This document shows positions 1-64,000 of a stretch of 64,000 nt of DNA, piece by piece. The translations under genes and the position numbers were made by a program. How positions within the stretch are numbered: position 1 is the stretch's first letter; each line of letters begins with the position of its first letter. The DNA lies in NCBI GenBank assembly GCA_018241685.1, contig JAFEDJ010000021.1, positions 372,001-436,000 on the forward strand, given 5' to 3'. Under the pieces are notes generated by a model. That model saw nothing but the letters and a program-made list of their open reading frames with translations, made no database searches and was not told the DNA's origin. The DNA comes from Pseudomonadota bacterium. Lineage in GTDB: Bacteria > Pseudomonadota > Gammaproteobacteria > Burkholderiales > Rhodocyclaceae.

Positions 1-400
1 CCATTTCATTTGGAGGCGCGCGCAATTCAATGCCCCGGCAAGCGGCTCGGATGAAACTGAAGGCGATAGCTGCGGATATGCCCCCAAAGCACCGCGAGCA
101 AATCGATTTCGTCCGGAATATCCTCCAGATCGAACTCCAGGCAGATCTCGCTACTACCCGGCAAATCGCTGGAACTCAGGTTGGCAGCGGCACAGGGCAA
201 TGCAGAGCGGTAATGAAGTAGGTGGGCCATAGTTCCATGCGTCCGGAAAGCACGGGCCATCGAATTAAAAGAGCCATAGGGAACAACTTGACTCGACCCG
301 TAGCCCTGAAGCTTAGGCTCAACGCCCGGAACACGAAGCCGGCAAAGTCACCCTTCCCATGTGAAGGGTATCACTCAGCAAAGGGGGCACTGGCTGACGC
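1..400. other. Intergenic stretch downstream of rlpA, no convincing gene
   Basis: No gene is recognised here. A 77-codon minus-strand frame (27-260) is open, but it has no recognisable motif and no good ribosome binding site. A short hairpin, ACCCTTC (350-356) and GAAGGGT (363-369), lies just downstream of rlpA. It could help end that transcript, but only TTT follows it on the minus strand, so it is a weak terminator candidate. In many relatives dacA follows rlpA; it is not visible here. Confidence 0.4.
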
Positions 401-1492
401 TCAATCAGCCCGCCCCTTGACGACCGGTTTCAACTTCAAGGTCGTGGCAATGCGGTCGGCCATCTCCCGGGCTTCCAGTGCGGACGCGAATGGTCCCAGT
501 TGAAGCCGGTACTTACCCTCGGAAGCCAGCACCGACACGGACTCCTTGAGCGATTTGAGCTCGTGCTCGACGAAGCCCTTGAAGTTCTCGGCATTGACGG
601 ACGAGGCAAACGCCCCCAACTGCAGGAACACCCCCTCACGCTCCGGGCGCGGCACGCTGGAGTAACTCTGGCTCTGTGCAAGCTGCGGCACCGCCGCCGC
701 CGTCGTCGCCACGGGCTCTGGCGCAACCCGCGGCACAGCGGGAGCCGGCACAGCCGCCACCACACCGGCTGGAGCAGCCGGCTGCGGACGGGACGCATGC
801 ACGACAGCCGGCACAGCCGCCTTCCGGCGTGCCAGCGGCGGCACCGGCCGACGGAGCTGGACCATCGCCACCCCTTCGGGCAGGACCAGGGAAAGCTCTA
901 CACTGGCGTGCCCTTGGTCGGCAAAGCCGAGCTTGTAGGCGGCGGCATAGGAGAGATCGATGATCCGCCCAGGATGAACCGGGCCGCGATCATTGATACG
1001 GACGATAGCCGAACGCCCGTTGGCCAGATTGGTCACCCGCACATAGCTGGGGATCGGCAGGGTCGGATGAGCACCGGTCAGCGCGTACATGTCGTAGGGA
1101 TCACCGCTGGACGTACGGCGCCCCTGCAGGGCCTTGCCGTACCAACTAGCCGTCCCCCTCTCGCGGAAGGCGCTGGCATTGTTCCCCAGCACGGCACCAC
1201 GGGCGAGCGCGTAGTCGCCCCCTTCATACACCGGGGCGATCAGCTCTCCGCCTTCGTCGGACTGAGCCGACGCATCCTCGCCTGCTCCATAACGCAAGCG
1301 ACCACTCGTAAAGGACGACACTTGAGCCGGCCTGAGGCCCGTTTGCAGAGTCTGGGCATGCAAAACCCCGGCAGCCGGAGCATCGGCCACCGAACCTTGT
1401 TGCGGGAGGCCCGCACAGCCGGTCAGGAGCAGGGCGCTACCAAAGGGCACCAGCGCAAGGCCGGCGCGACGAAAAATCGCTACAGGGGGCAT
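401..1492 (-). CDS. rlpA: RlpA family lipoprotein, septal ring lytic transglycosylase
   Basis: Outer-membrane lipoprotein of 363 residues that binds, and in some species cleaves, denuded peptidoglycan glycan strands at the septum. A lipoprotein signal ends in LLLTGC, so Cys26 would be lipidated. A double-psi beta-barrel RlpA domain follows around residues 110-200, with the family signature GTASWYG and the run VRINDRGP. A long Ala/Pro/Val-rich linker leads to a C-terminal SPOR domain (about 285-360, beginning GVFLQLGAFAS). It is the last gene of the mre-mrd cluster, 42 bases after rodA, in the order usual for betaproteobacteria. The catalytic Asp/His pair was not checked against a structure, so enzymatic activity is inferred from the family. 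Confidence 0.93.
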   Translation of the reverse strand: MPPVAIFRRAGLALVPFGSALLLTGCAGLPQQGSVADAPAAGVLHAQTLQTGLRPAQVSSFTSGRLRYGAGEDASAQSDEGGELIAPVYEGGDYALARGAVLGNNASAFRERGTASWYGKALQGRRTSSGDPYDMYALTGAHPTLPIPSYVRVTNLANGRSAIVRINDRGPVHPGRIIDLSYAAAYKLGFADQGHASVELSLVLPEGVAMVQLRRPVPPLARRKAAVPAVVHASRPQPAAPAGVVAAVPAPAVPRVAPEPVATTAAAVPQLAQSQSYSSVPRPEREGVFLQLGAFASSVNAENFKGFVEHELKSLKESVSVLASEGKYRLQLGPFASALEAREMADRIATTLKLKPVVKGRAD

Positions 1493-1534
1493 GACGCTCT
1501 TCCTGTTCGGGCACGCGCATCAGCGCGCGCGGGT

Positions 1535-2686
1535 TCAGGTGCCTACCCGACGCCGATGACGCTGTATGCTCATGAGCATCCCAACGCCGAGACAAAGGGT
1601 AACGAGTGCAGTGCCGCCGTAACTGACGAAAGGCAGCGGAACTCCAACAACGGGGAGGATTCCACTCACCATGCCCATGTTCACAAACGCATAAGTGAAG
1701 AAGATCAGCGTCAGGGCGCCAGCAAGCAGGCGCGAGAACAGGGTCGGGGCACCAGCGGCAATAAAAAGGCCGCGAAAAATCAACAGGATATAAAGTACCG
1801 CAAGAAGCAGGGCGCCGGCAAGTCCAAATTCTTCGGTGAGCACTGCGAAGATGAAGTCCGTATGACGTTCAGGCAGAAAGTCCAGGTGCGTCTGGGTGCC
1901 CTTGCCCCAGCCCTTCCCCAGCACGCCCCCCGAACCGATGGCGATCGTGGACTGGATGATGTGGAAGCCCTTGCCTAGCGGATCGGACGTTGGATCGAGC
2001 AGCGTGCACACCCGATGTTTCTGATAATCCCGCAGGCCCGGCCACACCACATCCGGCTGACAGATGGTATCGCCCATCGCGACAATGGCCCCGACACCAA
2101 CGATGCCGACCAGCGCCACCGGCAGGATCAGACGCCAGGTCAGGCCGGCGAAGAACAGCACGTAGAAACCCGCCGCAGCCACCAGGATCGCCGTGCCCAG
2201 GTCGGGCTGCTTGGCGATCAACCCCACCGGCACCAGCAGCAGCGCCGCTGCCACGAAGAAATCCCGCACCCGCAACATGCCTTCCCGGCTTTGAAAGTAC
2301 CAGGCCAGCATCAGCGGCATTGCGATTTTCATCAGCTCGGACGGCTGGATACGCGCCACGCCGATGTTCAGCCAGCGCCGAGCCCCCTTCGAGACATCAC
2401 CGAACAAGGCCACACCGATCAGCAGCAGCACGCCCAGCACGTACAGCGGCAAGGCCACACTCATCATGCGCTGGGGCGGAATACGGGCGGCAGTCCACAT
2501 CACCACGAAAGCCACCCCGATATTCATCGCGAGGGTATCCAGGCGATCTGGCGAGGCACTGACCATAACCACCGTGGAAAAGCTCAGGATCGCCAACACG
2601 ATCAGGGCCAATGGCCCATCGAGCGGCGAGAGGACTCCTGCCAGCCACTTACGGAGACTGAAGCGGAAGTCAGTCACCGCCGGCAT
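1535..2686 (-). CDS. rodA: Rod-shape protein RodA, SEDS peptidoglycan glycosyltransferase
   Basis: Integral inner-membrane protein of 383 residues in the SEDS family (FtsW/RodA/SpoVE). It polymerises lipid II into glycan strands during cell elongation and works as a pair with the transpeptidase PBP2. About ten hydrophobic segments are visible. Family-typical stretches include RWLNIG and QPSELMK in the first half and the C-terminal LPFVSYGGTALV. The start overlaps the end of mrdA by 17 bases, so the two partners are probably translationally coupled. Length matches the family. A TIGR02210-type RodA rather than FtsW is favoured by this gene context, since ftsW lies in the dcw cluster. Confidence 0.96.
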   Translation of the reverse strand: MPAVTDFRFSLRKWLAGVLSPLDGPLALIVLAILSFSTVVMVSASPDRLDTLAMNIGVAFVVMWTAARIPPQRMMSVALPLYVLGVLLLIGVALFGDVSKGARRWLNIGVARIQPSELMKIAMPLMLAWYFQSREGMLRVRDFFVAAALLLVPVGLIAKQPDLGTAILVAAAGFYVLFFAGLTWRLILPVALVGIVGVGAIVAMGDTICQPDVVWPGLRDYQKHRVCTLLDPTSDPLGKGFHIIQSTIAIGSGGVLGKGWGKGTQTHLDFLPERHTDFIFAVLTEEFGLAGALLLAVLYILLIFRGLFIAAGAPTLFSRLLAGALTLIFFTYAFVNMGMVSGILPVVGVPLPFVSYGGTALVTLCLGVGMLMSIQRHRRRVGT

Positions 2687-4574
2687 CCCCCGTCGAACCT
2701 TCCGCCGCCGGATCTTCAGCGGCCATCCCGGCCGGCAGCTTACCGAGCAGGTAGTAATCCATCACCGCACGGGCGATCGGAGCCGCCGACTGGGCTCCAA
2801 AGCCGCCGTTCTCCACGAGCACCGCCAGTGCGATGGTCGGCTTGTCAGCCGGCGCGAAGGCAATGAACAGCGCATGGTCGCGCAGACGCTCATTGATCTT
2901 CGCCGAGTACTTGCCGCCCTTCAGCGAAAACACCTGGGCCGTGCCGGTCTTGCCAGCCGCCAGATAGGGGGCACCAGCGAAGGCCCGTGCGCCGGTCCCC
3001 TCCTTGTTCACGCCCACCATCGCCCGCCGGATCGTCTCCAGGTGCTCCGGCTTGATCGGGATGGTCTTGATCGGCTCCGACTCGATGGCGCGGCGGGAAC
3101 CATCCTTCGCGCTTTCGATATACTTGACCAGGTGCGGCTTGTACATCACACCGCCCGCCGCCAACGTGGCGGTGGCATGGGCCAGTTGCAGCGGCGTGTA
3201 GGCGTTGTAGCCCTGGCCGATGCCGATGGAGATCGTCTCGCCACCGAACCACTTCTGCTGCTCCGGCCGCTTGAAACGCTTGCGCTTCCATTCCGGCGAC
3301 GGCAGCACGCCGGTGCTCTCACCTTCGATGTCGATGCCGGTGCGGCTACCAAAACCGAACTGGCCCATAATCGACGCAATCAGGTCGATGCCCATGTCGT
3401 TGGCCAGGCGGTAATAGTAGGTGTCACAGGACTGCACGATGGAACGGTACATATCCACCATGCCGTGGCCACCCGGCTTGTCGTCGCGAAAATGGTGACC
3501 ACCGAAATCATAGAAGCCCGGATCGGCGATTGCCTGGCCAGGCGTTCTCTTGCCGCTCATCAGCGCCGCCAGGGCAAGGAAGGGCTTGAACGTCGACCCT
3601 GGCGGATAGGCGCCATTGAGGGCCCGGTTGACCAGCGGATGATCGGGCGAGTTGTTCAGTTCATCCCAGTCCTGCGCTCCGATGCCATCCACGAACAGGT
3701 TGGGATCAAAGGTCGGCACCGACACCAGCGCCAGGATGCCGCCGGTACCCGGCTCAATGGCCACCAGGGCCCCGCGACGATTGCCAAAGGCCTTCTCGAC
3801 CACCTCCTGCAGCTTCAGGTCGACGGTCAGGATCAGGTTGTTGCCCGGTGTCGCATTGGTCCGCCGCAAGCCCCGCACCGCCCGGCCGCCGGAGTCCACT
3901 TCAACCTCTTCGAAACCGGTCGTGCCATGCAACTCCCGTTCGTAGCTCTTCTCGAGACCGGCCTTGCCCATGTGGTCGGTGCCACGGTAGTTGGCCGAAT
4001 CGTCATTCTCCTCGATACGCTCCAGATCGCGATCGTTGATGCGACCGATGTAGCCGACCAGGTGGGCACCCAGATTGCCCATCGGATAATCGCGGAACAG
4101 ACGGGCCTTCAGCTCGACGCCCGGAAACCGGTAGCGCTGAGCGATGAAGCGGGCCACTTCCTCGTCCGACAGGCGGTTGCGGATCGGCAGCGACTCGAAG
4201 CTCTTGCTCTCGTCCATCAGCTTCTTGAGACGCCGGCGGTCCTTCGGCTGGATGTCCACCAGCTTGGAGAGCGCCTCTATGGTCGCATCCAGGTCCGCCA
4301 CCTTGGACGGCGTGATCTCGAGCGTGTAGGCCGAATAGTTACGGGCCAGCACCGTACCGTTGCGATCAAGGATGAGCCCGCGGTTAGGCACCACCGGCAC
4401 AAGGGAAATCCGGTTGTCTTCGGCTCGCGTGGAGTAGTAGTCGTAGCGGAGCACCTGCAGGTAGAAGAAACGCGCCGCCAGCAGTACGAAGCACACCACC
4501 GCCACGACGCCGGCCACCGCCAGGCGGTTGCGGAAACGGGCCAATTCCTGCTCAGGAGTACGAATACCGCTCAT
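2670..4574 (-). CDS. mrdA: Penicillin-binding protein 2, elongation transpeptidase
   Basis: Class B penicillin-binding protein of 634 residues that crosslinks peptidoglycan in the elongasome together with RodA. One N-terminal membrane anchor (about 18-40) precedes the PBP dimerisation/pedestal domain (about 60-245) and the transpeptidase domain. All three active-site motifs are present: SxxK as S327-T-F-K, the second motif as S382-C-D, and KTG as K542-T-G. Ser-x-Asp instead of Ser-x-Asn in the second motif is normal for PBP2. The gene starts 15 bases after mreD and ends inside the rodA start. The C-terminal tail is Asp/Gly rich and ends at the rodA overlap. Confidence 0.97.
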   Translation of the reverse strand: MSGIRTPEQELARFRNRLAVAGVVAVVCFVLLAARFFYLQVLRYDYYSTRAEDNRISLVPVVPNRGLILDRNGTVLARNYSAYTLEITPSKVADLDATIEALSKLVDIQPKDRRRLKKLMDESKSFESLPIRNRLSDEEVARFIAQRYRFPGVELKARLFRDYPMGNLGAHLVGYIGRINDRDLERIEENDDSANYRGTDHMGKAGLEKSYERELHGTTGFEEVEVDSGGRAVRGLRRTNATPGNNLILTVDLKLQEVVEKAFGNRRGALVAIEPGTGGILALVSVPTFDPNLFVDGIGAQDWDELNNSPDHPLVNRALNGAYPPGSTFKPFLALAALMSGKRTPGQAIADPGFYDFGGHHFRDDKPGGHGMVDMYRSIVQSCDTYYYRLANDMGIDLIASIMGQFGFGSRTGIDIEGESTGVLPSPEWKRKRFKRPEQQKWFGGETISIGIGQGYNAYTPLQLAHATATLAAGGVMYKPHLVKYIESAKDGSRRAIESEPIKTIPIKPEHLETIRRAMVGVNKEGTGARAFAGAPYLAAGKTGTAQVFSLKGGKYSAKINERLRDHALFIAFAPADKPTIALAVLVENGGFGAQSAAPIARAVMDYYLLGKLPAGMAAEDPAAEGSTGDAGGD

Positions 4575-4589
4575 GACATGTCGCCGGCG

Positions 4590-5111
4590 CTAGATCGGCC
4601 GGTTCTCGTCCCGCTCGACCGGCTGGTACTGGGGCAGCAACAGCACGTAGTGCAACGGGATCCACAACGCCGCACCGACGAAGCTGCCGAAGAACATCCA
4701 CCAACCGGGGAACTCGGCGCCCGCCAGCAGGCGCACGACGACCATCACGACCTGCGTCAGGAAAAGCAGCGGCAGCACGTGCAAAGCCTGCTCCACCGGT
4801 GTGAACCACAGCACCCGGCGGGCCAGCTCATTAGAGGCATAGGCCAGCAGCACATAGGCGAAAGCATGCTGCCCCAGCGCCGCACCGACACCGATGTCAG
4901 TCAGCAGACCAAAAACAAAACCCGCACCAATGCCAATCTTGAGCGGCTCGCGGACACACCAGAAGGCCAGAACCAGCGCCACGAAATCCGGCACCGCCGG
5001 CAGATGGCCAGTCGGGATGTAATTGAGGAACAGTGCGATGAAGAGCGTCGTATAGACGAACCACATCTTCACCGGCAGCAGGATTCGGCTCGAACGGTTA
5101 GTCGGTTGCAT
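4590..5111 (-). CDS. mreD: Rod-shape-determining membrane protein MreD
   Basis: Small inner-membrane protein of 173 residues with five or six hydrophobic helices, belonging to the MreD family. It helps connect cytoplasmic MreB filaments and periplasmic MreC to the RodA-PBP2 synthase. Sequence conservation in this family is low, so the call depends on hydropathy, length and position directly between mreC (3-base gap) and mrdA (15-base gap). The run VREPLKIGIGAGFVFGLLTD is typical of MreD. The C-terminus is short and polar. Confidence 0.94.
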   Translation of the reverse strand: MQPTNRSSRILLPVKMWFVYTTLFIALFLNYIPTGHLPAVPDFVALVLAFWCVREPLKIGIGAGFVFGLLTDIGVGAALGQHAFAYVLLAYASNELARRVLWFTPVEQALHVLPLLFLTQVVMVVVRLLAGAEFPGWWMFFGSFVGAALWIPLHYVLLLPQYQPVERDENRPI

Positions 5112-5114
5112 CGC

Positions 5115-6023
5115 CTAGTCCTTCACCGCCCGGGACTTGCGCCCCTTGCCCTTGTTGATGACTTCCGGCTCCGGCGGCCGCGGCAGCACATTGGCCCGCT
5201 GACCGAGTACCAGCACGTGGCTGAACTGCTCGACGCCGGCCGCCGGCAGACATGGAATGCGTGCGAAGGCCTGTGCCTGGTCGCGCTCCACGCGCGCCAC
5301 CGTCGCCACCGGCAGCCCCGACTGGAAGACGCCGTCAAGGCCCGAGGTCACCACCTTGTCGCCGGGCTGCACGTCGGCATTGGCCGCCAGGTAGCGCAGT
5401 TCCATCAGACCGTTGCCCGAACCGAACAGCACCGCCCGCAGACCGCTGCGGACGATCATCACCGGAATCGCCTGATCCTTGTCGGTCAACAGCGTCAGTT
5501 CGGACTGCATCGGGAACACGCGGGTGATCTGGCCAACAACGCCGACGTTGTCCACCACCGCCTGCCCGGCCTCGATACCGGCCTGGGTACCCTTGTCGAG
5601 AATCACCTTGCGGGAGAACGGGTCTTTGGCGGTGTACATGATCTCGGCAACGACCGTATTGACCTTCTGGCGCTCGCGCACCTCCAGCAGCTCACGCAGG
5701 TGGCGGTTCTCCTGCTCAATCTGGTCGAGGCGCAACAAGCGCTCGGCGCCCTGCAGCTGCTGACGCTTGAGTTCCTTGTTCTCGATCTGCAGGCGCACCA
5801 GCGACGCGAAGTAGTCCGAAGCGTTGCGCACAAAATCCGCCGGCGTGGCCGCCGCCATCTGCATCGGATAGGCCAGCACCGACAGCCCCTGGCGGAAGGC
5901 CTCCAGGTAGCGCAGGTTGAGATCGCTGACCAGCAGCCCCAGCGAGACAAGCACGAAAAACACGAGCTTGGCCAGCGGCGCGGGCCCGCGTTTGAAGAAA
6001 GGAGGAGGCGAATGACCGACCAT
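5115..6023 (-). CDS. mreC: Rod-shape-determining protein MreC
   Basis: Bitopic inner-membrane protein of 302 residues. A single N-terminal transmembrane helix (about 18-38) is followed by a coiled-coil segment rich in Gln, Leu, Arg and Glu (about 70-115). The periplasmic MreC beta-domain core comes next, with GVVGQITRVFPMQSELTLLTD in the middle and VTSGLDGVFQSGLPV near the end. MreC acts as a periplasmic scaffold and activates PBP2-RodA. The C-terminal tail is basic and Pro-rich. It lies 3 bases before mreD and 111 bases after mreB, in the conserved order. Confidence 0.96.
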   Translation of the reverse strand: MVGHSPPPFFKRGPAPLAKLVFFVLVSLGLLVSDLNLRYLEAFRQGLSVLAYPMQMAAATPADFVRNASDYFASLVRLQIENKELKRQQLQGAERLLRLDQIEQENRHLRELLEVRERQKVNTVVAEIMYTAKDPFSRKVILDKGTQAGIEAGQAVVDNVGVVGQITRVFPMQSELTLLTDKDQAIPVMIVRSGLRAVLFGSGNGLMELRYLAANADVQPGDKVVTSGLDGVFQSGLPVATVARVERDQAQAFARIPCLPAAGVEQFSHVLVLGQRANVLPRPPEPEVINKGKGRKSRAVKD

Positions 6024-6134
6024 GGGGCAGTTCGCTTGCGATCACGCAACGACCGTGCCCGGGACCAGCCCGGGTCGCCGGCGCATGCGGATGAACGAAG
6101 CGTTCACCGCAGGCGCCCCGGTCGTCGCCGACGC

Positions 6135-7576
<1,442 letters not shown>

Positions 7577-7651
7577 GGCCCGCCACCGGACTCTGATCGC
7601 CGCCGGCCTGGCCGGCGCCCCAGCACCGCTCTAACCGCAGCCCCACGCACC

Positions 7652-9106
7652 ATGATCGAATCCAGTCTCAAGGACATCGCCGCGGCCCTCCGCGACAAGA
7701 AGGTTTCCGCCGTCGAACTCGCCACCGAGAGCCTTTCCCGCATCGAAGCCGGCAACGCCCGCATCAACGCCTTCGTCACCGTCGACCGGGACGGTGCGCT
7801 GGCCACCGCCAAGGCCGCCGACGAACGCCTCGCCGCCGGCACCGCCGGTCCGCTGACCGGCATCCCGCTAGCCCACAAGGACGTCTTCTGTACCGAAGGC
7901 GTGCTCACCACCTGTGGCTCGAAGATGCTGTCCAACTTCGTCAGCCCCTACGACGCCCACGTGGTCAGCCTGTTGAAGGCCGCTGGCGCGGTGATGGTCG
8001 GCAAGACCAACATGGACGAGTTCGCGATGGGCTCCTCCAACGAGAACTCCCACTTCGGCCCGACCCGCAACCCCTGGAACACCGACAAGGTGCCTGGCGG
8101 CTCGTCCGGCGGCTCCGCCGCGGCGGTCGCGGCGCGCATGGTACCGATCGCCACCGGCACCGACACCGGCGGCTCGATCCGCCAGCCGGCCTCCCTGTGC
8201 GGCATTACCGGCATCAAGCCGACCTATGGTCGCGTGTCCCGTTACGGCATGATCGCCTACGCCTCGTCGCTCGATCAGGGCGGCGCCTTCGGCTACAGCG
8301 CCGAAGACTGTGCGCTGCTGCTGTCCGCCATGGCCGGCCACGACCCGCGCGATTCCACCAGCCTCGAACAGGGCGCCGAAGATTTCGGCCGCGACCTCGC
8401 CAAGCCCCTCGCCGGCCTGCGCGTCGGCCTGCCGAAGGAGTTCTTCGCCGAAGGCATGTCGGACGACGTGCGGGCCACCGTCGACGCCGCCATCGCCGAA
8501 TACCGCAAGCTCGGCGCCACCACCGTCGAGGTGAGCCTGCCCAACGCCCGCCTGGCGATCCCGGCCTACTACGTGATTGCCCCGGCCGAGGCCAGCTCCA
8601 ACCTGTCCCGCTTCGACGGCGTGCGCTACGGCCACCGCGCCGCTGACTACGGCGACCTCAACGACATGTACTGCAAGAGCCGCGCCGAAGGCTTCGGCAG
8701 CGAGGTCAAGCGGCGCATCCTGGTCGGCACCTACGTGCTGTCCCACGGCTACTACGACGCCTACTACATCAAGGCCCAGAAACTGCGCCGCCTGATCGCC
8801 AACGACTTCGCCGCCGCCTTCCAGCAGTGCGACCTGATCGCCGGCCCGGTGAGCCCGACGGTAGCCTTCGGCATCGGCGAGAAGAGCGACGACCCGGTCC
8901 AGATGTACCTGTCCGACATCTACACCATCGCCGTGAACCTCGCCGGCCTGCCCGGCCTGTCGCACCCGGCCGGCTTTGGCGCCGGCGGCCTGCCGGTGGG
9001 CCTGCAACTGATCGGCAACTACTTCGGCGAGGCCCGCCTGCTGAACGCGGCCCACCAGTACCAGCAGCACACCGACTGGCACACCCGGGTACCCGCCGGC
9101 CTGTGA
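7652..9106 (+). CDS. gatA: Asp/Glu-tRNA amidotransferase subunit A
   Basis: Amidase-signature enzyme of 484 residues that hydrolyses glutamine and channels ammonia to GatB. The Ser-cisSer-Lys catalytic set is visible: the Lys in PLAHKD near residue 75 and the Ser residues in the Gly/Ser-rich [13 protein letters not shown] stretch near 150, followed by [14 protein letters not shown] family-typical C-terminus is present. It is 75 bases after gatC. Another gene separates it from gatB, which is less usual than a direct gatA-gatB junction. Confidence 0.97.
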
Positions 9107-9117
9107 AGGCACGCACC

Positions 9118-9639
9118 ATGACCGCCCTGCCACGCGCCTCCATCGCCCGCATCGCCGCCGGCCTGGCCGTGGCTGTGCTGGCCGGCTGTAGCGTGGTCGC
9201 ACCGCGCCCCTCGACGGCGCCGCCGGCCCCGGCAGCCGAACAGCAGCCGGCCGAGGTACTGGCTGCCCCGTCCGGTCGCCTCAAGCCGATGCCGCTGCGC
9301 ACCTTCACGGTCGCCACCGACTGCCGTTTCCGCGACGAGACCGGCAGCTCCGGCAAGGCCACCGTGGACGTGAGCGAATCCAAGGTGCGGGCCCTCAACG
9401 TCGAACTGACCATGCCCAAGCACGGCATCTGCCGCTATGAGCTGGCCAGCTTCCATCAAACCCAGGCCCTGCCGTCCGTCGAACTGGAAGGCCCCCGCGA
9501 CTGCCGCGTGCGGATGTGGGAACAGGGCGAACAGATCACCGTCGCCTTCGCCGGCTGCTACAGCATGTGCTCCCCGTCCAGCGCCCACGACTACGTGTGG
9601 CCGCTGCTGATCGACAAGAACACCGGCAAGTGCGACTGA
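9118..9639 (+). CDS. Small lipoprotein inserted between gatA and gatB
   Basis: A 173-residue predicted lipoprotein of unknown function. The N-terminus has a hydrophobic segment (IAAGLAVAVLAGC) ending in a lipobox, so Cys23 or close to it would be lipidated. A Pro/Ala-rich tether follows, then a compact Cys-containing domain (about 60-173) with six to eight cysteines (for example CRFRD, GICRY, DCRVR, CYSMC, GKCD). That number suggests disulphides in the periplasm. It starts 11 bases after the gatA stop and ends 26 bases before gatB, so it is co-transcribed with translation genes without an obvious functional link. No family was recognised. Confidence 0.8.
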   Translation: MTALPRASIARIAAGLAVAVLAGCSVVAPRPSTAPPAPAAEQQPAEVLAAPSGRLKPMPLRTFTVATDCRFRDETGSSGKATVDVSESKVRALNVELTMPKHGICRYELASFHQTQALPSVELEGPRDCRVRMWEQGEQITVAFAGCYSMCSPSSAHDYVWPLLIDKNTGKCD

Positions 9640-9665
9640 ACGACCAAAAAATCTAGAGAGCAAAC

Positions 9666-11126
9666 ATGAGCAGAACCGACTGGGAAGTCGTCATCGGGCT
9701 GGAAATCCACACCCAGCTCAACACGCAGTCCAAGATCTTCTCCGGCGCCAGCACCGCCTTCGGAGCCGAACCCAACGCCCAGGCCTGCGCGGTGGACATC
9801 GCGCTGCCCGGCGTGCTGCCGGTGCTCAACAAGGGCGCCGTCGAGCGGGCCATCCGCTTCGGCCTGGCCATCGGCGCCACCGTCGCGCCAAAGAGCATCT
9901 TCGCCCGCAAGAACTACTTCTACCCCGATCTCCCCAAGGGCTACCAGATCAGCCAGTACGAGCTGCCGGTGGTCCAGGGCGGCCAGATCACCCTGCAGGT
10001 ACCGGATGGCAAGGGCGGCGCCTACGAGAAGGTCGTCAACCTGACCCGCGCCCACCTGGAAGAAGACGCCGGCAAGAGCCTGCATGAAGACTTCCACGGC
10101 ATGACCGGCATCGACCTCAACCGCGCCGGCACGCCGCTGCTCGAGATCGTCTCCGAGCCCGACATGCGTTCGTCGGCCGAAGCCGTGGCCTACGCCAAGG
10201 CCCTGCACGCGCTGGTGCGCTGGATCGACATCTGCGACGGCAACATGCAGGAAGGCTCCTTCCGCTGCGACGCCAACGTCTCCGTGCGCCCCCGCGGCCA
10301 GGCCGAGTTCGGCACCCGCCGCGAGATCAAGAACCTCAACAGCTTCCGCTTCCTGCAGCAGGCCATCGACTACGAGATCCAGTGGCAGATCGATCTCATC
10401 GAGGACGGCGGCAAGGTCCAGCAAGCCACCGTGCTGTTCGACGCGGACACCGGCGAAACCCGCGCCATGCGCAGCAAGGAAGACGCCCACGACTACCGCT
10501 ACTTCCCCGACCCCGACCTGCTGCCGCTGGTGATCTCCAGCGAGTGGATCGAGCGCGTGAAGGGCGAGCTGCCGGAGCTGCCGGAGGCCCTGTCGGCCCG
10601 TTTCCAGGGCGAATACGGCCTGTCCGCCTACGACGCCACGACCCTCACCGCCAGCCGCGAAGTGGCCCAGTTCTACCTCGACACTGTCGCTGCCGCCGGT
10701 GCCGCCAACGCCAAGACCTGCGCCAACTGGGTGATGGGCGAACTCGCCGGGCGCCTCAACAAGGCCGAGCTGGACATCACCGCCAGCCCCGTCAGCGCAG
10801 CGCAACTGGCCGGTCTGGTGCAGCGCATCGCCGACAACACCATCTCCAACGCCATCGCCAAGAAGGTCTTCGAGGCGCTGTGGAACAAGGAAGGCGAGTC
10901 CGCCGACGCGATCATCGAAGCCCAGGGCCTCAAGCAGGTCACCGACACGGGCGCCATCGAGGCGATCATCGACGAAGTGCTGGCCGCCAACCAGAAGTCC
11001 GTCGAGGAATTCCGCGCCGGCAAGGAAAAGGCCTTCAACGCGCTGGTCGGCCAGTGCATGAAAGCCTCCAAAGGCAAGGCCAACCCGGCCCAGGTGAACG
11101 AGCTGCTCAAGAAGAAGCTCGGCTGA
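9666..11126 (+). CDS. gatB: Asp/Glu-tRNA amidotransferase subunit B
   Basis: GatB of 486 residues, the tRNA-binding and kinase subunit of GatCAB that activates the side-chain carboxylate of mischarged tRNA. It starts [13 protein letters not shown], the strongly conserved GatB N-terminus, and has the motif [17 protein letters not shown] near residue 150. The C-terminal YqeY-like tail domain (about 340-486) ends with [14 protein letters not shown]. The upstream sequence gagagcaaac gives a modest ribosome binding site. A strong hairpin terminator follows at 11149-11180. Confidence 0.97.
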
Positions 11127-11148
11127 GTCCCGCCAGCCTGCCGGAAAT

Positions 11149-11180
11149 AAAACGGGCCGCCCCTCGGGACGGCCCGTTTT
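11149..11180. terminator. Bidirectional rho-independent terminator after gatB
   Basis: The 11-base arms AAAACGGGCCG (11149-11159) and CGGCCCGTTTT (11170-11180) are perfect inverted repeats around a short loop that also contains CCC/GGG. A-tract and T-tract flank the stem, so it can end both the gat operon on the plus strand and the convergent gene at 11195-11971. Confidence 0.92.
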
Positions 11181-11194
11181 GCATGAACGGCGCC

Positions 11195-11971
11195 CTACTT
11201 CCAGTACGGCAACAAAGCCTTCGCCGCGTCGATGCGATGCGCCGCGCTGGCCGTCGGGTCGTTCATCACCGCCAGCAGGAAGCTCTGCGGATCGCCGAAA
11301 TGGCCTTCGACGCCGAGCCTTTCGGTGCCGCCCATCGTCGGCAGTACCGGCAAGCCGGACTGCACCTCGGCCACGACCGATGGCGCAGCCACCACCGGCG
11401 GCGGCGCCAATTGCACCAGCGCCCGCTCGAAGGCCATCCGGTCGATGCGCAGGAAATTGCCCAGCAAGTCGGCCTGGCGTTCCGGATTCGGCGCGATGTC
11501 CAGCCACGGCTCATGGGCCAGCACGCGGCCCATCGACGGATCGATGAAGGCCGACCACTTGCCGCTGGCGACGTTGATGCCCGGCACCACGTGCACCGTC
11601 GTTCCCGGACACGGCGCCAACCGCGCCGTCGGCACCTCGGCCAGATAACGCCGGCTCAGCCCGGCCAGGAAACTGCCCGCCTTCGCCAGCGGCACGGGAT
11701 CCGCCAGCGAAAACCACAGCTGGAAACCATCGGCCCCCGTTACCGCCATCACCGGCGCCGGCAACTGCAGATCATCCTGCACCGCCTGCCACAGGGCCGC
11801 GACGCAATCCCAGGCGTCCGCACCGCTCACCCCCAGCACCATCGCCCGCAGCTGCCCGTCCGGCCCCAGCGGATCGAAGACCTGCGCCACACCGCTCAGC
11901 AAGGCCTCTTCGTCCGGCGACAAGCCGGGATAGAAAAAGAGCCGCTGCAGTTCCGCAACCAGTTTGTTCAT
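11195..11971 (-). CDS. Conserved-looking protein of unknown function
   Basis: A 258-residue soluble protein. Two halves can be seen. Residues about 1-180 form an alpha/beta region with the segments VHVVPGINVASGKWSAFIDP and RQADLLGNFLRIDR. A Pro/Val linker leads to a short C-terminal piece, FLLAVMNDPTASAAHRIDAA, ending AKALLPYWK. That tail resembles a motif seen at the end of some phage terminase small subunits (an MND...R-DAAKALLPY pattern). This is a memory-based resemblance, not a demonstrated homology. There is no signal peptide. The gene is monocistronic, converges on gatB across a terminator and diverges from the hemerythrin kinase gene. Confidence 0.7.
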   Translation of the reverse strand: MNKLVAELQRLFFYPGLSPDEEALLSGVAQVFDPLGPDGQLRAMVLGVSGADAWDCVAALWQAVQDDLQLPAPVMAVTGADGFQLWFSLADPVPLAKAGSFLAGLSRRYLAEVPTARLAPCPGTTVHVVPGINVASGKWSAFIDPSMGRVLAHEPWLDIAPNPERQADLLGNFLRIDRMAFERALVQLAPPPVVAAPSVVAEVQSGLPVLPTMGGTERLGVEGHFGDPQSFLLAVMNDPTASAAHRIDAAKALLPYWK

Positions 11972-12149
11972 GGATCACCACCCGACGACGACCGGGCGAC
12001 TGTACCCGGCCTCCCTACCCATCCGCAACGCAGAGCACCCGGCACTGGCGGCAAAGATACGAAAAAGGTCCGGCCGCTCACACGATTTGACCCGCACGCC
12101 CTCCCAATTCGGGCAATAATCCACTGCACGCCGCCGTCGCAGCCCCGCC

Positions 12150-15100
12150 ATGAATACCATCGACATTTTTCCGTGGGACGATAACTTCAACACGGGCCTG
12201 CCCACCATCGATGAGCAACACCGCAAGCTGGTGCATCTGCTCAACCGGCTGGCCGGCCAGCTCACGCAGGAAGCGGACGAGCTGGACCTGGCGCCGCTGT
12301 TCGACGAACTGGTTGCCTATACCGTCTATCACTTCGAGACCGAAGAACGGATCTGGAACACGTTCATGGGGGGCGACGCCCACGAAATCGCTCACCGGAA
12401 CAACCACGCCTCCTTCGTCCGCTACGTCCAGCAGACCCGCAACAGCCTGCACACCCGCCCGCAAACGGAAGTCGCCGAAGAAGCCCTGGGGTTCCTGACC
12501 CGCTGGCTGGCCTCCCATATCCTCGAAACCGACCGGGCCATGGCCTACACCGTGCGCGCCATTCAGGACGGCATGCCGCTGGAAGTCGCCAAACAGCATG
12601 CCGCACGGCAGATGAGCGGGGCCACCCGCACGCTGGTCGACATCATCCTGTCGATCTACGCCACCCTGTCCAGCAACACCCTGCGCCTCCTGCGCGAACT
12701 GGCCGAACACCGCCAGGCCCGGATCGCCCTCAGCGACGCCAAGGACGCCCTGGAGAAATCCGGTCGATTGTTGCAGACCATCATCGATACGGTGCCGATG
12801 CGCGTCTTCTGGAAAGACCGGGACCTGCGCTACCTCGGCTGCAACCCTGTCTTCGCGCGGGACGCCGGCAAATCAGCCCCTGCAGAACTGATCGGCAAGG
12901 ACGACTACGCCCTCACCTGGGCACCGGAAGCCGACATCTACCGGGCCGACGACCGCGCCGTCATCGAATCGGGCGTGGCCAAGCTCGGCTACGAAGAGCC
13001 GCAGACCACGCCGGACGGCCACCAGATCTACCTGCGCTCCTCCAAGGTGCCGCTCACCGGATCCGATGGCAGCATCATCGGGGTACTGGGCATTTACGAG
13101 GACATCACCGACAGGACCGAAGCCCAGAAGGCCCTGCACGAGAGTGAGGAGCGCCTGCGCCTGGCCCTCGGCGTCGCCAACCAGGGCTGGTTCGACCTGG
13201 ATCTGCCCAGCGGTCGGGTAGACCTCAGCCCCAATTACGCCAGCATCATCGGCCACGCCGACGGCGACTTCGAAACCAACCTCTCCAACTGGTTCGCCAA
13301 CATCCACCCGGACGATGTGGAAGCCCTGCAGCGCAAGTTCGCCGCCTGCCTGCGCAGCGGCGGCCCGGAAAGCATGGAATACCGCCGCCGCACCCGCTCC
13401 GGCGACTGGATCTGGCTCGAGTCCGTCGGCAAGATCGTGCAATGGGATGCCTCCGGCAAGCCGCTGCGCATGATCGGCATCCATACCGACATCTCCGCCC
13501 GCAAGAAAGCCAGCGAAGAACAACGCCGCCTGAACCGCGCCCTGCGCCTACTCAGCGAATGCAATCTGGCCCTGGTGCGTGGCGATGACGAAAGCCAGTT
13601 GCTCAACCACATCTGCCGCCTGGTGGTCGAATCCGGCGGCTACGTGATGGCCTGGGTCGGCTACGCGGACAACGACTCCCAGAAGTCGGTCCAGCCCGTC
13701 GCCCGCTCGGGCTACGAAGAGGGCTATCTGGACAATGTGCGGATCAGCTGGGACCACAACCTGGACATCGGCCGCGGCCCGACCGGCAGTGCCATCTGGT
13801 CCGGCGAGACGCAGATCAACCAGGACGTGGCGAGCAATCCCGGCCTCGGCCCCTGGCGCGCGGCCGCCACCCAGCGGGGCTACCGCTCGTCGATCGCCCT
13901 GCCGCTGCGCCACGACGGCACGGTGTTCGGCGCGCTGACCATCTATGCGGCAGAGCCCCATGCCTTCCACAAGGATGAAATCACGCTGCTCGAAGAACTG
14001 GCCGCCAACCTCAGCTTCGGCATCCGGGCCCTGCGCACCCGTGCCCAACGGGAGGCCGCCATCGCCGCCAATCGGGCCAAGAGCTCCTTCATCGCCAACA
14101 TGTCCCACGAGATCCGCACGCCGCTCAATGCCATCAACGGCATGGTGCACCTGCTGCGCCGGGACGGCGTGGACGAGCAACAGGAAGGCCGCCTGGCCAA
14201 GATCGAGGACGCCAGCCAGCACCTGCTGGAGATCATCAACACCGTGCTCGACCTGTCGAAGATCGAAGCCGACAAGCTGGAACTCGCCGACGACCCCGTC
14301 GACCTGCACGCCCTGCTGCAGCGTGCCGCCGCGATGGTCCAGGAGCGGGTGCACGGCAAGCACCTTCAACTGAGCATCACCCTCTCGCCTGATCCGGCAC
14401 CACTGCTTCGCGGCGACGCCACCCGCCTGCAACAGGCCCTGCTCAACTACCTCGCCAATGCCGTGAAGTTCACCGAAGCCGGACACATCCGGCTGAACTG
14501 CGAGATCACTGCAGACGACGGCGACTGCGCGTGGGTGCGCTTCACTGTCCAGGACACGGGGATCGGCATCGCCCCCGACGCGCTGGCCCGCCTGTTCTCG
14601 GCTTTCGAACAGGCTGACAACTCCACCACCCGCCAATATGGCGGCACCGGCCTCGGCCTCGCCATCACCCGCAAGCTGGCCGAACTGATGCAAGGCGAAA
14701 CCGGCGCCGAGAGCACCCCCGGCGAAGGCAGCACCTTCTGGTTCACCGCCCGCCTCAAGCACGCGGCACACACGGCCAGAGCAGCAAACCCGACGACAGA
14801 CCTCACCAACGCCGAAAGCACCCTGCGCCAGCGCTTCGCCGGCAGCCGTGTGCTCCTCGTCGAGGACGAACCCACCAACCGGGAAGTCGCCAAGCTCTTC
14901 CTCGAGGACGTGGCACTGGCCGTGGATATCGCCGTGGACGGCCTCGAGGCCGTATCCCGGGCCCGCTCCCAGCCCTACGACGTGATCCTCATGGACATGC
15001 AGATGCCGCACCTCGACGGCCTCGATGCCAGCCGCCAGATCCGCTGCTTGCCCGGCCACGCCCATACACCGATCATCGCCATGACCGCCAACGCCTTTGC

Positions 15101-15215
15101 CGACGACCGCCAGCGCTGCCTGGCCGCCGGTATGGACGACTTCATCGCCAAGCCCTTCGCCCCCGAGCAACTGTTTGCGATGCTGCTCCAGTCCCTCGCC
15201 AACCGCGGAACATGA
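12150..15215 (+). CDS. Hybrid histidine kinase with N-terminal bacteriohemerythrin
   Basis: A 1021-residue soluble hybrid sensor kinase. Order: bacteriohemerythrin (1-135), coiled linker, PAS (about 205-330), PAS with PAC (about 335-460), GAF (about 475-620), HisKA, HATPase_c, receiver. All seven non-haem di-iron ligands expected for hemerythrin are present (H24, H61, E65, H82, H86, H123, D128), so O2 or a redox signal can plausibly be bound. The phosphoacceptor is H653 in [14 protein letters not shown]. The ATP site has [15 protein letters not shown] and [10 protein letters not shown]. The receiver Asp is D949 in VILMDMQMP. No transmembrane segment or output domain is present, so a partner must carry the signal onward. 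The gene stands alone. Confidence 0.93.
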
Positions 15216-15389
15216 TCCCTCCCATGCGGGGGGCATCCTCCGCACAAGCACATTTACATTAACCCATTGTGGGCTAGACTGGCCTTAGCCCGCCGGCGAC
15301 AGACAAGCGGGCCACACACAACCCGGCCCGGACGGACAGCGCCGCGCCGCGGCCCCACCGCCGGGCTCACTCCTGGAATGGGGATGATC

Positions 15390-16910
15390 ATGGCCAAGAC
15401 TTCTTCAGATACGGGCAGCAAGAAACCCTCCAAGAGCAGCACCAAGCCGCCGAAGACCACGAAGCCACCAAAGACGCCGCCCCCACCGGCCAGCCTCCTG
15501 ATCAACGCCTGGGAACAGGACCCGGGTGCCAGCGCTGCCGCCGACGGTGGCACGCTGATCCAGCGTAGCGTCACCCAGCTGTCCGCCACGCCCCTGCCCA
15601 CCAAGATCACCCACCCGTCCGCCGCCCCCGCCGCCGGGGTGTACATGCCCGCCACCGCCGAGTTCCGCTACTGGGCCTGTGCCGACGCGCTGCGCCGCGG
15701 CTCCGACTTCTGGGGTGGCCTCATCGCCGGCGTCCAGTGGCAGGTCGGCGCCACCCTGCCGGTGGATCTCGACCACGGGCAGGATCTCAACGCCTATTAC
15801 GACCGGGTCGGCCTGCGCTTCTTCCACGGCAGCGTGCGGGGCCGCACGTTCTATTCCGGCGAAAGCCCAGACGTCGTCTGCCACGAACTCGGCCACGCCC
15901 TCCTCGACGCGATCAAACCGCAGCTGTGGGACGCCGCCAGCCTGGAAGTGGCCGCCTTCCACGAATCCTTCGGCGACATGAGCGCCCTCCTCACCGCCCT
16001 GCAACTGCCCTCCGTGCGCCACAGCGCGCTCGCCGAGACCCAGGGCGTGCTCTACCGCTCCAGCGCCCTGTCGCGCCTGGCCGAGCAGCTCGGCTGGGCG
16101 ATCCGACAGAGCTACCCGGACGCCGTCGAGAGCGACTGCCTGCGCAACGCGGTCAATTCCTTCTCCTACACCGCGCCCCAGCACCTGCCCAGCTCGGGGC
16201 CCGCGTCGGTGCTCAGCGCCGAAGCGCATTCCTTCTCCCGCGTGTTCACCGCCGCCTTCTTCGAAGGGCTGGCCGGCATGTTCAAGGCCCAGCCCAGCCA
16301 GGACGAGAACGGCCTGCTCCGCGCCAGCCACGACGCCGCCACGCTGCTCGTCGCCGGCATCGGCAGTGCGGCGGTGGTACCGGCCTTCTACAGCCAGGTG
16401 GCGGCGCAGATGATCCTCGCCGCCAAACAGCAGTTCGCCGCCCTGTCCTACGCCCAGGCCCTGAAGAGCGCCTTCGTCCGCCACGGCATCCTGTCCCCCG
16501 CCGCCGCCGCCACCACCGAGACCGCCAGCCCCCGCGGCATGGCCGAACCGGCGGCCGAGCTGGCACGCGTAAGCCTCTCGGTGGCCGAATACGGCCTCAG
16601 CGACGAGGAGGTGCACGTCTATGCACCATCCCAGGCCGCCCAACTGGCCGTCGCCGGCGGAGCACGGGGCATGGGTTCGTCCCCCGACACCGCACCGACC
16701 GACGCCGCCCGGGCCTTTCTGGAACACCTGCTGCGCCGGGGCCGCCTCAAGCCCCAGGAAGAGAAAGGCGGACAGACTCGCGGACTGGTCGCCCGCAGCA
16801 CAGCCCCCGACACCCACGAAACCCACACCCACGAGCTGCGCCGGGAAGGCAAGGACCTCGTCCTGCGCCGCCTGCGCATAGACTGTGGCCCATACTGCAC
16901 GCACCACTGA
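15390..16910 (+). CDS. Thermolysin-like (gluzincin) metallopeptidase candidate
   Basis: Predicted zinc peptidase of about 506 residues. The start at 15390 (MAKTSS) is preferred because GGGG lies 6 bases upstream; ATGs at 15378 and 15384 are alternatives. The N-terminus is a Lys/Pro/Ser/Thr-rich low-complexity segment (1-35) without a signal peptide. The catalytic signature is HELGH at 165-169, then a Glu ligand in HESFGD (E192), 22 residues on, with D196 matching the ExxxD of M4-type peptidases. The C-terminal third is Ala-rich and ends in a His/Cys-containing tail. No secretion signal was found, which is unusual for M4-like enzymes. A role inside the cell or export by another route is possible. 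Flanking genes give no clue. Confidence 0.7.
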   Translation: MAKTSSDTGSKKPSKSSTKPPKTTKPPKTPPPPASLLINAWEQDPGASAAADGGTLIQRSVTQLSATPLPTKITHPSAAPAAGVYMPATAEFRYWACADALRRGSDFWGGLIAGVQWQVGATLPVDLDHGQDLNAYYDRVGLRFFHGSVRGRTFYSGESPDVVCHELGHALLDAIKPQLWDAASLEVAAFHESFGDMSALLTALQLPSVRHSALAETQGVLYRSSALSRLAEQLGWAIRQSYPDAVESDCLRNAVNSFSYTAPQHLPSSGPASVLSAEAHSFSRVFTAAFFEGLAGMFKAQPSQDENGLLRASHDAATLLVAGIGSAAVVPAFYSQVAAQMILAAKQQFAALSYAQALKSAFVRHGILSPAAAATTETASPRGMAEPAAELARVSLSVAEYGLSDEEVHVYAPSQAAQLAVAGGARGMGSSPDTAPTDAARAFLEHLLRRGRLKPQEEKGGQTRGLVARSTAPDTHETHTHELRREGKDLVLRRLRIDCGPYCTHH

Positions 16911-16970
16911 CACAGCCACTCCGGCGGGACGCCCGCCCCGCCGGCCTCCACCAACACCTCGGATAGCCCC

Positions 16971-17390
16971 GTGACCGACCCGCAAGCCCCCGCCGCCAAC
17001 CCGGACGAAGCCCTGCTGCATGCCGGACTGGCCCGGCGCGGGCTGGAACTGGCCGGCATCGACGCGCACCGGCCCGACGGCAGCTACGACCTGCTGGTCA
17101 CCCGCCTGCAGGCCCTCGACGGCGGGCACGGCCACACCCTCTACGCCCCGGTACGCTTCCCGTGCCGGGTCCGCCTGACGGCGGCCGGCGAGCTCGACTG
17201 GCTGGACGGCGACGCCGCCGCGGACGCCGCCCGGGCCGACGCCCAGGCCTGGCTGTCGATGCTGATCGCCAACCAGCAACTCGCCCCGGCCGGCGCGCCA
17301 CTACCGCCGGGTGCCACCCACCGTATCGAAACCGACGCCGCCGGCCGCCCGGTGGTACACCGCGCCCGCTTCGGCCTGGGCTTCCACTGA
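16971..17390 (+). CDS. Hypothetical protein, GTG start
   Basis: A 139-residue soluble, Ala-rich protein starting with GTG at 16971. It has no signal peptide, no membrane segment and no recognised motif. Most of the chain is predicted alpha/beta, with an acidic middle (LDWLDGDAAADAARADAQ). It lies between the zincin gene (60 bases) and the HAD phosphatase gene (39 bases) on the same strand, so it may share a transcript with either. Codon use matches the surroundings, which argues for a real gene. Confidence 0.65.
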   Translation: MTDPQAPAANPDEALLHAGLARRGLELAGIDAHRPDGSYDLLVTRLQALDGGHGHTLYAPVRFPCRVRLTAAGELDWLDGDAAADAARADAQAWLSMLIANQQLAPAGAPLPPGATHRIETDAAGRPVVHRARFGLGFH

Positions 17391-17429
17391 AGGCCCCGCA
17401 GCCGGCCGCTGCCGACCGGAGAGACATCC

Positions 17430-18200
17430 ATGCCCCTGCCCACCGCCCCCCGTGCCGTACTGATCGACCTGGCCGGCGTGCTGCACATCGACGACCAGGC
17501 CATCCCCGGCGCGGTCCGGGCCCTCGAGGCCCTGCGCGCCAGCGGCCTGCCGCTGCGCTTCCTGACCAACACCACGCGCAGCCCGCGCGGGCGCATCGTC
17601 GCCAGCCTGCAGGCGATGGGCTTCGACATCACCGCCGACGAGATCCAGACCGCCGTGCTGGCCACCCGCCGGCTGGTGGCGCAGCGCGGCCTGCACCCCC
17701 ACTACTTGGTCCATCCCGACATCGCCGGCGAGATCGGCGCCAGCCATGCCACACCGGATGCGGTGGTGCTCGGCGACGCCGGCCCCCACTTCGCATACGA
17801 CGCGCTGAACACCGTCTTCCGCCTGCTGATGCAGGGCCTGCCCTTCATCGTGATGGCCCGCAACCGCTACTTCATGGCCCGCGACGGCCTCACCCTCGAC
17901 ATGGGCGCCTTCGTCGCCGGCCTGGAATACAGCAGCGGCCGCCAGGCCGAGGTGGTCGGCAAGCCAGCCGAGCCCTTCTTCCGCACCGTGCTCGACGAAC
18001 TCGGCGTAGCCCCCGCCGACGCCGTGCTGATCGGCGACGACCTGGCCGACGACATCGGCGGCGCCCACGCCGCCGGCATTCCCGGCATCCTGGTGCGCAC
18101 CGGCAAGTTCCGCCCGGCGGACGAGCACCACCCCACCCATCGCCCTGCCGCCGTGGTGGACGACTTCGCCGCCGCCGTCGCGCTGCTGGCCGCCGCCTGA
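17430..18200 (+). CDS. HAD-IIA hydrolase of the LHPP/HDHD2 type
   Basis: A 256-residue haloacid-dehalogenase phosphatase, subclass IIA, like eukaryotic HDHD2 and LHPP (phosphohistidine/phospholysine or pyrophosphate phosphatases). Motif I reads DLAGVLH: the nucleophile Asp is kept, but the +2 acid/base Asp of the usual DxDG is Ala. LHPP and HDHD2 have Ser or Asn there, so this fits the subgroup. Motif II is FLTNTTRSPRG, motif III includes VVGKPAEPFF, and motif IV is VLIGDDLADDIGGA. The real substrate is unknown. The gene is followed 12 bases later by an amino-acid permease gene. Confidence 0.85.
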   Translation: MPLPTAPRAVLIDLAGVLHIDDQAIPGAVRALEALRASGLPLRFLTNTTRSPRGRIVASLQAMGFDITADEIQTAVLATRRLVAQRGLHPHYLVHPDIAGEIGASHATPDAVVLGDAGPHFAYDALNTVFRLLMQGLPFIVMARNRYFMARDGLTLDMGAFVAGLEYSSGRQAEVVGKPAEPFFRTVLDELGVAPADAVLIGDDLADDIGGAHAAGIPGILVRTGKFRPADEHHPTHRPAAVVDDFAAAVALLAAA

Positions 18201-18212
18201 AGCCCGGCCGGC

Positions 18213-19592
18213 ATGGACACCCAGCGCAAACTGGCCGACGACGCCCTCGGCGCCTTCGAATCGGCGGTGATGGGCATCGCCGGCACCGCACCGGCCTTCA
18301 GCGTCGCCGTCACCACCGCCACCATCGTCGCCGCGGTGGGCGTGCTGTCGGTGGGCAGCATCCTGTACTGCGGCCTGATCATGTTCGGCATCATGCTGGC
18401 CTTCTTCCACCTGTGCAAAATCACCCCCGACGCCGGCGCCGCCTATGCCTGGGTCGGCCACGTCTTCGGGCGCAGGTGGGGCTTCTTCGCCGGCTGGGGG
18501 CTGCTGGTCGCATCGATCTTCTTCATGGTCTCGGCCACCGTCCCGGCGGCCACGTCGACGCTGGTGCTGCTCGCCCCCGACAAGGTCGAGAGCACCGCCT
18601 GGGTAACCTTCACCGCGGCACTCTGGCTGACCCTGGTCACCGCCGTGGTGACCCGCGGAATCAAGCACTCCAGCTACGCGCAACTGCTCCTCACCGGCAC
18701 CGAGACCGCCGTGGTGCTGGCGCTGATCGTCGGCGCCTTCGTCGAATACGGCGGGCGGCCGGCCCACGTGCCTTCCGTCATCTGGTTGTCGCCCTTCTCC
18801 TTCACGCCGCAGCTGTTCGCCACCGGCGCGCTGACGGCGATCTTCTTCTACTGGGGCTGGGACGTGACCCTCAACCTCAGCGAGGAAACCCGCCACGACG
18901 GCACGGACGGCGCCCACCCGGCCGGCAAGGGCGCCTTCTGGGCGATGGTGAACCTGATCCTGTTCTTCATCATCATGATGGTCGTGGTCCTCATCGTGCT
19001 CAGCGACGAGGAGATCGCCAGCGCCAACACCAACGTGCTGTACGCCATCGCCAACAAGCTCTTTCCGCCGCCGTGGAACTACCTGGCGGTGCTGTCCACC
19101 ATTCTCAGCACCATCGGCACCATCGAGACCCAGATCCTGCAGTTCAGCCGCAGCATGTTCGCGATGGCCCGCGACCAGATGCTCCACCCCCGTTACGCCG
19201 ACATCCATCCCCAGTGGCAGACCCCGTGGCTGGCCACGCTGGTGATCTGGCTGCTCGGCGTGCTGCTGCTGTTCAGCGCGTCCTACATGCCGTCGGTGAG
19301 CCGCATCCTGCAAAGCTCCATCCTCGCCATCGGCTTCCAGATCTGCTTCTACATGAGCCTGGCCGGCTTCGCCTGCGCCTGGCACTACCGCGCCAGGCTG
19401 GCGAGCGGCGCCGTGGACGCCGTGTCCTACGTGCTGTGGCCGCTGCTGGCGGCGCTGTTCATGGTCTTCATCGCCATCTACAGCATCCCCAGCTTCGACG
19501 CCGTCACCGACATCATGGGCATCGGCGGCATCCTCATCGGCTTCGTGCCGCTGATCCTGGGCCGGCTGCGGCGGGTGAACCGCGCGCCCTAG
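18213..19592 (+). CDS. APC-superfamily amino acid permease
   Basis: Inner-membrane secondary transporter of 459 residues with about twelve hydrophobic helices. It begins with the APC-type first helix region (AVMGIAGTAPAFSVAV), followed by ITPDAGAAYAWVGHVFG, which matches the conserved PxAGG-like loop of this superfamily. The substrate cannot be read from sequence. It lies 12 bases downstream of the HAD gene and 4 bases upstream of an AraC regulator, so the three probably form one transcript. Confidence 0.88.
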   Translation: MDTQRKLADDALGAFESAVMGIAGTAPAFSVAVTTATIVAAVGVLSVGSILYCGLIMFGIMLAFFHLCKITPDAGAAYAWVGHVFGRRWGFFAGWGLLVASIFFMVSATVPAATSTLVLLAPDKVESTAWVTFTAALWLTLVTAVVTRGIKHSSYAQLLLTGTETAVVLALIVGAFVEYGGRPAHVPSVIWLSPFSFTPQLFATGALTAIFFYWGWDVTLNLSEETRHDGTDGAHPAGKGAFWAMVNLILFFIIMMVVVLIVLSDEEIASANTNVLYAIANKLFPPPWNYLAVLSTILSTIGTIETQILQFSRSMFAMARDQMLHPRYADIHPQWQTPWLATLVIWLLGVLLLFSASYMPSVSRILQSSILAIGFQICFYMSLAGFACAWHYRARLASGAVDAVSYVLWPLLAALFMVFIAIYSIPSFDAVTDIMGIGGILIGFVPLILGRLRRVNRAP

Positions 19593-19596
19593 CCCC

Positions 19597-20376
19597 ATGT
19601 CCCTAAAAAGCACCCGCCGCTCCGACTACGAAACCGCCGCCATGCCGCTGGGGGTGATGCCCAAGGACTACCCGGACGGTTTCGCAGTGGACACCCATCG
19701 CCACACCCGGGGCCAGCTCATCTACGCCACGGCCGGCCTGATGAAGGTGTCCACCGCCACCGCCCTGTGGCTGGTCCCACCGCAGCACGCGCTGTGGATG
19801 CCGCCGGAGCTCGACCACCGCATGCAGGCCATCGGCCGCGTCAGCCTGCGCAGCCTCTACGTGCGGCCCGACGTGCTGCCGCCGGACCTGCCCGCCCACC
19901 CCAGGGTCATCCGCGTGTCGGCCTTCCTGCGCGAACTGCTGCTACGGGCCGCCGCCGTGCCCATCGGCTATGCGGAAGACAGCCACGACGCGCAGATCCT
20001 GGCCGTGCTGCTCGGCGAGATCGCGCTGGCCTGCCAGGCCATCGACTTCCGCCTCGCCACCGCCAGGGACAAGCGGTTGGCCCGGGTCTGCGACGCGCTC
20101 ATCGCCGACCCGGCCCGGGGCGACAGCCTGGAGGACTGGGCCAGCTTCGCCGGCACCTCCGGCCGCACGCTGGCGCGCCTCTTCAACAGGGAGTTCGGCG
20201 TCACCTTCAGCGCCTGGCGCCAGCAGGTCCGCATCATGCTCGCCTTGCCACGGCTGGCCGCCGGCGAGCCCGTCACAGTGGTCGCCGCCGACCTGGGCTA
20301 CGCGACGCCGGGCGCCTTCACCCAGGTGTTCCGGCGCCTGATGGGCGCCGCGCCGAGCAGCTATTTCGAGGACTGA
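19597..20376 (+). CDS. AraC-family regulator with N-terminal cupin
   Basis: A 259-residue regulator. Residues about 25-100 form an AraC-type cupin sensing domain (HRHTRGQLIYATAGLMKV, then LWLVPPQHALWMPP), and about 165-259 form the double helix-turn-helix (LEDWASFAGTSGRTLARLFNREFG ... VAADLGYATPGAFTQVFRRLMG). That layout matches the common AraC family with short cupin sensors that bind small ligands. It directly follows the permease gene, so local control of the HAD-permease unit is a fair guess, but no operator was identified. Confidence 0.9.
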   Translation: MSLKSTRRSDYETAAMPLGVMPKDYPDGFAVDTHRHTRGQLIYATAGLMKVSTATALWLVPPQHALWMPPELDHRMQAIGRVSLRSLYVRPDVLPPDLPAHPRVIRVSAFLRELLLRAAAVPIGYAEDSHDAQILAVLLGEIALACQAIDFRLATARDKRLARVCDALIADPARGDSLEDWASFAGTSGRTLARLFNREFGVTFSAWRQQVRIMLALPRLAAGEPVTVVAADLGYATPGAFTQVFRRLMGAAPSSYFED

Positions 20377-20530
20377 ACGTCCCCGGCCGGGCACCATGGG
20401 GTGCCCGGCCGCTTGTCCGATTCGCCACCGAAGATGGCAAGGCCGGCGCAGCGGGCCGCGCTTCATCCGCCTACTCTCCTCCCATGCCCACCCGGCGCAT
20501 CCCGCGCACGCCCAGAGGAGAAACCACCGC

Positions 20531-21487
20531 ATGAACCCGCAAGCCACTCCGGCCCCAGCCGCCCATCCGGGCCCCGTCCAGCGCCAGGACGTCGGATTCG
20601 ACGCCGACGGCATCACCCTGCGCGGCTGGCTGTACCGGCCGCAGCAGGAGGCCACCGGGCAACACCTGCCGGCCATCGTGATGTGCGGCGGCTACGGCAC
20701 GACCAAGGAGATGTTCACCGACCTCTACGCCGAGAAGTTCGCCGCCGCCGGCTTTGCGGTGCTGCTCTACGACCACCGCGGCTTCGGCGCCAGCGACGGC
20801 CTGCCACGCCACGAGGCCAACCCGTGGCAGCAGGTGGAGGATTTTCGCCACGCCATCACCCATGCCAGCCGCCTGGACGGCATCGATGCCCAGCGCATCG
20901 GCATCTGGGGCAGCAGCTACAGCGGCGGGCACGCACTCGTCGTCGCCGCCACCGACCGCCGCGTCAAATGCGTGGCAGTCCAGGTGCCGACCACCCACGG
21001 CACCCAGGCCGCCCTGCGCCGCGTCTCCGGAGACGCCGAAACCGCCCTCTTGGAACGCTTCGCCACCGACCGCCAGCAACGTGCCGCCGGGGCTGCACCG
21101 GCCATGCTGCCGCTGATGGGCGACGCCGACTCCGGCGCCGTCTACCGCAGCCCGGACGCCATCGCCTGGTACACCACCGCCTACCGGCGCGCCCCCGCCG
21201 AAAAACCGGAGATCAGCCTGCGCTCCGTCGAGTTCGCGCGGGCCTACAACCCCGGCGACTACATCGAACGCATCAGCCCGACTCCCCTGCTGATGCAGAT
21301 CGCCGAACAGGACTCGATCACCCCCACCGACCTCGCTCTGGCCGCCTACCGCAACGCCCTCGAACCCAAGTCCCTGCGCATCATCCCCGGCGCCGGCCAT
21401 TTCGACGCCTACGGGCGGGACTTCGAAGCCAGTTCCAGCGCCGCGCTGGCGTGGTTCGTGCGCCACCTGCGGCCGACTGGGTTGTAG
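20531..21487 (+). CDS. Alpha/beta hydrolase
   Basis: A 318-residue alpha/beta hydrolase. The start at 20531 is set by AGAGGAGA about 10 bases upstream; the frame is open further up but without a ribosome binding site. The nucleophile elbow is GSSYSGG, with oxyanion-region GGYGTTKEM upstream, and the acid/base pair likely sits in EQDSITP and GAGHFDAY near the C-terminus. It lacks a signal peptide. Related proteins are annotated as dienelactone-hydrolase-like or Xaa-Pro-peptidase-like. The exact substrate is unknown. It is the last intact gene before the accessory region. Confidence 0.85.
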   Translation: MNPQATPAPAAHPGPVQRQDVGFDADGITLRGWLYRPQQEATGQHLPAIVMCGGYGTTKEMFTDLYAEKFAAAGFAVLLYDHRGFGASDGLPRHEANPWQQVEDFRHAITHASRLDGIDAQRIGIWGSSYSGGHALVVAATDRRVKCVAVQVPTTHGTQAALRRVSGDAETALLERFATDRQQRAAGAAPAMLPLMGDADSGAVYRSPDAIAWYTTAYRRAPAEKPEISLRSVEFARAYNPGDYIERISPTPLLMQIAEQDSITPTDLALAAYRNALEPKSLRIIPGAGHFDAYGRDFEASSSAALAWFVRHLRPTGL

Positions 21488-21712
21488 GCTACCGCACGGG
21501 CCAGAAACATCTTAGCCTGGATCGCCGACTCCAATGCGAGGGCCTGGACCTTCTACCGCAGGCAAGGCTTTGTCGCCACCGACGAAACCCAGGCCCACCC
21601 GCAAGCCGCGCAGCGTCGTCAAGACGCAAACCTGATCCCCCGCACTCAATCCCAGATGACTACAATCTTTCAACTGACGGCGTGGCCTGACTGCTCAACA
21701 CCCCTGTCGTAG
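21488..21712 (+). pseudogene. Remnant of a GNAT acetyltransferase C-terminus
   Basis: In the same frame, directly after the hydrolase stop, the DNA encodes ILAWIADSNARAWTFYRRQGF followed by about 45 codons to a TAG at 21710. NARAxxFYRRxGF is the typical last-helix/strand motif of Gcn5-related acetyltransferases. The rest of the domain and any start codon are missing. This is decayed DNA at the left edge of the accessory region, probably left after replacement of a neighbour gene. Confidence 0.65.
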
Positions 21713-21766
21713 TGCTTTTCTTGGCGCCTGCCTACTATTTGAATTTCAAGCTTGCGTTCTATCCCC

Positions 21767-22264
21767 ATGACCAATAATCCAGTCAATCGGACTGCCGAAC
21801 CGGAGCTGCCCGGTACGACACACAGCAGGCTGAGCGCCCTGCGGCAGGTGCGCGCGTTCTCGCTTATAGCGCTCGTTGCGCTGTGCGCGTGCGAGAAAAC
21901 AGCTACCGGAGAGGATCAGTCTGAATTGCGGACTGACGTCATTAACTTCGAAAAAGCCACGGAAAACCTCCCGCCTCCAATTATTGAAGAGAAGTTCACC
22001 GAGCTCATCCGAAATTACATACCCGAAGGCACTACGTTCAGTGACGCGGAGGCATTTCTTGTCAAAGCGGGTTTCAAGCTCGACACGGACCCATACAGAA
22101 TTCCGAAGAGGGCCGGTCATCACGATCAGACACACGCATATCTTGTTATACAGCGCAACTTCTACTCGACCGCAATGGCGCATGTGTATCTGAAACCGGC
22201 AGTGCCGGGGAGCTTCGATCGGATTGGTCAAGTGACCGCCAAGATCACAATTGATTTGCCCTGA
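21767..22264 (+). CDS. Putative lipoprotein, copy 1 of 3
   Basis: A 165-residue predicted lipoprotein with no recognised family. ATG 21767 is chosen; a TTG five codons upstream is possible. The signal region is late, after about 28 polar residues: RAFSLIALVALCAC, with the last Cys as likely lipidation site (the -2 position is Cys, not typical). The mature part (about 45-165) has the segments TDVINFEKATENLPP, FTELIRNYIPEGTTFSDAEAF and RAGHHDQTHAYLV. The spacing of FSDAEAFLVKAGF recalls small periplasmic fold repeats. GC is lower than in flanking genes, which suggests transfer. It is nearly identical to copy 2. Confidence 0.75.
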   Translation: MTNNPVNRTAEPELPGTTHSRLSALRQVRAFSLIALVALCACEKTATGEDQSELRTDVINFEKATENLPPPIIEEKFTELIRNYIPEGTTFSDAEAFLVKAGFKLDTDPYRIPKRAGHHDQTHAYLVIQRNFYSTAMAHVYLKPAVPGSFDRIGQVTAKITIDLP

Positions 22265-22292
22265 AGGAGAAAATAATTCTGGGAACTGAATC

Positions 22293-22561
22293 TCACAGAA
22301 ACCCCAGGAACCCATCCGCAAACAAGGCCCCCCCACCAACCCGATGGGGATCGCCGTCCACCAGACACGCTTGGCCTTGACCAGGCCGGCCACCGAGTTG
22401 AGCAGGATCGCCACCTGCAGGAAGATCACCGCCAGACCAAAGGGGCGGCCATGCAGTTTGGCTTCGTCGCGCAGGGCCTCGAAGCCGCGGGCCTTGGCTT
22501 CGATGTCCTTCTTCTCCTGCTTGTAGCGCTCGATCTCCTTCTGGTACTCGGCGATCTTCTG
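22293..22561 (-). pseudogene. Truncated 3' part of DUF4337 gene, copy 1
   Basis: About 90 codons homologous to the end of the intact DUF4337 gene (23948-24478), cut at the repeat junction so that no start remains. A single-base deletion in the C-tract around 22327-22333 shifts the frame before the last helix. It is carried passively by the tandem duplication. Confidence 0.85.
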
Positions 22562-22593
22562 CTATTTGAATTTCAAGCTTGCGTTCTATCCCC

Positions 22594-23091
22594 ATGACCA
22601 ATAATCCAGTCAATCGGACCGCCGAACCGGAGCCGCCCGGTGCGACACGCCGCAGGCTGAGCGCCCTGCGGCAGGCGCGCGCGTTCTCGCTTATAGCGCT
22701 TGCTGCGCTGTGCGCGTGCGAGAAAACAGCTACCGGAGAGGCTCAGTCTGAATTGCGGACTGACGTCATTAACTTCGAAAAAGCCACGGGAAACCTCCCG
22801 CCTCCAATTATTAGCGAGAAGTTCACCGAACTCATCCGAAATTACATACCCGAAGGCACTACGTTCAGTGACGCTGAGGCATTTCTTGTCAAAGCGGGTT
22901 TCAAGCTCGACACGGATCCATACAGAATTCCAAAGAGGGCCGGTCATCACGATGAGACACACGCTTATCTTGTTATACAGCGCAACTTCTACTCGACCGC
23001 AATGGCGCATGTGTATCTGAAACCGGCAGTGCCAGGGAACTTCGATCGGATTGGTCAAGTGACCGCCAGCATCACAATTGATTTGCCCTGA
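22594..23091 (+). CDS. Putative lipoprotein, copy 2 of 3
   Basis: A 165-residue paralogue differing from copy 1 at a small number of positions, for example EPEPPGATRR against EPELPGTTHS near the N-terminus and IISEK against IIEEK in the middle. It has the same late lipoprotein signal (ALAALCAC). All segments of copy 1 are kept and the frame is intact, so the duplicate is probably still made. Its upstream sequence from 22562 is the same as that of copies 1 and 3, so any promoter inside the repeat would be shared. Confidence 0.75.
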   Translation: MTNNPVNRTAEPEPPGATRRRLSALRQARAFSLIALAALCACEKTATGEAQSELRTDVINFEKATGNLPPPIISEKFTELIRNYIPEGTTFSDAEAFLVKAGFKLDTDPYRIPKRAGHHDETHAYLVIQRNFYSTAMAHVYLKPAVPGNFDRIGQVTASITIDLP

Positions 23092-23119
23092 AGGAGAAAA
23101 TAATCCTGGGAACTGAATC

Positions 23120-23389
23120 TCACAGGAACCCCAGGAACCCATCCGCAAACAAGGCCCCCCCCACCAACCCGATGGGGATCGCCGTCCACCAGACACGCTT
23201 GGCCTTGACCAGGCCGGCCACCGAGTTGAGTAGGATCGCCACCTGCAGGAAGATCACCGCCAGACCAAAGGGGCGGCCATGCAGTTTGGCTTCGTCGCGC
23301 AGAGCCTCGAAGGCGCGGGCCTTGGCTTCGATGTCCTTCTTCTCCTGCTTGTAGCGCTCGATCTCCTTCTGGTACTCGGCGATCTTCTA
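23120..23389 (-). pseudogene. Truncated 3' part of DUF4337 gene, copy 2
   Basis: Same truncated fragment as in copy 1, but with one more C in the C-tract (eight rather than seven), so the last stretch stays in frame to the stop at 23120. It still has no start of its own, because the repeat junction at 23389/23390 removes the first half of the gene. Confidence 0.85.
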
Positions 23390-23421
23390 CTATTTGAATT
23401 TCAAGCTTGCGTTCTATCCCC

Positions 23422-23919
23422 ATGACCAATAATCCAGTCAATCGGACCGCCGAACCGAAGCTGCCCGGTACGACACGCCGCAGGGCGCTCAGCCTGCGGC
23501 AGGTGCGCGCGTTCTCGCTCATGGCGCTCGTTGCGCTGTGTGCGTGCGAGAAAACGACTACCGGAGAGGCTCAGTCTGAATTGCGGACTGACGTCATTAA
23601 CTTCGAAAAAGCCACGGGAAGTCTCCCGCCTTCGGTTGTCGACGAGAAGTTCACCGAGCTCATGAGGAATTACATACCCGCAGGCACTACGTTCAGTGAC
23701 GCGGAGGCGCTTCTTGCCAAAGCGGGTTTCACGATCAACACGGACCCATTCAGAGTTCCGCCGCGGGCCGGTCATCACGATCAGACACGCGCGGCTCTTG
23801 TTATAGAGCGCGGCCCTATCGCGACAGTAAGGGCGCATGTGTATCTGAACCCGGCAGAACCGGGGAACTTCGATCGGGTTGGTCGAGTGACCGCCCACAT
23901 CACAGCTGATTTGCCCTGA
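23422..23919 (+). CDS. Putative lipoprotein, divergent copy 3 of 3
   Basis: A 165-residue paralogue. The first half is close to copies 1 and 2, but the second half differs at many residues: SLPPSVVDEKFTELMRNYIP, FTINTDPFRVPPRAG and LVIERGPIATVRAHVYLNP replace the corresponding parts. The signal region has RRALSLRQ instead of RRRLSALRQ because an 8-base loop is inverted (23485-23492). The flanking DUF4337 DNA is much better conserved than this gene between copies, which points to either selection for change or gene conversion of the flank. It is adjacent to the intact DUF4337 gene. Confidence 0.75.
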   Translation: MTNNPVNRTAEPKLPGTTRRRALSLRQVRAFSLMALVALCACEKTTTGEAQSELRTDVINFEKATGSLPPSVVDEKFTELMRNYIPAGTTFSDAEALLAKAGFTINTDPFRVPPRAGHHDQTRAALVIERGPIATVRAHVYLNPAEPGNFDRVGRVTAHITADLP

Positions 23920-23947
23920 GGGAGAGCAGAATCCTGGGAACTGAATC

Positions 23948-24478
23948 TCACAGGAACCCCAGGAACCCATCCGCAAACAGCGCCACCCCCACCAACCCGA
24001 TGGGAATCGCCGTCCACCACACCCGCTTGGCCTTGACCAGGCCGGCCACCGAGTTGAGCAGGATCGCCACCTGCAGGAAGATCACCGCCAGACCAAAGGG
24101 GCGGCCGTGCAGTTTGGCTTCGTCGCGCAGGGCCTCGAAGCCGCGGGCCTTGGCCTCGATGTCCTTCTTCTCCTGCTTGTAGCGCTCGATCTCCTTCTGG
24201 TAGTCGGCGATCTTCTGCTGGTAGGCGGGCACCGCCGGGTTGTCCGGCGGCAGGGCCATGGCCTGCAGGCGGAACTGTTCCACCTGCACCTCGAACAGGT
24301 GCTGCTTGGTGCTCTTGGACTGGTAGAAAGCCCACTGGTCCGAGGCCAGCGCCTGATTGACCACCCCCTGGGTCGAGAACGACCCGCCCTTGAAGGTGGA
24401 CAGGGTCGCGCACACGGCCAGCACCACGGTGGCCAGGGACATGCCGTTGAGCCACGGCTCCTTCTTTTCTTCGCTCAT
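23948..24478 (-). CDS. DUF4337 family membrane protein, intact copy
   Basis: A 176-residue inner-membrane protein of the uncharacterised DUF4337 family. The first hydrophobic helix is GMSLATVVLAVCATLSTF (about 12-29). A charged coiled-coil with the run YQKEIERYKQEKKDIEAKAR (about 92-112) follows, then two C-terminal helices (FGLAVIFLQVAILLNSVAGL and VWWTAIPIGLVGVALFADG). The family motif DQWAFYQSKSTKQHLFE is present. It lies 48 bases downstream of the histidine-phosphatase-like gene, and its 3' half served as the right boundary of the tandem repeat. Confidence 0.88.
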   Translation of the reverse strand: MSEEKKEPWLNGMSLATVVLAVCATLSTFKGGSFSTQGVVNQALASDQWAFYQSKSTKQHLFEVQVEQFRLQAMALPPDNPAVPAYQQKIADYQKEIERYKQEKKDIEAKARGFEALRDEAKLHGRPFGLAVIFLQVAILLNSVAGLVKAKRVWWTAIPIGLVGVALFADGFLGFL

Positions 24479-24526
24479 GCTTCCAACTTTCCTTGCTGCA
24501 GATACAGGTGGCGGATCACGCCGGTT

Positions 24527-25195
24527 TCACTCGACAACGGCCGGCGCCAGGGTAGCTGCGGGTGCAGTCGCAGGTGCCAGCACCGCGCAAGCCTCGGGCA
24601 GCCCGTCCAGGCCCTGCTTTTCGACACTGAAACGGGCCACCGGCGCCTCATGGCCGGCCTGCTGCACGTGGATCACGTAGAGGCTGTCGTAATCGTCATC
24701 GGCCCACTTGGGCACCGCCTTGGGATCGGCGCCGAGGTTCTTGAGGAACAGCCGGGCCAGGGATTCGCCCCAGTGGTGCTCCCAGGCGATCACGTGGGTG
24801 CCGGCCGGCTGGGCGAGCACTTGGTGCGCCAGCGGCTTGATATCTTCCATGCCGCCGCCGAGGGTCACCGGCCTGCCGGCGCGGATCGCCAGCGGCTCGA
24901 TGGTGGCCAGCGGGCGCACATAGTTGAAGGGCACGCCCTTGTCCTTCTTCACCACCCCCGGATTGGGCGCATACACCGCGTCCGGCACCCCGAAGCGCGA
25001 CAGCAGCAGCGGCGCCAGCGCCAGCGAGCGGTTGAGCCCCTGGCAGGTCAATTGCCCCAGCCCGTCGGCGGGCTTCTCGCCGTGACGCAGGATCACGATG
25101 GTCATGTCCGCAAAGGCCGGCGCAGCCGCCAGCCCGCACACCAGCGCCAGGCCCCGCAGCGCGCTGCGCGCGGCAAGGGTTCGAAGGATCTTCAT
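24527..25195 (-). CDS. Exported histidine-phosphatase-like protein
   Basis: A 222-residue secreted protein. ATG 25195 begins a clear Sec signal peptide (ALRGLALVCGLAAAPAFA, cleavage after about residue 29). The mature chain starts with MTIVILRHGEKP, the RHG motif of the histidine phosphatase (phosphoglycerate-mutase-like) superfamily, with His38 as probable phosphoacceptor. A second conserved His could be in WEHHWGES (about 137). The frame stays open for 124 codons upstream through a 21-bp repeat array, but the signal peptide fixes the start at 25195. The substrate is unknown. It probably shares a transcript with DUF4337. Confidence 0.78.
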   Translation of the reverse strand: MKILRTLAARSALRGLALVCGLAAAPAFADMTIVILRHGEKPADGLGQLTCQGLNRSLALAPLLLSRFGVPDAVYAPNPGVVKKDKGVPFNYVRPLATIEPLAIRAGRPVTLGGGMEDIKPLAHQVLAQPAGTHVIAWEHHWGESLARLFLKNLGADPKAVPKWADDDYDSLYVIHVQQAGHEAPVARFSVEKQGLDGLPEACAVLAPATAPAATLAPAVVE

Positions 25196-25336
25196 GTGAG
25201 TCGGCCCCCATGGCAGCCCCGCCGCCGGAATGGGGCGGAGCGATTCAAGAGGCGCGATCTTCCGGGATTTTTGCCGCGAAGGACAGGGGGCCATGCGCCA
25301 TCCGGCAACCCACCCGCCGGGGTGGATATTCACTTT

Positions 25337-25537
25337 CCATTTTTCTGACCTGGAGCCCGAAGTTTCGGACTCGGCCATCGAAGTTTCGGATTCCGGATTC
25401 GAAACTTCGGACCTTGAATCCGGAACCCCGGTCCCGGCGTTCGAAACTTCGGCGGGCGGGACCGAATATTCGGCCCGAGCCCCCCGACATTCAATGACGG
25501 CCGCCGAAACTTCGGAGTCGACCACCGAAAAACGGAT
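25337..25537. repeat. 21-bp periodic array of CGAA-NN-TTCG palindromes
   Basis: Units of about 12 bases recur in strict 21-base phase at 25337, 25358, 25379, 25400, 25421, 25442, 25463, 25484/25485, 25505 and 25526. The best copies are CGAAGTTTCGGA (25358, 25379) and CGAAACTTCGGA (25400, 25505). One is the perfect palindrome CCGAATATTCGG (25462). Others are degenerate. The arms CGAA and TTCG pair around a two-base centre. Twenty-one bases is two helical turns, so all sites face the same side of DNA. The array fills the upstream region of the histidine-phosphatase-like gene. All six frames through it carry seven-residue repeats, but none looks like a real gene. Confidence 0.85.
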
Positions 25538-25568
25538 GGCATTCTCCCGTCTCCGGGAGAATGCCATC
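25528..25568 (-). terminator. Strong rho-independent terminator
   Basis: A perfect 15-base stem, GATGGCATTCTCCCG (25535-25549) and CGGGAGAATGCCATC (25554-25568), with the loop TCTC. On the minus strand it is followed by CGTTTTT, so it ends the transcript of the gene at 25624-26091 before the repeat array. Confidence 0.92.
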
Positions 25569-25623
25569 CAGGCATCGACGAGCGAATCCGAAAGGCGCTC
25601 CGGCGCCGTTCGGCAACCCGCGC

Positions 25624-26091
25624 TCAGGCCGTGGCTTCGGCCGGCTTGGCGCGACGGCCGGGATTGCGCACCAGCATCGCCTTGCGCAGGGTCTCCAGCC
25701 CCTCCCCCTTTCCGAACATCTTCATCAACGCATACCCTTCCAGCATCGCCACGAGGATGTCGCTGCCCAGCGCCGTCGTGGTGTCCTCCGCCTTCGCCAC
25801 CACCTCGCGCAAGCGCAGCAGGCGCGGCCGCAGCGCATCGAAGGCAGCGAAATCGCGCTGCACCTCGGCCACCGAAAAGCTCGGCGGCAGGATGTCCCGG
25901 TTGTGCTCCAGCACCAGCGCCGTCTGGCGACAGAACTGCTCCGACTTGTCACCCATCTTGCTGAGCGAACGCATCTCGTCGGCCGACAGGCTGATGAAGG
26001 GCGCAAAGATCTGCTCGATGGTGGTGAGCGCCTGATCCAGCGTGGCAAGGGCTTCGGCGGACAGATCGAGGGAAACGAGGTTCTGCGTCAT
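25624..26091 (-). CDS. Conserved-looking hypothetical protein
   Basis: A 155-residue, wholly alpha-helical soluble protein without signal peptide or membrane segment. Length and helical content recall phasins, but phasin motifs are not seen, so that name is not used. Recognisable runs are LPPSFSVAEVQRDFAAFDAL and AEDTTTALGSDILVAMLEGY; the second looks like a conserved core of an uncharacterised family. It is monocistronic and ends at the strong terminator 25528-25568. Function unknown. Confidence 0.75.
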   Translation of the reverse strand: MTQNLVSLDLSAEALATLDQALTTIEQIFAPFISLSADEMRSLSKMGDKSEQFCRQTALVLEHNRDILPPSFSVAEVQRDFAAFDALRPRLLRLREVVAKAEDTTTALGSDILVAMLEGYALMKMFGKGEGLETLRKAMLVRNPGRRAKPAEATA

Positions 26092-26287
26092 GGCGTGGCT
26101 CCGGGTGAGATAGGGAAGATCGCGCCGGACGAGTCCGCAAGGCGGACAGGCATCGTCGGCGCGCCGGAATATTACGATGATATTACGTCAAATGCATATA
26201 CAATCCATCGCATTTCCCCGGCCCGGCTGGACAGCGCCGACTTCTTCGACAAGCCTGTCACCAGGCTGAACACTGGACTGCAAGACG

Positions 26288-26742
26288 ATGAATCTCCTCA
26301 CGCGCATATTGGGACGCCACAAGCGCCAGGAATCACACCCTGTCTTTGGTTGCCTTCTGCTTTCCACCGGCAAGCACGGCTCGTATTGGGAAGCTGAGCC
26401 GCTACTGCGGGGCGACTCCATCAGTGTCTTCATCGAAATTACGGGGGAGGGACTCCCGTCCGAGGCACAGACGTTGTTCCATGAACGTCTGACGGCAGAT
26501 CCGGATGTCGTATCGCCAAAGCGGCCCCACTCCTCGTCCCCGAGTATGAGAAGTGGTCTCGCCGGCCGTTTCCGGACAATTGGCGCACAGCGTTCAAGTT
26601 TGTTGGCATGTCGATTCCCGTCGCGGGGTCGGAACTCAATCCCTGGGAACTATCCTTTGATTGCCTGACCGACCGTGCAGGGCACATGTTCACCTGCTAC
26701 TTCATTGATGGGGGGCCAAGCCATGTCACGATTGACGGATAA
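26288..26742 (+). pseudogene. Frameshifted DUF6985-like gene
   Basis: The first part reads MNLLTRILGRHKRQESHPVF onward to VVSPK (26288-26520). A one-base deletion at 26520/26521, most simply loss of a G in AAAGGCG, moves the frame. The continuation AAPLLVPEYEKWSRRPFPDN runs to TAA at 26740-26742, ending HVTIDG. Both parts fit one protein of about 150 residues, probably of the same uncharacterised type as the next gene. Either the gene is dead or the base is a sequencing error. Confidence 0.7.
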
Positions 26743-26786
26743 AGTGCCTGCGGAGCATCGCACGTACTAGTCAGGAAGTGCCAAAC

Positions 26787-27266
26787 ATGTTCGGACTCTT
26801 CAGGACGGAAGACTTCCACCACCCTTCCCTCGGCACGCTCCAACGGAGTCGCGGATATTGGCGGGGACAGATTTCATTTCCGGGTGTGGGCACGGTCCCA
26901 CTCATTATTGATGGCACTCGCAAGGGCCCAGATTCCCACGCACTTCAGCACGCCATAAACCTGCCCTTGGATTTTGCCCACATTGCCCCCCAATTGAAGC
27001 AGGCGCTTTACGAACACTATGAGCCATACGCCGAAGCCACGACGAAGGGGCATCTGGCAGCACCACGGGAGCCCCTCCCACAGGTTTCCTGCCCCGAGGA
27101 CACGCTACGCCTGGTGGTGCCGGAAGCCGTGGCAATCATCGAACTTGACGGGGAACTCGCTACGGAGATGTGCTTCTACGTCCCGTGGGACGAAGAACAC
27201 ATGCTTGGTGCAAGGTTTCGGGGAGGGCAGTGGATCGAACTCTGCGGTAGCACCCTCGTGCCATAA
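26787..27266 (+). CDS. DUF6985-like hypothetical protein
   Basis: A 159-residue soluble protein. ATG 26787 follows AGGAAG at 26773-26778 by 8 bases. The N-terminus LGTLQRSRGYWRGQISFPG and the later PLIIDGTRKGPDSHAL resemble domains annotated DUF6985. The family name is from memory and should be checked. Such proteins are often found as strings of small genes in polymorphic-toxin or immunity neighbourhoods, but no toxin gene is seen here. It forms a small plus-strand group with the broken gene upstream and the next gene downstream. Confidence 0.6.
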   Translation: MFGLFRTEDFHHPSLGTLQRSRGYWRGQISFPGVGTVPLIIDGTRKGPDSHALQHAINLPLDFAHIAPQLKQALYEHYEPYAEATTKGHLAAPREPLPQVSCPEDTLRLVVPEAVAIIELDGELATEMCFYVPWDEEHMLGARFRGGQWIELCGSTLVP

Positions 27267-27323
27267 AGGTAACACCCGGGCGATTTGAACACTAATCTCA
27301 ACACCCTGCACACCGAACATCAT

Positions 27324-27875
27324 ATGCATAAGCTCTCGTGCCAATCAGGCAATGCGTGGATCGCACATTCCCATCCAGCCACGTTCAGAACCGAAATCAT
27401 AAGCGGTGGAAGTGAACGTCTCGTTGCGGGGGTACCAGCTGGGGACGTCACCATATTCAAGCGTCTGGTTGAATCCATCGAGGCGCCGTATTTCTTGCTC
27501 TACGTACTCCATACCCCACGCGGCGAAGGCCAAGCGGGACGGTACCAGAGTCCGTCTATCGGCCTCGACGAGCTGGAGTCCTTTCTGGAACGTTACGCCG
27601 CGTTCCTGTCTGGAGACGCCCGCTTCGATATCTGGGCGTACTCCCCAAGTGAAAATGCAACCGTTATCTGGGATCGCCACGATCTTATCTACGCCTACGG
27701 CGCAACTAAGCGCTTTGCCATGGCATTACGGGAGCTTGGTTTCGAACAAGGAGCTCCTGGCATCCGGTTCCCTCATCAACACCACTATCGCGCAGAGTTC
27801 GATGCTGATGCATCGGATGTCTTGCACGCATTTGAATGGTGCTATTCGCCCCTTCACCCGGAGGATGAGCAGTGA
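27324..27875 (+). CDS. Hypothetical protein in small accessory cluster
   Basis: A 183-residue soluble protein from ATG 27324 (MHKLSCQ); a TTG at 27285 is a weaker option. Visible stretches are APYFLLYVLHTPRGEGQAG, FLERYAAFLSGDARFDIWAY and FPHQHHYRAEFDAD, ending LHPEDEQ. No family was recognised with confidence. The pattern of a 'PYFLLYVLHTPR' strand and a His-rich 'HQHHYR' near the C-terminus looks conserved. GC is below the window average. It follows the DUF6985-like gene by 57 bases. Confidence 0.6.
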   Translation: MHKLSCQSGNAWIAHSHPATFRTEIISGGSERLVAGVPAGDVTIFKRLVESIEAPYFLLYVLHTPRGEGQAGRYQSPSIGLDELESFLERYAAFLSGDARFDIWAYSPSENATVIWDRHDLIYAYGATKRFAMALRELGFEQGAPGIRFPHQHHYRAEFDADASDVLHAFEWCYSPLHPEDEQ

Positions 27876-27903
27876 GCACTCGCCAAGGACAAAGCCCGCG
27901 GGC

Positions 27904-28098
27904 ATGTTTGTCGTGCTGTTGAACTACGTTGAGCCGTTATCCGAAGTTGATCGTTTCGTTGGAGAGCATCACCAGTTCTTGAAACGCTATTACGCAGCGG
28001 GAAATCTCCTTCTTTCGAGGCGTAAAGAACCGCGCACGGGTGACGTAATCTTTGCGACCGCAGGAACCCGTGCCGAAGTCGAGAGCATTATTCAGTAG
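27904..28098 (+). pseudogene. C-terminally truncated YciI-like duplicate
   Basis: Sixty-four codons matching the first two thirds of the intact YciI-like gene at 28901, with many silent and some amino-acid changes (MFVVLLNYVEPLSEVDRFVG against MFVVLLNYVKPLSEVDRFVG). Homology stops at IIQ, where TAG follows immediately, so the last 30 residues are missing. The DNA then becomes the C4-type locus. The truncation point is a rearrangement border. Confidence 0.8.
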
Positions 28099-28110
28099 CC
28101 GCCCCCACCC

Positions 28111-28140
28111 TTGACCTCCCCCCGCCCCCCGGTCAATACT
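28111..28140 (+). promoter_or_regulatory. Sigma-70-type promoter of the C4-like RNA
   Basis: TTGACC (28111-28116) is an excellent -35 and AATACT (28135-28140) a fair -10, with 18 bases between. TTGACC is also part of an inverted repeat with GGTCAA (28131-28136). Transcription would begin near 28147. Confidence 0.65.
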
Positions 28141-28146
28141 CCCCGC

Positions 28147-28224
28147 GTCGTCGAAACAGAGACGATCGGGGTTGGAAGCCCGAGAACCAAGGCGGACCGA
28201 TTAGCCGCGCCGCGGCTATTTTTT
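28147..28224 (+). ncRNA. C4-type antisense RNA (phage P1 C4 / P4 CI RNA class)
   Basis: Predicted ~78-nt RNA between a promoter and an intrinsic terminator (stem TAGCCGC 28202-28208 with GCGGCTA 28212-28218, then six T). It carries GGTTGGAAG (28170-28178) and GAACCAAGG (28184-28192). These are perfect complements of CTTCCAACC (28306-28314) and CCTTGGTTC (28293-28301) further down the same leader. Two short complementary blocks are the hallmark of the C4 antisense RNA family, in which the RNA binds the leader of its own transcript and shuts off the genes behind it. The family call is by eye; 5' and 3' ends are predicted. Confidence 0.72.
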
Positions 28225-28292
28225 CGTCCGTCACGCCCGTGGTGCGCCTTGATCAATGGTGGGCCGGGCGGGGAGGCTTCGGCCTGCCGGTC

Positions 28293-28347
28293 CCTTGGTT
28301 CCGGTCTTCCAACCTCGCTTTGGCCCGCCCCCCGTTTGGAAGCGAGG
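28293..28347 (+). promoter_or_regulatory. C4-RNA target with competing leader hairpins
   Basis: The target blocks are 28293-28301 and 28306-28314. The second can instead pair within the leader: CTTCCAA (28306-28312) with TTGGAAG (28336-28342), and CCTCGCTT (28313-28320) with AAGCGAGG (28340-28347). So the leader can form mutually exclusive structures depending on C4 RNA. The Shine-Dalgarno GAGGAG of the next ORF lies just downstream at 28369-28374. Confidence 0.6.
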
Positions 28348-28383
28348 GGTGGAACTGTCCAGCAAACCGAGGAGCATCACACC

Positions 28384-28515
28384 ATGGCATTTCCCGCCCT
28401 GGCGTGCGCACGTCCGCACGCATCCGCTTCGCCCCCTGCCCTGCACCCTTTCCCTGATTTCCCGACCACGCTGGGTCGGCCTGTCGTATTGTTGAGCGGG
28501 AGGGCGCCGGCATGA
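28384..28515 (+). CDS. 43-residue ORF in the icd/ash position of a C4 locus
   Basis: A small ORF, MAFPALACARPHASASPP and on, 43 residues, with a strong ribosome binding site GAGGAG 9 bases before ATG 28384. Its stop overlaps the start of the next gene as ATGA (28512-28515), so the downstream gene may be translated only if this one is. In phage P1 the icd frame has exactly this place between C4 target and ant. A longer frame through the C4 target also exists, but it lacks a start signal. The peptide has no recognised function; it may serve mainly to couple translation. Confidence 0.55.
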   Translation: MAFPALACARPHASASPPALHPFPDFPTTLGRPVVLLSGRAPA

Positions 28516-28772
28516 GTCACGCACTGAGTTTTCCGGCGCCCGGCGACGGCCTGTACAGGCTGGCCGACGACGTGGGGCGCATGACCTTGTTCGACCAGTT
28601 GTCGGCGCGCCAGCAGCAATTGCATGCGCTGCTGGCGATGACCTGCGGAGATGCGTGGGAGGTTTTCCGACAGCAGGCACCGAGCCAGCAGGAGAACTAT
28701 CTGTGGGCCTGCTCCATGATCGCGGCGGAGGCGCGGGATCTGATCGAGGCACTGCAGGCGCGGCCGGACTGA
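28512..28772 (+). CDS. Small hypothetical protein controlled by the C4 locus
   Basis: An 86-residue helical, soluble protein beginning MSHALSFPAPGDGLYRLADD, with the run FDQLSARQQQLHALLAMTCG and the C-terminal NYLWACSMIAAEARDLIEAL. It has no signal peptide and no known motif. Its start overlaps the 43-residue ORF (ATGA), making it the likely regulated product of the C4 system, in the position of the antirepressor in P1. Similar short helical proteins occur on prophages and genomic islands, so a phage-satellite origin is likely. A hairpin at 28802-28833 follows. Confidence 0.6.
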   Translation: MSHALSFPAPGDGLYRLADDVGRMTLFDQLSARQQQLHALLAMTCGDAWEVFRQQAPSQQENYLWACSMIAAEARDLIEALQARPD

Positions 28773-28801
28773 GCGCGGAAGACCACGTGCCCACTCGAAT
28801 A

Positions 28802-28833
28802 TGAATAGGCGGCCCCTTGGGGCCGCCTATTCA
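28802..28833. terminator. Perfect hairpin after the C4 locus
   Basis: A 15-base perfect inverted repeat, TGAATAGGCGGCCCC (28802-28816) and GGGGCCGCCTATTCA (28819-28833), with two bases between. There is no T-run behind it, so it may act as an RNA-stabilising or rho-assisted end rather than a classical terminator. Confidence 0.6.
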
Positions 28834-28900
28834 CCCTTCAGGCGCTCACATCTCGCCCCCTATACTCTCTCACCGCCACAAACAATCGGAGTCACCGTCC

Positions 28901-29191
28901 ATGTTCGTCGTGCTGCTGAACTACGTGAAGCCCTTATCCGAAGTCGATCGTTTCGTTGGAGAACATCGCCAGTTCCTGGAACGCCATTACGCGGCGGGGA
29001 ATTTCCTGCTCTCCGGGCGTAAAGAACCGCGTACGGGGGGCGTAATCCTCGCGACCGCAGGATCCCGTGCGGAAGTCGAGCGCATTATCCAGAGCGATCC
29101 ATTTCACCGGGAAAAGATCGCCAGCTACGAGATCGTCGAGTTCCTGCCGTCGATGTCGGCGGAGCACCTTGCCAATCTGGTCGTGCCGTAA
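28901..29191 (+). CDS. YciI-like protein, intact copy
   Basis: A 96-residue YciI-family protein (dimeric alpha/beta ferredoxin-like fold). It starts MFVVLLNYVKPLSEVDRFVG and has HRQFLERHYAAGNFLLSGRK, where the central His (about 22) is the residue usually placed in the active-site pocket of this family. The C-terminal part FHREKIASYEIVEFLP completes the fold. Enzymatic role is unknown for most members. It duplicates the truncated copy at 27904-28098; the two flank the C4 locus. Confidence 0.85.
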   Translation: MFVVLLNYVKPLSEVDRFVGEHRQFLERHYAAGNFLLSGRKEPRTGGVILATAGSRAEVERIIQSDPFHREKIASYEIVEFLPSMSAEHLANLVVP

Positions 29192-29232
29192 CCCAAACGC
29201 TCCCGAACGTCGGCTTATCCGGTCTGCAATTA

Positions 29233-29292
29233 GCGATTTTCCGGCCACGCGGGGTCGGCATGTCACCTTGTTCGGGCAGTAGGAGGAACATG
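29233..29292 (+). repeat. Remnant of a second C4-locus tail
   Basis: The translation AIFRPRGVGMSPC (from 29233) matches LISRPRWVGLSYC encoded near 28457-28492 in the C4 locus, and both are followed at once by a purine-rich ribosome binding site and ATG. The sequence after it, MTWLI and a stop, shows the next gene was lost. This is the second half of a YciI-plus-C4 duplication. Confidence 0.5.
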
Positions 29293-29302
29293 ACGTGGCT
29301 CA

Positions 29303-29308
29303 TATAAT
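29303..29308 (+). promoter_or_regulatory. Consensus -10 box directly before immA-like gene
   Basis: TATAAT at 29303-29308 lies only 7 bases from ATG 29315, so a transcript from it would start at or next to the start codon and be leaderless. No good -35 at 17 bases was seen. Confidence 0.4.
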
Positions 29309-29314
29309 TGCCCC

Positions 29315-30463
29315 ATGGAGCGCATCCAATCCATCAACCTGGCCCGTATCGACTGGTGTCTTGCCGACAGCGGCATGACGCGGGATGAACTCGCCCGCGA
29401 GGTTGATATTGGGCCGGCGATACTGGCGAAGGTGTTCGAGGGAGAAGCGGGGCTCACCTTCAAGCAGTTGCGCAGGCTTGCCACGTACTTTGGGCGCGGC
29501 ACCCTGTTCTTTCTTTCACCGGAGCCGGTCAACGAAGCGGCTGCCCATACGCCCCAATTCCGCACACTCGCTAACCAGAAGCCAGAGTTGTCGGCGCGCA
29601 TGAAGTTGTTGATAGAGCGCGTGGAGCGCCAGCGGGAAATCTATCTCGCCCTGCGGGACGAGCTCGACCCGGAGGAGGTCATCCACTTTTCGCCGCCCGA
29701 TCTGGCAGGACTCAGTGTTTCTGATGCCGCGCGTAAGGTCCGCGATTGGCTGGGGCTTGCTGATCGCAACGATTTCAACAGCTACCGGTCGGCCATCGAG
29801 GCGCGGGGCTTGCTGGTGTTCCAGAGCAACGGTTATCACGGTCAGTGGCAGATTGCCAAGGAAAGTCCGGTCCTTGGTTTCTCACTGTATGACCCGGCGT
29901 GCCCGGTGATCCTCGTCAAGAAGCAGGACTCGGATGCGCGCCAGAGTTTCACGCTGATGCATGAGCTGGGTCATCTGCTGCTGCACAAGACCAGTTCTAT
30001 CGATGACGAAGGCGACCTGCATGCGCGTGCGGGCGTCGAGCAGGAGGCCAATGCCTTTGCGGGCCAGCTGCTGGTTCCAGATGCCTTCCTTCTGAGCGTC
30101 CGGGATCTCGAGCGCCCCGACGACGTGGCCGCATACGACGAATGGCTGGCTCCGCAGCGCCGCCACTGGGGCGTGAGCGGCGAGGTCATCCTGCGTCGTT
30201 TGGTGGATGTTGGCCGGCTTTCGAAGGCTCAGTACGGTGCATACCGGCAATGGTGGGCGACACGTCAATTACCCCAAAAGACGGGCGGCAGCCGCGAGTA
30301 TCGCAATCGCGAGCCCAAGCATATTTTTGGTGATGGATATGTACGCACGGTCCTCGATGCACTCAACGCCCAGCGCATCTCCTTGGCCAAGGCAAGCACC
30401 TACCTCGACAACCTGAAGATCAGCGACCTGCACAAGCTTGAACAGCACTATGCAAGTATTTGA
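29315..30463 (+). CDS. HTH and ImmA/IrrE metalloprotease, putative antitoxin
   Basis: A 382-residue protein. Residues about 10-65 form a lambda-repressor-like helix-turn-helix (SGMTRDELAREVDIGPAILA), and about 170-290 the ImmA/IrrE zinc-protease domain with MHELGHLLLH as the HExxH motif (about 213-217) and a downstream Glu in EQEANAFAGQLLVP as third ligand. Proteins of this shape are encoded upstream of DUF4411 toxins, and the gene here overlaps the DUF4411 gene by 14 bases, typical of a coupled toxin-antitoxin pair. It probably represses its own operon and neutralises the toxin. It could also be a protease that cleaves a regulator. Confidence 0.85.
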   Translation: MERIQSINLARIDWCLADSGMTRDELAREVDIGPAILAKVFEGEAGLTFKQLRRLATYFGRGTLFFLSPEPVNEAAAHTPQFRTLANQKPELSARMKLLIERVERQREIYLALRDELDPEEVIHFSPPDLAGLSVSDAARKVRDWLGLADRNDFNSYRSAIEARGLLVFQSNGYHGQWQIAKESPVLGFSLYDPACPVILVKKQDSDARQSFTLMHELGHLLLHKTSSIDDEGDLHARAGVEQEANAFAGQLLVPDAFLLSVRDLERPDDVAAYDEWLAPQRRHWGVSGEVILRRLVDVGRLSKAQYGAYRQWWATRQLPQKTGGSREYRNREPKHIFGDGYVRTVLDALNAQRISLAKASTYLDNLKISDLHKLEQHYASI

Positions 30464-30929
30464 TGCGTCGTCCATGATCCACGCATGGGATAACTATCCC
30501 ATCGAGCAGTTTCCGGGGGTATGGAACTGGATGGCGGATCGGATGGCGCAAGGCTTGATCCAGATGTCTGAAGTGGCGGTAGAGGAAGTGGAGCACAAGG
30601 TGCCTGAGTGTGTGGAGTGGCTTAAAAATGCCGACCTGCAAAAACTGCCCGTCACCGAAGCTATATTGCTGGAGGCCATGCGTGTCAAAGCCCTACTCGG
30701 GATCGAGGAAGACCGTTACGGAAAGGGCGTCGACGAAAACGATCTCATCATCATCGCGACCGCGAAGATGAAAGGATGCGAGTTGGTGACCAACGAGGCG
30801 GTTCAGCTTTCGGGTAACAAGCAAAAGCGAAACTGGAAAATCCCGACGGTCTGCGACATGGACACTGTGCATGTTGTGTGGATCAGTTATCTCAACTATC
30901 TCAAGCGAACCGGCGCGACCTTTGGTTGA
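30450..30929 (+). CDS. DUF4411 PIN-like toxin
   Basis: A 159-residue protein of the DUF4411 family, a PIN-like nuclease group. The conserved N-terminal acidic residue is in MQVFDASSMIHAW (Asp5), the middle acidic pair in AVEEVEHKVPE and the C-terminal set in GVDENDLIIIATA, giving the Asp/Glu cluster expected for Mg2+-dependent RNA cleavage. ATG 30450 lies inside the end of the immA-like gene. Predicted to inhibit growth by cutting RNA when the partner is lost. It ends on the start of a kinase gene. Confidence 0.85.
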   Translation: MQVFDASSMIHAWDNYPIEQFPGVWNWMADRMAQGLIQMSEVAVEEVEHKVPECVEWLKNADLQKLPVTEAILLEAMRVKALLGIEEDRYGKGVDENDLIIIATAKMKGCELVTNEAVQLSGNKQKRNWKIPTVCDMDTVHVVWISYLNYLKRTGATFG

Positions 30930-32318
30930 TTCATCAAGGTGGCGCGTTTTATCAAGGAAACCTGATCTGCCGCAGCAACCATCCGTTCGACGCGATCTGC
31001 TGATCCTCTGGCTTTCCATCGCTGCGGTTGCGCTTGTGCTGGGGTGGTTGCTGCTGTTGCTCAGCCGCCAGAGCGCCGGCCCCCAGATTGCGCGGGCGCG
31101 CCAGCTGACCTCGACCAGTTGCGAGGCGCTGCAAGCGGGTGCGGTACGCATGCGTCAGCAGTTTCCGCCGGCAAACGGTCCGTCCCGTCCCATGGCTCCG
31201 GCCGCGGCACAGGCGGTGCTCGATCTGGCGCTACGCGACCAGCCGGGCATGGAGGGCGGCTTCTGGCGCGCGGATGCGGGGGTGGTGGCCTACGCCTTTC
31301 CAACCTATGACGGCACGGGAATCAAGCGCGATCCACCGAGCGCCGAACTGGAGCGCATTGCCGCCACGGCCCAGCGTGCGCAGGATTCCGCAGGCCTCGT
31401 GGCGGACGTGCGGCCGGGTTTGCGCGAGGCGGTGGCTTTCGCGGCCTGTCCCGTGGACACCGATGACCGGCGCTTGGTCGCATGGACGCTGATGCGCGTG
31501 CCGCTGTTGGCGACAGAAACGGTCAACACCTTGATCCTCGCGGTCAGCCTGCTGCTGGCGCTGGTCGTGGTCTCCGGTGCGTGGCTGGGCTGGATGATTT
31601 CGCGCTGGCAGCGTCAGTCAAGCGATCTGCGCAGGCAGCTGGCCCAGTCCGAACGCCTGGCCACGCTGGGACGCGTCTCCGCCGGGCTGGCGCACGAGAT
31701 CCGCAACCCCTTGGGCACGATGCGCATGAAGGTGGAAAACGCCTTGGCGGCACCGGCGGACTTGCGGGAGGCACGCGTGGAGGGTGCGCTGGATGCCGTG
31801 CTGTCCCAGACGGCGCGCCTGGAGACGCTGGTGTCGAGCCTGCTGGCCTTGACGCAACCGTTCCGCGCCGAGCGTCAGGCCGTCGACCTGCAGGGCTGGC
31901 TGGAGGCGCGGCGCAGCGCGCACGCCGAAGCGGCGCAAAGGCATGGCGTACGAATCACGCTGGCGCTTGAACCGGAGCTGGCCGACGCCGCAAAAGGACT
32001 CGCGCTGTTCGATCCGGTACAAATGGCCCGCGTCTTCGACAACCTGCTGCTCAACGCGCTGGCGCACACGGGAGAAGGCGGCGAGATCGAGCTCGGTGCC
32101 AGTCGCACGCGCCGCGGCGCCCTGCTGCTGTGGGTGGCAGACAATGGTTGCGGGATACCGGCCGAGCTGCGCGAGACGTTGTTCGAGCCTTTTGCCACGT
32201 CCCGTGCGGGCGGCACCGGCCTGGGGCTGGCGCTCGTGCGCGAGATCGTACAGGGCCATGGCGGGCAGGTCGCGCTCGCCGGGTCAGCCAGGGGAACACG
32301 CATTGAAATGGAGCTGCC

Positions 32319-32334
<16 letters not shown>
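30922..32334 (+). CDS. Sensor histidine kinase, start uncertain
   Basis: A membrane histidine kinase of about 470 residues. Two helices (LLILWLSIAAVALVLGWLLLLL, and NTLILAVSLLLALVVVSGAWL) bracket a periplasmic domain of about 150 residues. The catalytic part follows: HisKA with the phosphoacceptor in LAHEIRNPLG (about His258), then HATPase_c with NALAHTGEGG, DNGCGIP and [10 protein letters not shown]. No canonical start with a ribosome binding site is visible. The TTG at 30922 overlaps the toxin stop and is used provisionally. The 5' end may have been cut by insertion of the toxin-antitoxin unit. It overlaps the regulator gene by 16 bases. Confidence 0.82.
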
Positions 32335-33668
<1,334 letters not shown>

Positions 33669-33698
33669 ATCTGCCGCCCGGAGGGCGGTGTCCGATCC

Positions 33699-33718
33699 GG
33701 TGACACCCGGACGTCACC
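33699..33718. promoter_or_regulatory. Candidate enhancer palindrome for the NtrC-class regulator
   Basis: GGTGAC (33699-33704) and GTCACC (33713-33718) are a perfect inverted repeat around eight bases. It lies about 60-80 bases upstream of the -24 box, the distance usual for activator sites at sigma-54 promoters. A further half-site GTCAC occurs at 33738-33742. Confidence 0.6.
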
Positions 33719-33777
33719 AGAGCGGACGGCGGATACCGTCACACGATTTCAAGCCGTTGATTTAATTAGAACTCTCT

Positions 33778-33794
33778 TTGGCATGGTGTTTGCG
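33778..33794 (+). promoter_or_regulatory. Sigma-54 promoter
   Basis: TTGGCATGGTGTTTGCG matches the sigma-54 consensus TTGGCACG-N4-TTGCA, with GG at 33780-33781 and GC at 33792-33793 separated by exactly ten bases. It sits 40 bases before the start of the gene at 33835 and directly behind the gene for a sigma-54 activator. Confidence 0.82.
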
Positions 33795-33834
33795 CTACAG
33801 CTTGGGTGCCTTTCCCGACCCAAGGAGCTTCGCC

Positions 33835-34521
33835 ATGTCCGCGCATTTCCCCGCCACGTCCGTCGCGCTGGCAGTCGGCCTGTGCAACCTGAGCGCCCAC
33901 GCCGTGCCGCCCGGTCCGGCCTCCCATCTGCCCCTGCCCCCACATCAACGGTTCGAGGCCCCTGCGCCAATGGGCCAGTACGCCGTGGAAGGCCAGGTCC
34001 AGCGGATGCTCATCAATCCCTACGGTGAGGTTGACGGACTGCGCCTGAGCGACGGAACGATTGCCCGATTTCCGCCGCACATGGCCGATGCACTCACAGC
34101 GGCGGTCAAGGTCGGGGATGCCGTCCGGATCATCGGACGGGCGGAGGCGGGAGGCATGCTCAAGGCCGATGCCATCGTCCACACCGGCAGCGGGCGGGCG
34201 CTGTACGACCAGCCGCCGCCGGTTGGCGCGGGCCGGGCCCTGCCGCCCCACCTGCGCGCCCAGCGACTGCAGCCCCAGCAGGTGGAGGGCCGCGTGGAAA
34301 CGGTGCTCACCGGTCCACGGGGAGAGGCCAACGGCGTCATTCTGAGCGACGGCAGCATCGTCCGCTTCCCGCCTGAAAGCCTGCATCTGCCGGTGCAGAC
34401 GGGCGCGCCGTTCGCGGCGTCCGGACTCGGCACCCGCAATGCGTTTGGCACATCCCTGGAAGCCGTCAGCATGGGCACCGCCCTGTCCTCTCTGCAACCG
34501 CTCTACGAGCGCGCACCGTAA
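33835..34521 (+). CDS. Exported protein with duplicated OB-like repeat
   Basis: A 228-residue protein with a Sec signal peptide (SVALAVGLCNLSAHA, cleavage before VPPG). AAGGAG at 33822-33827 fixes ATG 33835. The mature chain holds two copies of a module: VEGQVQRMLINPYGEVDGLR then LSDGTIARFPPH (about 45-80), and VEGRVETVLTGPRGEANGVI then LSDGSIVRFPPE (about 150-185). A linker rich in Pro and Arg joins them. The repeated beta-strand pattern resembles a small OB-type barrel. Function unknown. It is the first gene behind a sigma-54 promoter, so it is probably an output of the kinase/regulator pair. Confidence 0.75.
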   Translation: MSAHFPATSVALAVGLCNLSAHAVPPGPASHLPLPPHQRFEAPAPMGQYAVEGQVQRMLINPYGEVDGLRLSDGTIARFPPHMADALTAAVKVGDAVRIIGRAEAGGMLKADAIVHTGSGRALYDQPPPVGAGRALPPHLRAQRLQPQQVEGRVETVLTGPRGEANGVILSDGSIVRFPPESLHLPVQTGAPFAASGLGTRNAFGTSLEAVSMGTALSSLQPLYERAP

Positions 34522-34539
34522 ATACTGGAATCCCCCCCG

Positions 34540-34887
34540 ATGCCCCCCAAGGTCTTACCCATCGCCCTTCTTCTCGTCTCCAACGCGTTCATGACGTTTG
34601 CCTGGTACGGCCACCTCAAGTTCGGAGAGCGCCCCCTTTACCTGGTGATCCTGGTGAGCTGGCTGATCGCCCTGGCCGAATACTGCTTCGCGGTTCCCGC
34701 CAACAGGATCGGCCACACCATCTACAGCGCCGCGGAGCTCAAGACGATGCAGGAGGTCATCACGCTGGTCGTCTTTGCGGTCTTTTCCGTCGTCTATCTC
34801 GGCGAGCGGCTCACGCTCAATCATCTGGTGGGCTTTGGTTTCATCTGCCTGGGCGCGTTCTTCGTCTTCAAAGGCCCATTGAACTAG
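34540..34887 (+). CDS. DUF486 family membrane protein
   Basis: A 115-residue protein with four predicted helices, matching the length of the DUF486 family (small drug/metabolite-transporter-like fold). Characteristic pieces are FMTFAWYGHLKF, the polar run PANRIGHTIYSAAELKTMQE and the C-terminal VVYLGERLTLNHLVGFGFIC. The transport substrate is unknown. It begins 18 bases after the exported protein and ends 9 bases before the MFS gene, so all three probably depend on the sigma-54 promoter. Confidence 0.88.
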   Translation: MPPKVLPIALLLVSNAFMTFAWYGHLKFGERPLYLVILVSWLIALAEYCFAVPANRIGHTIYSAAELKTMQEVITLVVFAVFSVVYLGERLTLNHLVGFGFICLGAFFVFKGPLN

Positions 34888-34896
34888 GAACCGGTG

Positions 34897-36180
34897 ATGG
34901 CCATGCTCTCAACGCACGCCAGCTCGCGAAACTGGCTTTCCGGGCTGAACTTCTTCCTGGCCGACGTCCGTGACGGTCTGGGGCCTTTTCTCGGCGTGCT
35001 TCTGGCCAGCCAGGGCTGGCGGGTCGATGACATTGGCTATGTGATGGCCATAGGCGGCGTCGCAGGCATGGTGGCGACCACGCCGATGGGGGCCTGGGTC
35101 GATGCATCGCGCCACAAGCGGCTTCTGCTGGCGAGTGGCGCCATCGTGCTCACGCTCGCCACCGCGGCGCTATGGACGGCGCCGTCGTTCAGGGTCGCGG
35201 CCGTTTCCCAGGCGGTGACCGGTGCCGTGGGCGCCTTGATGGGGGCCGCCATCACGGGCATCACCTTGGGCCTCGTTGATCGAAGAGATTTGCCCCGGCA
35301 GCTGGGTATCAACGAGGCCTGGAACCATGCCGGCAACCTGGTCGCGGCAGGATTGGCCGGGCTGGCAAGCTACCGCTGGGGGCTGTCGGCCGCGTTCGCA
35401 CTGATGGCGCTGATGGCCTGCGCAGCGCTCGCCTGCTTGCGGATGATCCGTCCGCAGGACATCGACCATGAGCGGGCTCGTGGCGGTGATCCGGCTCCCC
35501 GCCCGCCGACTCGAGATCGCAGCGCCCCGCCGTCCGCCCGGCAGGTACTGACGGATTCGCGCGAACTGGGCCTTATCGCGATCACCATGCTGCTGTTCCA
35601 CCTGGGTAATGCCGCGATGCTGCCCTTGTTTGCGCAATCGATCGTCACGCGTGGGCTGGCAGACCCCGGCATTTTCACGGCATCGGCCGTGATCGTGGCA
35701 CAGCTGGTCATGATTCCTGCAGCCCTTTGGGCCGGATGGCATGCCAGTCGGCACGGATATCGGACACTGATCATTACCGCCCTGCTGGCTTTGACCTTTC
35801 GGGGACTGATCGCCGGTTGCTGGGAATCCCCGTGGGCACTGATTCCGGTTCAGGCCCTCGACGGAATCGGCGCAGGTCTGCTGGGGGTCGCCTTGCCCGG
35901 GCTTGTTGCGTCCATCCTGCAGGGCACCGGAAGCGTCAATGCCGGGCTCGGTGCCGTGATGGCAATCCAGGGTGCGGGCGCGGCCATGAGTCCGGCGCTC
36001 GCTGGCTGGATCGCACATCGTTTCGGCTATAGCGCGGCCTTCGTCGTCCTGGGCATCGTTGCCGCAGCCGGGCTGCTCATCTATCTCTATGGCATTCTCT
36101 CCAAAATACATCCGGAGAACCTGGAAAGCCTCTTCGCCGGGCCGGGGGACGCTTTGCTCGAAGAGGTTGAAAAACGGTAA
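34897..36180 (+). CDS. Major facilitator superfamily transporter
   Basis: A 427-residue inner-membrane protein with about twelve helices and the MFS loop 2-3 region GAWVDASRHKRLLLAS. The charged central loop (RPQDIDHERARGGDPAPRPP) separates the two halves. ATG 34897 is chosen, as AGGA lies 8 bases upstream; the GTG one codon before is also possible. The substrate cannot be predicted. It is the third gene in the probable sigma-54 unit. The end lies inside 184 bases of apparently empty DNA (36181-36365) in which no feature was found. Confidence 0.85.
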   Translation: MAMLSTHASSRNWLSGLNFFLADVRDGLGPFLGVLLASQGWRVDDIGYVMAIGGVAGMVATTPMGAWVDASRHKRLLLASGAIVLTLATAALWTAPSFRVAAVSQAVTGAVGALMGAAITGITLGLVDRRDLPRQLGINEAWNHAGNLVAAGLAGLASYRWGLSAAFALMALMACAALACLRMIRPQDIDHERARGGDPAPRPPTRDRSAPPSARQVLTDSRELGLIAITMLLFHLGNAAMLPLFAQSIVTRGLADPGIFTASAVIVAQLVMIPAALWAGWHASRHGYRTLIITALLALTFRGLIAGCWESPWALIPVQALDGIGAGLLGVALPGLVASILQGTGSVNAGLGAVMAIQGAGAAMSPALAGWIAHRFGYSAAFVVLGIVAAAGLLIYLYGILSKIHPENLESLFAGPGDALLEEVEKR

Positions 36181-36365
36181 GCAGCGCACCACCAATGCAG
36201 AGCAGCAGCGACGGCGTGAACCGCGGGAGTGGCACGATGCCGTGGCCGGGGTGGCCGATGATCGTCACCGCGACGGATTGATGCAGGTGCAGGGCGCGAA
36301 CATCGCCCCTGAGATCAGGGAAATCGAGAAATATGGACGCCATGTCTGCCCAATAAAATGGCCCG

Positions 36366-37061
36366 ATGAAATCCGGTGCCTGGGCCTTGGCGGCCTTGAT
36401 CTTTCCATCCTGCGTCTTCGCCGCCCGTCCGTTCGTTACGGATGATGCGCGCCTGACGACCGGTGGCAGTTGCCAGTTCGAGAGCTGGACGCGCGTCTAT
36501 CAGCACAGCCGGGAAGTCTGGGCGCTGCCGGCATGCAATCCGACCGGGAATCTGGAATTCACCTTTGGCGGCGGGCGGGCCAGATACGACGGTGAATCGT
36601 CGACGCGGGATTTCGTCTTCCAGGCCAAGACCTTGTTCCGCCCGCTGGAAACCAACGACTGGGGCTGGGGCCTGGCGGCAGGCACCATCCGTCATCCGGA
36701 AATCGCCCCCGGCCCCAACCTGCTCGGCAATACCTACGCCTATATCCCGATGTCCATTTCCCTGGATGACGACCGACTCGTCATCCATACTAATCTGGGC
36801 TGGCTGAAGGATCGGGCTTCCGGGCGCAACAGCGCGTCGTGGGGGGTGGGTGGCGAGTTCAGCTTGCGCACCAGGCTGCTCGGCATCGCCGAGACCTACG
36901 GCGACAACCACGGTATGTCCTATGGACAGCTGGGGGTCCGCTATTCCGTCATCCCCGATCTGTTCCAGGTCGATGCCACCGCCGGGCAGCAGCTGGCCGG
37001 GCCCGGCAAGAGCCATTGGCTGTCCTTCGGCATCCGCTACACACCCGACAGACTGTTCTGA
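36366..37061 (+). CDS. Predicted outer-membrane beta-barrel protein
   Basis: A 231-residue exported protein with a signal peptide (MKSGAWALAALIFPSCVFA). The mature part alternates aromatic and polar residues in strands of 9-11 residues, for example GRARYDGESSTRDFVFQAKT, YIPMSISLDD and WGVGGEFSLRTRLLGIAE, and ends in Phe (YTPDRLF), the usual signal for BAM insertion. Two Cys (QFES- and LPAC- regions) could form a disulphide. No family was recognised. It is followed by the terminator at 37100-37133. Confidence 0.72.
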   Translation: MKSGAWALAALIFPSCVFAARPFVTDDARLTTGGSCQFESWTRVYQHSREVWALPACNPTGNLEFTFGGGRARYDGESSTRDFVFQAKTLFRPLETNDWGWGLAAGTIRHPEIAPGPNLLGNTYAYIPMSISLDDDRLVIHTNLGWLKDRASGRNSASWGVGGEFSLRTRLLGIAETYGDNHGMSYGQLGVRYSVIPDLFQVDATAGQQLAGPGKSHWLSFGIRYTPDRLF

Positions 37062-37099
37062 ACACAAACCAGGGAGACTGGATGATCGGGTAATGGGCG

Positions 37100-37133
37100 A
37101 GCCCCTGCCCGGCCTCCAGGCCGGACAGGGGCT
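37100..37133. terminator. Terminator between convergent genes
   Basis: AGCCCCTG (37100-37107) pairs with CAGGGGCT (37126-37133), with an inner CCGGCCT/AGGCCGG stem. TTTCC follows on the plus strand. It separates the barrel protein gene from the phosphate transporter gene. Confidence 0.85.
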
Positions 37134-37180
37134 TTCCACTTTCTACATCACATGGCGGCCAGGGCCTGGCCGCCGTCACC

Positions 37181-38800
37181 TCAGAAGATCTGCACGAACA
37201 GCCAGTACAGGCTGCCCGACAGAATGATCGCCGCCGGCAGGGTGAGGACCCAGGCCATCAGCAGGTTGCGGACGGTGGACATCTGCAGGCCGGAGCGGTT
37301 GGCAGCCATGGAGCCGGCCACGCCGGAGGACAGCACGTGGGTGGTGGATACCGGCAGGCCGAACATGTCGGCGGCGCCGATGGTGCCCATCGCCACCAGT
37401 TCGGCGGATGCGCCCTGGGCGTAGGTGAGGTGGGTCTTGCCGATCTTCTCACCGACGGTCACGACGATGCGCTTCCAGCCGATCATGGTGCCCAGGCCGA
37501 GGGCGATGGCTACCGCCACCTTGACCCACAGAGGGATGAACTTGGTCGCCGCGTCGAGTTCCTTCTTGAACGCCTTCAGGTTGGTGCGCGCGTCGTCGTC
37601 GAGCTTGACCGCTTCATTCTTCTCTATGAAACGGATCGCTTCGGAGACCAGGTACATGTCGTTGCGCACGTTGGCCACGGAGTCGGCCGGCACCTTGGCG
37701 AGGGAGTCGGACTGCTTGACCTGCTCCTCGATGGCGCCACTCAGCGCAGCCAGGGCCGGCAGCACCTCGGGCGTGAGGTCCTTGCTGCGGATGTAGGTCG
37801 ACAGCACGTCGCGGGGGGCGGCCGGCGGCGCCATCGGTGCGGCCTTGAGCAGGGCTTCCTGGGTGACGTGGGCGACGGCGGCGAACTGTGTGACCTCGCT
37901 GGCCGGCATGGCGCGGTTCAGCGCGTAGGACAGCGGCACGGTGCCAACCAGGATCAGCATGATCAGGCCCATGCCCTTCTGGCCGTCGTTGGAGCCGTGG
38001 GCGAAGGAGACGCCGGTGCAGGTGAGGATCAGGATGCCGCGGACCCACCAGGGCGGCGGGGTGTCGCCCTTCGGCTCGTCGTACAGCTCACGGTTCTTCA
38101 CGAGGGTGCGCAGCACCAGCAGCAGGATCGCGGCGCAGCAGAAGCCGACCAGCGGGGACAGCAGCAGGGAGTAGCCGACCTTGGTGGCCTGGGCCCAGTC
38201 GACGCCGCTGGTGCCGTCGCGGCCGTGCATCAGCGCGTTGGCCACGCCGACGCCGATGATCGAGCCGATCAGGGTGTGGGAGGACGAGGCCGGCAGGCCG
38301 AACCACCAGGTGCCGAGGTTCCAGATGATGGCGGCGATGAGCAGCGCGAAAACCATCGCGAAACCGGCGCTGGAGCCGACTTGCAGGATCAGTTCGACCG
38401 GCAGCAGGGAGATGATGCCGAAGGCCACCGTGCCGCTGGACACCAACACGCCGAGGAAATTGAAGACGCCGGACCACACCACCGCGAAATGGGGCGGCAG
38501 CGAGTGGGTGTAGATGACGGTGGCCACCGCGTTGGCGGTGTCGTGGAAGCCATTGACGAACTCGAAGCCGAGGGCGATCAACAGCGCGATGCCGAGCAGC
38601 AGGTAGGGCAGCAGGGAACCCATCTGCGTGCTCGATTCGGCGATGTCGGCAAAGACGCTGTAGCCGGTGAACAGCAGGCCGCCGAAGATGAAGACCAGGA
38701 ACAGGGCGCGGCTGCGCGGCCCGGTGCCGCGGTCCAGGTTGGGTTTGGATGCGGCACGCAACGCGTCGGGCGGGGCGGCCATTTCAGTGCTGGAGTTCAT
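37181..38800 (-). CDS. PiT-family low-affinity phosphate transporter
   Basis: A 539-residue inner-membrane Pi:H+ (or metal-phosphate) symporter. The start at 38800 has AGGT about 10 bases upstream; an in-frame start 16 codons further up is less likely. Two PiT signature regions flank a hydrophilic central domain of about 130 residues rich in Lys/Asp. The first is GFEFVNGFHDTANAVATVIY, the second a matching element late in the protein (MGTIGAADMFGLPVSTTHVLSSG). GSNDGQKGMG is also typical. It is near a polyphosphate kinase gene, pointing to a phosphate storage locus. Confidence 0.93.
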   Translation of the reverse strand: MNSSTEMAAPPDALRAASKPNLDRGTGPRSRALFLVFIFGGLLFTGYSVFADIAESSTQMGSLLPYLLLGIALLIALGFEFVNGFHDTANAVATVIYTHSLPPHFAVVWSGVFNFLGVLVSSGTVAFGIISLLPVELILQVGSSAGFAMVFALLIAAIIWNLGTWWFGLPASSSHTLIGSIIGVGVANALMHGRDGTSGVDWAQATKVGYSLLLSPLVGFCCAAILLLVLRTLVKNRELYDEPKGDTPPPWWVRGILILTCTGVSFAHGSNDGQKGMGLIMLILVGTVPLSYALNRAMPASEVTQFAAVAHVTQEALLKAAPMAPPAAPRDVLSTYIRSKDLTPEVLPALAALSGAIEEQVKQSDSLAKVPADSVANVRNDMYLVSEAIRFIEKNEAVKLDDDARTNLKAFKKELDAATKFIPLWVKVAVAIALGLGTMIGWKRIVVTVGEKIGKTHLTYAQGASAELVAMGTIGAADMFGLPVSTTHVLSSGVAGSMAANRSGLQMSTVRNLLMAWVLTLPAAIILSGSLYWLFVQIF

Positions 38801-38910
38801 GCGGTTATTACCTGTTGATGGGGTCGCCGCATTGTCATTGCCGCGCATGACGGTTCAATGATGAGCGCATGGCATGTCATGGTGCCGATTGCAACAAATG
38901 GCAAACCGGC

Positions 38911-38943
38911 CCGGCGGCCCCATCCCCGCAACGGGGCCGCCGG
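38911..38943 (-). terminator. Terminator after ppk2
   Basis: CCGGCGGCCCC (38911-38921) and GGGGCCGCCGG (38933-38943) form an 11-base stem with a GC-rich loop. On the minus strand it is followed by TTTGCC, a short T-run. Confidence 0.78.
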
Positions 38944-38957
38944 TGGGCAAGCGGCAC

Positions 38958-39881
38958 TCAGCCGAAGTAGTTGGACACCATCATGTCGTCGGACACTGCG
39001 TGGCGGACGTAGTCCGGGTGACGCACCCGCTCCGGCAGGTCGACCGGCGGACGGATCACTTCCTCGTAGGGCATCTGGTCGAGCAGATGCTGGATGCAGT
39101 TGATGCGCGCGGCCTTCTTGTCGTCGGCGTGGACGATCCACCAGGGGGCTTCCGGAATGTGGGTACGCTCCAGCATCACCTCCTTGGCCTCGGTGTATTT
39201 CTCCCAGCGGGCACGGGACTCCAGGTCCATCGGGCTGAGCTTCCACTGCTTGAGGGGGTCGTGGATGCGTGAGAGGAAGCGGAAGTGCTGTTCCTCGTCG
39301 GTGATGGAGAACCAGTACTTGATGAGCTGGATGCCCGAGCGCACCAGCATGCGCTCGAACTCGGGCACCGAGCGGAAGAACTCTTCGTACTCGTCGTCGG
39401 AGCAGAAGCCCATCACCCGTTCGACGCCGGCCCGGTTGTACCAGCTGCGGTCGAACAGGACCATCTCGCCGGCAGCCGGCAGGTGATGCACGTAACGCTG
39501 GAAGTACCACTGGGTGCGCTCCCGGTCGTTCGGCGCGGGCAGGGCCACCACGCGGCACACGCGGGGGTTGAGGCGCTGGGTGATGCGCTTGATGACGCCG
39601 CCCTTGCCGGCCGCGTCGCGGCCTTCGAAGAGGATCACCACGCGCCGCTTGTTGGTTGCCACCCAGTCCTGCAGCTTGACGAGTTCGCCCTGCAGGCGGA
39701 GCAGTTCCTTGAAGTAGCGCTGGCGCCGCAGCTTGTCCTCGTCGGACGCCGGCCGGCTCTCCCCCGCCCCGATGGCGTCGAAGCGGGCGTCGTCCATTTC
39801 GAGTTCCAGTTCCTCGTCGTAGCTGTCCAACAATTCCCGCTCGAGGCGGCGGTGGAGATCGCGGATGTCGTCGTTGTCCAT
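38958..39881 (-). CDS. ppk2: Polyphosphate kinase 2
   Basis: A 307-residue PPK2 family kinase using polyphosphate to make nucleoside triphosphates or diphosphates. The start at 39881 (MDNDDIRD) gives the usual one-domain length. Walker A is FEGRDAAGKGGVIKR, the lid-module Arg/Asp region is VLFDRSWYNRAGVERVMGFC, and the conserved WYFQRYV and WKLSPMDLESRARWEKYTEA follow. It fits the short PPK2 class. It lies between the phosphate transporter (same strand) and a sensor kinase gene. Regulation is not evident. Confidence 0.93.
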   Translation of the reverse strand: MDNDDIRDLHRRLERELLDSYDEELELEMDDARFDAIGAGESRPASDEDKLRRQRYFKELLRLQGELVKLQDWVATNKRRVVILFEGRDAAGKGGVIKRITQRLNPRVCRVVALPAPNDRERTQWYFQRYVHHLPAAGEMVLFDRSWYNRAGVERVMGFCSDDEYEEFFRSVPEFERMLVRSGIQLIKYWFSITDEEQHFRFLSRIHDPLKQWKLSPMDLESRARWEKYTEAKEVMLERTHIPEAPWWIVHADDKKAARINCIQHLLDQMPYEEVIRPPVDLPERVRHPDYVRHAVSDDMMVSNYFG

Positions 39882-39962
39882 GGGAGCCCTCTCTATCTGG
39901 TTGTCGATCCAAGTTCGACCGGCAGCGTGCAGCACGCGTGTTACAGCGAGGAGGCAGGTATT

Positions 39963-41228
39963 TCAGGCACCGGGGAAATGGAGCGAGAAACACGCACCGC
40001 CCGCCGGCAGGTTGCGGGCCGTAATGCCGCCGCCGTGCAGGTGCATGATCTCGCGGGAGATGGACAGCCCGAGACCGACGCCCCCCGCCCCGGTCTGCGT
40101 CCGGCTCGACAGGTTGAAACGCTCGAAGATGCTCTCCATCTCGTCGTCGGGAATCCCCGGCCCCTGGTCTATGACGTCGAGGCGGTAGCCGACGGCGGGC
40201 TCCGCGGTGCCGCTGTACTCGACGGCCAGACGGAGGACGATTTCCGAGTTGAGCGGCGAGAACTTCAGCGCATTGCCCAGCACGTTGGTGAGCACCTGGC
40301 CGATGCGCTGCGCATCGGCGCGCAGCGGGGTCGGAGCCTCGGGCCGGTCCAGGCGGACGACGATGTTGCGGTGCCCCGCGGTGTCGGCAAAGGTGTCCCG
40401 GACAGTGGCCAGCAATTCGCCGAGATCGGTGTAGCCGATATCCAGCACGATGCGCCCGGTATCGAGCCGGGACAGGTTCAGCAGGTCGTCCACGAGCAGC
40501 GACAGCTTGACCGTGCTTTCGTGGATGCGGGCGAAAAAGCCGCCGAGCTTGGGCCGATCGGCATCGGAATGCCGCTGGGTACCCAACTGGGAGAAGGCCA
40601 TGATGGCGTGCAGCGGCGTGCGCAGCTCATGGGACATCCGCGTCAGGAAATCGCTCTTGGCCCGGTTCGCACGCTCGGCCTCCTGCTTGGCCAGCCGCAG
40701 GTCACGGGTCCGTTCCTCGACCATCGCAAACAGGCGGTCGCGGTGTTGCCGCAGCTCATCGGCGGCGCGGCGCTCGTGTTGACGCAATGCGGCAAGCACG
40801 TCGCTGGTGAAGCCGACCCCCTGCAGTTTGCCCTCGCAGACGATGACGAAGCTCTCCGGCAGGCTGCCCGGCACGTCGCCGACCAGGCGGTCGGCGATCT
40901 CGTGGATCGGCATCCCGGCGTCGATGCGCACCGGCGCACCGTCCATGATCTTGGTACAGCGTTTCTTGCCGTAGACCTCCCAGTGGAAACGGCCGGCGAT
41001 CTGCACCATGAAGCTCTGCCGGTTGATCAATCCGACAAGGAGGCCATCGGCCAGCACCGGCAGGCACTGGATCTGCGGCGCGGCCTCGAAGATCTCGAAG
41101 ACTTCCGTGTTGCGGGCGCCGGCATCGATGAAACGCACCGCGTGGCACAGGTCAGCCGCGGTACACGCCAGTGTGTCCCCATCCTGCGCGGGGGACGCTT
41201 TGCCGGAATAAGTGCTTTTATTGGCCAC
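39963..41228 (-). CDS. Sensor histidine kinase with N-terminal CBS-like sensor
   Basis: A cytoplasmic histidine kinase of about 421 residues. GTG 41228 (VANKST) is chosen because the frame upstream is GC-rich and poor. Residues about 15-165 carry a CBS-like pair of motifs (CLPVLADGLLVGLINRQSFM and IMDGAPVRIDAGMPIHEIAD), then a coiled-coil, HisKA with DFLTRMSHELRTPLH, and HATPase with DQGPGIP and GVGLGLSISREIM. No receiver partner gene is next to it. The CBS-like sensor fits nucleotide or energy sensing and sits between polyphosphate genes and NUDIX, but this link is an inference. Confidence 0.85.
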   Translation of the reverse strand: MANKSTYSGKASPAQDGDTLACTAADLCHAVRFIDAGARNTEVFEIFEAAPQIQCLPVLADGLLVGLINRQSFMVQIAGRFHWEVYGKKRCTKIMDGAPVRIDAGMPIHEIADRLVGDVPGSLPESFVIVCEGKLQGVGFTSDVLAALRQHERRAADELRQHRDRLFAMVEERTRDLRLAKQEAERANRAKSDFLTRMSHELRTPLHAIMAFSQLGTQRHSDADRPKLGGFFARIHESTVKLSLLVDDLLNLSRLDTGRIVLDIGYTDLGELLATVRDTFADTAGHRNIVVRLDRPEAPTPLRADAQRIGQVLTNVLGNALKFSPLNSEIVLRLAVEYSGTAEPAVGYRLDVIDQGPGIPDDEMESIFERFNLSSRTQTGAGGVGLGLSISREIMHLHGGGITARNLPAGGACFSLHFPGA

Positions 41229-41409
41229 GATGAACGACGCGATAAGGCAAGGGGGAGATGGCGCGGGGCGCTGCGGACTGCCGGCGGACGCTGACAGGGC
41301 TTGGTCGGGCCTCAACGGGTTGGGTATCCATGGACATTCAAGGCTAACCCGCTTTGGTGACAGGGAATTTGCAGGCTAATATCGGCGCCAGCGTGAGCAT
41401 TGCAACGCG

Positions 41410-41427
41410 GTGACGCAAAACCGTCAC
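41410..41427. promoter_or_regulatory. Palindrome in the kinase/NUDIX divergent region
   Basis: GTGACG (41410-41415) and CGTCAC (41422-41427) are a perfect inverted repeat around CAAAAC. It lies about 22 bases upstream of TATAAG (41449-41454), a fair -10 for the NUDIX gene. The arms resemble the palindrome at 33699-33718, but a common regulator is unproven. The rest of 41229-41497 shows nothing clear. Confidence 0.45.
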
Positions 41428-41497
41428 ATTAAGGAAACCCTACTCCGTTATAAGATATTCGTATCACCCCGGATCCATCAGCGAAGCCCCGACAGTC

Positions 41498-41938
41498 ATG
41501 GCAAAAGACCGCGTGAAGCCCTCGCCCGCCAAAACCGGCGCATGGGCCATCATCCAATGCATCGAAACAGGCAAGTTCCTGCTCGGCAAGCGTTCTGAAG
41601 TCGTCAACAACTCAGGGCTGTGGAATTTCTTCGGGGGCCGCGTCGATCGCGGCGAGGCGCCGCGCAAGGCGCTGATGCGCGAGCTGGTGGAGGAAACCGG
41701 CCTGCGCGTGAAGGAAAAACAGCTGATCAAGCTCGGCCGCGTGTCGTCCATCAGCGGCAACGTGGCCGACCGGGACATGCACTACTACCTGCTGCGCGTC
41801 AGCCAGGAGATCGCTCCGCGCCTGAACCGCGAGCATTCCAACTTCCGCTGGTTCAAGCCCGGCAGCCTGCCCGAAAAATTCAACCGGCCGACCACCACGG
41901 CGATCAAGCGCGGTCTGCTCAAGAAGCTCGAGCACTGA
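41498..41938 (+). CDS. NUDIX hydrolase
   Basis: A 146-residue NUDIX pyrophosphohydrolase. The Nudix box is complete, GGRVDRGEAPRKALMRELVE followed by ETGL, matching GX5EX7REUXEEXGU, so metal binding and catalysis are expected. The substrate may be a nucleoside diphosphate derivative; GDP-mannose-type and dNTP-type enzymes share this pattern and cannot be told apart here. The stop is 2 bases from the end of the convergent LysR gene, with no terminator between. Confidence 0.92.
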   Translation: MAKDRVKPSPAKTGAWAIIQCIETGKFLLGKRSEVVNNSGLWNFFGGRVDRGEAPRKALMRELVEETGLRVKEKQLIKLGRVSSISGNVADRDMHYYLLRVSQEIAPRLNREHSNFRWFKPGSLPEKFNRPTTTAIKRGLLKKLEH

Positions 41939-41940
41939 CC

Positions 41941-42846
41941 TCACGGCGCAGCCGGCGCCGCACCGCGGAAGGCTTCCTCCAGATACCCCAGCAGCGCCTT
42001 GATGCGTGCCGGCTGATAGCGCCGGCTCGGATAGGCGACATACAGCGGCGAAGGCTCGCCGCGGGCGTCGGGGAAGAGTTCCACCAAACGGCCTGCAGCG
42101 AGGTCGTCTTCCACATCCAGACGCGACTTGTAGGCGATGCCGTGCCCCTGCACGGCCCACTGGCGCACCAGCGCGCCGTCGTCGGCGGCGCGGTCGCCGC
42201 GTACCACGATCTCCCTCTGCTGGCCCTGGTGGAACAGGCTCCAGCGGTCGAACAGTTCCCCATTGCGGTAGAAGCAGATGCAGTTGCGGCCGGCTAGCTC
42301 CTCAAAGGTAACCGGCGTGCCGTGACGGGCCAGGTAGGCCGGCGCGGCGACCAGCACGCGGCAGTTGTCGGCGAGTTTGCGGCCAATGAGGCTGGAGTCG
42401 GCCGACAGGCCGTAGCGCAGCACCAGATCCACCGGGTGGCGGTAGAGGTCGGTGAGGCTGTCGGACAGGTGCATGACCAGCCGGACCTGCGGGTGGCGCA
42501 GGCGGAAGGTTTCGAGCAACGCGTCGAGGCGGCCGCGGCCCAGGTCGGACGGGGCGCCCAGGTGGATATCACCGCTGAGCTGCTCGCGCCCTTCGCGCAG
42601 CGCGGCAAGGCCTTCTTCGAGCAGTTGCTGGGACTGGCTGCAGTAGGCGAGGAAGTTCTCGCCGGCCTGGGTGAGCCGTAGCGAGCGGGTCGAGCGTTCG
42701 AAGAGCTGGCTGTCCACCCGCTGCTCCAGGCGCTTGATGGCGGCGCTGGCGGCGGCGGCACTGAGGCCGAGGGCCCGCCCGGCGGCGCTGATGTTGCCCA
42801 GTTCGCTGACGCGGATGAAGAGCTGGACGTCGGCCAGGTGAATCAT
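41941..42846 (-). CDS. LysR-type regulator
   Basis: A 301-residue LysR-family regulator. ATG 42846 is chosen (a TTG lies two codons upstream). The N-terminal winged HTH reads NISAAGRALGLSAAAASAAI and KRLEQRVDSQLFERSTRSLRL. The effector domain (about 90-295) has the periplasmic-binding-protein-like fold, with HLGAPSDLGRGRLD. It is divergent from an OYE/alcohol dehydrogenase pair, whose expression it probably controls through TTTGAT repeats at 42859-42895. Confidence 0.93.
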   Translation of the reverse strand: MIHLADVQLFIRVSELGNISAAGRALGLSAAAASAAIKRLEQRVDSQLFERSTRSLRLTQAGENFLAYCSQSQQLLEEGLAALREGREQLSGDIHLGAPSDLGRGRLDALLETFRLRHPQVRLVMHLSDSLTDLYRHPVDLVLRYGLSADSSLIGRKLADNCRVLVAAPAYLARHGTPVTFEELAGRNCICFYRNGELFDRWSLFHQGQQREIVVRGDRAADDGALVRQWAVQGHGIAYKSRLDVEDDLAAGRLVELFPDARGEPSPLYVAYPSRRYQPARIKALLGYLEEAFRGAAPAAP

Positions 42847-42858
42847 TTTCAAACCTCG

Positions 42859-42895
42859 TTTGATAATGCATCAAATCCTAGCCCAATTATCAAAC
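42859..42895. promoter_or_regulatory. LysR operator candidate
   Basis: TTTGATAATGCATCAAA (42859-42875) is an inverted repeat TTTGAT-N5-ATCAAA that fits the T-N11-A LysR box. A half site ATCAAAC follows at 42889-42895. It lies between the divergent LysR and OYE starts. Confidence 0.7.
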
Positions 42896-42947
42896 GGCAG
42901 GCCCTTGCCTAGACTGGCCCCGTCTCCACTTCCTTCAGGCCGTCATC

Positions 42948-44063
42948 ATGAACTCTCCTCTCTTCCAGCCCTTCTCCCTCGGTGCCCTGACGCTGCCCAA
43001 CCGCGTCGTGATGCCGCCGCTGACCCGCGCCCGCGCCGGCCAGCCCGGCAACGTGCCGACCACGATGAACGCCGAGTACTACGCCCAGCGCGCCTCGGCC
43101 GGGCTGATCATCGCCGAGGCCACCGATATTTCGGCGGACGCCAAGGGCTATTCGCTGACGCCGGGCGTGCACAGCGCCGAGCAGATTGCCGGCTGGCGCC
43201 TCGTCACCGACGCGGTGCATGCAGCCGGCGGGCGCATCTTCCTGCAGATCTGGCACTGCGGCCGCATGTCCCACCCGGACCTGCGCGCCGGCGCGACGCC
43301 GGTGGCCCCATCGGCAGTCGCCTTCCCGGGCCAGATCTGGCTGGCCGGGCCCGACGGCAAGGGCGGCATGGTGGATTGCCCGGTGCCCCGCGCCCTCGAC
43401 CGGGCCGAGATCGCGCCCATCGTCGCCTCCTTCCGCCAGGCCGCGCTGAACGCCATCGAGGCGGGCTTCGACGGCGTCGAGATCCATGCCGCCAACAGCT
43501 ACCTGATCGACCAGTTCCTGCGCACCACCTCCAACCGGCGCGACGACGATTACGGCGGCAGCCGAGACAACCGCCTGCGCTTCCTGCGCGAGGTGGTGGA
43601 CGCGGTAATCGGCGCGATCGGCGCCGAGCGCACCGGCGTGCGCCTGTCGCCGCGCAACCAGGCGCGCGGCATGGACTGCCCGGACAGCCTGCCGACCGCC
43701 CTCGCCGCGGCGGCCTTCCTGGCCGAACGCGGGGTGGCCTACCTGCACACCAACGAGCCGGAAGAGCCCGAGCCCAACCCGGCGGCAGAAGCCTTCCATG
43801 CGGACCTGCGCGCGGCCTTCCCGCGGCCGATCATCGTTGCCGGCGGCTATACGCTGGCCCGCGCCAACGCGGTGCTGGCCAAGGGCCACGCCGACCTGGT
43901 GGCCTTCGGCCGGCCCTTCATCGCCAACCCGGATCTGCCGGCCCGCCTGCAGCACGGCTGGCCCCTCAACACCCCGGACGCCACCACCTTCTTCGGCGGG
44001 GACGCCCACGGCTACACCAGCTATCCCTTCCACGCCGCAATCACCGAGGAGAGCCCCGCATGA
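42948..44063 (+). CDS. Old yellow enzyme family NADH:flavin oxidoreductase
   Basis: A 371-residue FMN-dependent ene-reductase/nitroreductase of the NemA/XenB type. N-terminus: LGALTLPNRVVMPPLTRARA, the FMN-phosphate strand typical of OYE. LQIWHCGRMSHPDL gives the family His-x-x region, GVEIHAANSYLIDQF is the His-Asn substrate pair, and VAGGYTLARANAVLAKGHAD is the C-terminal FMN site. It likely reduces activated alkenes, quinones or nitro compounds. It overlaps the next gene by 4 bases (ATGA). Confidence 0.95.
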   Translation: MNSPLFQPFSLGALTLPNRVVMPPLTRARAGQPGNVPTTMNAEYYAQRASAGLIIAEATDISADAKGYSLTPGVHSAEQIAGWRLVTDAVHAAGGRIFLQIWHCGRMSHPDLRAGATPVAPSAVAFPGQIWLAGPDGKGGMVDCPVPRALDRAEIAPIVASFRQAALNAIEAGFDGVEIHAANSYLIDQFLRTTSNRRDDDYGGSRDNRLRFLREVVDAVIGAIGAERTGVRLSPRNQARGMDCPDSLPTALAAAAFLAERGVAYLHTNEPEEPEPNPAAEAFHADLRAAFPRPIIVAGGYTLARANAVLAKGHADLVAFGRPFIANPDLPARLQHGWPLNTPDATTFFGGDAHGYTSYPFHAAITEESPA

Positions 44064-45076
44064 AAGCCATCGGATACCGGCAACCCGGCCCCATCGAGCG
44101 GGACGACGCACTGATCGACATCGAACTGCCGCGCCCGCAGCCCACCGGCCACGACCTGCTGGTGGAGGTGCAGGCGATCTCGGTGAATCCGGTCGACACT
44201 AAAGTGCGCCACAGCGCCACGCCGGCGGACGGGGAATACAAGGTGCTCGGCTACGACGCAGTCGGCGTGGTGCGCGAGGTGGGGCCGGAGGCCAGCCTGT
44301 TCCGCCCCGGCGACGCCGTGTGGTACGCCGGGGCCATCGACCGCGCCGGCAGCAACGCGGAGTTCCAGCTGGTGGACGAGCGCCTCGTCGGGCACAAGCC
44401 GAAGAGCCTGTCGGCGGCCGACGCGGCGGCTCTGCCGCTGACCGGCATCACCGCCTGGGAACTGCTGTTCGACCGCCTGCAGGTGCCGCTGGCCGGCAGC
44501 GGCCGGCCGAGCACGCTGCTGATCGTCGGCGCCGCGGGCGGGGTCGGCTCGATCCTGATCCAGCTGGCCCGCCAGCGCACCGACCTGACGGTGGTGGCGA
44601 CGGCGTCGCGGCCGGAAACCCGCGCCTGGGTGACGGACCTCGGCGCCCACCACGTGATCGACCATCGCCAGCCCTTCGCGGCGCAACTGGCGGCGCTGAA
44701 CCTGCCGCCGGTGGACCAGGCGATCAGCCTGACCCACACCGACAGCCACTTCCCGCAGTTGGTGGAGGTGCTGGCACCTCAGGGCAAGCTGGCGCTGATC
44801 GATGACCCGGACCCCATCGATGTGCGCCTGCTCAAGCGCAAGAGCCTGAGCCTGCACTGGGAACTGATGTTTACCCGCAGCCTGTTCCACACTCCGGACA
44901 TGGTGGCCCAGCACCGCCTGCTCGACGCACTGGGCGAGTTGGTGGACCAGGGCGCAGTACGCAGCACTGCGCAGCTACACCTGGGCATCATCAACGCCGC
45001 CAACCTGCGCAAGGCCCACGCACTGCTGGAAAGCGGCACGGCCCTCGGCAAGGTGGTGCTGGAGGGCTTCGCCTGA
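44060..45076 (+). CDS. Zinc-less alcohol dehydrogenase / quinone oxidoreductase
   Basis: A 338-residue MDR-superfamily reductase of the ZADH1-like (TIGR02817) group. The Rossmann NADPH site is IVGAAGGVGSILIQLARQ. GYDAVGVVREVG stands where Zn-ADHs have the GHE motif, and the catalytic zinc Cys is not seen, so a quinone or enone reductase is favoured. It is coupled by ATGA to the OYE gene, and both likely answer to the divergent LysR, forming an electrophile-defence pair. Its end converges on the large kinase gene, with a GGCGGC/GCCGCC hairpin at 45085-45103. Confidence 0.92.
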   Translation: MKAIGYRQPGPIERDDALIDIELPRPQPTGHDLLVEVQAISVNPVDTKVRHSATPADGEYKVLGYDAVGVVREVGPEASLFRPGDAVWYAGAIDRAGSNAEFQLVDERLVGHKPKSLSAADAAALPLTGITAWELLFDRLQVPLAGSGRPSTLLIVGAAGGVGSILIQLARQRTDLTVVATASRPETRAWVTDLGAHHVIDHRQPFAAQLAALNLPPVDQAISLTHTDSHFPQLVEVLAPQGKLALIDDPDPIDVRLLKRKSLSLHWELMFTRSLFHTPDMVAQHRLLDALGELVDQGAVRSTAQLHLGIINAANLRKAHALLESGTALGKVVLEGFA

Positions 45077-45092
45077 CCTGCCCCGGCGGCGG

Positions 45093-48000
45093 CTAGCGCC
45101 GCCGCAACCAGCGCAGGATGGTCGAGAACAGCCGGTCTGGATCGACCGGTTTGGACAGGAAGTCATCCATGCCGGCGGCCAGGCACTGGGCGCGGTCTTC
45201 GGCAAAGGCGTTGGCGGTCATCGCGATGATCGGCACCTGGCTGTATGCCGGCAGCGCGCGGATCCGGCGGGTCGCCTCGAGGCCGTCCATCTCGGGCATC
45301 TGCATGTCCATCAGGATCAGGTCGAAAGGCGAGCCGGCCGCCATGTCCACCGCCACCGCGCCGTTGCCTGCCACCGCCACATCCAGCCCGGCGTCGAACA
45401 GGAACAGCTTGGCGACCTCCTGGTTCACCGGCTCGTCCTCCACTAGCAGAACCTGCGCACCGGCGTACTCCCTCTGCAGCACGCTCTCCGCACAACCGCC
45501 GTCATCCTGATCCGGCGGCGCCTGCTGGACAGAACGCCCGACCCCCAGCCAAGCGGTGAACCAGAAGGTACTGCCCTTCCCGACATCGCTCGTGACGCCG
45601 GCTTCGCCGCCCATCAGCTCGGCCAGCCGCCGGGTGATCGCCAGCCCGAGGCCGGTGCCGCCGTACTTGCGGGTGGTGGAGGCGTCCCCCTGCTCGAAGG
45701 GGCGGAACAGCTTGGGCAGGACCTCCCGCGGGATGCCGATGCCGCTATCGCTCACTTCGGCGCGCACACGCAGCGCATCGCCCTGGCGCTCGTCGATGCG
45801 CAGGCTGAGGGTGATAGCGCCGGACTCGGTGAACTTGACCGCATTGCTGGCGAGGTTCAGCAGCGCCTGCGTGAAGCGCGTCGAATCACCGCGCACCAAC
45901 CAGGGCACGCTCTCCGTGTCCACAACGAGGCACAGGCCCTTGGCGGTGCTGCGGTCGTGGATCATGGAGGCGACGTTGGCTGCCACCCCGTCCAGCGCGA
46001 ACTCCCCTTCCTCGAGGATGAACTTCTCGGCCTCGATCTTGGACAGGTCGAGGATGTCGTTGATGACGCCGAGCAGGTGCTGGGCGGCACCGTCGATCTT
46101 GCCGAGCTGCTCAGCCTGGGTCGGGCTGACGCCGTCCCGCTGCATGATGCGCGCCATGCCGAGCACTGCGTTGAGGGGCGTGCGGATCTCATGGCTCATG
46201 TTGGCGAGGAAGGCGCTCTTGGCCCGATTGGCGGACTCGGCGGCCTCCTTGGCCTGCAGCAGTTCGCGGGTGCGCGCGTCCACCAGGCTTTCAAGGTTCT
46301 GGCGGTGGCGCAGCAACTCGTGCTCGGCACGCTTGCGTTCGGTAATGTCGGTGGAGATGCCGATGTAGCTGCACACCCGGCCTTCATCGTCGCGCACCGG
46401 TTGTCCGATGGACAGCAACCAGCGGGGCGGCGCGTCGCCCGGCAGATTGACGCGCCATTCCACTTCGAAACGCTCGCCCCGCGCGCTCGCACCGGTCACG
46501 ACAGACTCCACTCGACCCCGGTCCACGGGGTGCACGAGCTGCCGCCAGGCATCGTAGGAAGGGGTGATGGCCTGGGGCTCCAGACCGTACAGCGCCCATA
46601 GTTCGTCGGACCAGAAGTTATTGTTGCTGCCCACAAACCATTCCCACGATCCGGCCCGGGCCGCATCGAGGGCCAGGCGCAGGCGGCGCTCGCTGGCCTT
46701 GAGAAGCTCCTCGGCCAGACTGCGCTCGGTGACATCCGAAACGGTGGCGAGCACGTGATCGACGCCATCGATGTTGAGGCTGCCGAGGCTCAGCTCGATG
46801 GCGAACTCGCTGCCGTCCTTGCGGCAACCATGGAGGTTGCGTCGGGACATCAGGGCCTGGGCCTGCGCGGGGCTGTGGTGATAACGCTCACGCTGGAGGC
46901 CGTGGCCTTTCCGCTGGGCTTCCGGCACCAGCATGTCGACCGGCTGGCCGACCAATTCGTCTTCTCCATAACCGAACATCTGCGCGATGGAGGGATTGAC
47001 GAGCACCATCTCCCCGTCGGGCTTGACCACCAGCAGGCCTTCGACGCTGGAATCCCAGACCTGGCGGAAACGGGCCTCGCTATGAGCCCGGGCATCCTCG
47101 GCGCGGCGCAGGTCGGAAATGTCGGTAAAGGTCAGCACGGCACCTGCAGTGCAGCCAGCATCGTCGAGGTAGGGATCGACCTGGATCAGGTAATGCAGGT
47201 CGCGCTGTTGCACATGCTCGACCCGCGAGCCCTCGCCCGCCACCACGCCAGTCACCCACTGCCGCAACAGCGGCAGGTCGAGATGGCAGGGCACGCCGTA
47301 CAGGAACTGGCCGATGTCGTCGGGCAGCAGGCCGAAGATGCGTCCGGCCAGTGCATTGAAGCGGGTCACCCGCCCATCCCGATCCACCACGACCAGGCTG
47401 GAGCGAATGGAGTCCTGGATGTTGGCAAGGGTGGTGTTGAGCTGCACGTATTCGAGGGACTTCAGGCGCAGTGCCTCGTTGAGCGTAGTGAGCTCCTCAT
47501 TGGAGGCCTGCAGCTCTTCGTTGGAAGACTGCAGCTCCTCACTGGCGGCCTGGATCTCCTCGTTAAGGGCTTGCAATTCCTCGTTGGAGCTTTCCAGTTC
47601 CTCGATGACCGCCTGCAGGTGTTCCCGGGTGTCGGCCAGTTCCTGGCGCAGGCGGGCGATCTCGTCCGCCGCTTCGGCAGCCACCAGCCCTTCTCCCGCG
47701 GCATCCACCGGCGGCATCGGCTTGACCGTGGTTTCCTCGAAGCTGATCAGCACAGCCCCCGATGGCGCCCCATCCGGCCCGGCCACCCGCCGCAACACCG
47801 GACGCACCTTCAGGGTTGCGTCACCGATGCGCACCTGGGCACCCATGCCACGCAACACATCGGCGGCATCCTGGCGCATGCGCACGCCCAGGGCCTTGAG
47901 CTCACCGCGCAATTCCGGCAGCACCAGCGCAAACACCGAGAAGTCGGCACTGGCCACCGGCAGCGCGAAGTAGCGCCGCGACGCGCCAAAGAAATGCAGG

Positions 48001-49004
48001 GGTTCGAAATGGGCATCCACCAGCACCCCCGGCGGACCATAGGCTTCCGCCACCAGGTCCCGCGCCTGTTCGGCCAGCACGTCCCGTTGCGGCCGGGCGT
48101 GCTGGCGCGGCGCCACGCGGGTGAGGCGATCTGGCAAGCCGTAGCGGAAGCCGGGCACGTGCTCCGCGCCAGTGGAGGTGCGGCGTCGATACAGTTTGCC
48201 GGCGGCATCGACGGGCTCGAACAGGGCTTGTGCGGCGCCGATGGATTCGGCCTTGCCGAGAAACAACAGCCCGTCCGGGTTGAGGGCGAAGTGGAAGCTG
48301 CTGATCAGCTCGGCCTGCTGCTCGGGCTTGAAATAGATCAGCACGTTGCGGCAACTGACCAGATCCATGCGAATGAAGGGCGGATGGCCGGTGAGGTCGT
48401 GCAGCGAGAAGACGCACAGTTCCCGCAGGGCCTTGCCGACCCGCCAACCTTCCCCGTCAGCAACGAACCAGCGAGCCAGGCGTTCGGCCCCCAGGCCTTC
48501 CAGTTCGGCGGCATCATAACGGCCGGCGCGGGCGAACTCGAGCGCCTCCTGGTCGATGTCGGTGGCGAAGATGCGGACCTGACGCGGCACCGCGTGCTCA
48601 TGGACGGTCTCGGCCAGCAGCATCGCAATGGAATACGCTTCCTCGCCCGTTGCACAGGCCGGCACCCAGGCCCGCAGCGGCACGCCGGCCGGCTGTCGGC
48701 CGACCAGTTCACGCAGGCTGTGCGCCAGTTCGCCGAACACTTCGGCATCGCGGAAGAAGGACGACACGGACACCATACAACCCTGCAGCAGACGGGTCAG
48801 TTCCTCCGTGTACGTTTGCGCGTAGGCCAGGTAGTCCACAAAGGTGTTCAAGCCCAGTATCCGGCAACGCCGCACGGCATGGCGGTGCAAGCCACCTTCC
48901 TTATAACGTTCGAGGTCCACGCCGGTTTGCCGGGAGGCCAGTTCGAGCAGGGCACGGTAGGCTTCCGCCTCCCCCTGAGAAGATGGTTCGGGACTGCTCG
49001 TCAT
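45093..49004 (-). CDS. CheR-fused multi-PAS hybrid histidine kinase
   Basis: A 1303-residue soluble protein. Order: CheR methyltransferase N-domain (about 1-70), CheR catalytic domain with the SAM motif PACATGEEAYSIAMLLAE (about 115-270), a degenerate PAS-like region, a long Leu/Glu coiled-coil with repeated EELQxSNEEL heptads (about 470-530), three PAS/PAC modules (about 530-890), HisKA with H938 in [14 protein letters not shown], HATPase, and a receiver with D1233 in [15 protein letters not shown] at 49004 is preferred over an earlier start. It is the CheB/CheR-PAS kinase architecture without the CheB methylesterase. No chemoreceptor genes are near. Confidence 0.92.
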   Translation of the reverse strand: MTSSPEPSSQGEAEAYRALLELASRQTGVDLERYKEGGLHRHAVRRCRILGLNTFVDYLAYAQTYTEELTRLLQGCMVSVSSFFRDAEVFGELAHSLRELVGRQPAGVPLRAWVPACATGEEAYSIAMLLAETVHEHAVPRQVRIFATDIDQEALEFARAGRYDAAELEGLGAERLARWFVADGEGWRVGKALRELCVFSLHDLTGHPPFIRMDLVSCRNVLIYFKPEQQAELISSFHFALNPDGLLFLGKAESIGAAQALFEPVDAAGKLYRRRTSTGAEHVPGFRYGLPDRLTRVAPRQHARPQRDVLAEQARDLVAEAYGPPGVLVDAHFEPLHFFGASRRYFALPVASADFSVFALVLPELRGELKALGVRMRQDAADVLRGMGAQVRIGDATLKVRPVLRRVAGPDGAPSGAVLISFEETTVKPMPPVDAAGEGLVAAEAADEIARLRQELADTREHLQAVIEELESSNEELQALNEEIQAASEELQSSNEELQASNEELTTLNEALRLKSLEYVQLNTTLANIQDSIRSSLVVVDRDGRVTRFNALAGRIFGLLPDDIGQFLYGVPCHLDLPLLRQWVTGVVAGEGSRVEHVQQRDLHYLIQVDPYLDDAGCTAGAVLTFTDISDLRRAEDARAHSEARFRQVWDSSVEGLLVVKPDGEMVLVNPSIAQMFGYGEDELVGQPVDMLVPEAQRKGHGLQRERYHHSPAQAQALMSRRNLHGCRKDGSEFAIELSLGSLNIDGVDHVLATVSDVTERSLAEELLKASERRLRLALDAARAGSWEWFVGSNNNFWSDELWALYGLEPQAITPSYDAWRQLVHPVDRGRVESVVTGASARGERFEVEWRVNLPGDAPPRWLLSIGQPVRDDEGRVCSYIGISTDITERKRAEHELLRHRQNLESLVDARTRELLQAKEAAESANRAKSAFLANMSHEIRTPLNAVLGMARIMQRDGVSPTQAEQLGKIDGAAQHLLGVINDILDLSKIEAEKFILEEGEFALDGVAANVASMIHDRSTAKGLCLVVDTESVPWLVRGDSTRFTQALLNLASNAVKFTESGAITLSLRIDERQGDALRVRAEVSDSGIGIPREVLPKLFRPFEQGDASTTRKYGGTGLGLAITRRLAELMGGEAGVTSDVGKGSTFWFTAWLGVGRSVQQAPPDQDDGGCAESVLQREYAGAQVLLVEDEPVNQEVAKLFLFDAGLDVAVAGNGAVAVDMAAGSPFDLILMDMQMPEMDGLEATRRIRALPAYSQVPIIAMTANAFAEDRAQCLAAGMDDFLSKPVDPDRLFSTILRWLRRR

Positions 49005-49201
49005 TGTTCTTGCATTGCCCGTCGTATGCGCATCGGAGTCCGGACAGCTACACGCCATCCACCACCGGATGATGGTATGCCTAAGTTCGGGCCCATACCA
49101 CGCTACCCAACACAGGTATGGCGGTACTTTTTCGCAGCTTGCGAAAGCGCCCCGAACGTTCCATGATTAATCATCGAATCCCTCCACGAGGAGCAGCCCT
49201 C

Positions 49202-49336
49202 ATGACCCGCTCCGTTGCCCTCCTCCTCGCGCTGGCTCTGGGATGCATCTCCACAGCGCAAGCCTGCAGCACCTCCAGCGGCAAGCACAGCAAACCCGAC
49301 ATCAGCAAACCGGCCCAGCCTCCGGCAGGGGCCTGA
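49202..49336 (+). CDS. Very small exported peptide
   Basis: A 44-residue product with ATG 49202, preceded by ACGAGGAGC, a strong ribosome binding site. A signal peptide TRSVALLLALALGCISTAQA is followed by a Cys/Ser/Lys/Pro-rich tail of about 24 residues. Either a lipoprotein with Cys15 in LGCIS or a secreted peptide; the sequence allows both. Function unknown. A hairpin terminator follows. Confidence 0.6.
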   Translation: MTRSVALLLALALGCISTAQACSTSSGKHSKPDISKPAQPPAGA

Positions 49337-49354
49337 CCCGCATTCCGGATTTCC

Positions 49355-49378
49355 GGCGGGGCGCCCTCGCGCCCCGCC
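49355..49378 (+). terminator. Terminator after the small exported peptide
   Basis: GGCGGGGCGC (49355-49364) and GCGCCCCGCC (49369-49378) form a perfect 10-base stem with the loop CCTC; TTCG follows. Confidence 0.75.
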
Positions 49379-49430
49379 TTCGCGCTTACCCTGTCCGCAT
49401 CTTCAACACACACCTATAAAGGAGACAACG

Positions 49431-49865
49431 ATGCCGAATAGAACCCTGCGTGACGTCATCGACGGCCAATCCATCACCTGCGCCATCGCTGCAACCAGCG
49501 TCCGTGCCGCGGCAGTCGCCATGGCCAATGCCAAGGTCGGCGCAATTCTGGTGATCGACGACGACGGCCTGCTGACCGGCCTGTTCACCGAACGCGACGT
49601 ACTCAACCGGGTAGTGGCCAAGGGCCTCGACCCGGACAAGACCCCCCTCGCCGACGTGATGTCGGTGAACCTGCAGACCGCCAGCCCGGACAAGCTGCTC
49701 GACCACGCGCTGCACATGATGTTCGAGGGCGGTTTCCGCCACGTACCGGTAGTCGACAACGGCCGGCCGGTTGGCATGGTGTCGGCGCGCAATGCGCTGG
49801 GCCGCGAAATCTGCCAGTTCGAGGAGGAACTGAAGGAACGCGACCATATTGCCGAGATTCTTTAA
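49431..49865 (+). CDS. Two-CBS-domain protein
   Basis: A 144-residue protein made of one Bateman module. The first CBS domain covers about 8-65 (VGAILVIDDDGLLTGLFTER) and the second about 72-130 (FRHVPVVDNGRPVGMVSARN). CBS pairs bind adenosine nucleotides or S-adenosylmethionine and regulate partner proteins. The start has AAAGGAG 7 bases before ATG 49431. It is an isolated gene, so the partner is unknown. Confidence 0.92.
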   Translation: MPNRTLRDVIDGQSITCAIAATSVRAAAVAMANAKVGAILVIDDDGLLTGLFTERDVLNRVVAKGLDPDKTPLADVMSVNLQTASPDKLLDHALHMMFEGGFRHVPVVDNGRPVGMVSARNALGREICQFEEELKERDHIAEIL

Positions 49866-49879
49866 GACCTTGACGATCG

Positions 49880-49917
49880 GGCCCCGCCGGGGATTGGCCC
49901 CGCCGGGGATTGGCCCC
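49880..49917. repeat. 16-bp tandem repeat
   Basis: GGCCCCGCCGGGGATT is present twice (49880-49895, 49896-49911) plus the first six bases again. Each unit contains CCCC-GCC-GGGG, so it can fold. Placed just after the CBS gene, it may serve as a transcript end. The rest of 49918-50098 has no visible feature and no FMN riboswitch. Confidence 0.7.
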
Positions 49918-50098
49918 TCTGGCAGGGCCTGTTCTTGTGGAGCGCCAGGCTCTGCAGACGCGCCGCCGAGCGGAGTTTCGGGGCGAGTGAATTTACACCT
50001 GGGGACGGAAGCCAGGCGCATTGCCGTCCGCACAAAGCGCCAGCCCCGCACGGAAATCGCCTAGAATCGCGTTTTCCCCTTTCCAAGCCCCCAATCCC

Positions 50099-50710
50099 AT
50101 GTTCTCCGGAATCGTTGCCGCTACCGGCCGCATCCTGAGCGTGTCGCCCCTTGAAGACGGCGTTCGCCTCGCCGTGGACGTCGGCACCCTCGACCTGGAC
50201 GACGTCCAGCTCGGCGACAGCATCGCCAACAACGGCGTGTGCCTCACGGTGATTGCCCAAGAAGGCAAGACCGTCCACTTCGACGTATCCCGCGAAACCC
50301 TCAACTGCACGGTCGGTCTCGCCGAACCCGGCGAAGTGAACCTCGAGAAGGCCCTGCGCCTGGCCGACCGCCTCGGCGGCCACCTGGTCACCGGCCACGT
50401 GGACGGCATCGGCGAAGTGGTCAAGTTCGCGCCGATCGGCGAGAGCCACGAACTGGTCATCCGCGCCCCGGCCGCCCTCGCCGGCTACATCGCCAAGAAG
50501 GGCTCGGTGACGATCGACGGCGTGAGCCTGACGGTGAATCGCGTCGACGGCCGCGAGTTCTCGATCAACCTGATTCCCCACACCGTGCAGGTCACCACCC
50601 TCAAGCGCCTCGCCGCGGGCAGCACCGTGAACCTGGAGATCGACCTCATCGCCCGCTACGTGGAGCGCATGCAGGCCTGGCGCAACAGTGAAGAAGGAGC
50701 CTCCGCATGA
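50099..50710 (+). CDS. ribE: Riboflavin synthase alpha chain
   Basis: A 203-residue riboflavin synthase (dismutation of two 6,7-dimethyl-8-ribityllumazine). It consists of two lumazine-binding beta-barrels. The N-barrel starts MFSGIVAATGRI and has NNGVCLTV with the catalytic region Cys, then GGHLVTGHVDG; the C-barrel has KKGSVTIDGVSLTVN. ATG 50099 starts at the conserved MFSG. It overlaps ribBA as ATGA (50707-50710). First gene of the ribE-ribBA-ribH-nusB-thiL-pgpA-pncC cluster. Confidence 0.96.
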   Translation: MFSGIVAATGRILSVSPLEDGVRLAVDVGTLDLDDVQLGDSIANNGVCLTVIAQEGKTVHFDVSRETLNCTVGLAEPGEVNLEKALRLADRLGGHLVTGHVDGIGEVVKFAPIGESHELVIRAPAALAGYIAKKGSVTIDGVSLTVNRVDGREFSINLIPHTVQVTTLKRLAAGSTVNLEIDLIARYVERMQAWRNSEEGASA

Positions 50711-51807
50711 GCGCACTGGCCCCGATCCAGGACATCATCGCCGACATCAAGGCCGGCAAGATGGTCATCCTCGTGGACGAGGAAGACCGCGAGAACGAAG
50801 GCGACATCGTCATCGCCGCCGACTACATCACGCCGGAAGCCATCAACTTCATGGCCAAGCATGCCCGCGGCCTGATCTGCCTGACGCTGACCGAGGCGCG
50901 CTGCCGCCAGCTGGGCATCAACCACATGGCGCGGGACAACCGCAGCCAGTTCAGCACCGCCTTCACGGTGTCGATCGAGGCCGCCGAGGGCGTCACCACC
51001 GGCATCTCCGCCGCCGACCGGGCGCGCACAGTGCAGGCCGCCGTGGCCCGCCATGCCAAGTCCACCGACATCGTGCAGCCGGGCCACATCTTCCCGATCA
51101 TGGCCAAGCCGGGCGGCGTGCTGATCCGCGCCGGCCACACCGAAGCCGGCTGCGACCTGGCCGCTATCGCCGGACTGGAACCGGCGTCGGTGATCTGCGA
51201 GATCATGAACGACGACGGCACCATGGCCCGCCTGCCCGAACTGATCGAGTTCGCCAAGGAGCACGGTCTGAAGATCGGCGCGATCCGCGACCTCATCGAA
51301 TACCGCGCACGCACCGAGAAGCTGATCGAGAAGGTCAGCGAGAAGACCGTCGCCACCGCCCACGGGCCGTTCCGCCTGTGCGCCTTCGAGGACAAGACCT
51401 CCGGCGACGTTCATCTGGCAATGGTGTACGGCGACATCTGCGCGGACGTCGAAACCCTCGTCCGCGTCCATGAACCGGTGTCGGTGCTGGACTTCCTCGA
51501 CACCACCAGTGGCCGCCACAGCTTCCCGGTGGACGCCGCCCTCAAGCGCATCACCGAACACGGCAATGGCGTGATCGTGCTGCTGTACCGCCCGCAGAGC
51601 GGCCAGGACCTGCTCGCCCAGCTGTCCGGCGACCCGGCCGCCGCCAAGCCAGCCCAGAAGTGGGACCCGCGCCTGTTCGGCATCGGCGCCCAGATCCTGC
51701 GCGAACTCAAGGTCGGCAAGATGAAGCTGCTGGCCAGCCCGCGCAAGATCCCGAGCATGGCCGGTTTCGGCCTGACCGTCGTCGGCCACGTCGCGCCCGA
51801 AGCCTGA
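50707..51807 (+). CDS. ribBA: DHBP synthase fused to degenerate GTP cyclohydrolase II domain
   Basis: A 366-residue protein. The N-terminal 3,4-dihydroxy-2-butanone-4-phosphate synthase domain (1-205) is intact: [11 protein letters not shown] for Mg2+, and [10 protein letters not shown] with the catalytic Glu/His. The C-terminal half (about 210-366) has the GTP cyclohydrolase II fold, but where active enzymes read RVHSECxTGDxFGSxRCDCG the sequence is [20 protein letters not shown]. The three zinc-binding Cys are missing. The C-domain is therefore probably inactive, as in several betaproteobacteria and pseudomonads, and a separate ribA should be elsewhere. Coupled to ribE by ATGA. Confidence 0.94.
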
Positions 51808-51844
51808 GCCCACCGGCCCACGAATCCTCCTTTCAGGTAACCCC

Positions 51845-52315
51845 ATGCCCCGTTACGACAACATTCCCGAAATCGCCCCGAACCTCGACGGTCAGGGCCT
51901 CCGCGTCGGCATCGTCATGTGCCGCTTCAACATCGACGTCTGCGAAGGCCTGCTGTCTTCCTGTACCGCCGAGTTGCTGCGCCTTGGCGTCGCCCCCAAT
52001 GCGATCACCATCGCCACCGTGCCCGGTGCCCTCGAAGCCCCGCTGACCCTGCAGGTCATGGCCAAAAGCGGCCGCTACGACGCGCTGGTGGCCCTCGGCG
52101 CGGTGATCCGCGGCGAGACCTACCACTTCGAGCTGGTCTCCAACGAGCAGGGCGCCGGCCTCACCCGCGTCACGCTGGACACCGGCGTGCCCATCGCCAA
52201 CGGCATCCTCACCACCGAGGACGACGACCAGGCGCTGGCCCGCATGCAGGTGAAGGGTGCCGACTGCGCTCAGGCCGCCGTCGAGATGGCCCGTCTGCTG
52301 AAGGCGCTGGCATGA
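51845..52315 (+). CDS. ribH: 6,7-dimethyl-8-ribityllumazine synthase
   Basis: A 156-residue lumazine synthase subunit. [30 protein letters not shown] and [19 protein letters not shown] are the substrate-binding stretches; the His of YHFE is the expected catalytic base. It forms pentamers or icosahedra. Its last codons overlap nusB as ATGA. Confidence 0.96.
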
Positions 52316-52791
52316 GCACGCCGAACAAGTCCCCCCGCCGCCGCGCCCGCGAATTCGCGCTGCAGGGTATCTACCAGTGGCTGCTGAGCCAGTCCTCGCT
52401 GACCTCCATCGAAAGCCAGATGGGCGAAGTGGGCGGTTTCGACAAGTGCGACCGCGACCTCTTCCTCGGCCTCTTGCGCGGCACCATCGGCAATGCGCCG
52501 GACCTGCAGGTGGCCTTCGCCCCCTACATCGAGCGCCCCCTCAACGAGCTGTCCCCGATCGAGCGCGGCATCCTGCTGATGGCCACCTTCGAGCTGGTGC
52601 ATCGCCCGGAAACGCCCTACCGCGTGATCATCAACGAGGCCATCGAGCTGGCCAAGGGCTACGGCGGCACCGACGGCCACAAGTTCGTCAATGGCGTGCT
52701 CGACAAGCTCGCTGCCCGCGTGCGGGCCGACGAGGTGGAAGCCAACGCCCAGCAGCGTCGCGCCCCCCGCAACAACGACAAGTCGAACTGA
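52312..52791 (+). CDS. nusB: Transcription antitermination factor NusB
   Basis: A 159-residue all-helical NusB, which with NusE/S10 binds boxA RNA and supports rRNA antitermination. Characteristic: [18 protein letters not shown] at the N-terminus, and [20 protein letters not shown] and [20 protein letters not shown] in the centre and end. The ribH-nusB coupling by ATGA is the usual arrangement. The C-terminal 20 residues are charged and probably disordered. Confidence 0.96.
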
Positions 52792-52822
52792 TCCGGCCCC
52801 GCCGCCGGACCGTCCCTGCGCG

Positions 52823-53791
52823 ATGCCCTCCGAATTCGCCCTGATCCGCCGGCACTTCACGCGTCCCGCCCGCCACACCGACCTGGCGGTGGGCGACGAC
52901 GCGGCGCTGATCCGGCCCCGGGCCGGCATGCAGCTGGCCATCTCCACCGACATGCTGGTGGCCGGCACGCATTTCTTCGCCGACACCGATCCGGAAGACC
53001 TCGGCTGGAAGACCCTCGCGGTGAATGTCTCCGACATCGCCGCGATGGGCGCCGAGCCGCGCTGGGTGGTCCTGGCGGCCAGCCTGCCGAACGCCGACGA
53101 GGCGTGGATCGCCGCCTTCGCACGCGGCTTCTTCGCCTGCTGCGAGGCCTTCGGCGTCGACGCGATCGGTGGCGACACCACGCGCGGGCCACTCAACCTG
53201 TGCCCGACGATCTTCGGTGAAGTCCCGACCGGCACCGCCATCACCCGCTCCGGCGCCCGCCCCGGCGACGACCTGTGGGTGTCCGGCGCACCGGGCCGTG
53301 CAGCCCTCGGCCTCGCCGACCTGCGCGGCGAGATCCGCCTGGCCAAGGCCTACCGCGACGACTGCCTGGCCGCGCTGCAACGGCCGCAGCCGCGGGTCGC
53401 CCTCGGCCTGGCCCTGCGCGGGCTCGCCAGCGCGATGCTGGACGTCTCCGACGGCCTGTTCGGCGACCTGAGCCACATCCTCGAACTATCCGGCGTCGGC
53501 GCCGAGATCGACGAGGTCAGGCTGCCCCTCAGCACACTGACCGACGCCTGCGGCGACGCAGCGCGGGCCTTCACCGCCTGTAGCGCCGGCGGTGACGACT
53601 ACGAACTGCTGTTCACCGCGCCGGCCGACCGCCGCGGCGACATCGAGGCCATTTCGCAAAGTCTGGGGTTGCCGCTGCACCGCATCGGCCACATCACGGC
53701 GCAGACCGAACAACTCTCGCTACGCACCCGCGACGGCCAGTTGCGACCGGTGCGGGCCAACGGCTACGACCACTTCGGCCGCAGCACATGA
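52823..53791 (+). CDS. thiL: Thiamine-monophosphate kinase
   Basis: A 322-residue ThiL of the AIR-synthase-like fold, making thiamine diphosphate from thiamine monophosphate. Metal and nucleotide motifs: VGDDAALI, STDMLVAGTHF, AVNVSDIAAMGA, GGDTTRG and the late LDVSDGL and AGGDDYELL. ATG 52823 gives the family-typical start EFALIRRHF. Overlap with pgpA is ATGA (53788-53791). Confidence 0.96.
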   Translation: MPSEFALIRRHFTRPARHTDLAVGDDAALIRPRAGMQLAISTDMLVAGTHFFADTDPEDLGWKTLAVNVSDIAAMGAEPRWVVLAASLPNADEAWIAAFARGFFACCEAFGVDAIGGDTTRGPLNLCPTIFGEVPTGTAITRSGARPGDDLWVSGAPGRAALGLADLRGEIRLAKAYRDDCLAALQRPQPRVALGLALRGLASAMLDVSDGLFGDLSHILELSGVGAEIDEVRLPLSTLTDACGDAARAFTACSAGGDDYELLFTAPADRRGDIEAISQSLGLPLHRIGHITAQTEQLSLRTRDGQLRPVRANGYDHFGRST

Positions 53792-54267
53792 AGCCTACGC
53801 CGCGCTTCCTGGTTTCCGATCCGGCCCATTTCGTGGCCCTCGGCTTCGGCTCCGGGCTGGCACCGAAGGCTCCCGGCACCTTCGGCACGCTGGCCGGGTG
53901 GGCCCTGTTCCCCTTCGTGTCGGCGCCGCTGTCCGACGCGATGTTCGCCGCGCTGCTGGTGGCCTGCTTCCTGTTCGGCGTGCTGGCCTGCGAACGCACT
54001 GGCCGGGCTCTCGGCGTGGCCGACCACGGCAGCATCGTGTGGGACGAAATCGTCGCGATCTGGCTGGTGCTGTGGCTGACCCCCGCCACGCTGGCCTGGC
54101 AGGCCGCCGCCTTCGTGACCTTCCGCTTTTTCGACATCGTCAAGCCGCCGCCGATCCGCTGGGTGGACGAACGCACCCGCGGCGGCTTCGGCGTGATGCT
54201 CGACGACCTGCTGGCCGCCGGCTATTCGCTGCTGGTGCTGGCCATCCTGATGAGGATCATCGGCTGA
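53788..54267 (+). CDS. pgpA: Phosphatidylglycerophosphatase A
   Basis: A 159-residue membrane phosphatase producing phosphatidylglycerol. The family signature FGSGLAPKAPGTFGTLAGW is near residue 25. VWDEIVAIWL and FRFFDIVKPPPIRW, with the active-site Asp/Glu cluster, and LDDLLAAGYSLL near the C-terminus follow. Three or four hydrophobic helices. Its stop shares one base with the next start (TGATG). Confidence 0.96.
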   Translation: MKPTPRFLVSDPAHFVALGFGSGLAPKAPGTFGTLAGWALFPFVSAPLSDAMFAALLVACFLFGVLACERTGRALGVADHGSIVWDEIVAIWLVLWLTPATLAWQAAAFVTFRFFDIVKPPPIRWVDERTRGGFGVMLDDLLAAGYSLLVLAILMRIIG

Positions 54268-54752
54268 TGGACGCGCAACTGGAAACCCTGTCCCGCCTCG
54301 TCGGCGAGCATCTGCAGGCCAAGGGCTGGCGGCTCGCCAGCGCCGAATCGTGCACCGGCGGCTGGGTCGCCGAAGTGATCACCGCCACGGCCGGCAGTTC
54401 AGCCTGGTTCGACTGCGGCTTCATCACCTACTCCAACGACGCCAAGTGCGCGCTGCTCGGCGTCTCGCCGATGACCCTGGCGCGTTACGGCGCGGTCAGC
54501 GAACAGACCACGGTGGCGATGGCCAGCGGCACGCTGGAACGCGCCGAGGCCGACCTGGCCCTGTCGATCTCGGGCATCGCCGGCCCCACCGGCGGCTCCC
54601 CGGAAAAACCCGTCGGCACCGTCTGCTTCGGCTGGATCCGCAGCGGCGAGGCAGCCCAGACCGCCACCTGCCACTTCAACGGCGACCGGGAAGCGGTGCG
54701 CCGCCAGGCCGTCGTCTTCGCCCTCGAAGAACTGCTCCGCCGCTACCGCTGA
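54267..54752 (+). CDS. pncC: Nicotinamide-nucleotide amidohydrolase (CinA C-domain)
   Basis: A 161-residue stand-alone CinA C-terminal domain enzyme that deamidates NMN to nicotinate mononucleotide in pyridine-nucleotide salvage. Motifs: LASAESCTGGWVAEVIT (catalytic Ser and Thr region), FITYSNDAK, GAVSEQT and ISGIAGPTGGSPEKPVGTV. It is directly before recA, an arrangement found in many proteobacteria, and overlaps pgpA by one base. Confidence 0.93.
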   Translation: MDAQLETLSRLVGEHLQAKGWRLASAESCTGGWVAEVITATAGSSAWFDCGFITYSNDAKCALLGVSPMTLARYGAVSEQTTVAMASGTLERAEADLALSISGIAGPTGGSPEKPVGTVCFGWIRSGEAAQTATCHFNGDREAVRRQAVVFALEELLRRYR

Positions 54753-54846
54753 AGATCTCCGACGCCGGCACGCGCGGCATCAAAAAAGTCATCTGGCATG
54801 CAGATTGCAATATTGCTCAGCAATTTCGCTGGACGCCCGCCAACGA

Positions 54847-54862
54847 CTGTATAAAATACCAG
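54847..54862 (+). promoter_or_regulatory. LexA (SOS) box of recA
   Basis: CTGTATAAAATACCAG differs little from the SOS consensus CTGT-N8-ACAG. It includes TATAAA, which can serve as the -10 of the recA promoter, so LexA binding would block polymerase directly. A suitable -35 was not clearly visible. Confidence 0.78.
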
Positions 54863-54968
54863 CATCGCCACATGCCTCGTGGCGAAAATTTGCTGCGGCA
54901 CCTGCGTCCACTCCTACGCAAACTCTGTGCCATAATCTCCAAAACCCTTATCACAAGGATCAAGACAA

Positions 54969-56000
<1,032 letters not shown>

Positions 56001-56025
56001 CGCAGCGGCCCCGGACGGCACGCCG

Positions 56026-56475
56026 ATGGCTGCAAGCCTGCATGAGCGCGCACTGCGCTGCCTGGCCCAGCGGGAACACTCCCGCGCGGAGCTGGCGCGC
56101 AAGCTCGGCGCGCTCGGCAGCCCCGAGGAGGTCGATGCCGAGCTCGACCGCCTCGTGGACCTCGGCCTGCTGTCCGATGCCCGTTTCGCCGACGCCTACG
56201 TACGCTCCAAGGCCAGCCGCTTCGGCGCCGCCCGCCTGAAACTGGAACTGAGCCGCCGCGGGGTATCCTCCGAACTGATCGGCGACGCCATCGAGGAAAA
56301 CACCGCCGAGAGCGAACTCGAACGAGCGCGCGACATCCACCGCCGAAAATTCGCCACTCTGCCCGCAGACGCGCGAGAATGGGCACGGCAGGCGAGATTC
56401 CTTCAAGGTCGCGGCTTTTCCACCGAAATTATTCGTAGAGTCCTGAAAGAACACCCCGGCGATGAGCCTGCTTAA
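56026..56475 (+). CDS. recX: Regulatory protein RecX
   Basis: A 149-residue RecX that caps or destabilises RecA filaments. It consists of three-helix repeats, with [35 protein letters not shown] and [16 protein letters not shown]. It is encoded directly after recA, as usual. Its last 14 bases overlap the start of lptB, an unusual coupling between a recombination and an outer-membrane gene. Confidence 0.94.
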
Positions 56476-57184
56476 AGTCAGCAACCTGCGCAAGAAGTAC
56501 AAGGCCCGCACGGTCGTTCACGACGTCTCCTTCAACGTCGGCAGCGGCGAGGTGGTCGGTCTGCTCGGTCCCAACGGCGCCGGCAAGACCACCTGCTTCT
56601 ACATGATCGTCGGTCTGGTGGCCGCCGACGGCGGTGAGATCACCCTCGATGACGAGGTGCTGACCCATCGCCCGATCCACCAGCGAGCTCGCCTCGGGCT
56701 GTCCTACCTGCCGCAGGAGATGAGCGTCTTCCGCAAGCTGACGGTGGCCGAGAACATCCAGGCAGTGCTTGAACTGCAGAGCCTCTCCAAGGCGCAGATC
56801 GCCAGCCGCCTCGACGAGCTGCTGAACGAGCTGGGCATCGAACACCTGCGCGACAGCACTGCGATCTCCCTATCCGGCGGCGAACGCCGGCGCTGCGAGA
56901 TCGCCCGCGCGCTAGCCACCGATCCGCGCCTGATCCTGCTGGATGAACCCTTTGCCGGCGTCGATCCGATCGCCGTCATCGACATCCAGAAGATCATCCG
57001 TTTCCTGAAGGACAGGGGGATCGGTGTGTTGATCACCGACCACAACGTCCGTGAAACCCTCGGCATCTGCGACCGTGCCTTCATCATCAACGCCGGCGAA
57101 GTACTGGCCAGTGGCCGCCCGGACGAGATCGTTCACAACGAACAGGTTCGCCAGGTGTACCTCGGCGAGCACTTCAGGCTCTGA
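56462..57184 (+). CDS. lptB: LPS export ABC transporter ATPase LptB
   Basis: A 240-residue cytoplasmic ABC ATPase of the LptB2FG lipopolysaccharide extractor. Walker [11 protein letters not shown]-loop with [17 protein letters not shown], signature [16 protein letters not shown], Walker [14 protein letters not shown] and a switch His in [10 protein letters not shown]. Normally lptC and lptA stand immediately upstream; here recX does. The following genes rpoN-hpf-ptsN-hprK are in the usual order. Confidence 0.96.
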
Positions 57185-57199
57185 GGCCCGATACGACTC

Positions 57200-58660
57200 A
57201 TGAAGCCCAGCCTCCAGCTCAAACTCTCCCAGCATCTCGCGCTGACGCCCCAGCTGCAGCAGTCCATCAAGCTGCTGCAGTTGTCGACCCTCGAACTCAA
57301 CCAGGAGATCGAGAAGATCCTCCTGGAGAACCCCATGCTCGAACGGGAGGAGCCCGAGGGCGATCTCGGCTCGAGCCGCGTCGAGGCACCCGGCCCTGTG
57401 GCGCCAGCGGGCAGCGAAGCCGCCCACGAGCGCGAGCAGGAGCAATCCCGGGAGGCGGAACGCGAGCGCGAACCGGACCACGATTTCGACAGCAGTGGCG
57501 AAGCCGGTGAATGGGCTGCGGCGGGTAGCGGCGGGCAGCGCGACGACGATGACGAAACCGACTTCCAGGAGTTCCAGGCCGCCGTGCCGTCCCTGCGCGA
57601 CCACCTGGACGCCCAGGTTGCGCTGACCCCGCTGTCCGACCGGGATCGGGCGCTGGTGCGCTTCCTCATCGAGGCCCTCGACGACGACGGCTACCTCAGC
57701 CAGGACCTGGCCGATCTGCTGCCGCTGTTGCCGCCAGAGCTGGAAATCGAGCTCGACGACCTCAAGATCGCGCTGCGCCAGATCCAGAGCCTGGACCCGG
57801 CCGGTATCGGCGCCCAGGACGTGGGCCAGTGCCTGGCCCTGCAGCTGCATACCCAGCCCCCCGGCGAAGCCCGTGATCTGGCCATCGCCATCGTCAGCGA
57901 ACATCTCGAACTGCTGGCCGCCCGCGACTTCCTGAAGATCAAGCGCGCACTGCGCTGCAGCGACGACACGCTGCGCGAGGCCCACGCACTGATCCTCGGC
58001 CTCAACCCGCGCCCCGGCGCCCAGTTCTCCCAGGCCGACACCCGCTACGTGGTCCCCGATGTGGTGGTCCGCAAGATGCGCAACAACTGGGTCGTCAGCC
58101 TCAATCCGGACGCGATGCCACGCCTGCGCATCAATCAGCTGTATGCCCAGATCCTGCGCGACAACCGCGGCGCCAGCGGCTCCCTGTCCAGCCACCTGCA
58201 GGAAGCACGCTGGCTGATCAAGAACGTGCAACAACGGTTCGACACCATCCAGCGGGTTTCGCAAGCGATCGTTGACCGCCAGCGCCAGTTCTTCGATTAT
58301 GGCGATGTGGCAATGCGACCGCTGACCCTGCGGGAAATTGCCGAACAGCTGGATCTACACGAATCCACCGTTTCGCGGGTGACCACCCAAAAGTACATGG
58401 CCACACCGCGGGGCATTTTCGAGTTCAAGTATTTTTTCGGCAGTCACGTTGCCACCGACAGCGGTGGGGCTGCTTCCTCGACGGCGATTCGGGCGCTGAT
58501 TCGCCAGCTCGTGGGAGCGGAAGACAAGAAGAAACCCTTGTCCGACGCCAAGATTGCCGAGTTGTTGGGCCAGCAGGGTATCGTCGTGGCGCGTCGGACA
58601 ATTGCAAAATACCGCGAGTCCCTCGATATTCCGCCGGTCAGTCTGCGCAAAACCATCTGA
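57200..58660 (+). CDS. rpoN: RNA polymerase sigma-54 factor
   Basis: A 486-residue sigma-54. Region I (1-50) is Gln/Leu rich: MKPSLQLKLSQHLALTPQLQ and the QLQQSIKLLQLST repeat. Region II (about 55-120) is acidic and variable. Core-binding and HTH DNA-binding domains follow, and near the end the RpoN box is ARRTIAKYRE. It requires AAA+ activators such as the one encoded at 32319-33668. It is 15 bases after lptB. Confidence 0.98.
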   Translation: MKPSLQLKLSQHLALTPQLQQSIKLLQLSTLELNQEIEKILLENPMLEREEPEGDLGSSRVEAPGPVAPAGSEAAHEREQEQSREAEREREPDHDFDSSGEAGEWAAAGSGGQRDDDDETDFQEFQAAVPSLRDHLDAQVALTPLSDRDRALVRFLIEALDDDGYLSQDLADLLPLLPPELEIELDDLKIALRQIQSLDPAGIGAQDVGQCLALQLHTQPPGEARDLAIAIVSEHLELLAARDFLKIKRALRCSDDTLREAHALILGLNPRPGAQFSQADTRYVVPDVVVRKMRNNWVVSLNPDAMPRLRINQLYAQILRDNRGASGSLSSHLQEARWLIKNVQQRFDTIQRVSQAIVDRQRQFFDYGDVAMRPLTLREIAEQLDLHESTVSRVTTQKYMATPRGIFEFKYFFGSHVATDSGGAASSTAIRALIRQLVGAEDKKKPLSDAKIAELLGQQGIVVARRTIAKYRESLDIPPVSLRKTI

Positions 58661-58676
58661 CAGAAAGGTAGCAACC

Positions 58677-59000
58677 ATGAACCTCAACATCACGGGGCAT
58701 CACGTCGAAGTTACGCCGGCCATCCGCGAGTACGTTACGAGCAAGCTGGACCGCGTGATCCGTCACTTCGACAACGTCACCAGCGTCGGCGTGATCCTCT
58801 CGGTGGAAAAGCTGCGTCAGAAGGCCGAAGTCACCGTGCACGTGCGCGGCAAGGACATCTACGTCGAGAACGAAGATGCCGACATGTACGCAGCCATCGA
58901 CGGGCTGATCGACAAGCTCGACCGTCAGGTCCTGAAGTACAAGGACAAGACCAGCGACCACGGTCACGACTCCCTGAAGCAGCACCTCGCCGAGTCCTGA
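58677..59000 (+). CDS. hpf: Ribosome hibernation promoting factor, short form
   Basis: A 107-residue HPF/YfiA-family protein that binds the 30S decoding region and favours inactive 100S ribosomes. N-terminus MNLNITGHHVEVTPAIREYV, then YVENEDADMYAAIDGLIDKL and a basic end. Lacking the long C-terminal dimerisation domain, it is the short type. AAAGG lies 9 bases before ATG 58677. It follows rpoN by 16 bases. Confidence 0.96.
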   Translation: MNLNITGHHVEVTPAIREYVTSKLDRVIRHFDNVTSVGVILSVEKLRQKAEVTVHVRGKDIYVENEDADMYAAIDGLIDKLDRQVLKYKDKTSDHGHDSLKQHLAES

Positions 59001-59159
59001 TTCCCGGCGCTAAGTAATACGCTTTTCCCCGGGACCGTTGTGGCTATAATGCGCCCCAATTGACACAACGGCCCCGGCGGCCTCCGCCTCCGGATCTTCC
59101 TGAATCGCCTTTCACCGGCAACCTGTGTCGGACCGTTCCGCACACGGGAGAGTCCTCGC

Positions 59160-59645
59160 ATGAACCTCATCGCCAAACTTCTGCCGCCGACCAACGTGGT
59201 CGTCGGGCTCGAGGCGAGCAGCAAGAAGCGCGCTTTCGAGCAAGCCGGCCTGCTGTTCGAGAACAACCACGGCATCGGCCGCAGCACCGTCTTCGACAGC
59301 CTGTTTGCCCGCGAGAAGCTCGGCTCGACCGGCCTCGGCCAGGGCATCGCCATTCCCCACGGCCGCATCAAGGGCCTCAAGGAGGCGCTGGGTGCCTTCA
59401 TCCGCCTCGCCGACCCCGTTCCCTTCGACGCTCCCGACGGACGTCCCGTATCGATGCTGTTCGTGCTGCTGGTGCCCGAGCAGGCCAACGAACACCATCT
59501 TCAACTGCTGTCCGAACTGGCTCAGATGTTCAGCGACCGCAGCTTCCGAGAACAATTGATGAGCGCGCCCGATGCCCAGGCGGCCCACACCCTTTTCGCC
59601 CAATGGGGCAGCCATGCGTCAGACGACGGTCAGCCGGCTGTTTGA
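59160..59645 (+). CDS. ptsN: Nitrogen-regulatory PTS protein EIIA(Ntr)
   Basis: A 161-residue EIIA-Ntr, part of the regulatory PTS cascade (EI-Ntr, NPr, EIIA-Ntr) that responds to nitrogen and potassium. The phosphorylated His is in GIAIPHGRIKGL (about 65). SKKRAFEQAGLLF is the typical N-terminal helix, and ANEHHLQLLSELAQMFSD the second half. It overlaps hprK by 32 bases. Confidence 0.96.
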   Translation: MNLIAKLLPPTNVVVGLEASSKKRAFEQAGLLFENNHGIGRSTVFDSLFAREKLGSTGLGQGIAIPHGRIKGLKEALGAFIRLADPVPFDAPDGRPVSMLFVLLVPEQANEHHLQLLSELAQMFSDRSFREQLMSAPDAQAAHTLFAQWGSHASDDGQPAV

Positions 59646-60549
59646 CGACAATCTGGAGCGCCTGCGGCTGCGCCACATCTGCGGCAGCCTGGCGACCCGT
59701 ATTTCGGTCTCCGAAGACCGCATCTGGCCTGCCGACATGGTCGGCCACCTCAACCTGATCCACCCGGACCGCCTGCAGATCCTCGGCTCCTCCGAGATGG
59801 CCTGGGCCCGCCGCCAGACCCGCGAGAAGGTCATCCACCACGTCAGGGAGATCCTTTCCTACGCCCCGCCGGCACTCATCGTCGCCGACGACGAGGAGAT
59901 CCCGAGCATCATCCGCACGCTGTGCGCAAACGAGGACATCGCCCTCTTCGCCAGCCCGCTGCCGTCCGCCAATGTCATCGACCTGCTGCGCAGCTACCTG
60001 TCGCGCCAACTGGCTGAAAGGGTGGCGCTGCACGGGGTGCTGATGGACGTACTGGGCCTCGGTGTGTTCATCACCGGCGACTCAGGTGCCGGCAAGTCGG
60101 AACTGGCGCTGGAACTGATCTCCCGCGGCCACGGCCTGGTGGCTGACGACATCGTCGAGTTCTCGCGCATCGCCCCGACCGTACTGGAAGGACGCTGCCC
60201 CGAACTGCTGCAGGACGTCATTGAGGTGCGCGGCCTCGGCATCCTCAACATCCGCACGATCTTCGGCGAGACGGCCTGCCGACGGAAGATGAAGCTCAAG
60301 CTGGTGGTCCACCTGCAACGCCGCCAGCCGGGCCAGGAAGACCCGCTGCGCCTGACCCTCGACGGCGAACAGCAGCCCATTCTCGGCGTACCGGTACGCC
60401 GCGTCGTGCTGCCGGTTGCGGCTGGCCGCAACCTCGCCGTGCTGCTCGAAGCGGCCGTGCGTTCGACGATCCTGCTGCTGCGCGGCATCGACTCGACGCA
60501 GGAATTCGTCGACCGCCAGCGGCGCGCAATGGAAGAAAGCGGCTTCTAG
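59614..60549 (+). CDS. hprK: HPr kinase/phosphorylase
   Basis: A 311-residue HprK/P. The N-terminal domain (1-130) includes MVGHLNLIHPDRLQILG. The catalytic domain has the Walker A loop ITGDSGAGKSELALEL and the family signature VIEVRGLGILNIRTIFG. It phosphorylates or dephosphorylates HPr on Ser. ATG 59614 lies within ptsN. The genomic context with ptsN and rpoN is standard for betaproteobacteria. Confidence 0.96.
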   Translation: MRQTTVSRLFDDNLERLRLRHICGSLATRISVSEDRIWPADMVGHLNLIHPDRLQILGSSEMAWARRQTREKVIHHVREILSYAPPALIVADDEEIPSIIRTLCANEDIALFASPLPSANVIDLLRSYLSRQLAERVALHGVLMDVLGLGVFITGDSGAGKSELALELISRGHGLVADDIVEFSRIAPTVLEGRCPELLQDVIEVRGLGILNIRTIFGETACRRKMKLKLVVHLQRRQPGQEDPLRLTLDGEQQPILGVPVRRVVLPVAAGRNLAVLLEAAVRSTILLLRGIDSTQEFVDRQRRAMEESGF

Positions 60550-60677
60550 CCGCCGCAACTCCACGACTTGGCGCAAACGACGCATCGACGCGCCTCTCCG
60601 CCGTCCACTGCGGGTCTCACAGTACGTTTATGGTGCACGCGCAGCACCGCCAAACCGTCCATGCGAGGAGTGACAAG

Positions 60678-60758
60678 ATGAAGGAATGCAAGGCCTCCGC
60701 CAAGGACAAGAAGGGCGACGAGCGCAAGAAGTTCATGAGGGACCGCCTGAAGGACTGA
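60678..60758 (+). CDS. 26-residue PsiF-repeat-like micro-ORF
   Basis: MKECKASAKDKKGDERKKFM and on to a TGA at 60756, 26 residues, behind GAGGAG 8 bases before ATG 60678. It matches one unit of the PsiF repeat (KKGDERKxFM with Cys/Lys around) found in small exported proteins, but with no signal peptide or second unit. It may be a real small protein or the relic of a psiF-like gene. A hairpin follows. Confidence 0.5.
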   Translation: MKECKASAKDKKGDERKKFMRDRLKD

Positions 60759-60782
60759 ATCGCCGCACAGGCTTCATGCATG

Positions 60783-60812
60783 GACCAAGGGCCGCAATCG
60801 CGGCCCTTGGTC
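60783..60812. terminator. Hairpin between micro-ORF and FHA gene
   Basis: GACCAAGGGCCGC (60783-60795) and GCGGCCCTTGGTC (60800-60812) form a perfect 13-base stem with the loop AATC. It separates convergent transcripts; there is no long T-run. Confidence 0.75.
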
Positions 60813-60839
60813 ATGTGATCCGGCACGCCTCCAGCAGCA

Positions 60840-61703
60840 TCACCCAAGGGCGAACGCCACCACATCCGACATATTGTCGCCGACGGAAAACCCGCAGCCG
60901 ATGTGCCCCTTTTCGCCGAGGATGAACTCCTCGCGCTTGACGCAGTGTTCAGGGCTACCCTCCTCGAGCAAGAAGGTGCCGTTGGTGCTCGAATCGGCCA
61001 GATAGAACAACCCATTACGAAGCTCGAGACGAGCATGCTGACGCGATACCCGCGGATCGGTGATCACAATATCGTTACCGGTATCACGCCCGAACAGCAA
61101 GGCCGGGCGGGCCACATCGATCACCCAACTGCGCCCACGATAACTGATTCGCATGTGTTTATGAGCTTGTAGTGCCTCATGGCGCAGTTCGGCAGGCGTG
61201 GGCGGTGGAGCCTCCCCCAGTTCGAGAACGGGAATGGGCATTTCGCCTGCACCATCGCTGGCCTGTCCCAACATACGGCGCAGGGACGGCGTCAATACCC
61301 GCCCCAGGTTTTCCGATACCGCGATACTGTCGGGAACATGACTTTCGACCAGCAGCACAGCCAGCTTTTCAGCCTCCAGCCCCAGCCCATCGGCTTCTGT
61401 TTCCAGCACCACCCCGGCTTTGAGCATCAGCTTGATACCCCTCATCGGCGGCAGGGCTCGCACCCGCTCACGCATCTCCCGCGCGGCCAACAGGGCTGCA
61501 TCCGCATCCAGAAAGTGCGCAACCAGCGATGCCTTCTTGACCGCGAAGCCGATGGCCTGATAGGCCTCGGCGCAGCGTGACATACGATTCAGACTGCGTT
61601 CGACCGCATAGGCCGCCTCGGCCTCACCCAGCTTTTCGGCAAGGAGAATACCGCCGGCAATTTCGGCAAGGAGGAGGCAGGGCGCCTTGGCGCGATCAGG
61701 CAT
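60840..61703 (-). CDS. FHA-domain protein with cyclase-like N-domain
   Basis: A 287-residue soluble protein. ATG 61703 has GGAGT 8 bases upstream. Residues about 5-170 look like a degenerate class III nucleotide-cyclase homology domain (LLLAEIAGGILLAEKLGEAE and on), lacking the metal Asp pair of active cyclases. Residues about 190-285 form an FHA phosphothreonine-binding domain with LLFGRDTGNDIVITDPRVSR, then QHARLE and SSTNGTFL. It probably binds a phosphorylated partner and acts as an adaptor. No kinase is nearby. Confidence 0.82.
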   Translation of the reverse strand: MPDRAKAPCLLLAEIAGGILLAEKLGEAEAAYAVERSLNRMSRCAEAYQAIGFAVKKASLVAHFLDADAALLAAREMRERVRALPPMRGIKLMLKAGVVLETEADGLGLEAEKLAVLLVESHVPDSIAVSENLGRVLTPSLRRMLGQASDGAGEMPIPVLELGEAPPPTPAELRHEALQAHKHMRISYRGRSWVIDVARPALLFGRDTGNDIVITDPRVSRQHARLELRNGLFYLADSSTNGTFLLEEGSPEHCVKREEFILGEKGHIGCGFSVGDNMSDVVAFALG

Positions 61704-61792
61704 GCTGAACGACTCCGTAATCCGCACCTGGCGGAAAAAAGTTGGCCCGGACCACACGGTCTCCGGCCAGGGCAATGCAATGGTTCATGACA

Positions 61793-62728
61793 TCAGCTCT
61801 TCCAGATTCCGATCGGGATGGCTGCCGCCCCCTCCGGATGGACCGGCAACTCCGGCTTGTCGAAAACGATGTCGCCCTGCTCGACCTGGGTGTCTCTCGA
61901 CACGTTACGGAAGTCGAACAATTCGGCATCCGCCATGTGGGATGGCACGACGTTCTTCATGGCGGTGGCAATCGACACGATGCGCCCAGGAAAACGCTCG
62001 TCCCAGTCACGCAGCATGGCCTTGATCTGCTTGCGTTGCGCATTCTCCTGGCTACCGCACAGATTGCACGGGATGATCGGGTACTCCATGCCACGAGCGA
62101 AACGCTCGATGTCCTTCTCAGAACAGTAAGCCAGCGGCCGGATCACCACATTCTGCCCATCGTCGCTGACCAGCTTCGGTGGCATTCCCTTCATCTTGCC
62201 TCCGAAGAACATGTTCAGGAACATGGTTTCGATCATGTCATCGCGATGATGGCCGAGGGCGATCTTGGTTGCGCCAAGTTCCTTCGCCGTTCGGTAGATG
62301 ATGCCCCGCCGCAGGCGTGAACACAGTGAGCAGGTCGTCTTACCTTCAGGAATCTTGTCCTTGACAATTGTATAAGTGTCTTCGGTCACGATCCGGTATT
62401 CCACGCCCACCGATTCGAAATACGCCGGCAGTACGTGATCCGGAAAGCCGGGCTGCTTCTGGTCGAGGTTCATCGCGACAATACGGAAGTCGATCGGCGC
62501 GCGCTCCCGCATTTCCATCAGCAGGCTCAGCAGCGTGAACGAGTCCTTCCCGCCCGAGAGGCAGACCATGACCACGTCGCCATCCTCGATCATCCGGTAA
62601 TCGCCGATTGCCTCACCGACCTTGCGCATCAGGAATTTCTTCAGGCGCAGGAGCGTATTGGAGTGGCGGCCTTCCGTTTCGGGTTGTTCGGCGGCCGGGC
62701 TAGCGAGGGCTGGCACTACTTGTTCCAT
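61793..62728 (-). CDS. ttcA: tRNA 2-thiocytidine(32) synthetase TtcA
   Basis: A 311-residue TtcA that thiolates C32 of certain tRNAs. PP-loop [15 protein letters not shown], the two 4Fe-4S motifs [11 protein letters not shown] and [15 protein letters not shown], and [20 protein letters not shown] are all present. The start at 62728 (MEQVVP) gives the normal length; 13 more codons are open upstream. It lies on the same strand as the FHA gene. Confidence 0.95.
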
Positions 62729-62795
62729 GTCAATTAAATTTCCGAAGATTATAGTCCGATCGCACAATTACCGATCGGCATAAATGTTAAATAGC

Positions 62796-63545
62796 TTATA
62801 AATGGGCGCTTCGCCCACCATCCACCGATAAAATCTGCCCCGTGACGTATGGCGCGTCGAACAGCAGGAAGCGCACCGTGCGCGCGATGTCGGACGGCGA
62901 GCCGACCCGCCCCAGCAAGGTATGGGCGACGATGCGCTCCCGCTCCGGCGGCGGAAACTGTCCATCGTCAGGCCATTCGATCGCCCCCGGCGCCACGCCA
63001 TTCACCCGTACCCGGGGCGCCAGTTCCTGTGCCAACGCACGGGTTAGACCCAGCAGGCCGGCCTTTGCGGCGCAGTACAAAGGGTAGCCCTTCAACGGCC
63101 GTTCGGCATGGATGTCGACGATGTTCACGATCGAGCCCCCACTCGCCGTCAGATTCGGCGCCGCGGCCTGGGCGAGAAACAGCGGCGCTTTCAGATTGGA
63201 ACCGATCAGATCAACCCATGCCGTTTCGTCGATCTCACCGAGCGCTGTCGGGAAAAAACTCGACGCGTTGTTGACCAGCCCATCGAGCCGCCCGAAATGT
63301 GCCACAACGGACTCGACCAAGCTGGGCAGACACGAGCAGTCCAGCAGGTCCGCCTGCAGCGCTAGCGCCGAGCCCGGACGTAAGCGTTCCAGCGCGGCGA
63401 CCAAGGCCTCGGCCTCGCTGCGGGAATGGCGATAATGCACGGCCACCCGCGCACCGGCTTCATGGAGGCACCGCACCAGTTCGGCGCCGACGCGCCGCGC
63501 ACCGCCCGTCACCAACACGACCGGGGCGATCGGATTTTCAATCAT
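62796..63545 (-). CDS. Pteridine-reductase-like SDR
   Basis: A 249-residue short-chain dehydrogenase of the PTR1/FolM-like type. The dinucleotide site is VLVTGGARRVGAELVR, with an Arg after TGG that favours NADPH. NNASS, the catalytic Ser/Tyr/Lys in IVNIVDIHAERPLKGY and YCAAKAG, and GVAPGAIEWPDDG follow. Probably reduces dihydro(bio)pterin or folate. Exact identity (folM or a paralogue) is not certain. It lies 67 bases upstream of ttcA and is divergent from the methyltransferase gene. Confidence 0.87.
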   Translation of the reverse strand: MIENPIAPVVLVTGGARRVGAELVRCLHEAGARVAVHYRHSRSEAEALVAALERLRPGSALALQADLLDCSCLPSLVESVVAHFGRLDGLVNNASSFFPTALGEIDETAWVDLIGSNLKAPLFLAQAAAPNLTASGGSIVNIVDIHAERPLKGYPLYCAAKAGLLGLTRALAQELAPRVRVNGVAPGAIEWPDDGQFPPPERERIVAHTLLGRVGSPSDIARTVRFLLFDAPYVTGQILSVDGGRSAHL

Positions 63546-63659
63546 GACTACCAAGGGGAGCGAATTCAAGCGAAGGGCGTAATCATACGGTGCCCGCCCC
63601 CTCGACGGTGCACTGCAACCAACGGGTAAAATGCGGATTTTCCCCTACTCGCCACCGCC

Positions 63660-64000
63660 ATGAACCTGCCCCAGCCCTCGCCCGACGCCCTCGAACAGAG
63701 CGCACGCCTCGTTTCCCGACTGCGCAGCCTGATCGAGGCCCAGGACGGCTGGATCTCCTTCGCCACCTACATGGCCGAAGCCCTATATACGCCTGGCCTC
63801 GGCTACTACAGCGGCGGAGCCCACAAGTTCGGGCCGGGCGGCGACTTCATCACCGCACCGGAACTCACCCCTTTGTTCGGACAAGCCCTGGCTGCCCAAG
63901 TGCAGCAGGTCATGGGATTGTCGGCACCGCACATCATCGAGGCCGGCGCCGGCACCGGCCTGCTGGCCGCCGACCTGCTGCTGGAACTGGAGCACCGCGG
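63660..64000 (+). CDS. MidA/NDUFAF7-type SAM methyltransferase, cut by window end
   Basis: The first 113 residues of a class I SAM-dependent methyltransferase of the DUF185 (COG1565) family, related to mitochondrial NDUFAF7, which methylates an Arg of a complex I subunit. Visible are WISFATYMAEALYTPGLGYY, KFGPGGDFITAPELTPLFG and the SAM motif IIEAGAGTGLLAADLL. The remainder lies outside the window. Confidence 0.9.
   Translation, partial: MNLPQPSPDALEQSARLVSRLRSLIEAQDGWISFATYMAEALYTPGLGYYSGGAHKFGPGGDFITAPELTPLFGQALAAQVQQVMGLSAPHIIEAGAGTGLLAADLLLELEHR

Follow-up and report, generated by a model that had tools for sequence, protein, structure and literature searches.

Multi-copy C4 antisense RNA cassettes with built-in matching targets and a candidate family of small payload proteins

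The locus described here lies on the forward strand of the window, by which we mean the whole stretch of 64,000 nucleotides that was analysed. It opens with a sigma-70 type promoter (TTGACC-18-AATACT, positions 28111-28140) that was already part of the original prediction and is borne out by recurrence: the motif TTGAC-N18/19-NATACT is found at the promoter place in 48 of 79 related loci compared with 1 of 1507 control stretches. The promoter is followed by an isrK-like leader RNA (28147-28224) that contains two target arms, a1 (28170-28178) and b1 (28184-28192), and a terminator stem (28202-28218) with its T-run. Both Rfam models relevant to this leader scored below their gathering scores, namely isrK (RF01394; 39.8 bits at 28147-28222, gathering score 50) and c4-a1b1 (RF03163; 30.4 bits at 28134-28186, gathering score 46.7), and the terminator alone carries little weight because a shuffled region is expected to contain approximately 1.1 such sites. 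The C4 antisense RNA itself occupies positions 28252-28335, where the Rfam C4 covariance model (RF01695) gave 62.7 bits (E 8.9e-10, gathering score 45), in agreement with the proposal of a C4-type locus. Given the location of this match, the 78-nt RNA at 28147-28224 is ruled out as the C4 RNA; its coordinates and terminator hold, and what it represents is the leader with the target. Two 9-nt blocks previously described as complementary to the leader are the loops of the C4 RNA, b' (CCTTGGTTC, 28293-28301) and a' (CTTCCAACC, 28306-28314), which, as read from the sequence, are perfect complements of b1 and a1, respectively. The covarying structure sought in homologues was also detected, with two-sided changes at 11 of the 16 consensus pairs among 59 sequences, and the GG ahead of the first C4 stem is invariant.

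Immediately downstream of the C4 RNA, we identified a second target (28336-28372), absent from the original list of features, which consists of a2 (TTGGAAG, 28336-28342) and b2 (AACCGAGG, 28365-28372); the pairing of b2 includes one G-U, and b2 overlaps the ribosome-binding site (RBS) of a 43-aa open reading frame (28384-28515). This leader ORF, which resembles orf45 and presumably serves translation coupling, shares an ATGA overlap with the gene for an 86-aa protein (28512-28772), hereinafter the payload, exactly as had been predicted. The payload indeed appears to be undescribed: searches for a matching family in Pfam, NCBIfam and PHROGs and for matches in annotated phage and plasmid collections returned none, and its AlphaFold model, which consists of three helices (mean pLDDT 84), produced no match at E<=0.001 in a fold search. 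Phage genes were not recognised among the flanking ORFs that were run against Pfam, so that the statement that none lie nearby holds for those ORFs. The sequence features tested make the window locus a complete C4 cassette that belongs to RF01695. The immunity logic of the P1/P4 type that had been ascribed to it is recognisable in the C4 RNA, the loops and the targets; the gene controlled in that logic is a phage antirepressor or replication gene, and the payload matches no described family.

The cassette is embedded in variable DNA. As anticipated, a truncated copy of the YciI gene precedes it (27904-28095; Pfam YCII, PF03795, E 6.8e-4, below the Pfam cut-off) and an intact copy follows it (28901-29191; E 2.5e-13), and a remnant of the tail of a second C4 cassette, corresponding to the end of a leader ORF, is located at 29235-29272. 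The remnant is identical to positions 28456-28493 at 31 of 38 nucleotides, and its score of 41 was not equalled in 2000 shuffles (maximum 36). Comparison with the sister genome G015 showed that the two have core DNA in common at 23951-26199 and again from position 30952 onwards. Between these core blocks, only 28110-29239, that is, the cassette and the intact YciI gene, is shared in place, with the homology starting at 28110, by the promoter. The upstream DNA including the truncated YciI gene, which is 83% identical to the intact YciI gene of the sister and has no copy there at this position, is particular to the window, as is a segment missing in the sister (29240-30951) that carries genes for an HTH-ImmA/IrrE protein (29315-30463) and a DUF4411/PIN protein (30438-30929), probably a toxin-antitoxin or regulatory pair. 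The remnant sits at the left edge of this insert, and no counterpart of it was detected behind YciI in the sister. These block differences, together with the position of the remnant, show that rearrangement took place at or near C4 cassettes. Duplication of a single unit consisting of YciI and C4, as originally put forward, is thus only partly supported: the two YciI copies and the remnant are present, but the shared block comprises the cassette and the intact YciI gene. At several other loci, the homology between orthologous cassettes likewise ends shortly upstream of the promoter, with the downstream side remaining common. Elsewhere in the window, positions 21746-24478 contain about three tandem units of approximately 827 bases each with DUF4337-type genes, only the last of which runs on into the conserved flank, and positions 25210-25570 encode low-complexity repeats (strings like SEVSNPESETS) that are also found near another C4 cassette (G000:C54:43014-43151) and elsewhere in the genus.

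The window locus is one of 17 C4 loci, 16 of them above the cut-off, in its own genome (5.84 Mb, 71 contigs), a fact that lay beyond the view of the original prediction. We infer that this genome belongs to the genus Zoogloea. In the genus as a whole, there are 80 C4 loci; at least one was detected in 19 of 24 genomes, and three genomes possess between 15 and 18, among them two sister species with 15 and 18 loci. Some of the copies in the own genome have decayed: C23b lacks the promoter and leader, C71c is degenerate, and C71b has no payload. The own genome encodes 21 matches to the 86-aa family at E<=1, most of which follow a C4 RNA directly, and the comparison with other genomes that had been suggested for this protein places its relatives behind most C4 RNAs of the three C4-rich genomes. 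A few distant relatives are encoded in Acidovorax, Paraburkholderia, Hydrogenophilales, Accumulibacter and others, the one in Accumulibacter with a C4 RNA of its own. In one cassette (C65, L017:4134-4568), the ORF directly under the C4 target encodes a DUF3077 protein (PF11275, E 3.3e-8), with a member of the 86-aa family behind it; the 86-aa protein of the window itself did not match PF11275.

The coupling between leader ORF and payload is invariant. In all 41 cassettes that have such an ORF, its stop and the payload start have exactly 4 nt (ATGA) in common, with the length of the leader ORF ranging from 16 to 50 codons; in four cassettes without a leader ORF, the payload start is placed under b2. 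Changes in the leader ORF are distributed over the three codon positions without bias (53/48/47), 31 of them synonymous and 92 not, and the leader peptide shows no sign of selection. The payload accumulated 60, 36 and 161 changes at the three positions, 155 synonymous and 76 not, a pattern indicating that it is under purifying selection.

The second conspicuous property of the cassettes is the specificity of pairing. Across the genus, both arms pair with the own leader in 54 of 57 distinct loop codes compared with 1.8% of mismatched pairs, and with the own second target in 53 of 57 codes compared with 2.6% of non-cognate pairs, the second target being the less discriminating, with the cognate partner the best in only 11 of the 57 codes. 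For the 17 loci of the own genome, the predicted C4-leader duplexes average -28.5 kcal/mol for cognate and -20.5 kcal/mol for non-cognate pairs, the pair from the window being the strongest of all (-38.3 kcal/mol), and the cognate leader is the best partner in 13 of 15 intact cassettes. Because cognate pairing is best in most intact copies, the copies show a change of specificity and possibly an avoidance of cross-talk. Loops and targets, as the comparison of codes indicates, change together; in the near-alike cassettes C66/C18 and in the G006_C185 pair, a1, a' and a2 have all been switched in concert. Gene conversion is unlikely to be the simple cause of such switches, judging from the G006_C185 pair, in which a1, a' and a2 differ and the intervening b' is the same.

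Each a'/b' code is unique within its genome, without duplicates in any genome. Of the pairs with at least 85% payload identity, none of five within a genome shares a code compared with 13 of 33 between genomes. This uniqueness is no more than suggestive, given that codes also change between species: among orthologues with at least 95% identical payloads, about half of the interspecies pairs have switched; with the numbers of recent duplicates as small as they are, we set it aside as proof of incompatibility.

The same observations bear on two alternative views of the cassettes. One is that they are decaying, now functionless relics of prophage or satellite immunity regions, as might be surmised from the degenerate copies C71c and C23b and from several relatives outside Zoogloea that adjoin an integrase, an int-alpA RNA or a tRNA. 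Such decay is difficult to reconcile with purifying selection on the payload, with the coordinated changes of loops and targets, and with a leader-to-target region that hardly changed between two species; we therefore regard it as improbable. The other view, which follows from the known immunity logic of P1, P7 and P4, is that the host keeps a library of C4 RNAs, each silencing incoming phages or satellites with a matching leader. The many different codes per genome would be in keeping with such a library, and phage targeting was raised by Weiss et al. as one possibility for Acinetobacter baumannii (PMC5320573). However, for three codes of the own genome, IMG/VR contained no contig with a matching target in a recognisable C4 context, the 240 pattern matches in IMG/VR approximate the chance expectation, and intact copies come with a target and a payload of their own, both dispensable for a locus that served immunity alone; a library of this kind accordingly seems very unlikely.

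Analysis of 300 genomes drawn from the order Burkholderiales revealed C4 RNAs in 45, including at least 14 in G119, a member of another family of the order. The 12 parseable cassettes of G119 have unique codes, the own leader is the best partner in all 12, and the duplexes average -30.4 for cognate and -19.2 for non-cognate pairs. The payloads are unrelated to the 86-aa family by HMM comparison, so that G119 is, on these comparisons, an independent amplification under the same pairing rules with other payloads. Five of its loci (L163, L165, L171, L173 and L174) contain a second small conserved ORF (MAELHRCPTPPKLT-like) behind the C4-controlled ORF.

With regard to neighbouring genes, five C4 cassettes in G000 have anti-phage defence genes no more than about 4 kb upstream: Shedu with an OLD-like ATPase (L012), an RT-Toprim single-gene system (L013), Kiwa (L014), PDC-S18 (L009), and BstA-like together with TIR PDC-S35 (L017). 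Defence genes lie near at least 5 of 16 loci of the own genome. Random control regions also contained a type I restriction system, and in G119 a defence gene (PifA) is present at one locus only; hence we claim no enrichment and no general link between C4 RNAs and anti-phage defence.

Taken as a whole, the architecture of these loci makes regulation by the C4 RNA well supported at the level of sequence, and the cassette is expected to function in the manner of the P1/P4 and isrK switches. We consider it quite likely that each intact copy is a self-silencing cassette that controls its payload. By analogy with P1, P4 and Gifsy-1, there would be one promoter, with part of the transcripts stopping at the leader terminator and the read-through transcripts giving rise, by processing, to a C4 RNA of about 84 nt. 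The a'/b' loops of this RNA would pair with a1/b1 of newly made leaders, favouring early termination, and with a2/b2 over the leader-ORF RBS, blocking translation of the leader ORF, as in the same three systems. The payload would then remain untranslated because it starts inside the leader-ORF stop, and the cell would produce the 86-aa protein only in the absence or scarcity of C4, that is, upon entry into a naive cell or upon loss or dilution of C4.

What the payload does can be suggested only tentatively. We lean, at somewhat less than even confidence, to an effector acting on growth or on resident elements and kept by selfish persistence, either addiction-like or heteroimmune; such persistence would select for each copy having an a'/b' code of its own. 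Under the same C4 control, the 86-aa protein could instead be an antirepressor-type switch, similar to AnrP or Ant, that acts on resident prophages or islands and is not a self-contained addiction effector. In this connection, the payload occupies the place of AnrP behind orf45 (PMC4825925), and distant relatives are encoded in integrative elements and on two viral contigs; in the vicinity of the window locus we recognised neither a repressor nor a prophage, and on balance a switch of this type appears rather unlikely. Returning to the self-silencing cassette with an effector payload, a broader and more doubtful extension is that multi-copy chromosomal C4 cassettes of some Betaproteobacteria behave like incompatibility groups, each silencing only its own payload, so that codes must diverge after duplication and a copy, along with the adjoining variable DNA (in several cases anti-phage), becomes hard to lose.

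C4 RNAs have been known as phage immunity factors since 1990. The window locus shares with P1/P7 C4 and the CI RNA of satellite P4 (RF01695) the C4 fold, the a'/b' loops and the targets upstream and downstream, and differs in having no recognised adjoining phage genes, a payload without a family and many copies per genome. If the proposed control is correct, DUF3077 would be a further small protein under C4 control, in C65. In the cassettes described here, the targets lie in the same cassette as the antisense RNA, and dozens of natural variants show all three shifting specificity together. Questions of RNA orthogonality and heteroimmunity can thereby be addressed by simple swaps, and a new small-protein family gains a regulatory context. 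Multi-copy C4-like RNAs as such are already known from A. baumannii AB5075, whose 21 C4-like 'Group 1' sRNAs were published in 2016 with no targets assigned; C4-like RNAs of this species are expressed and seem to be processed (PMC5320573). That genome likewise combines many C4-like RNAs with a variable a' loop; its targets were left open, whereas intact copies here carry a matching leader and downstream target and mostly a payload. The novelty lies in cassettes that occur in many copies and bring their own matching targets, in codes that change in a coordinated way, in an ATGA coupling that does not vary, and in the payload family. The closest parallel to the layout and its coupling is isrK-orf45-anrP of the Salmonella prophage Gifsy-1, in which a short, terminator-bearing leader RNA is followed by a stable RNA and an ORF of about 45 codons whose stop overlaps the payload start (AUGA). 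There, the short IsrK RNA activates anrP in trans, translation of orf45 is needed for anrP, and orf45 is conserved in nucleotide sequence and not in amino acid sequence (PMC4825925). The Gifsy-1 arrangement was reported from a single prophage, where the payload is a predicted antirepressor, whereas here one genome has 17 C4 loci and the payload is undescribed.
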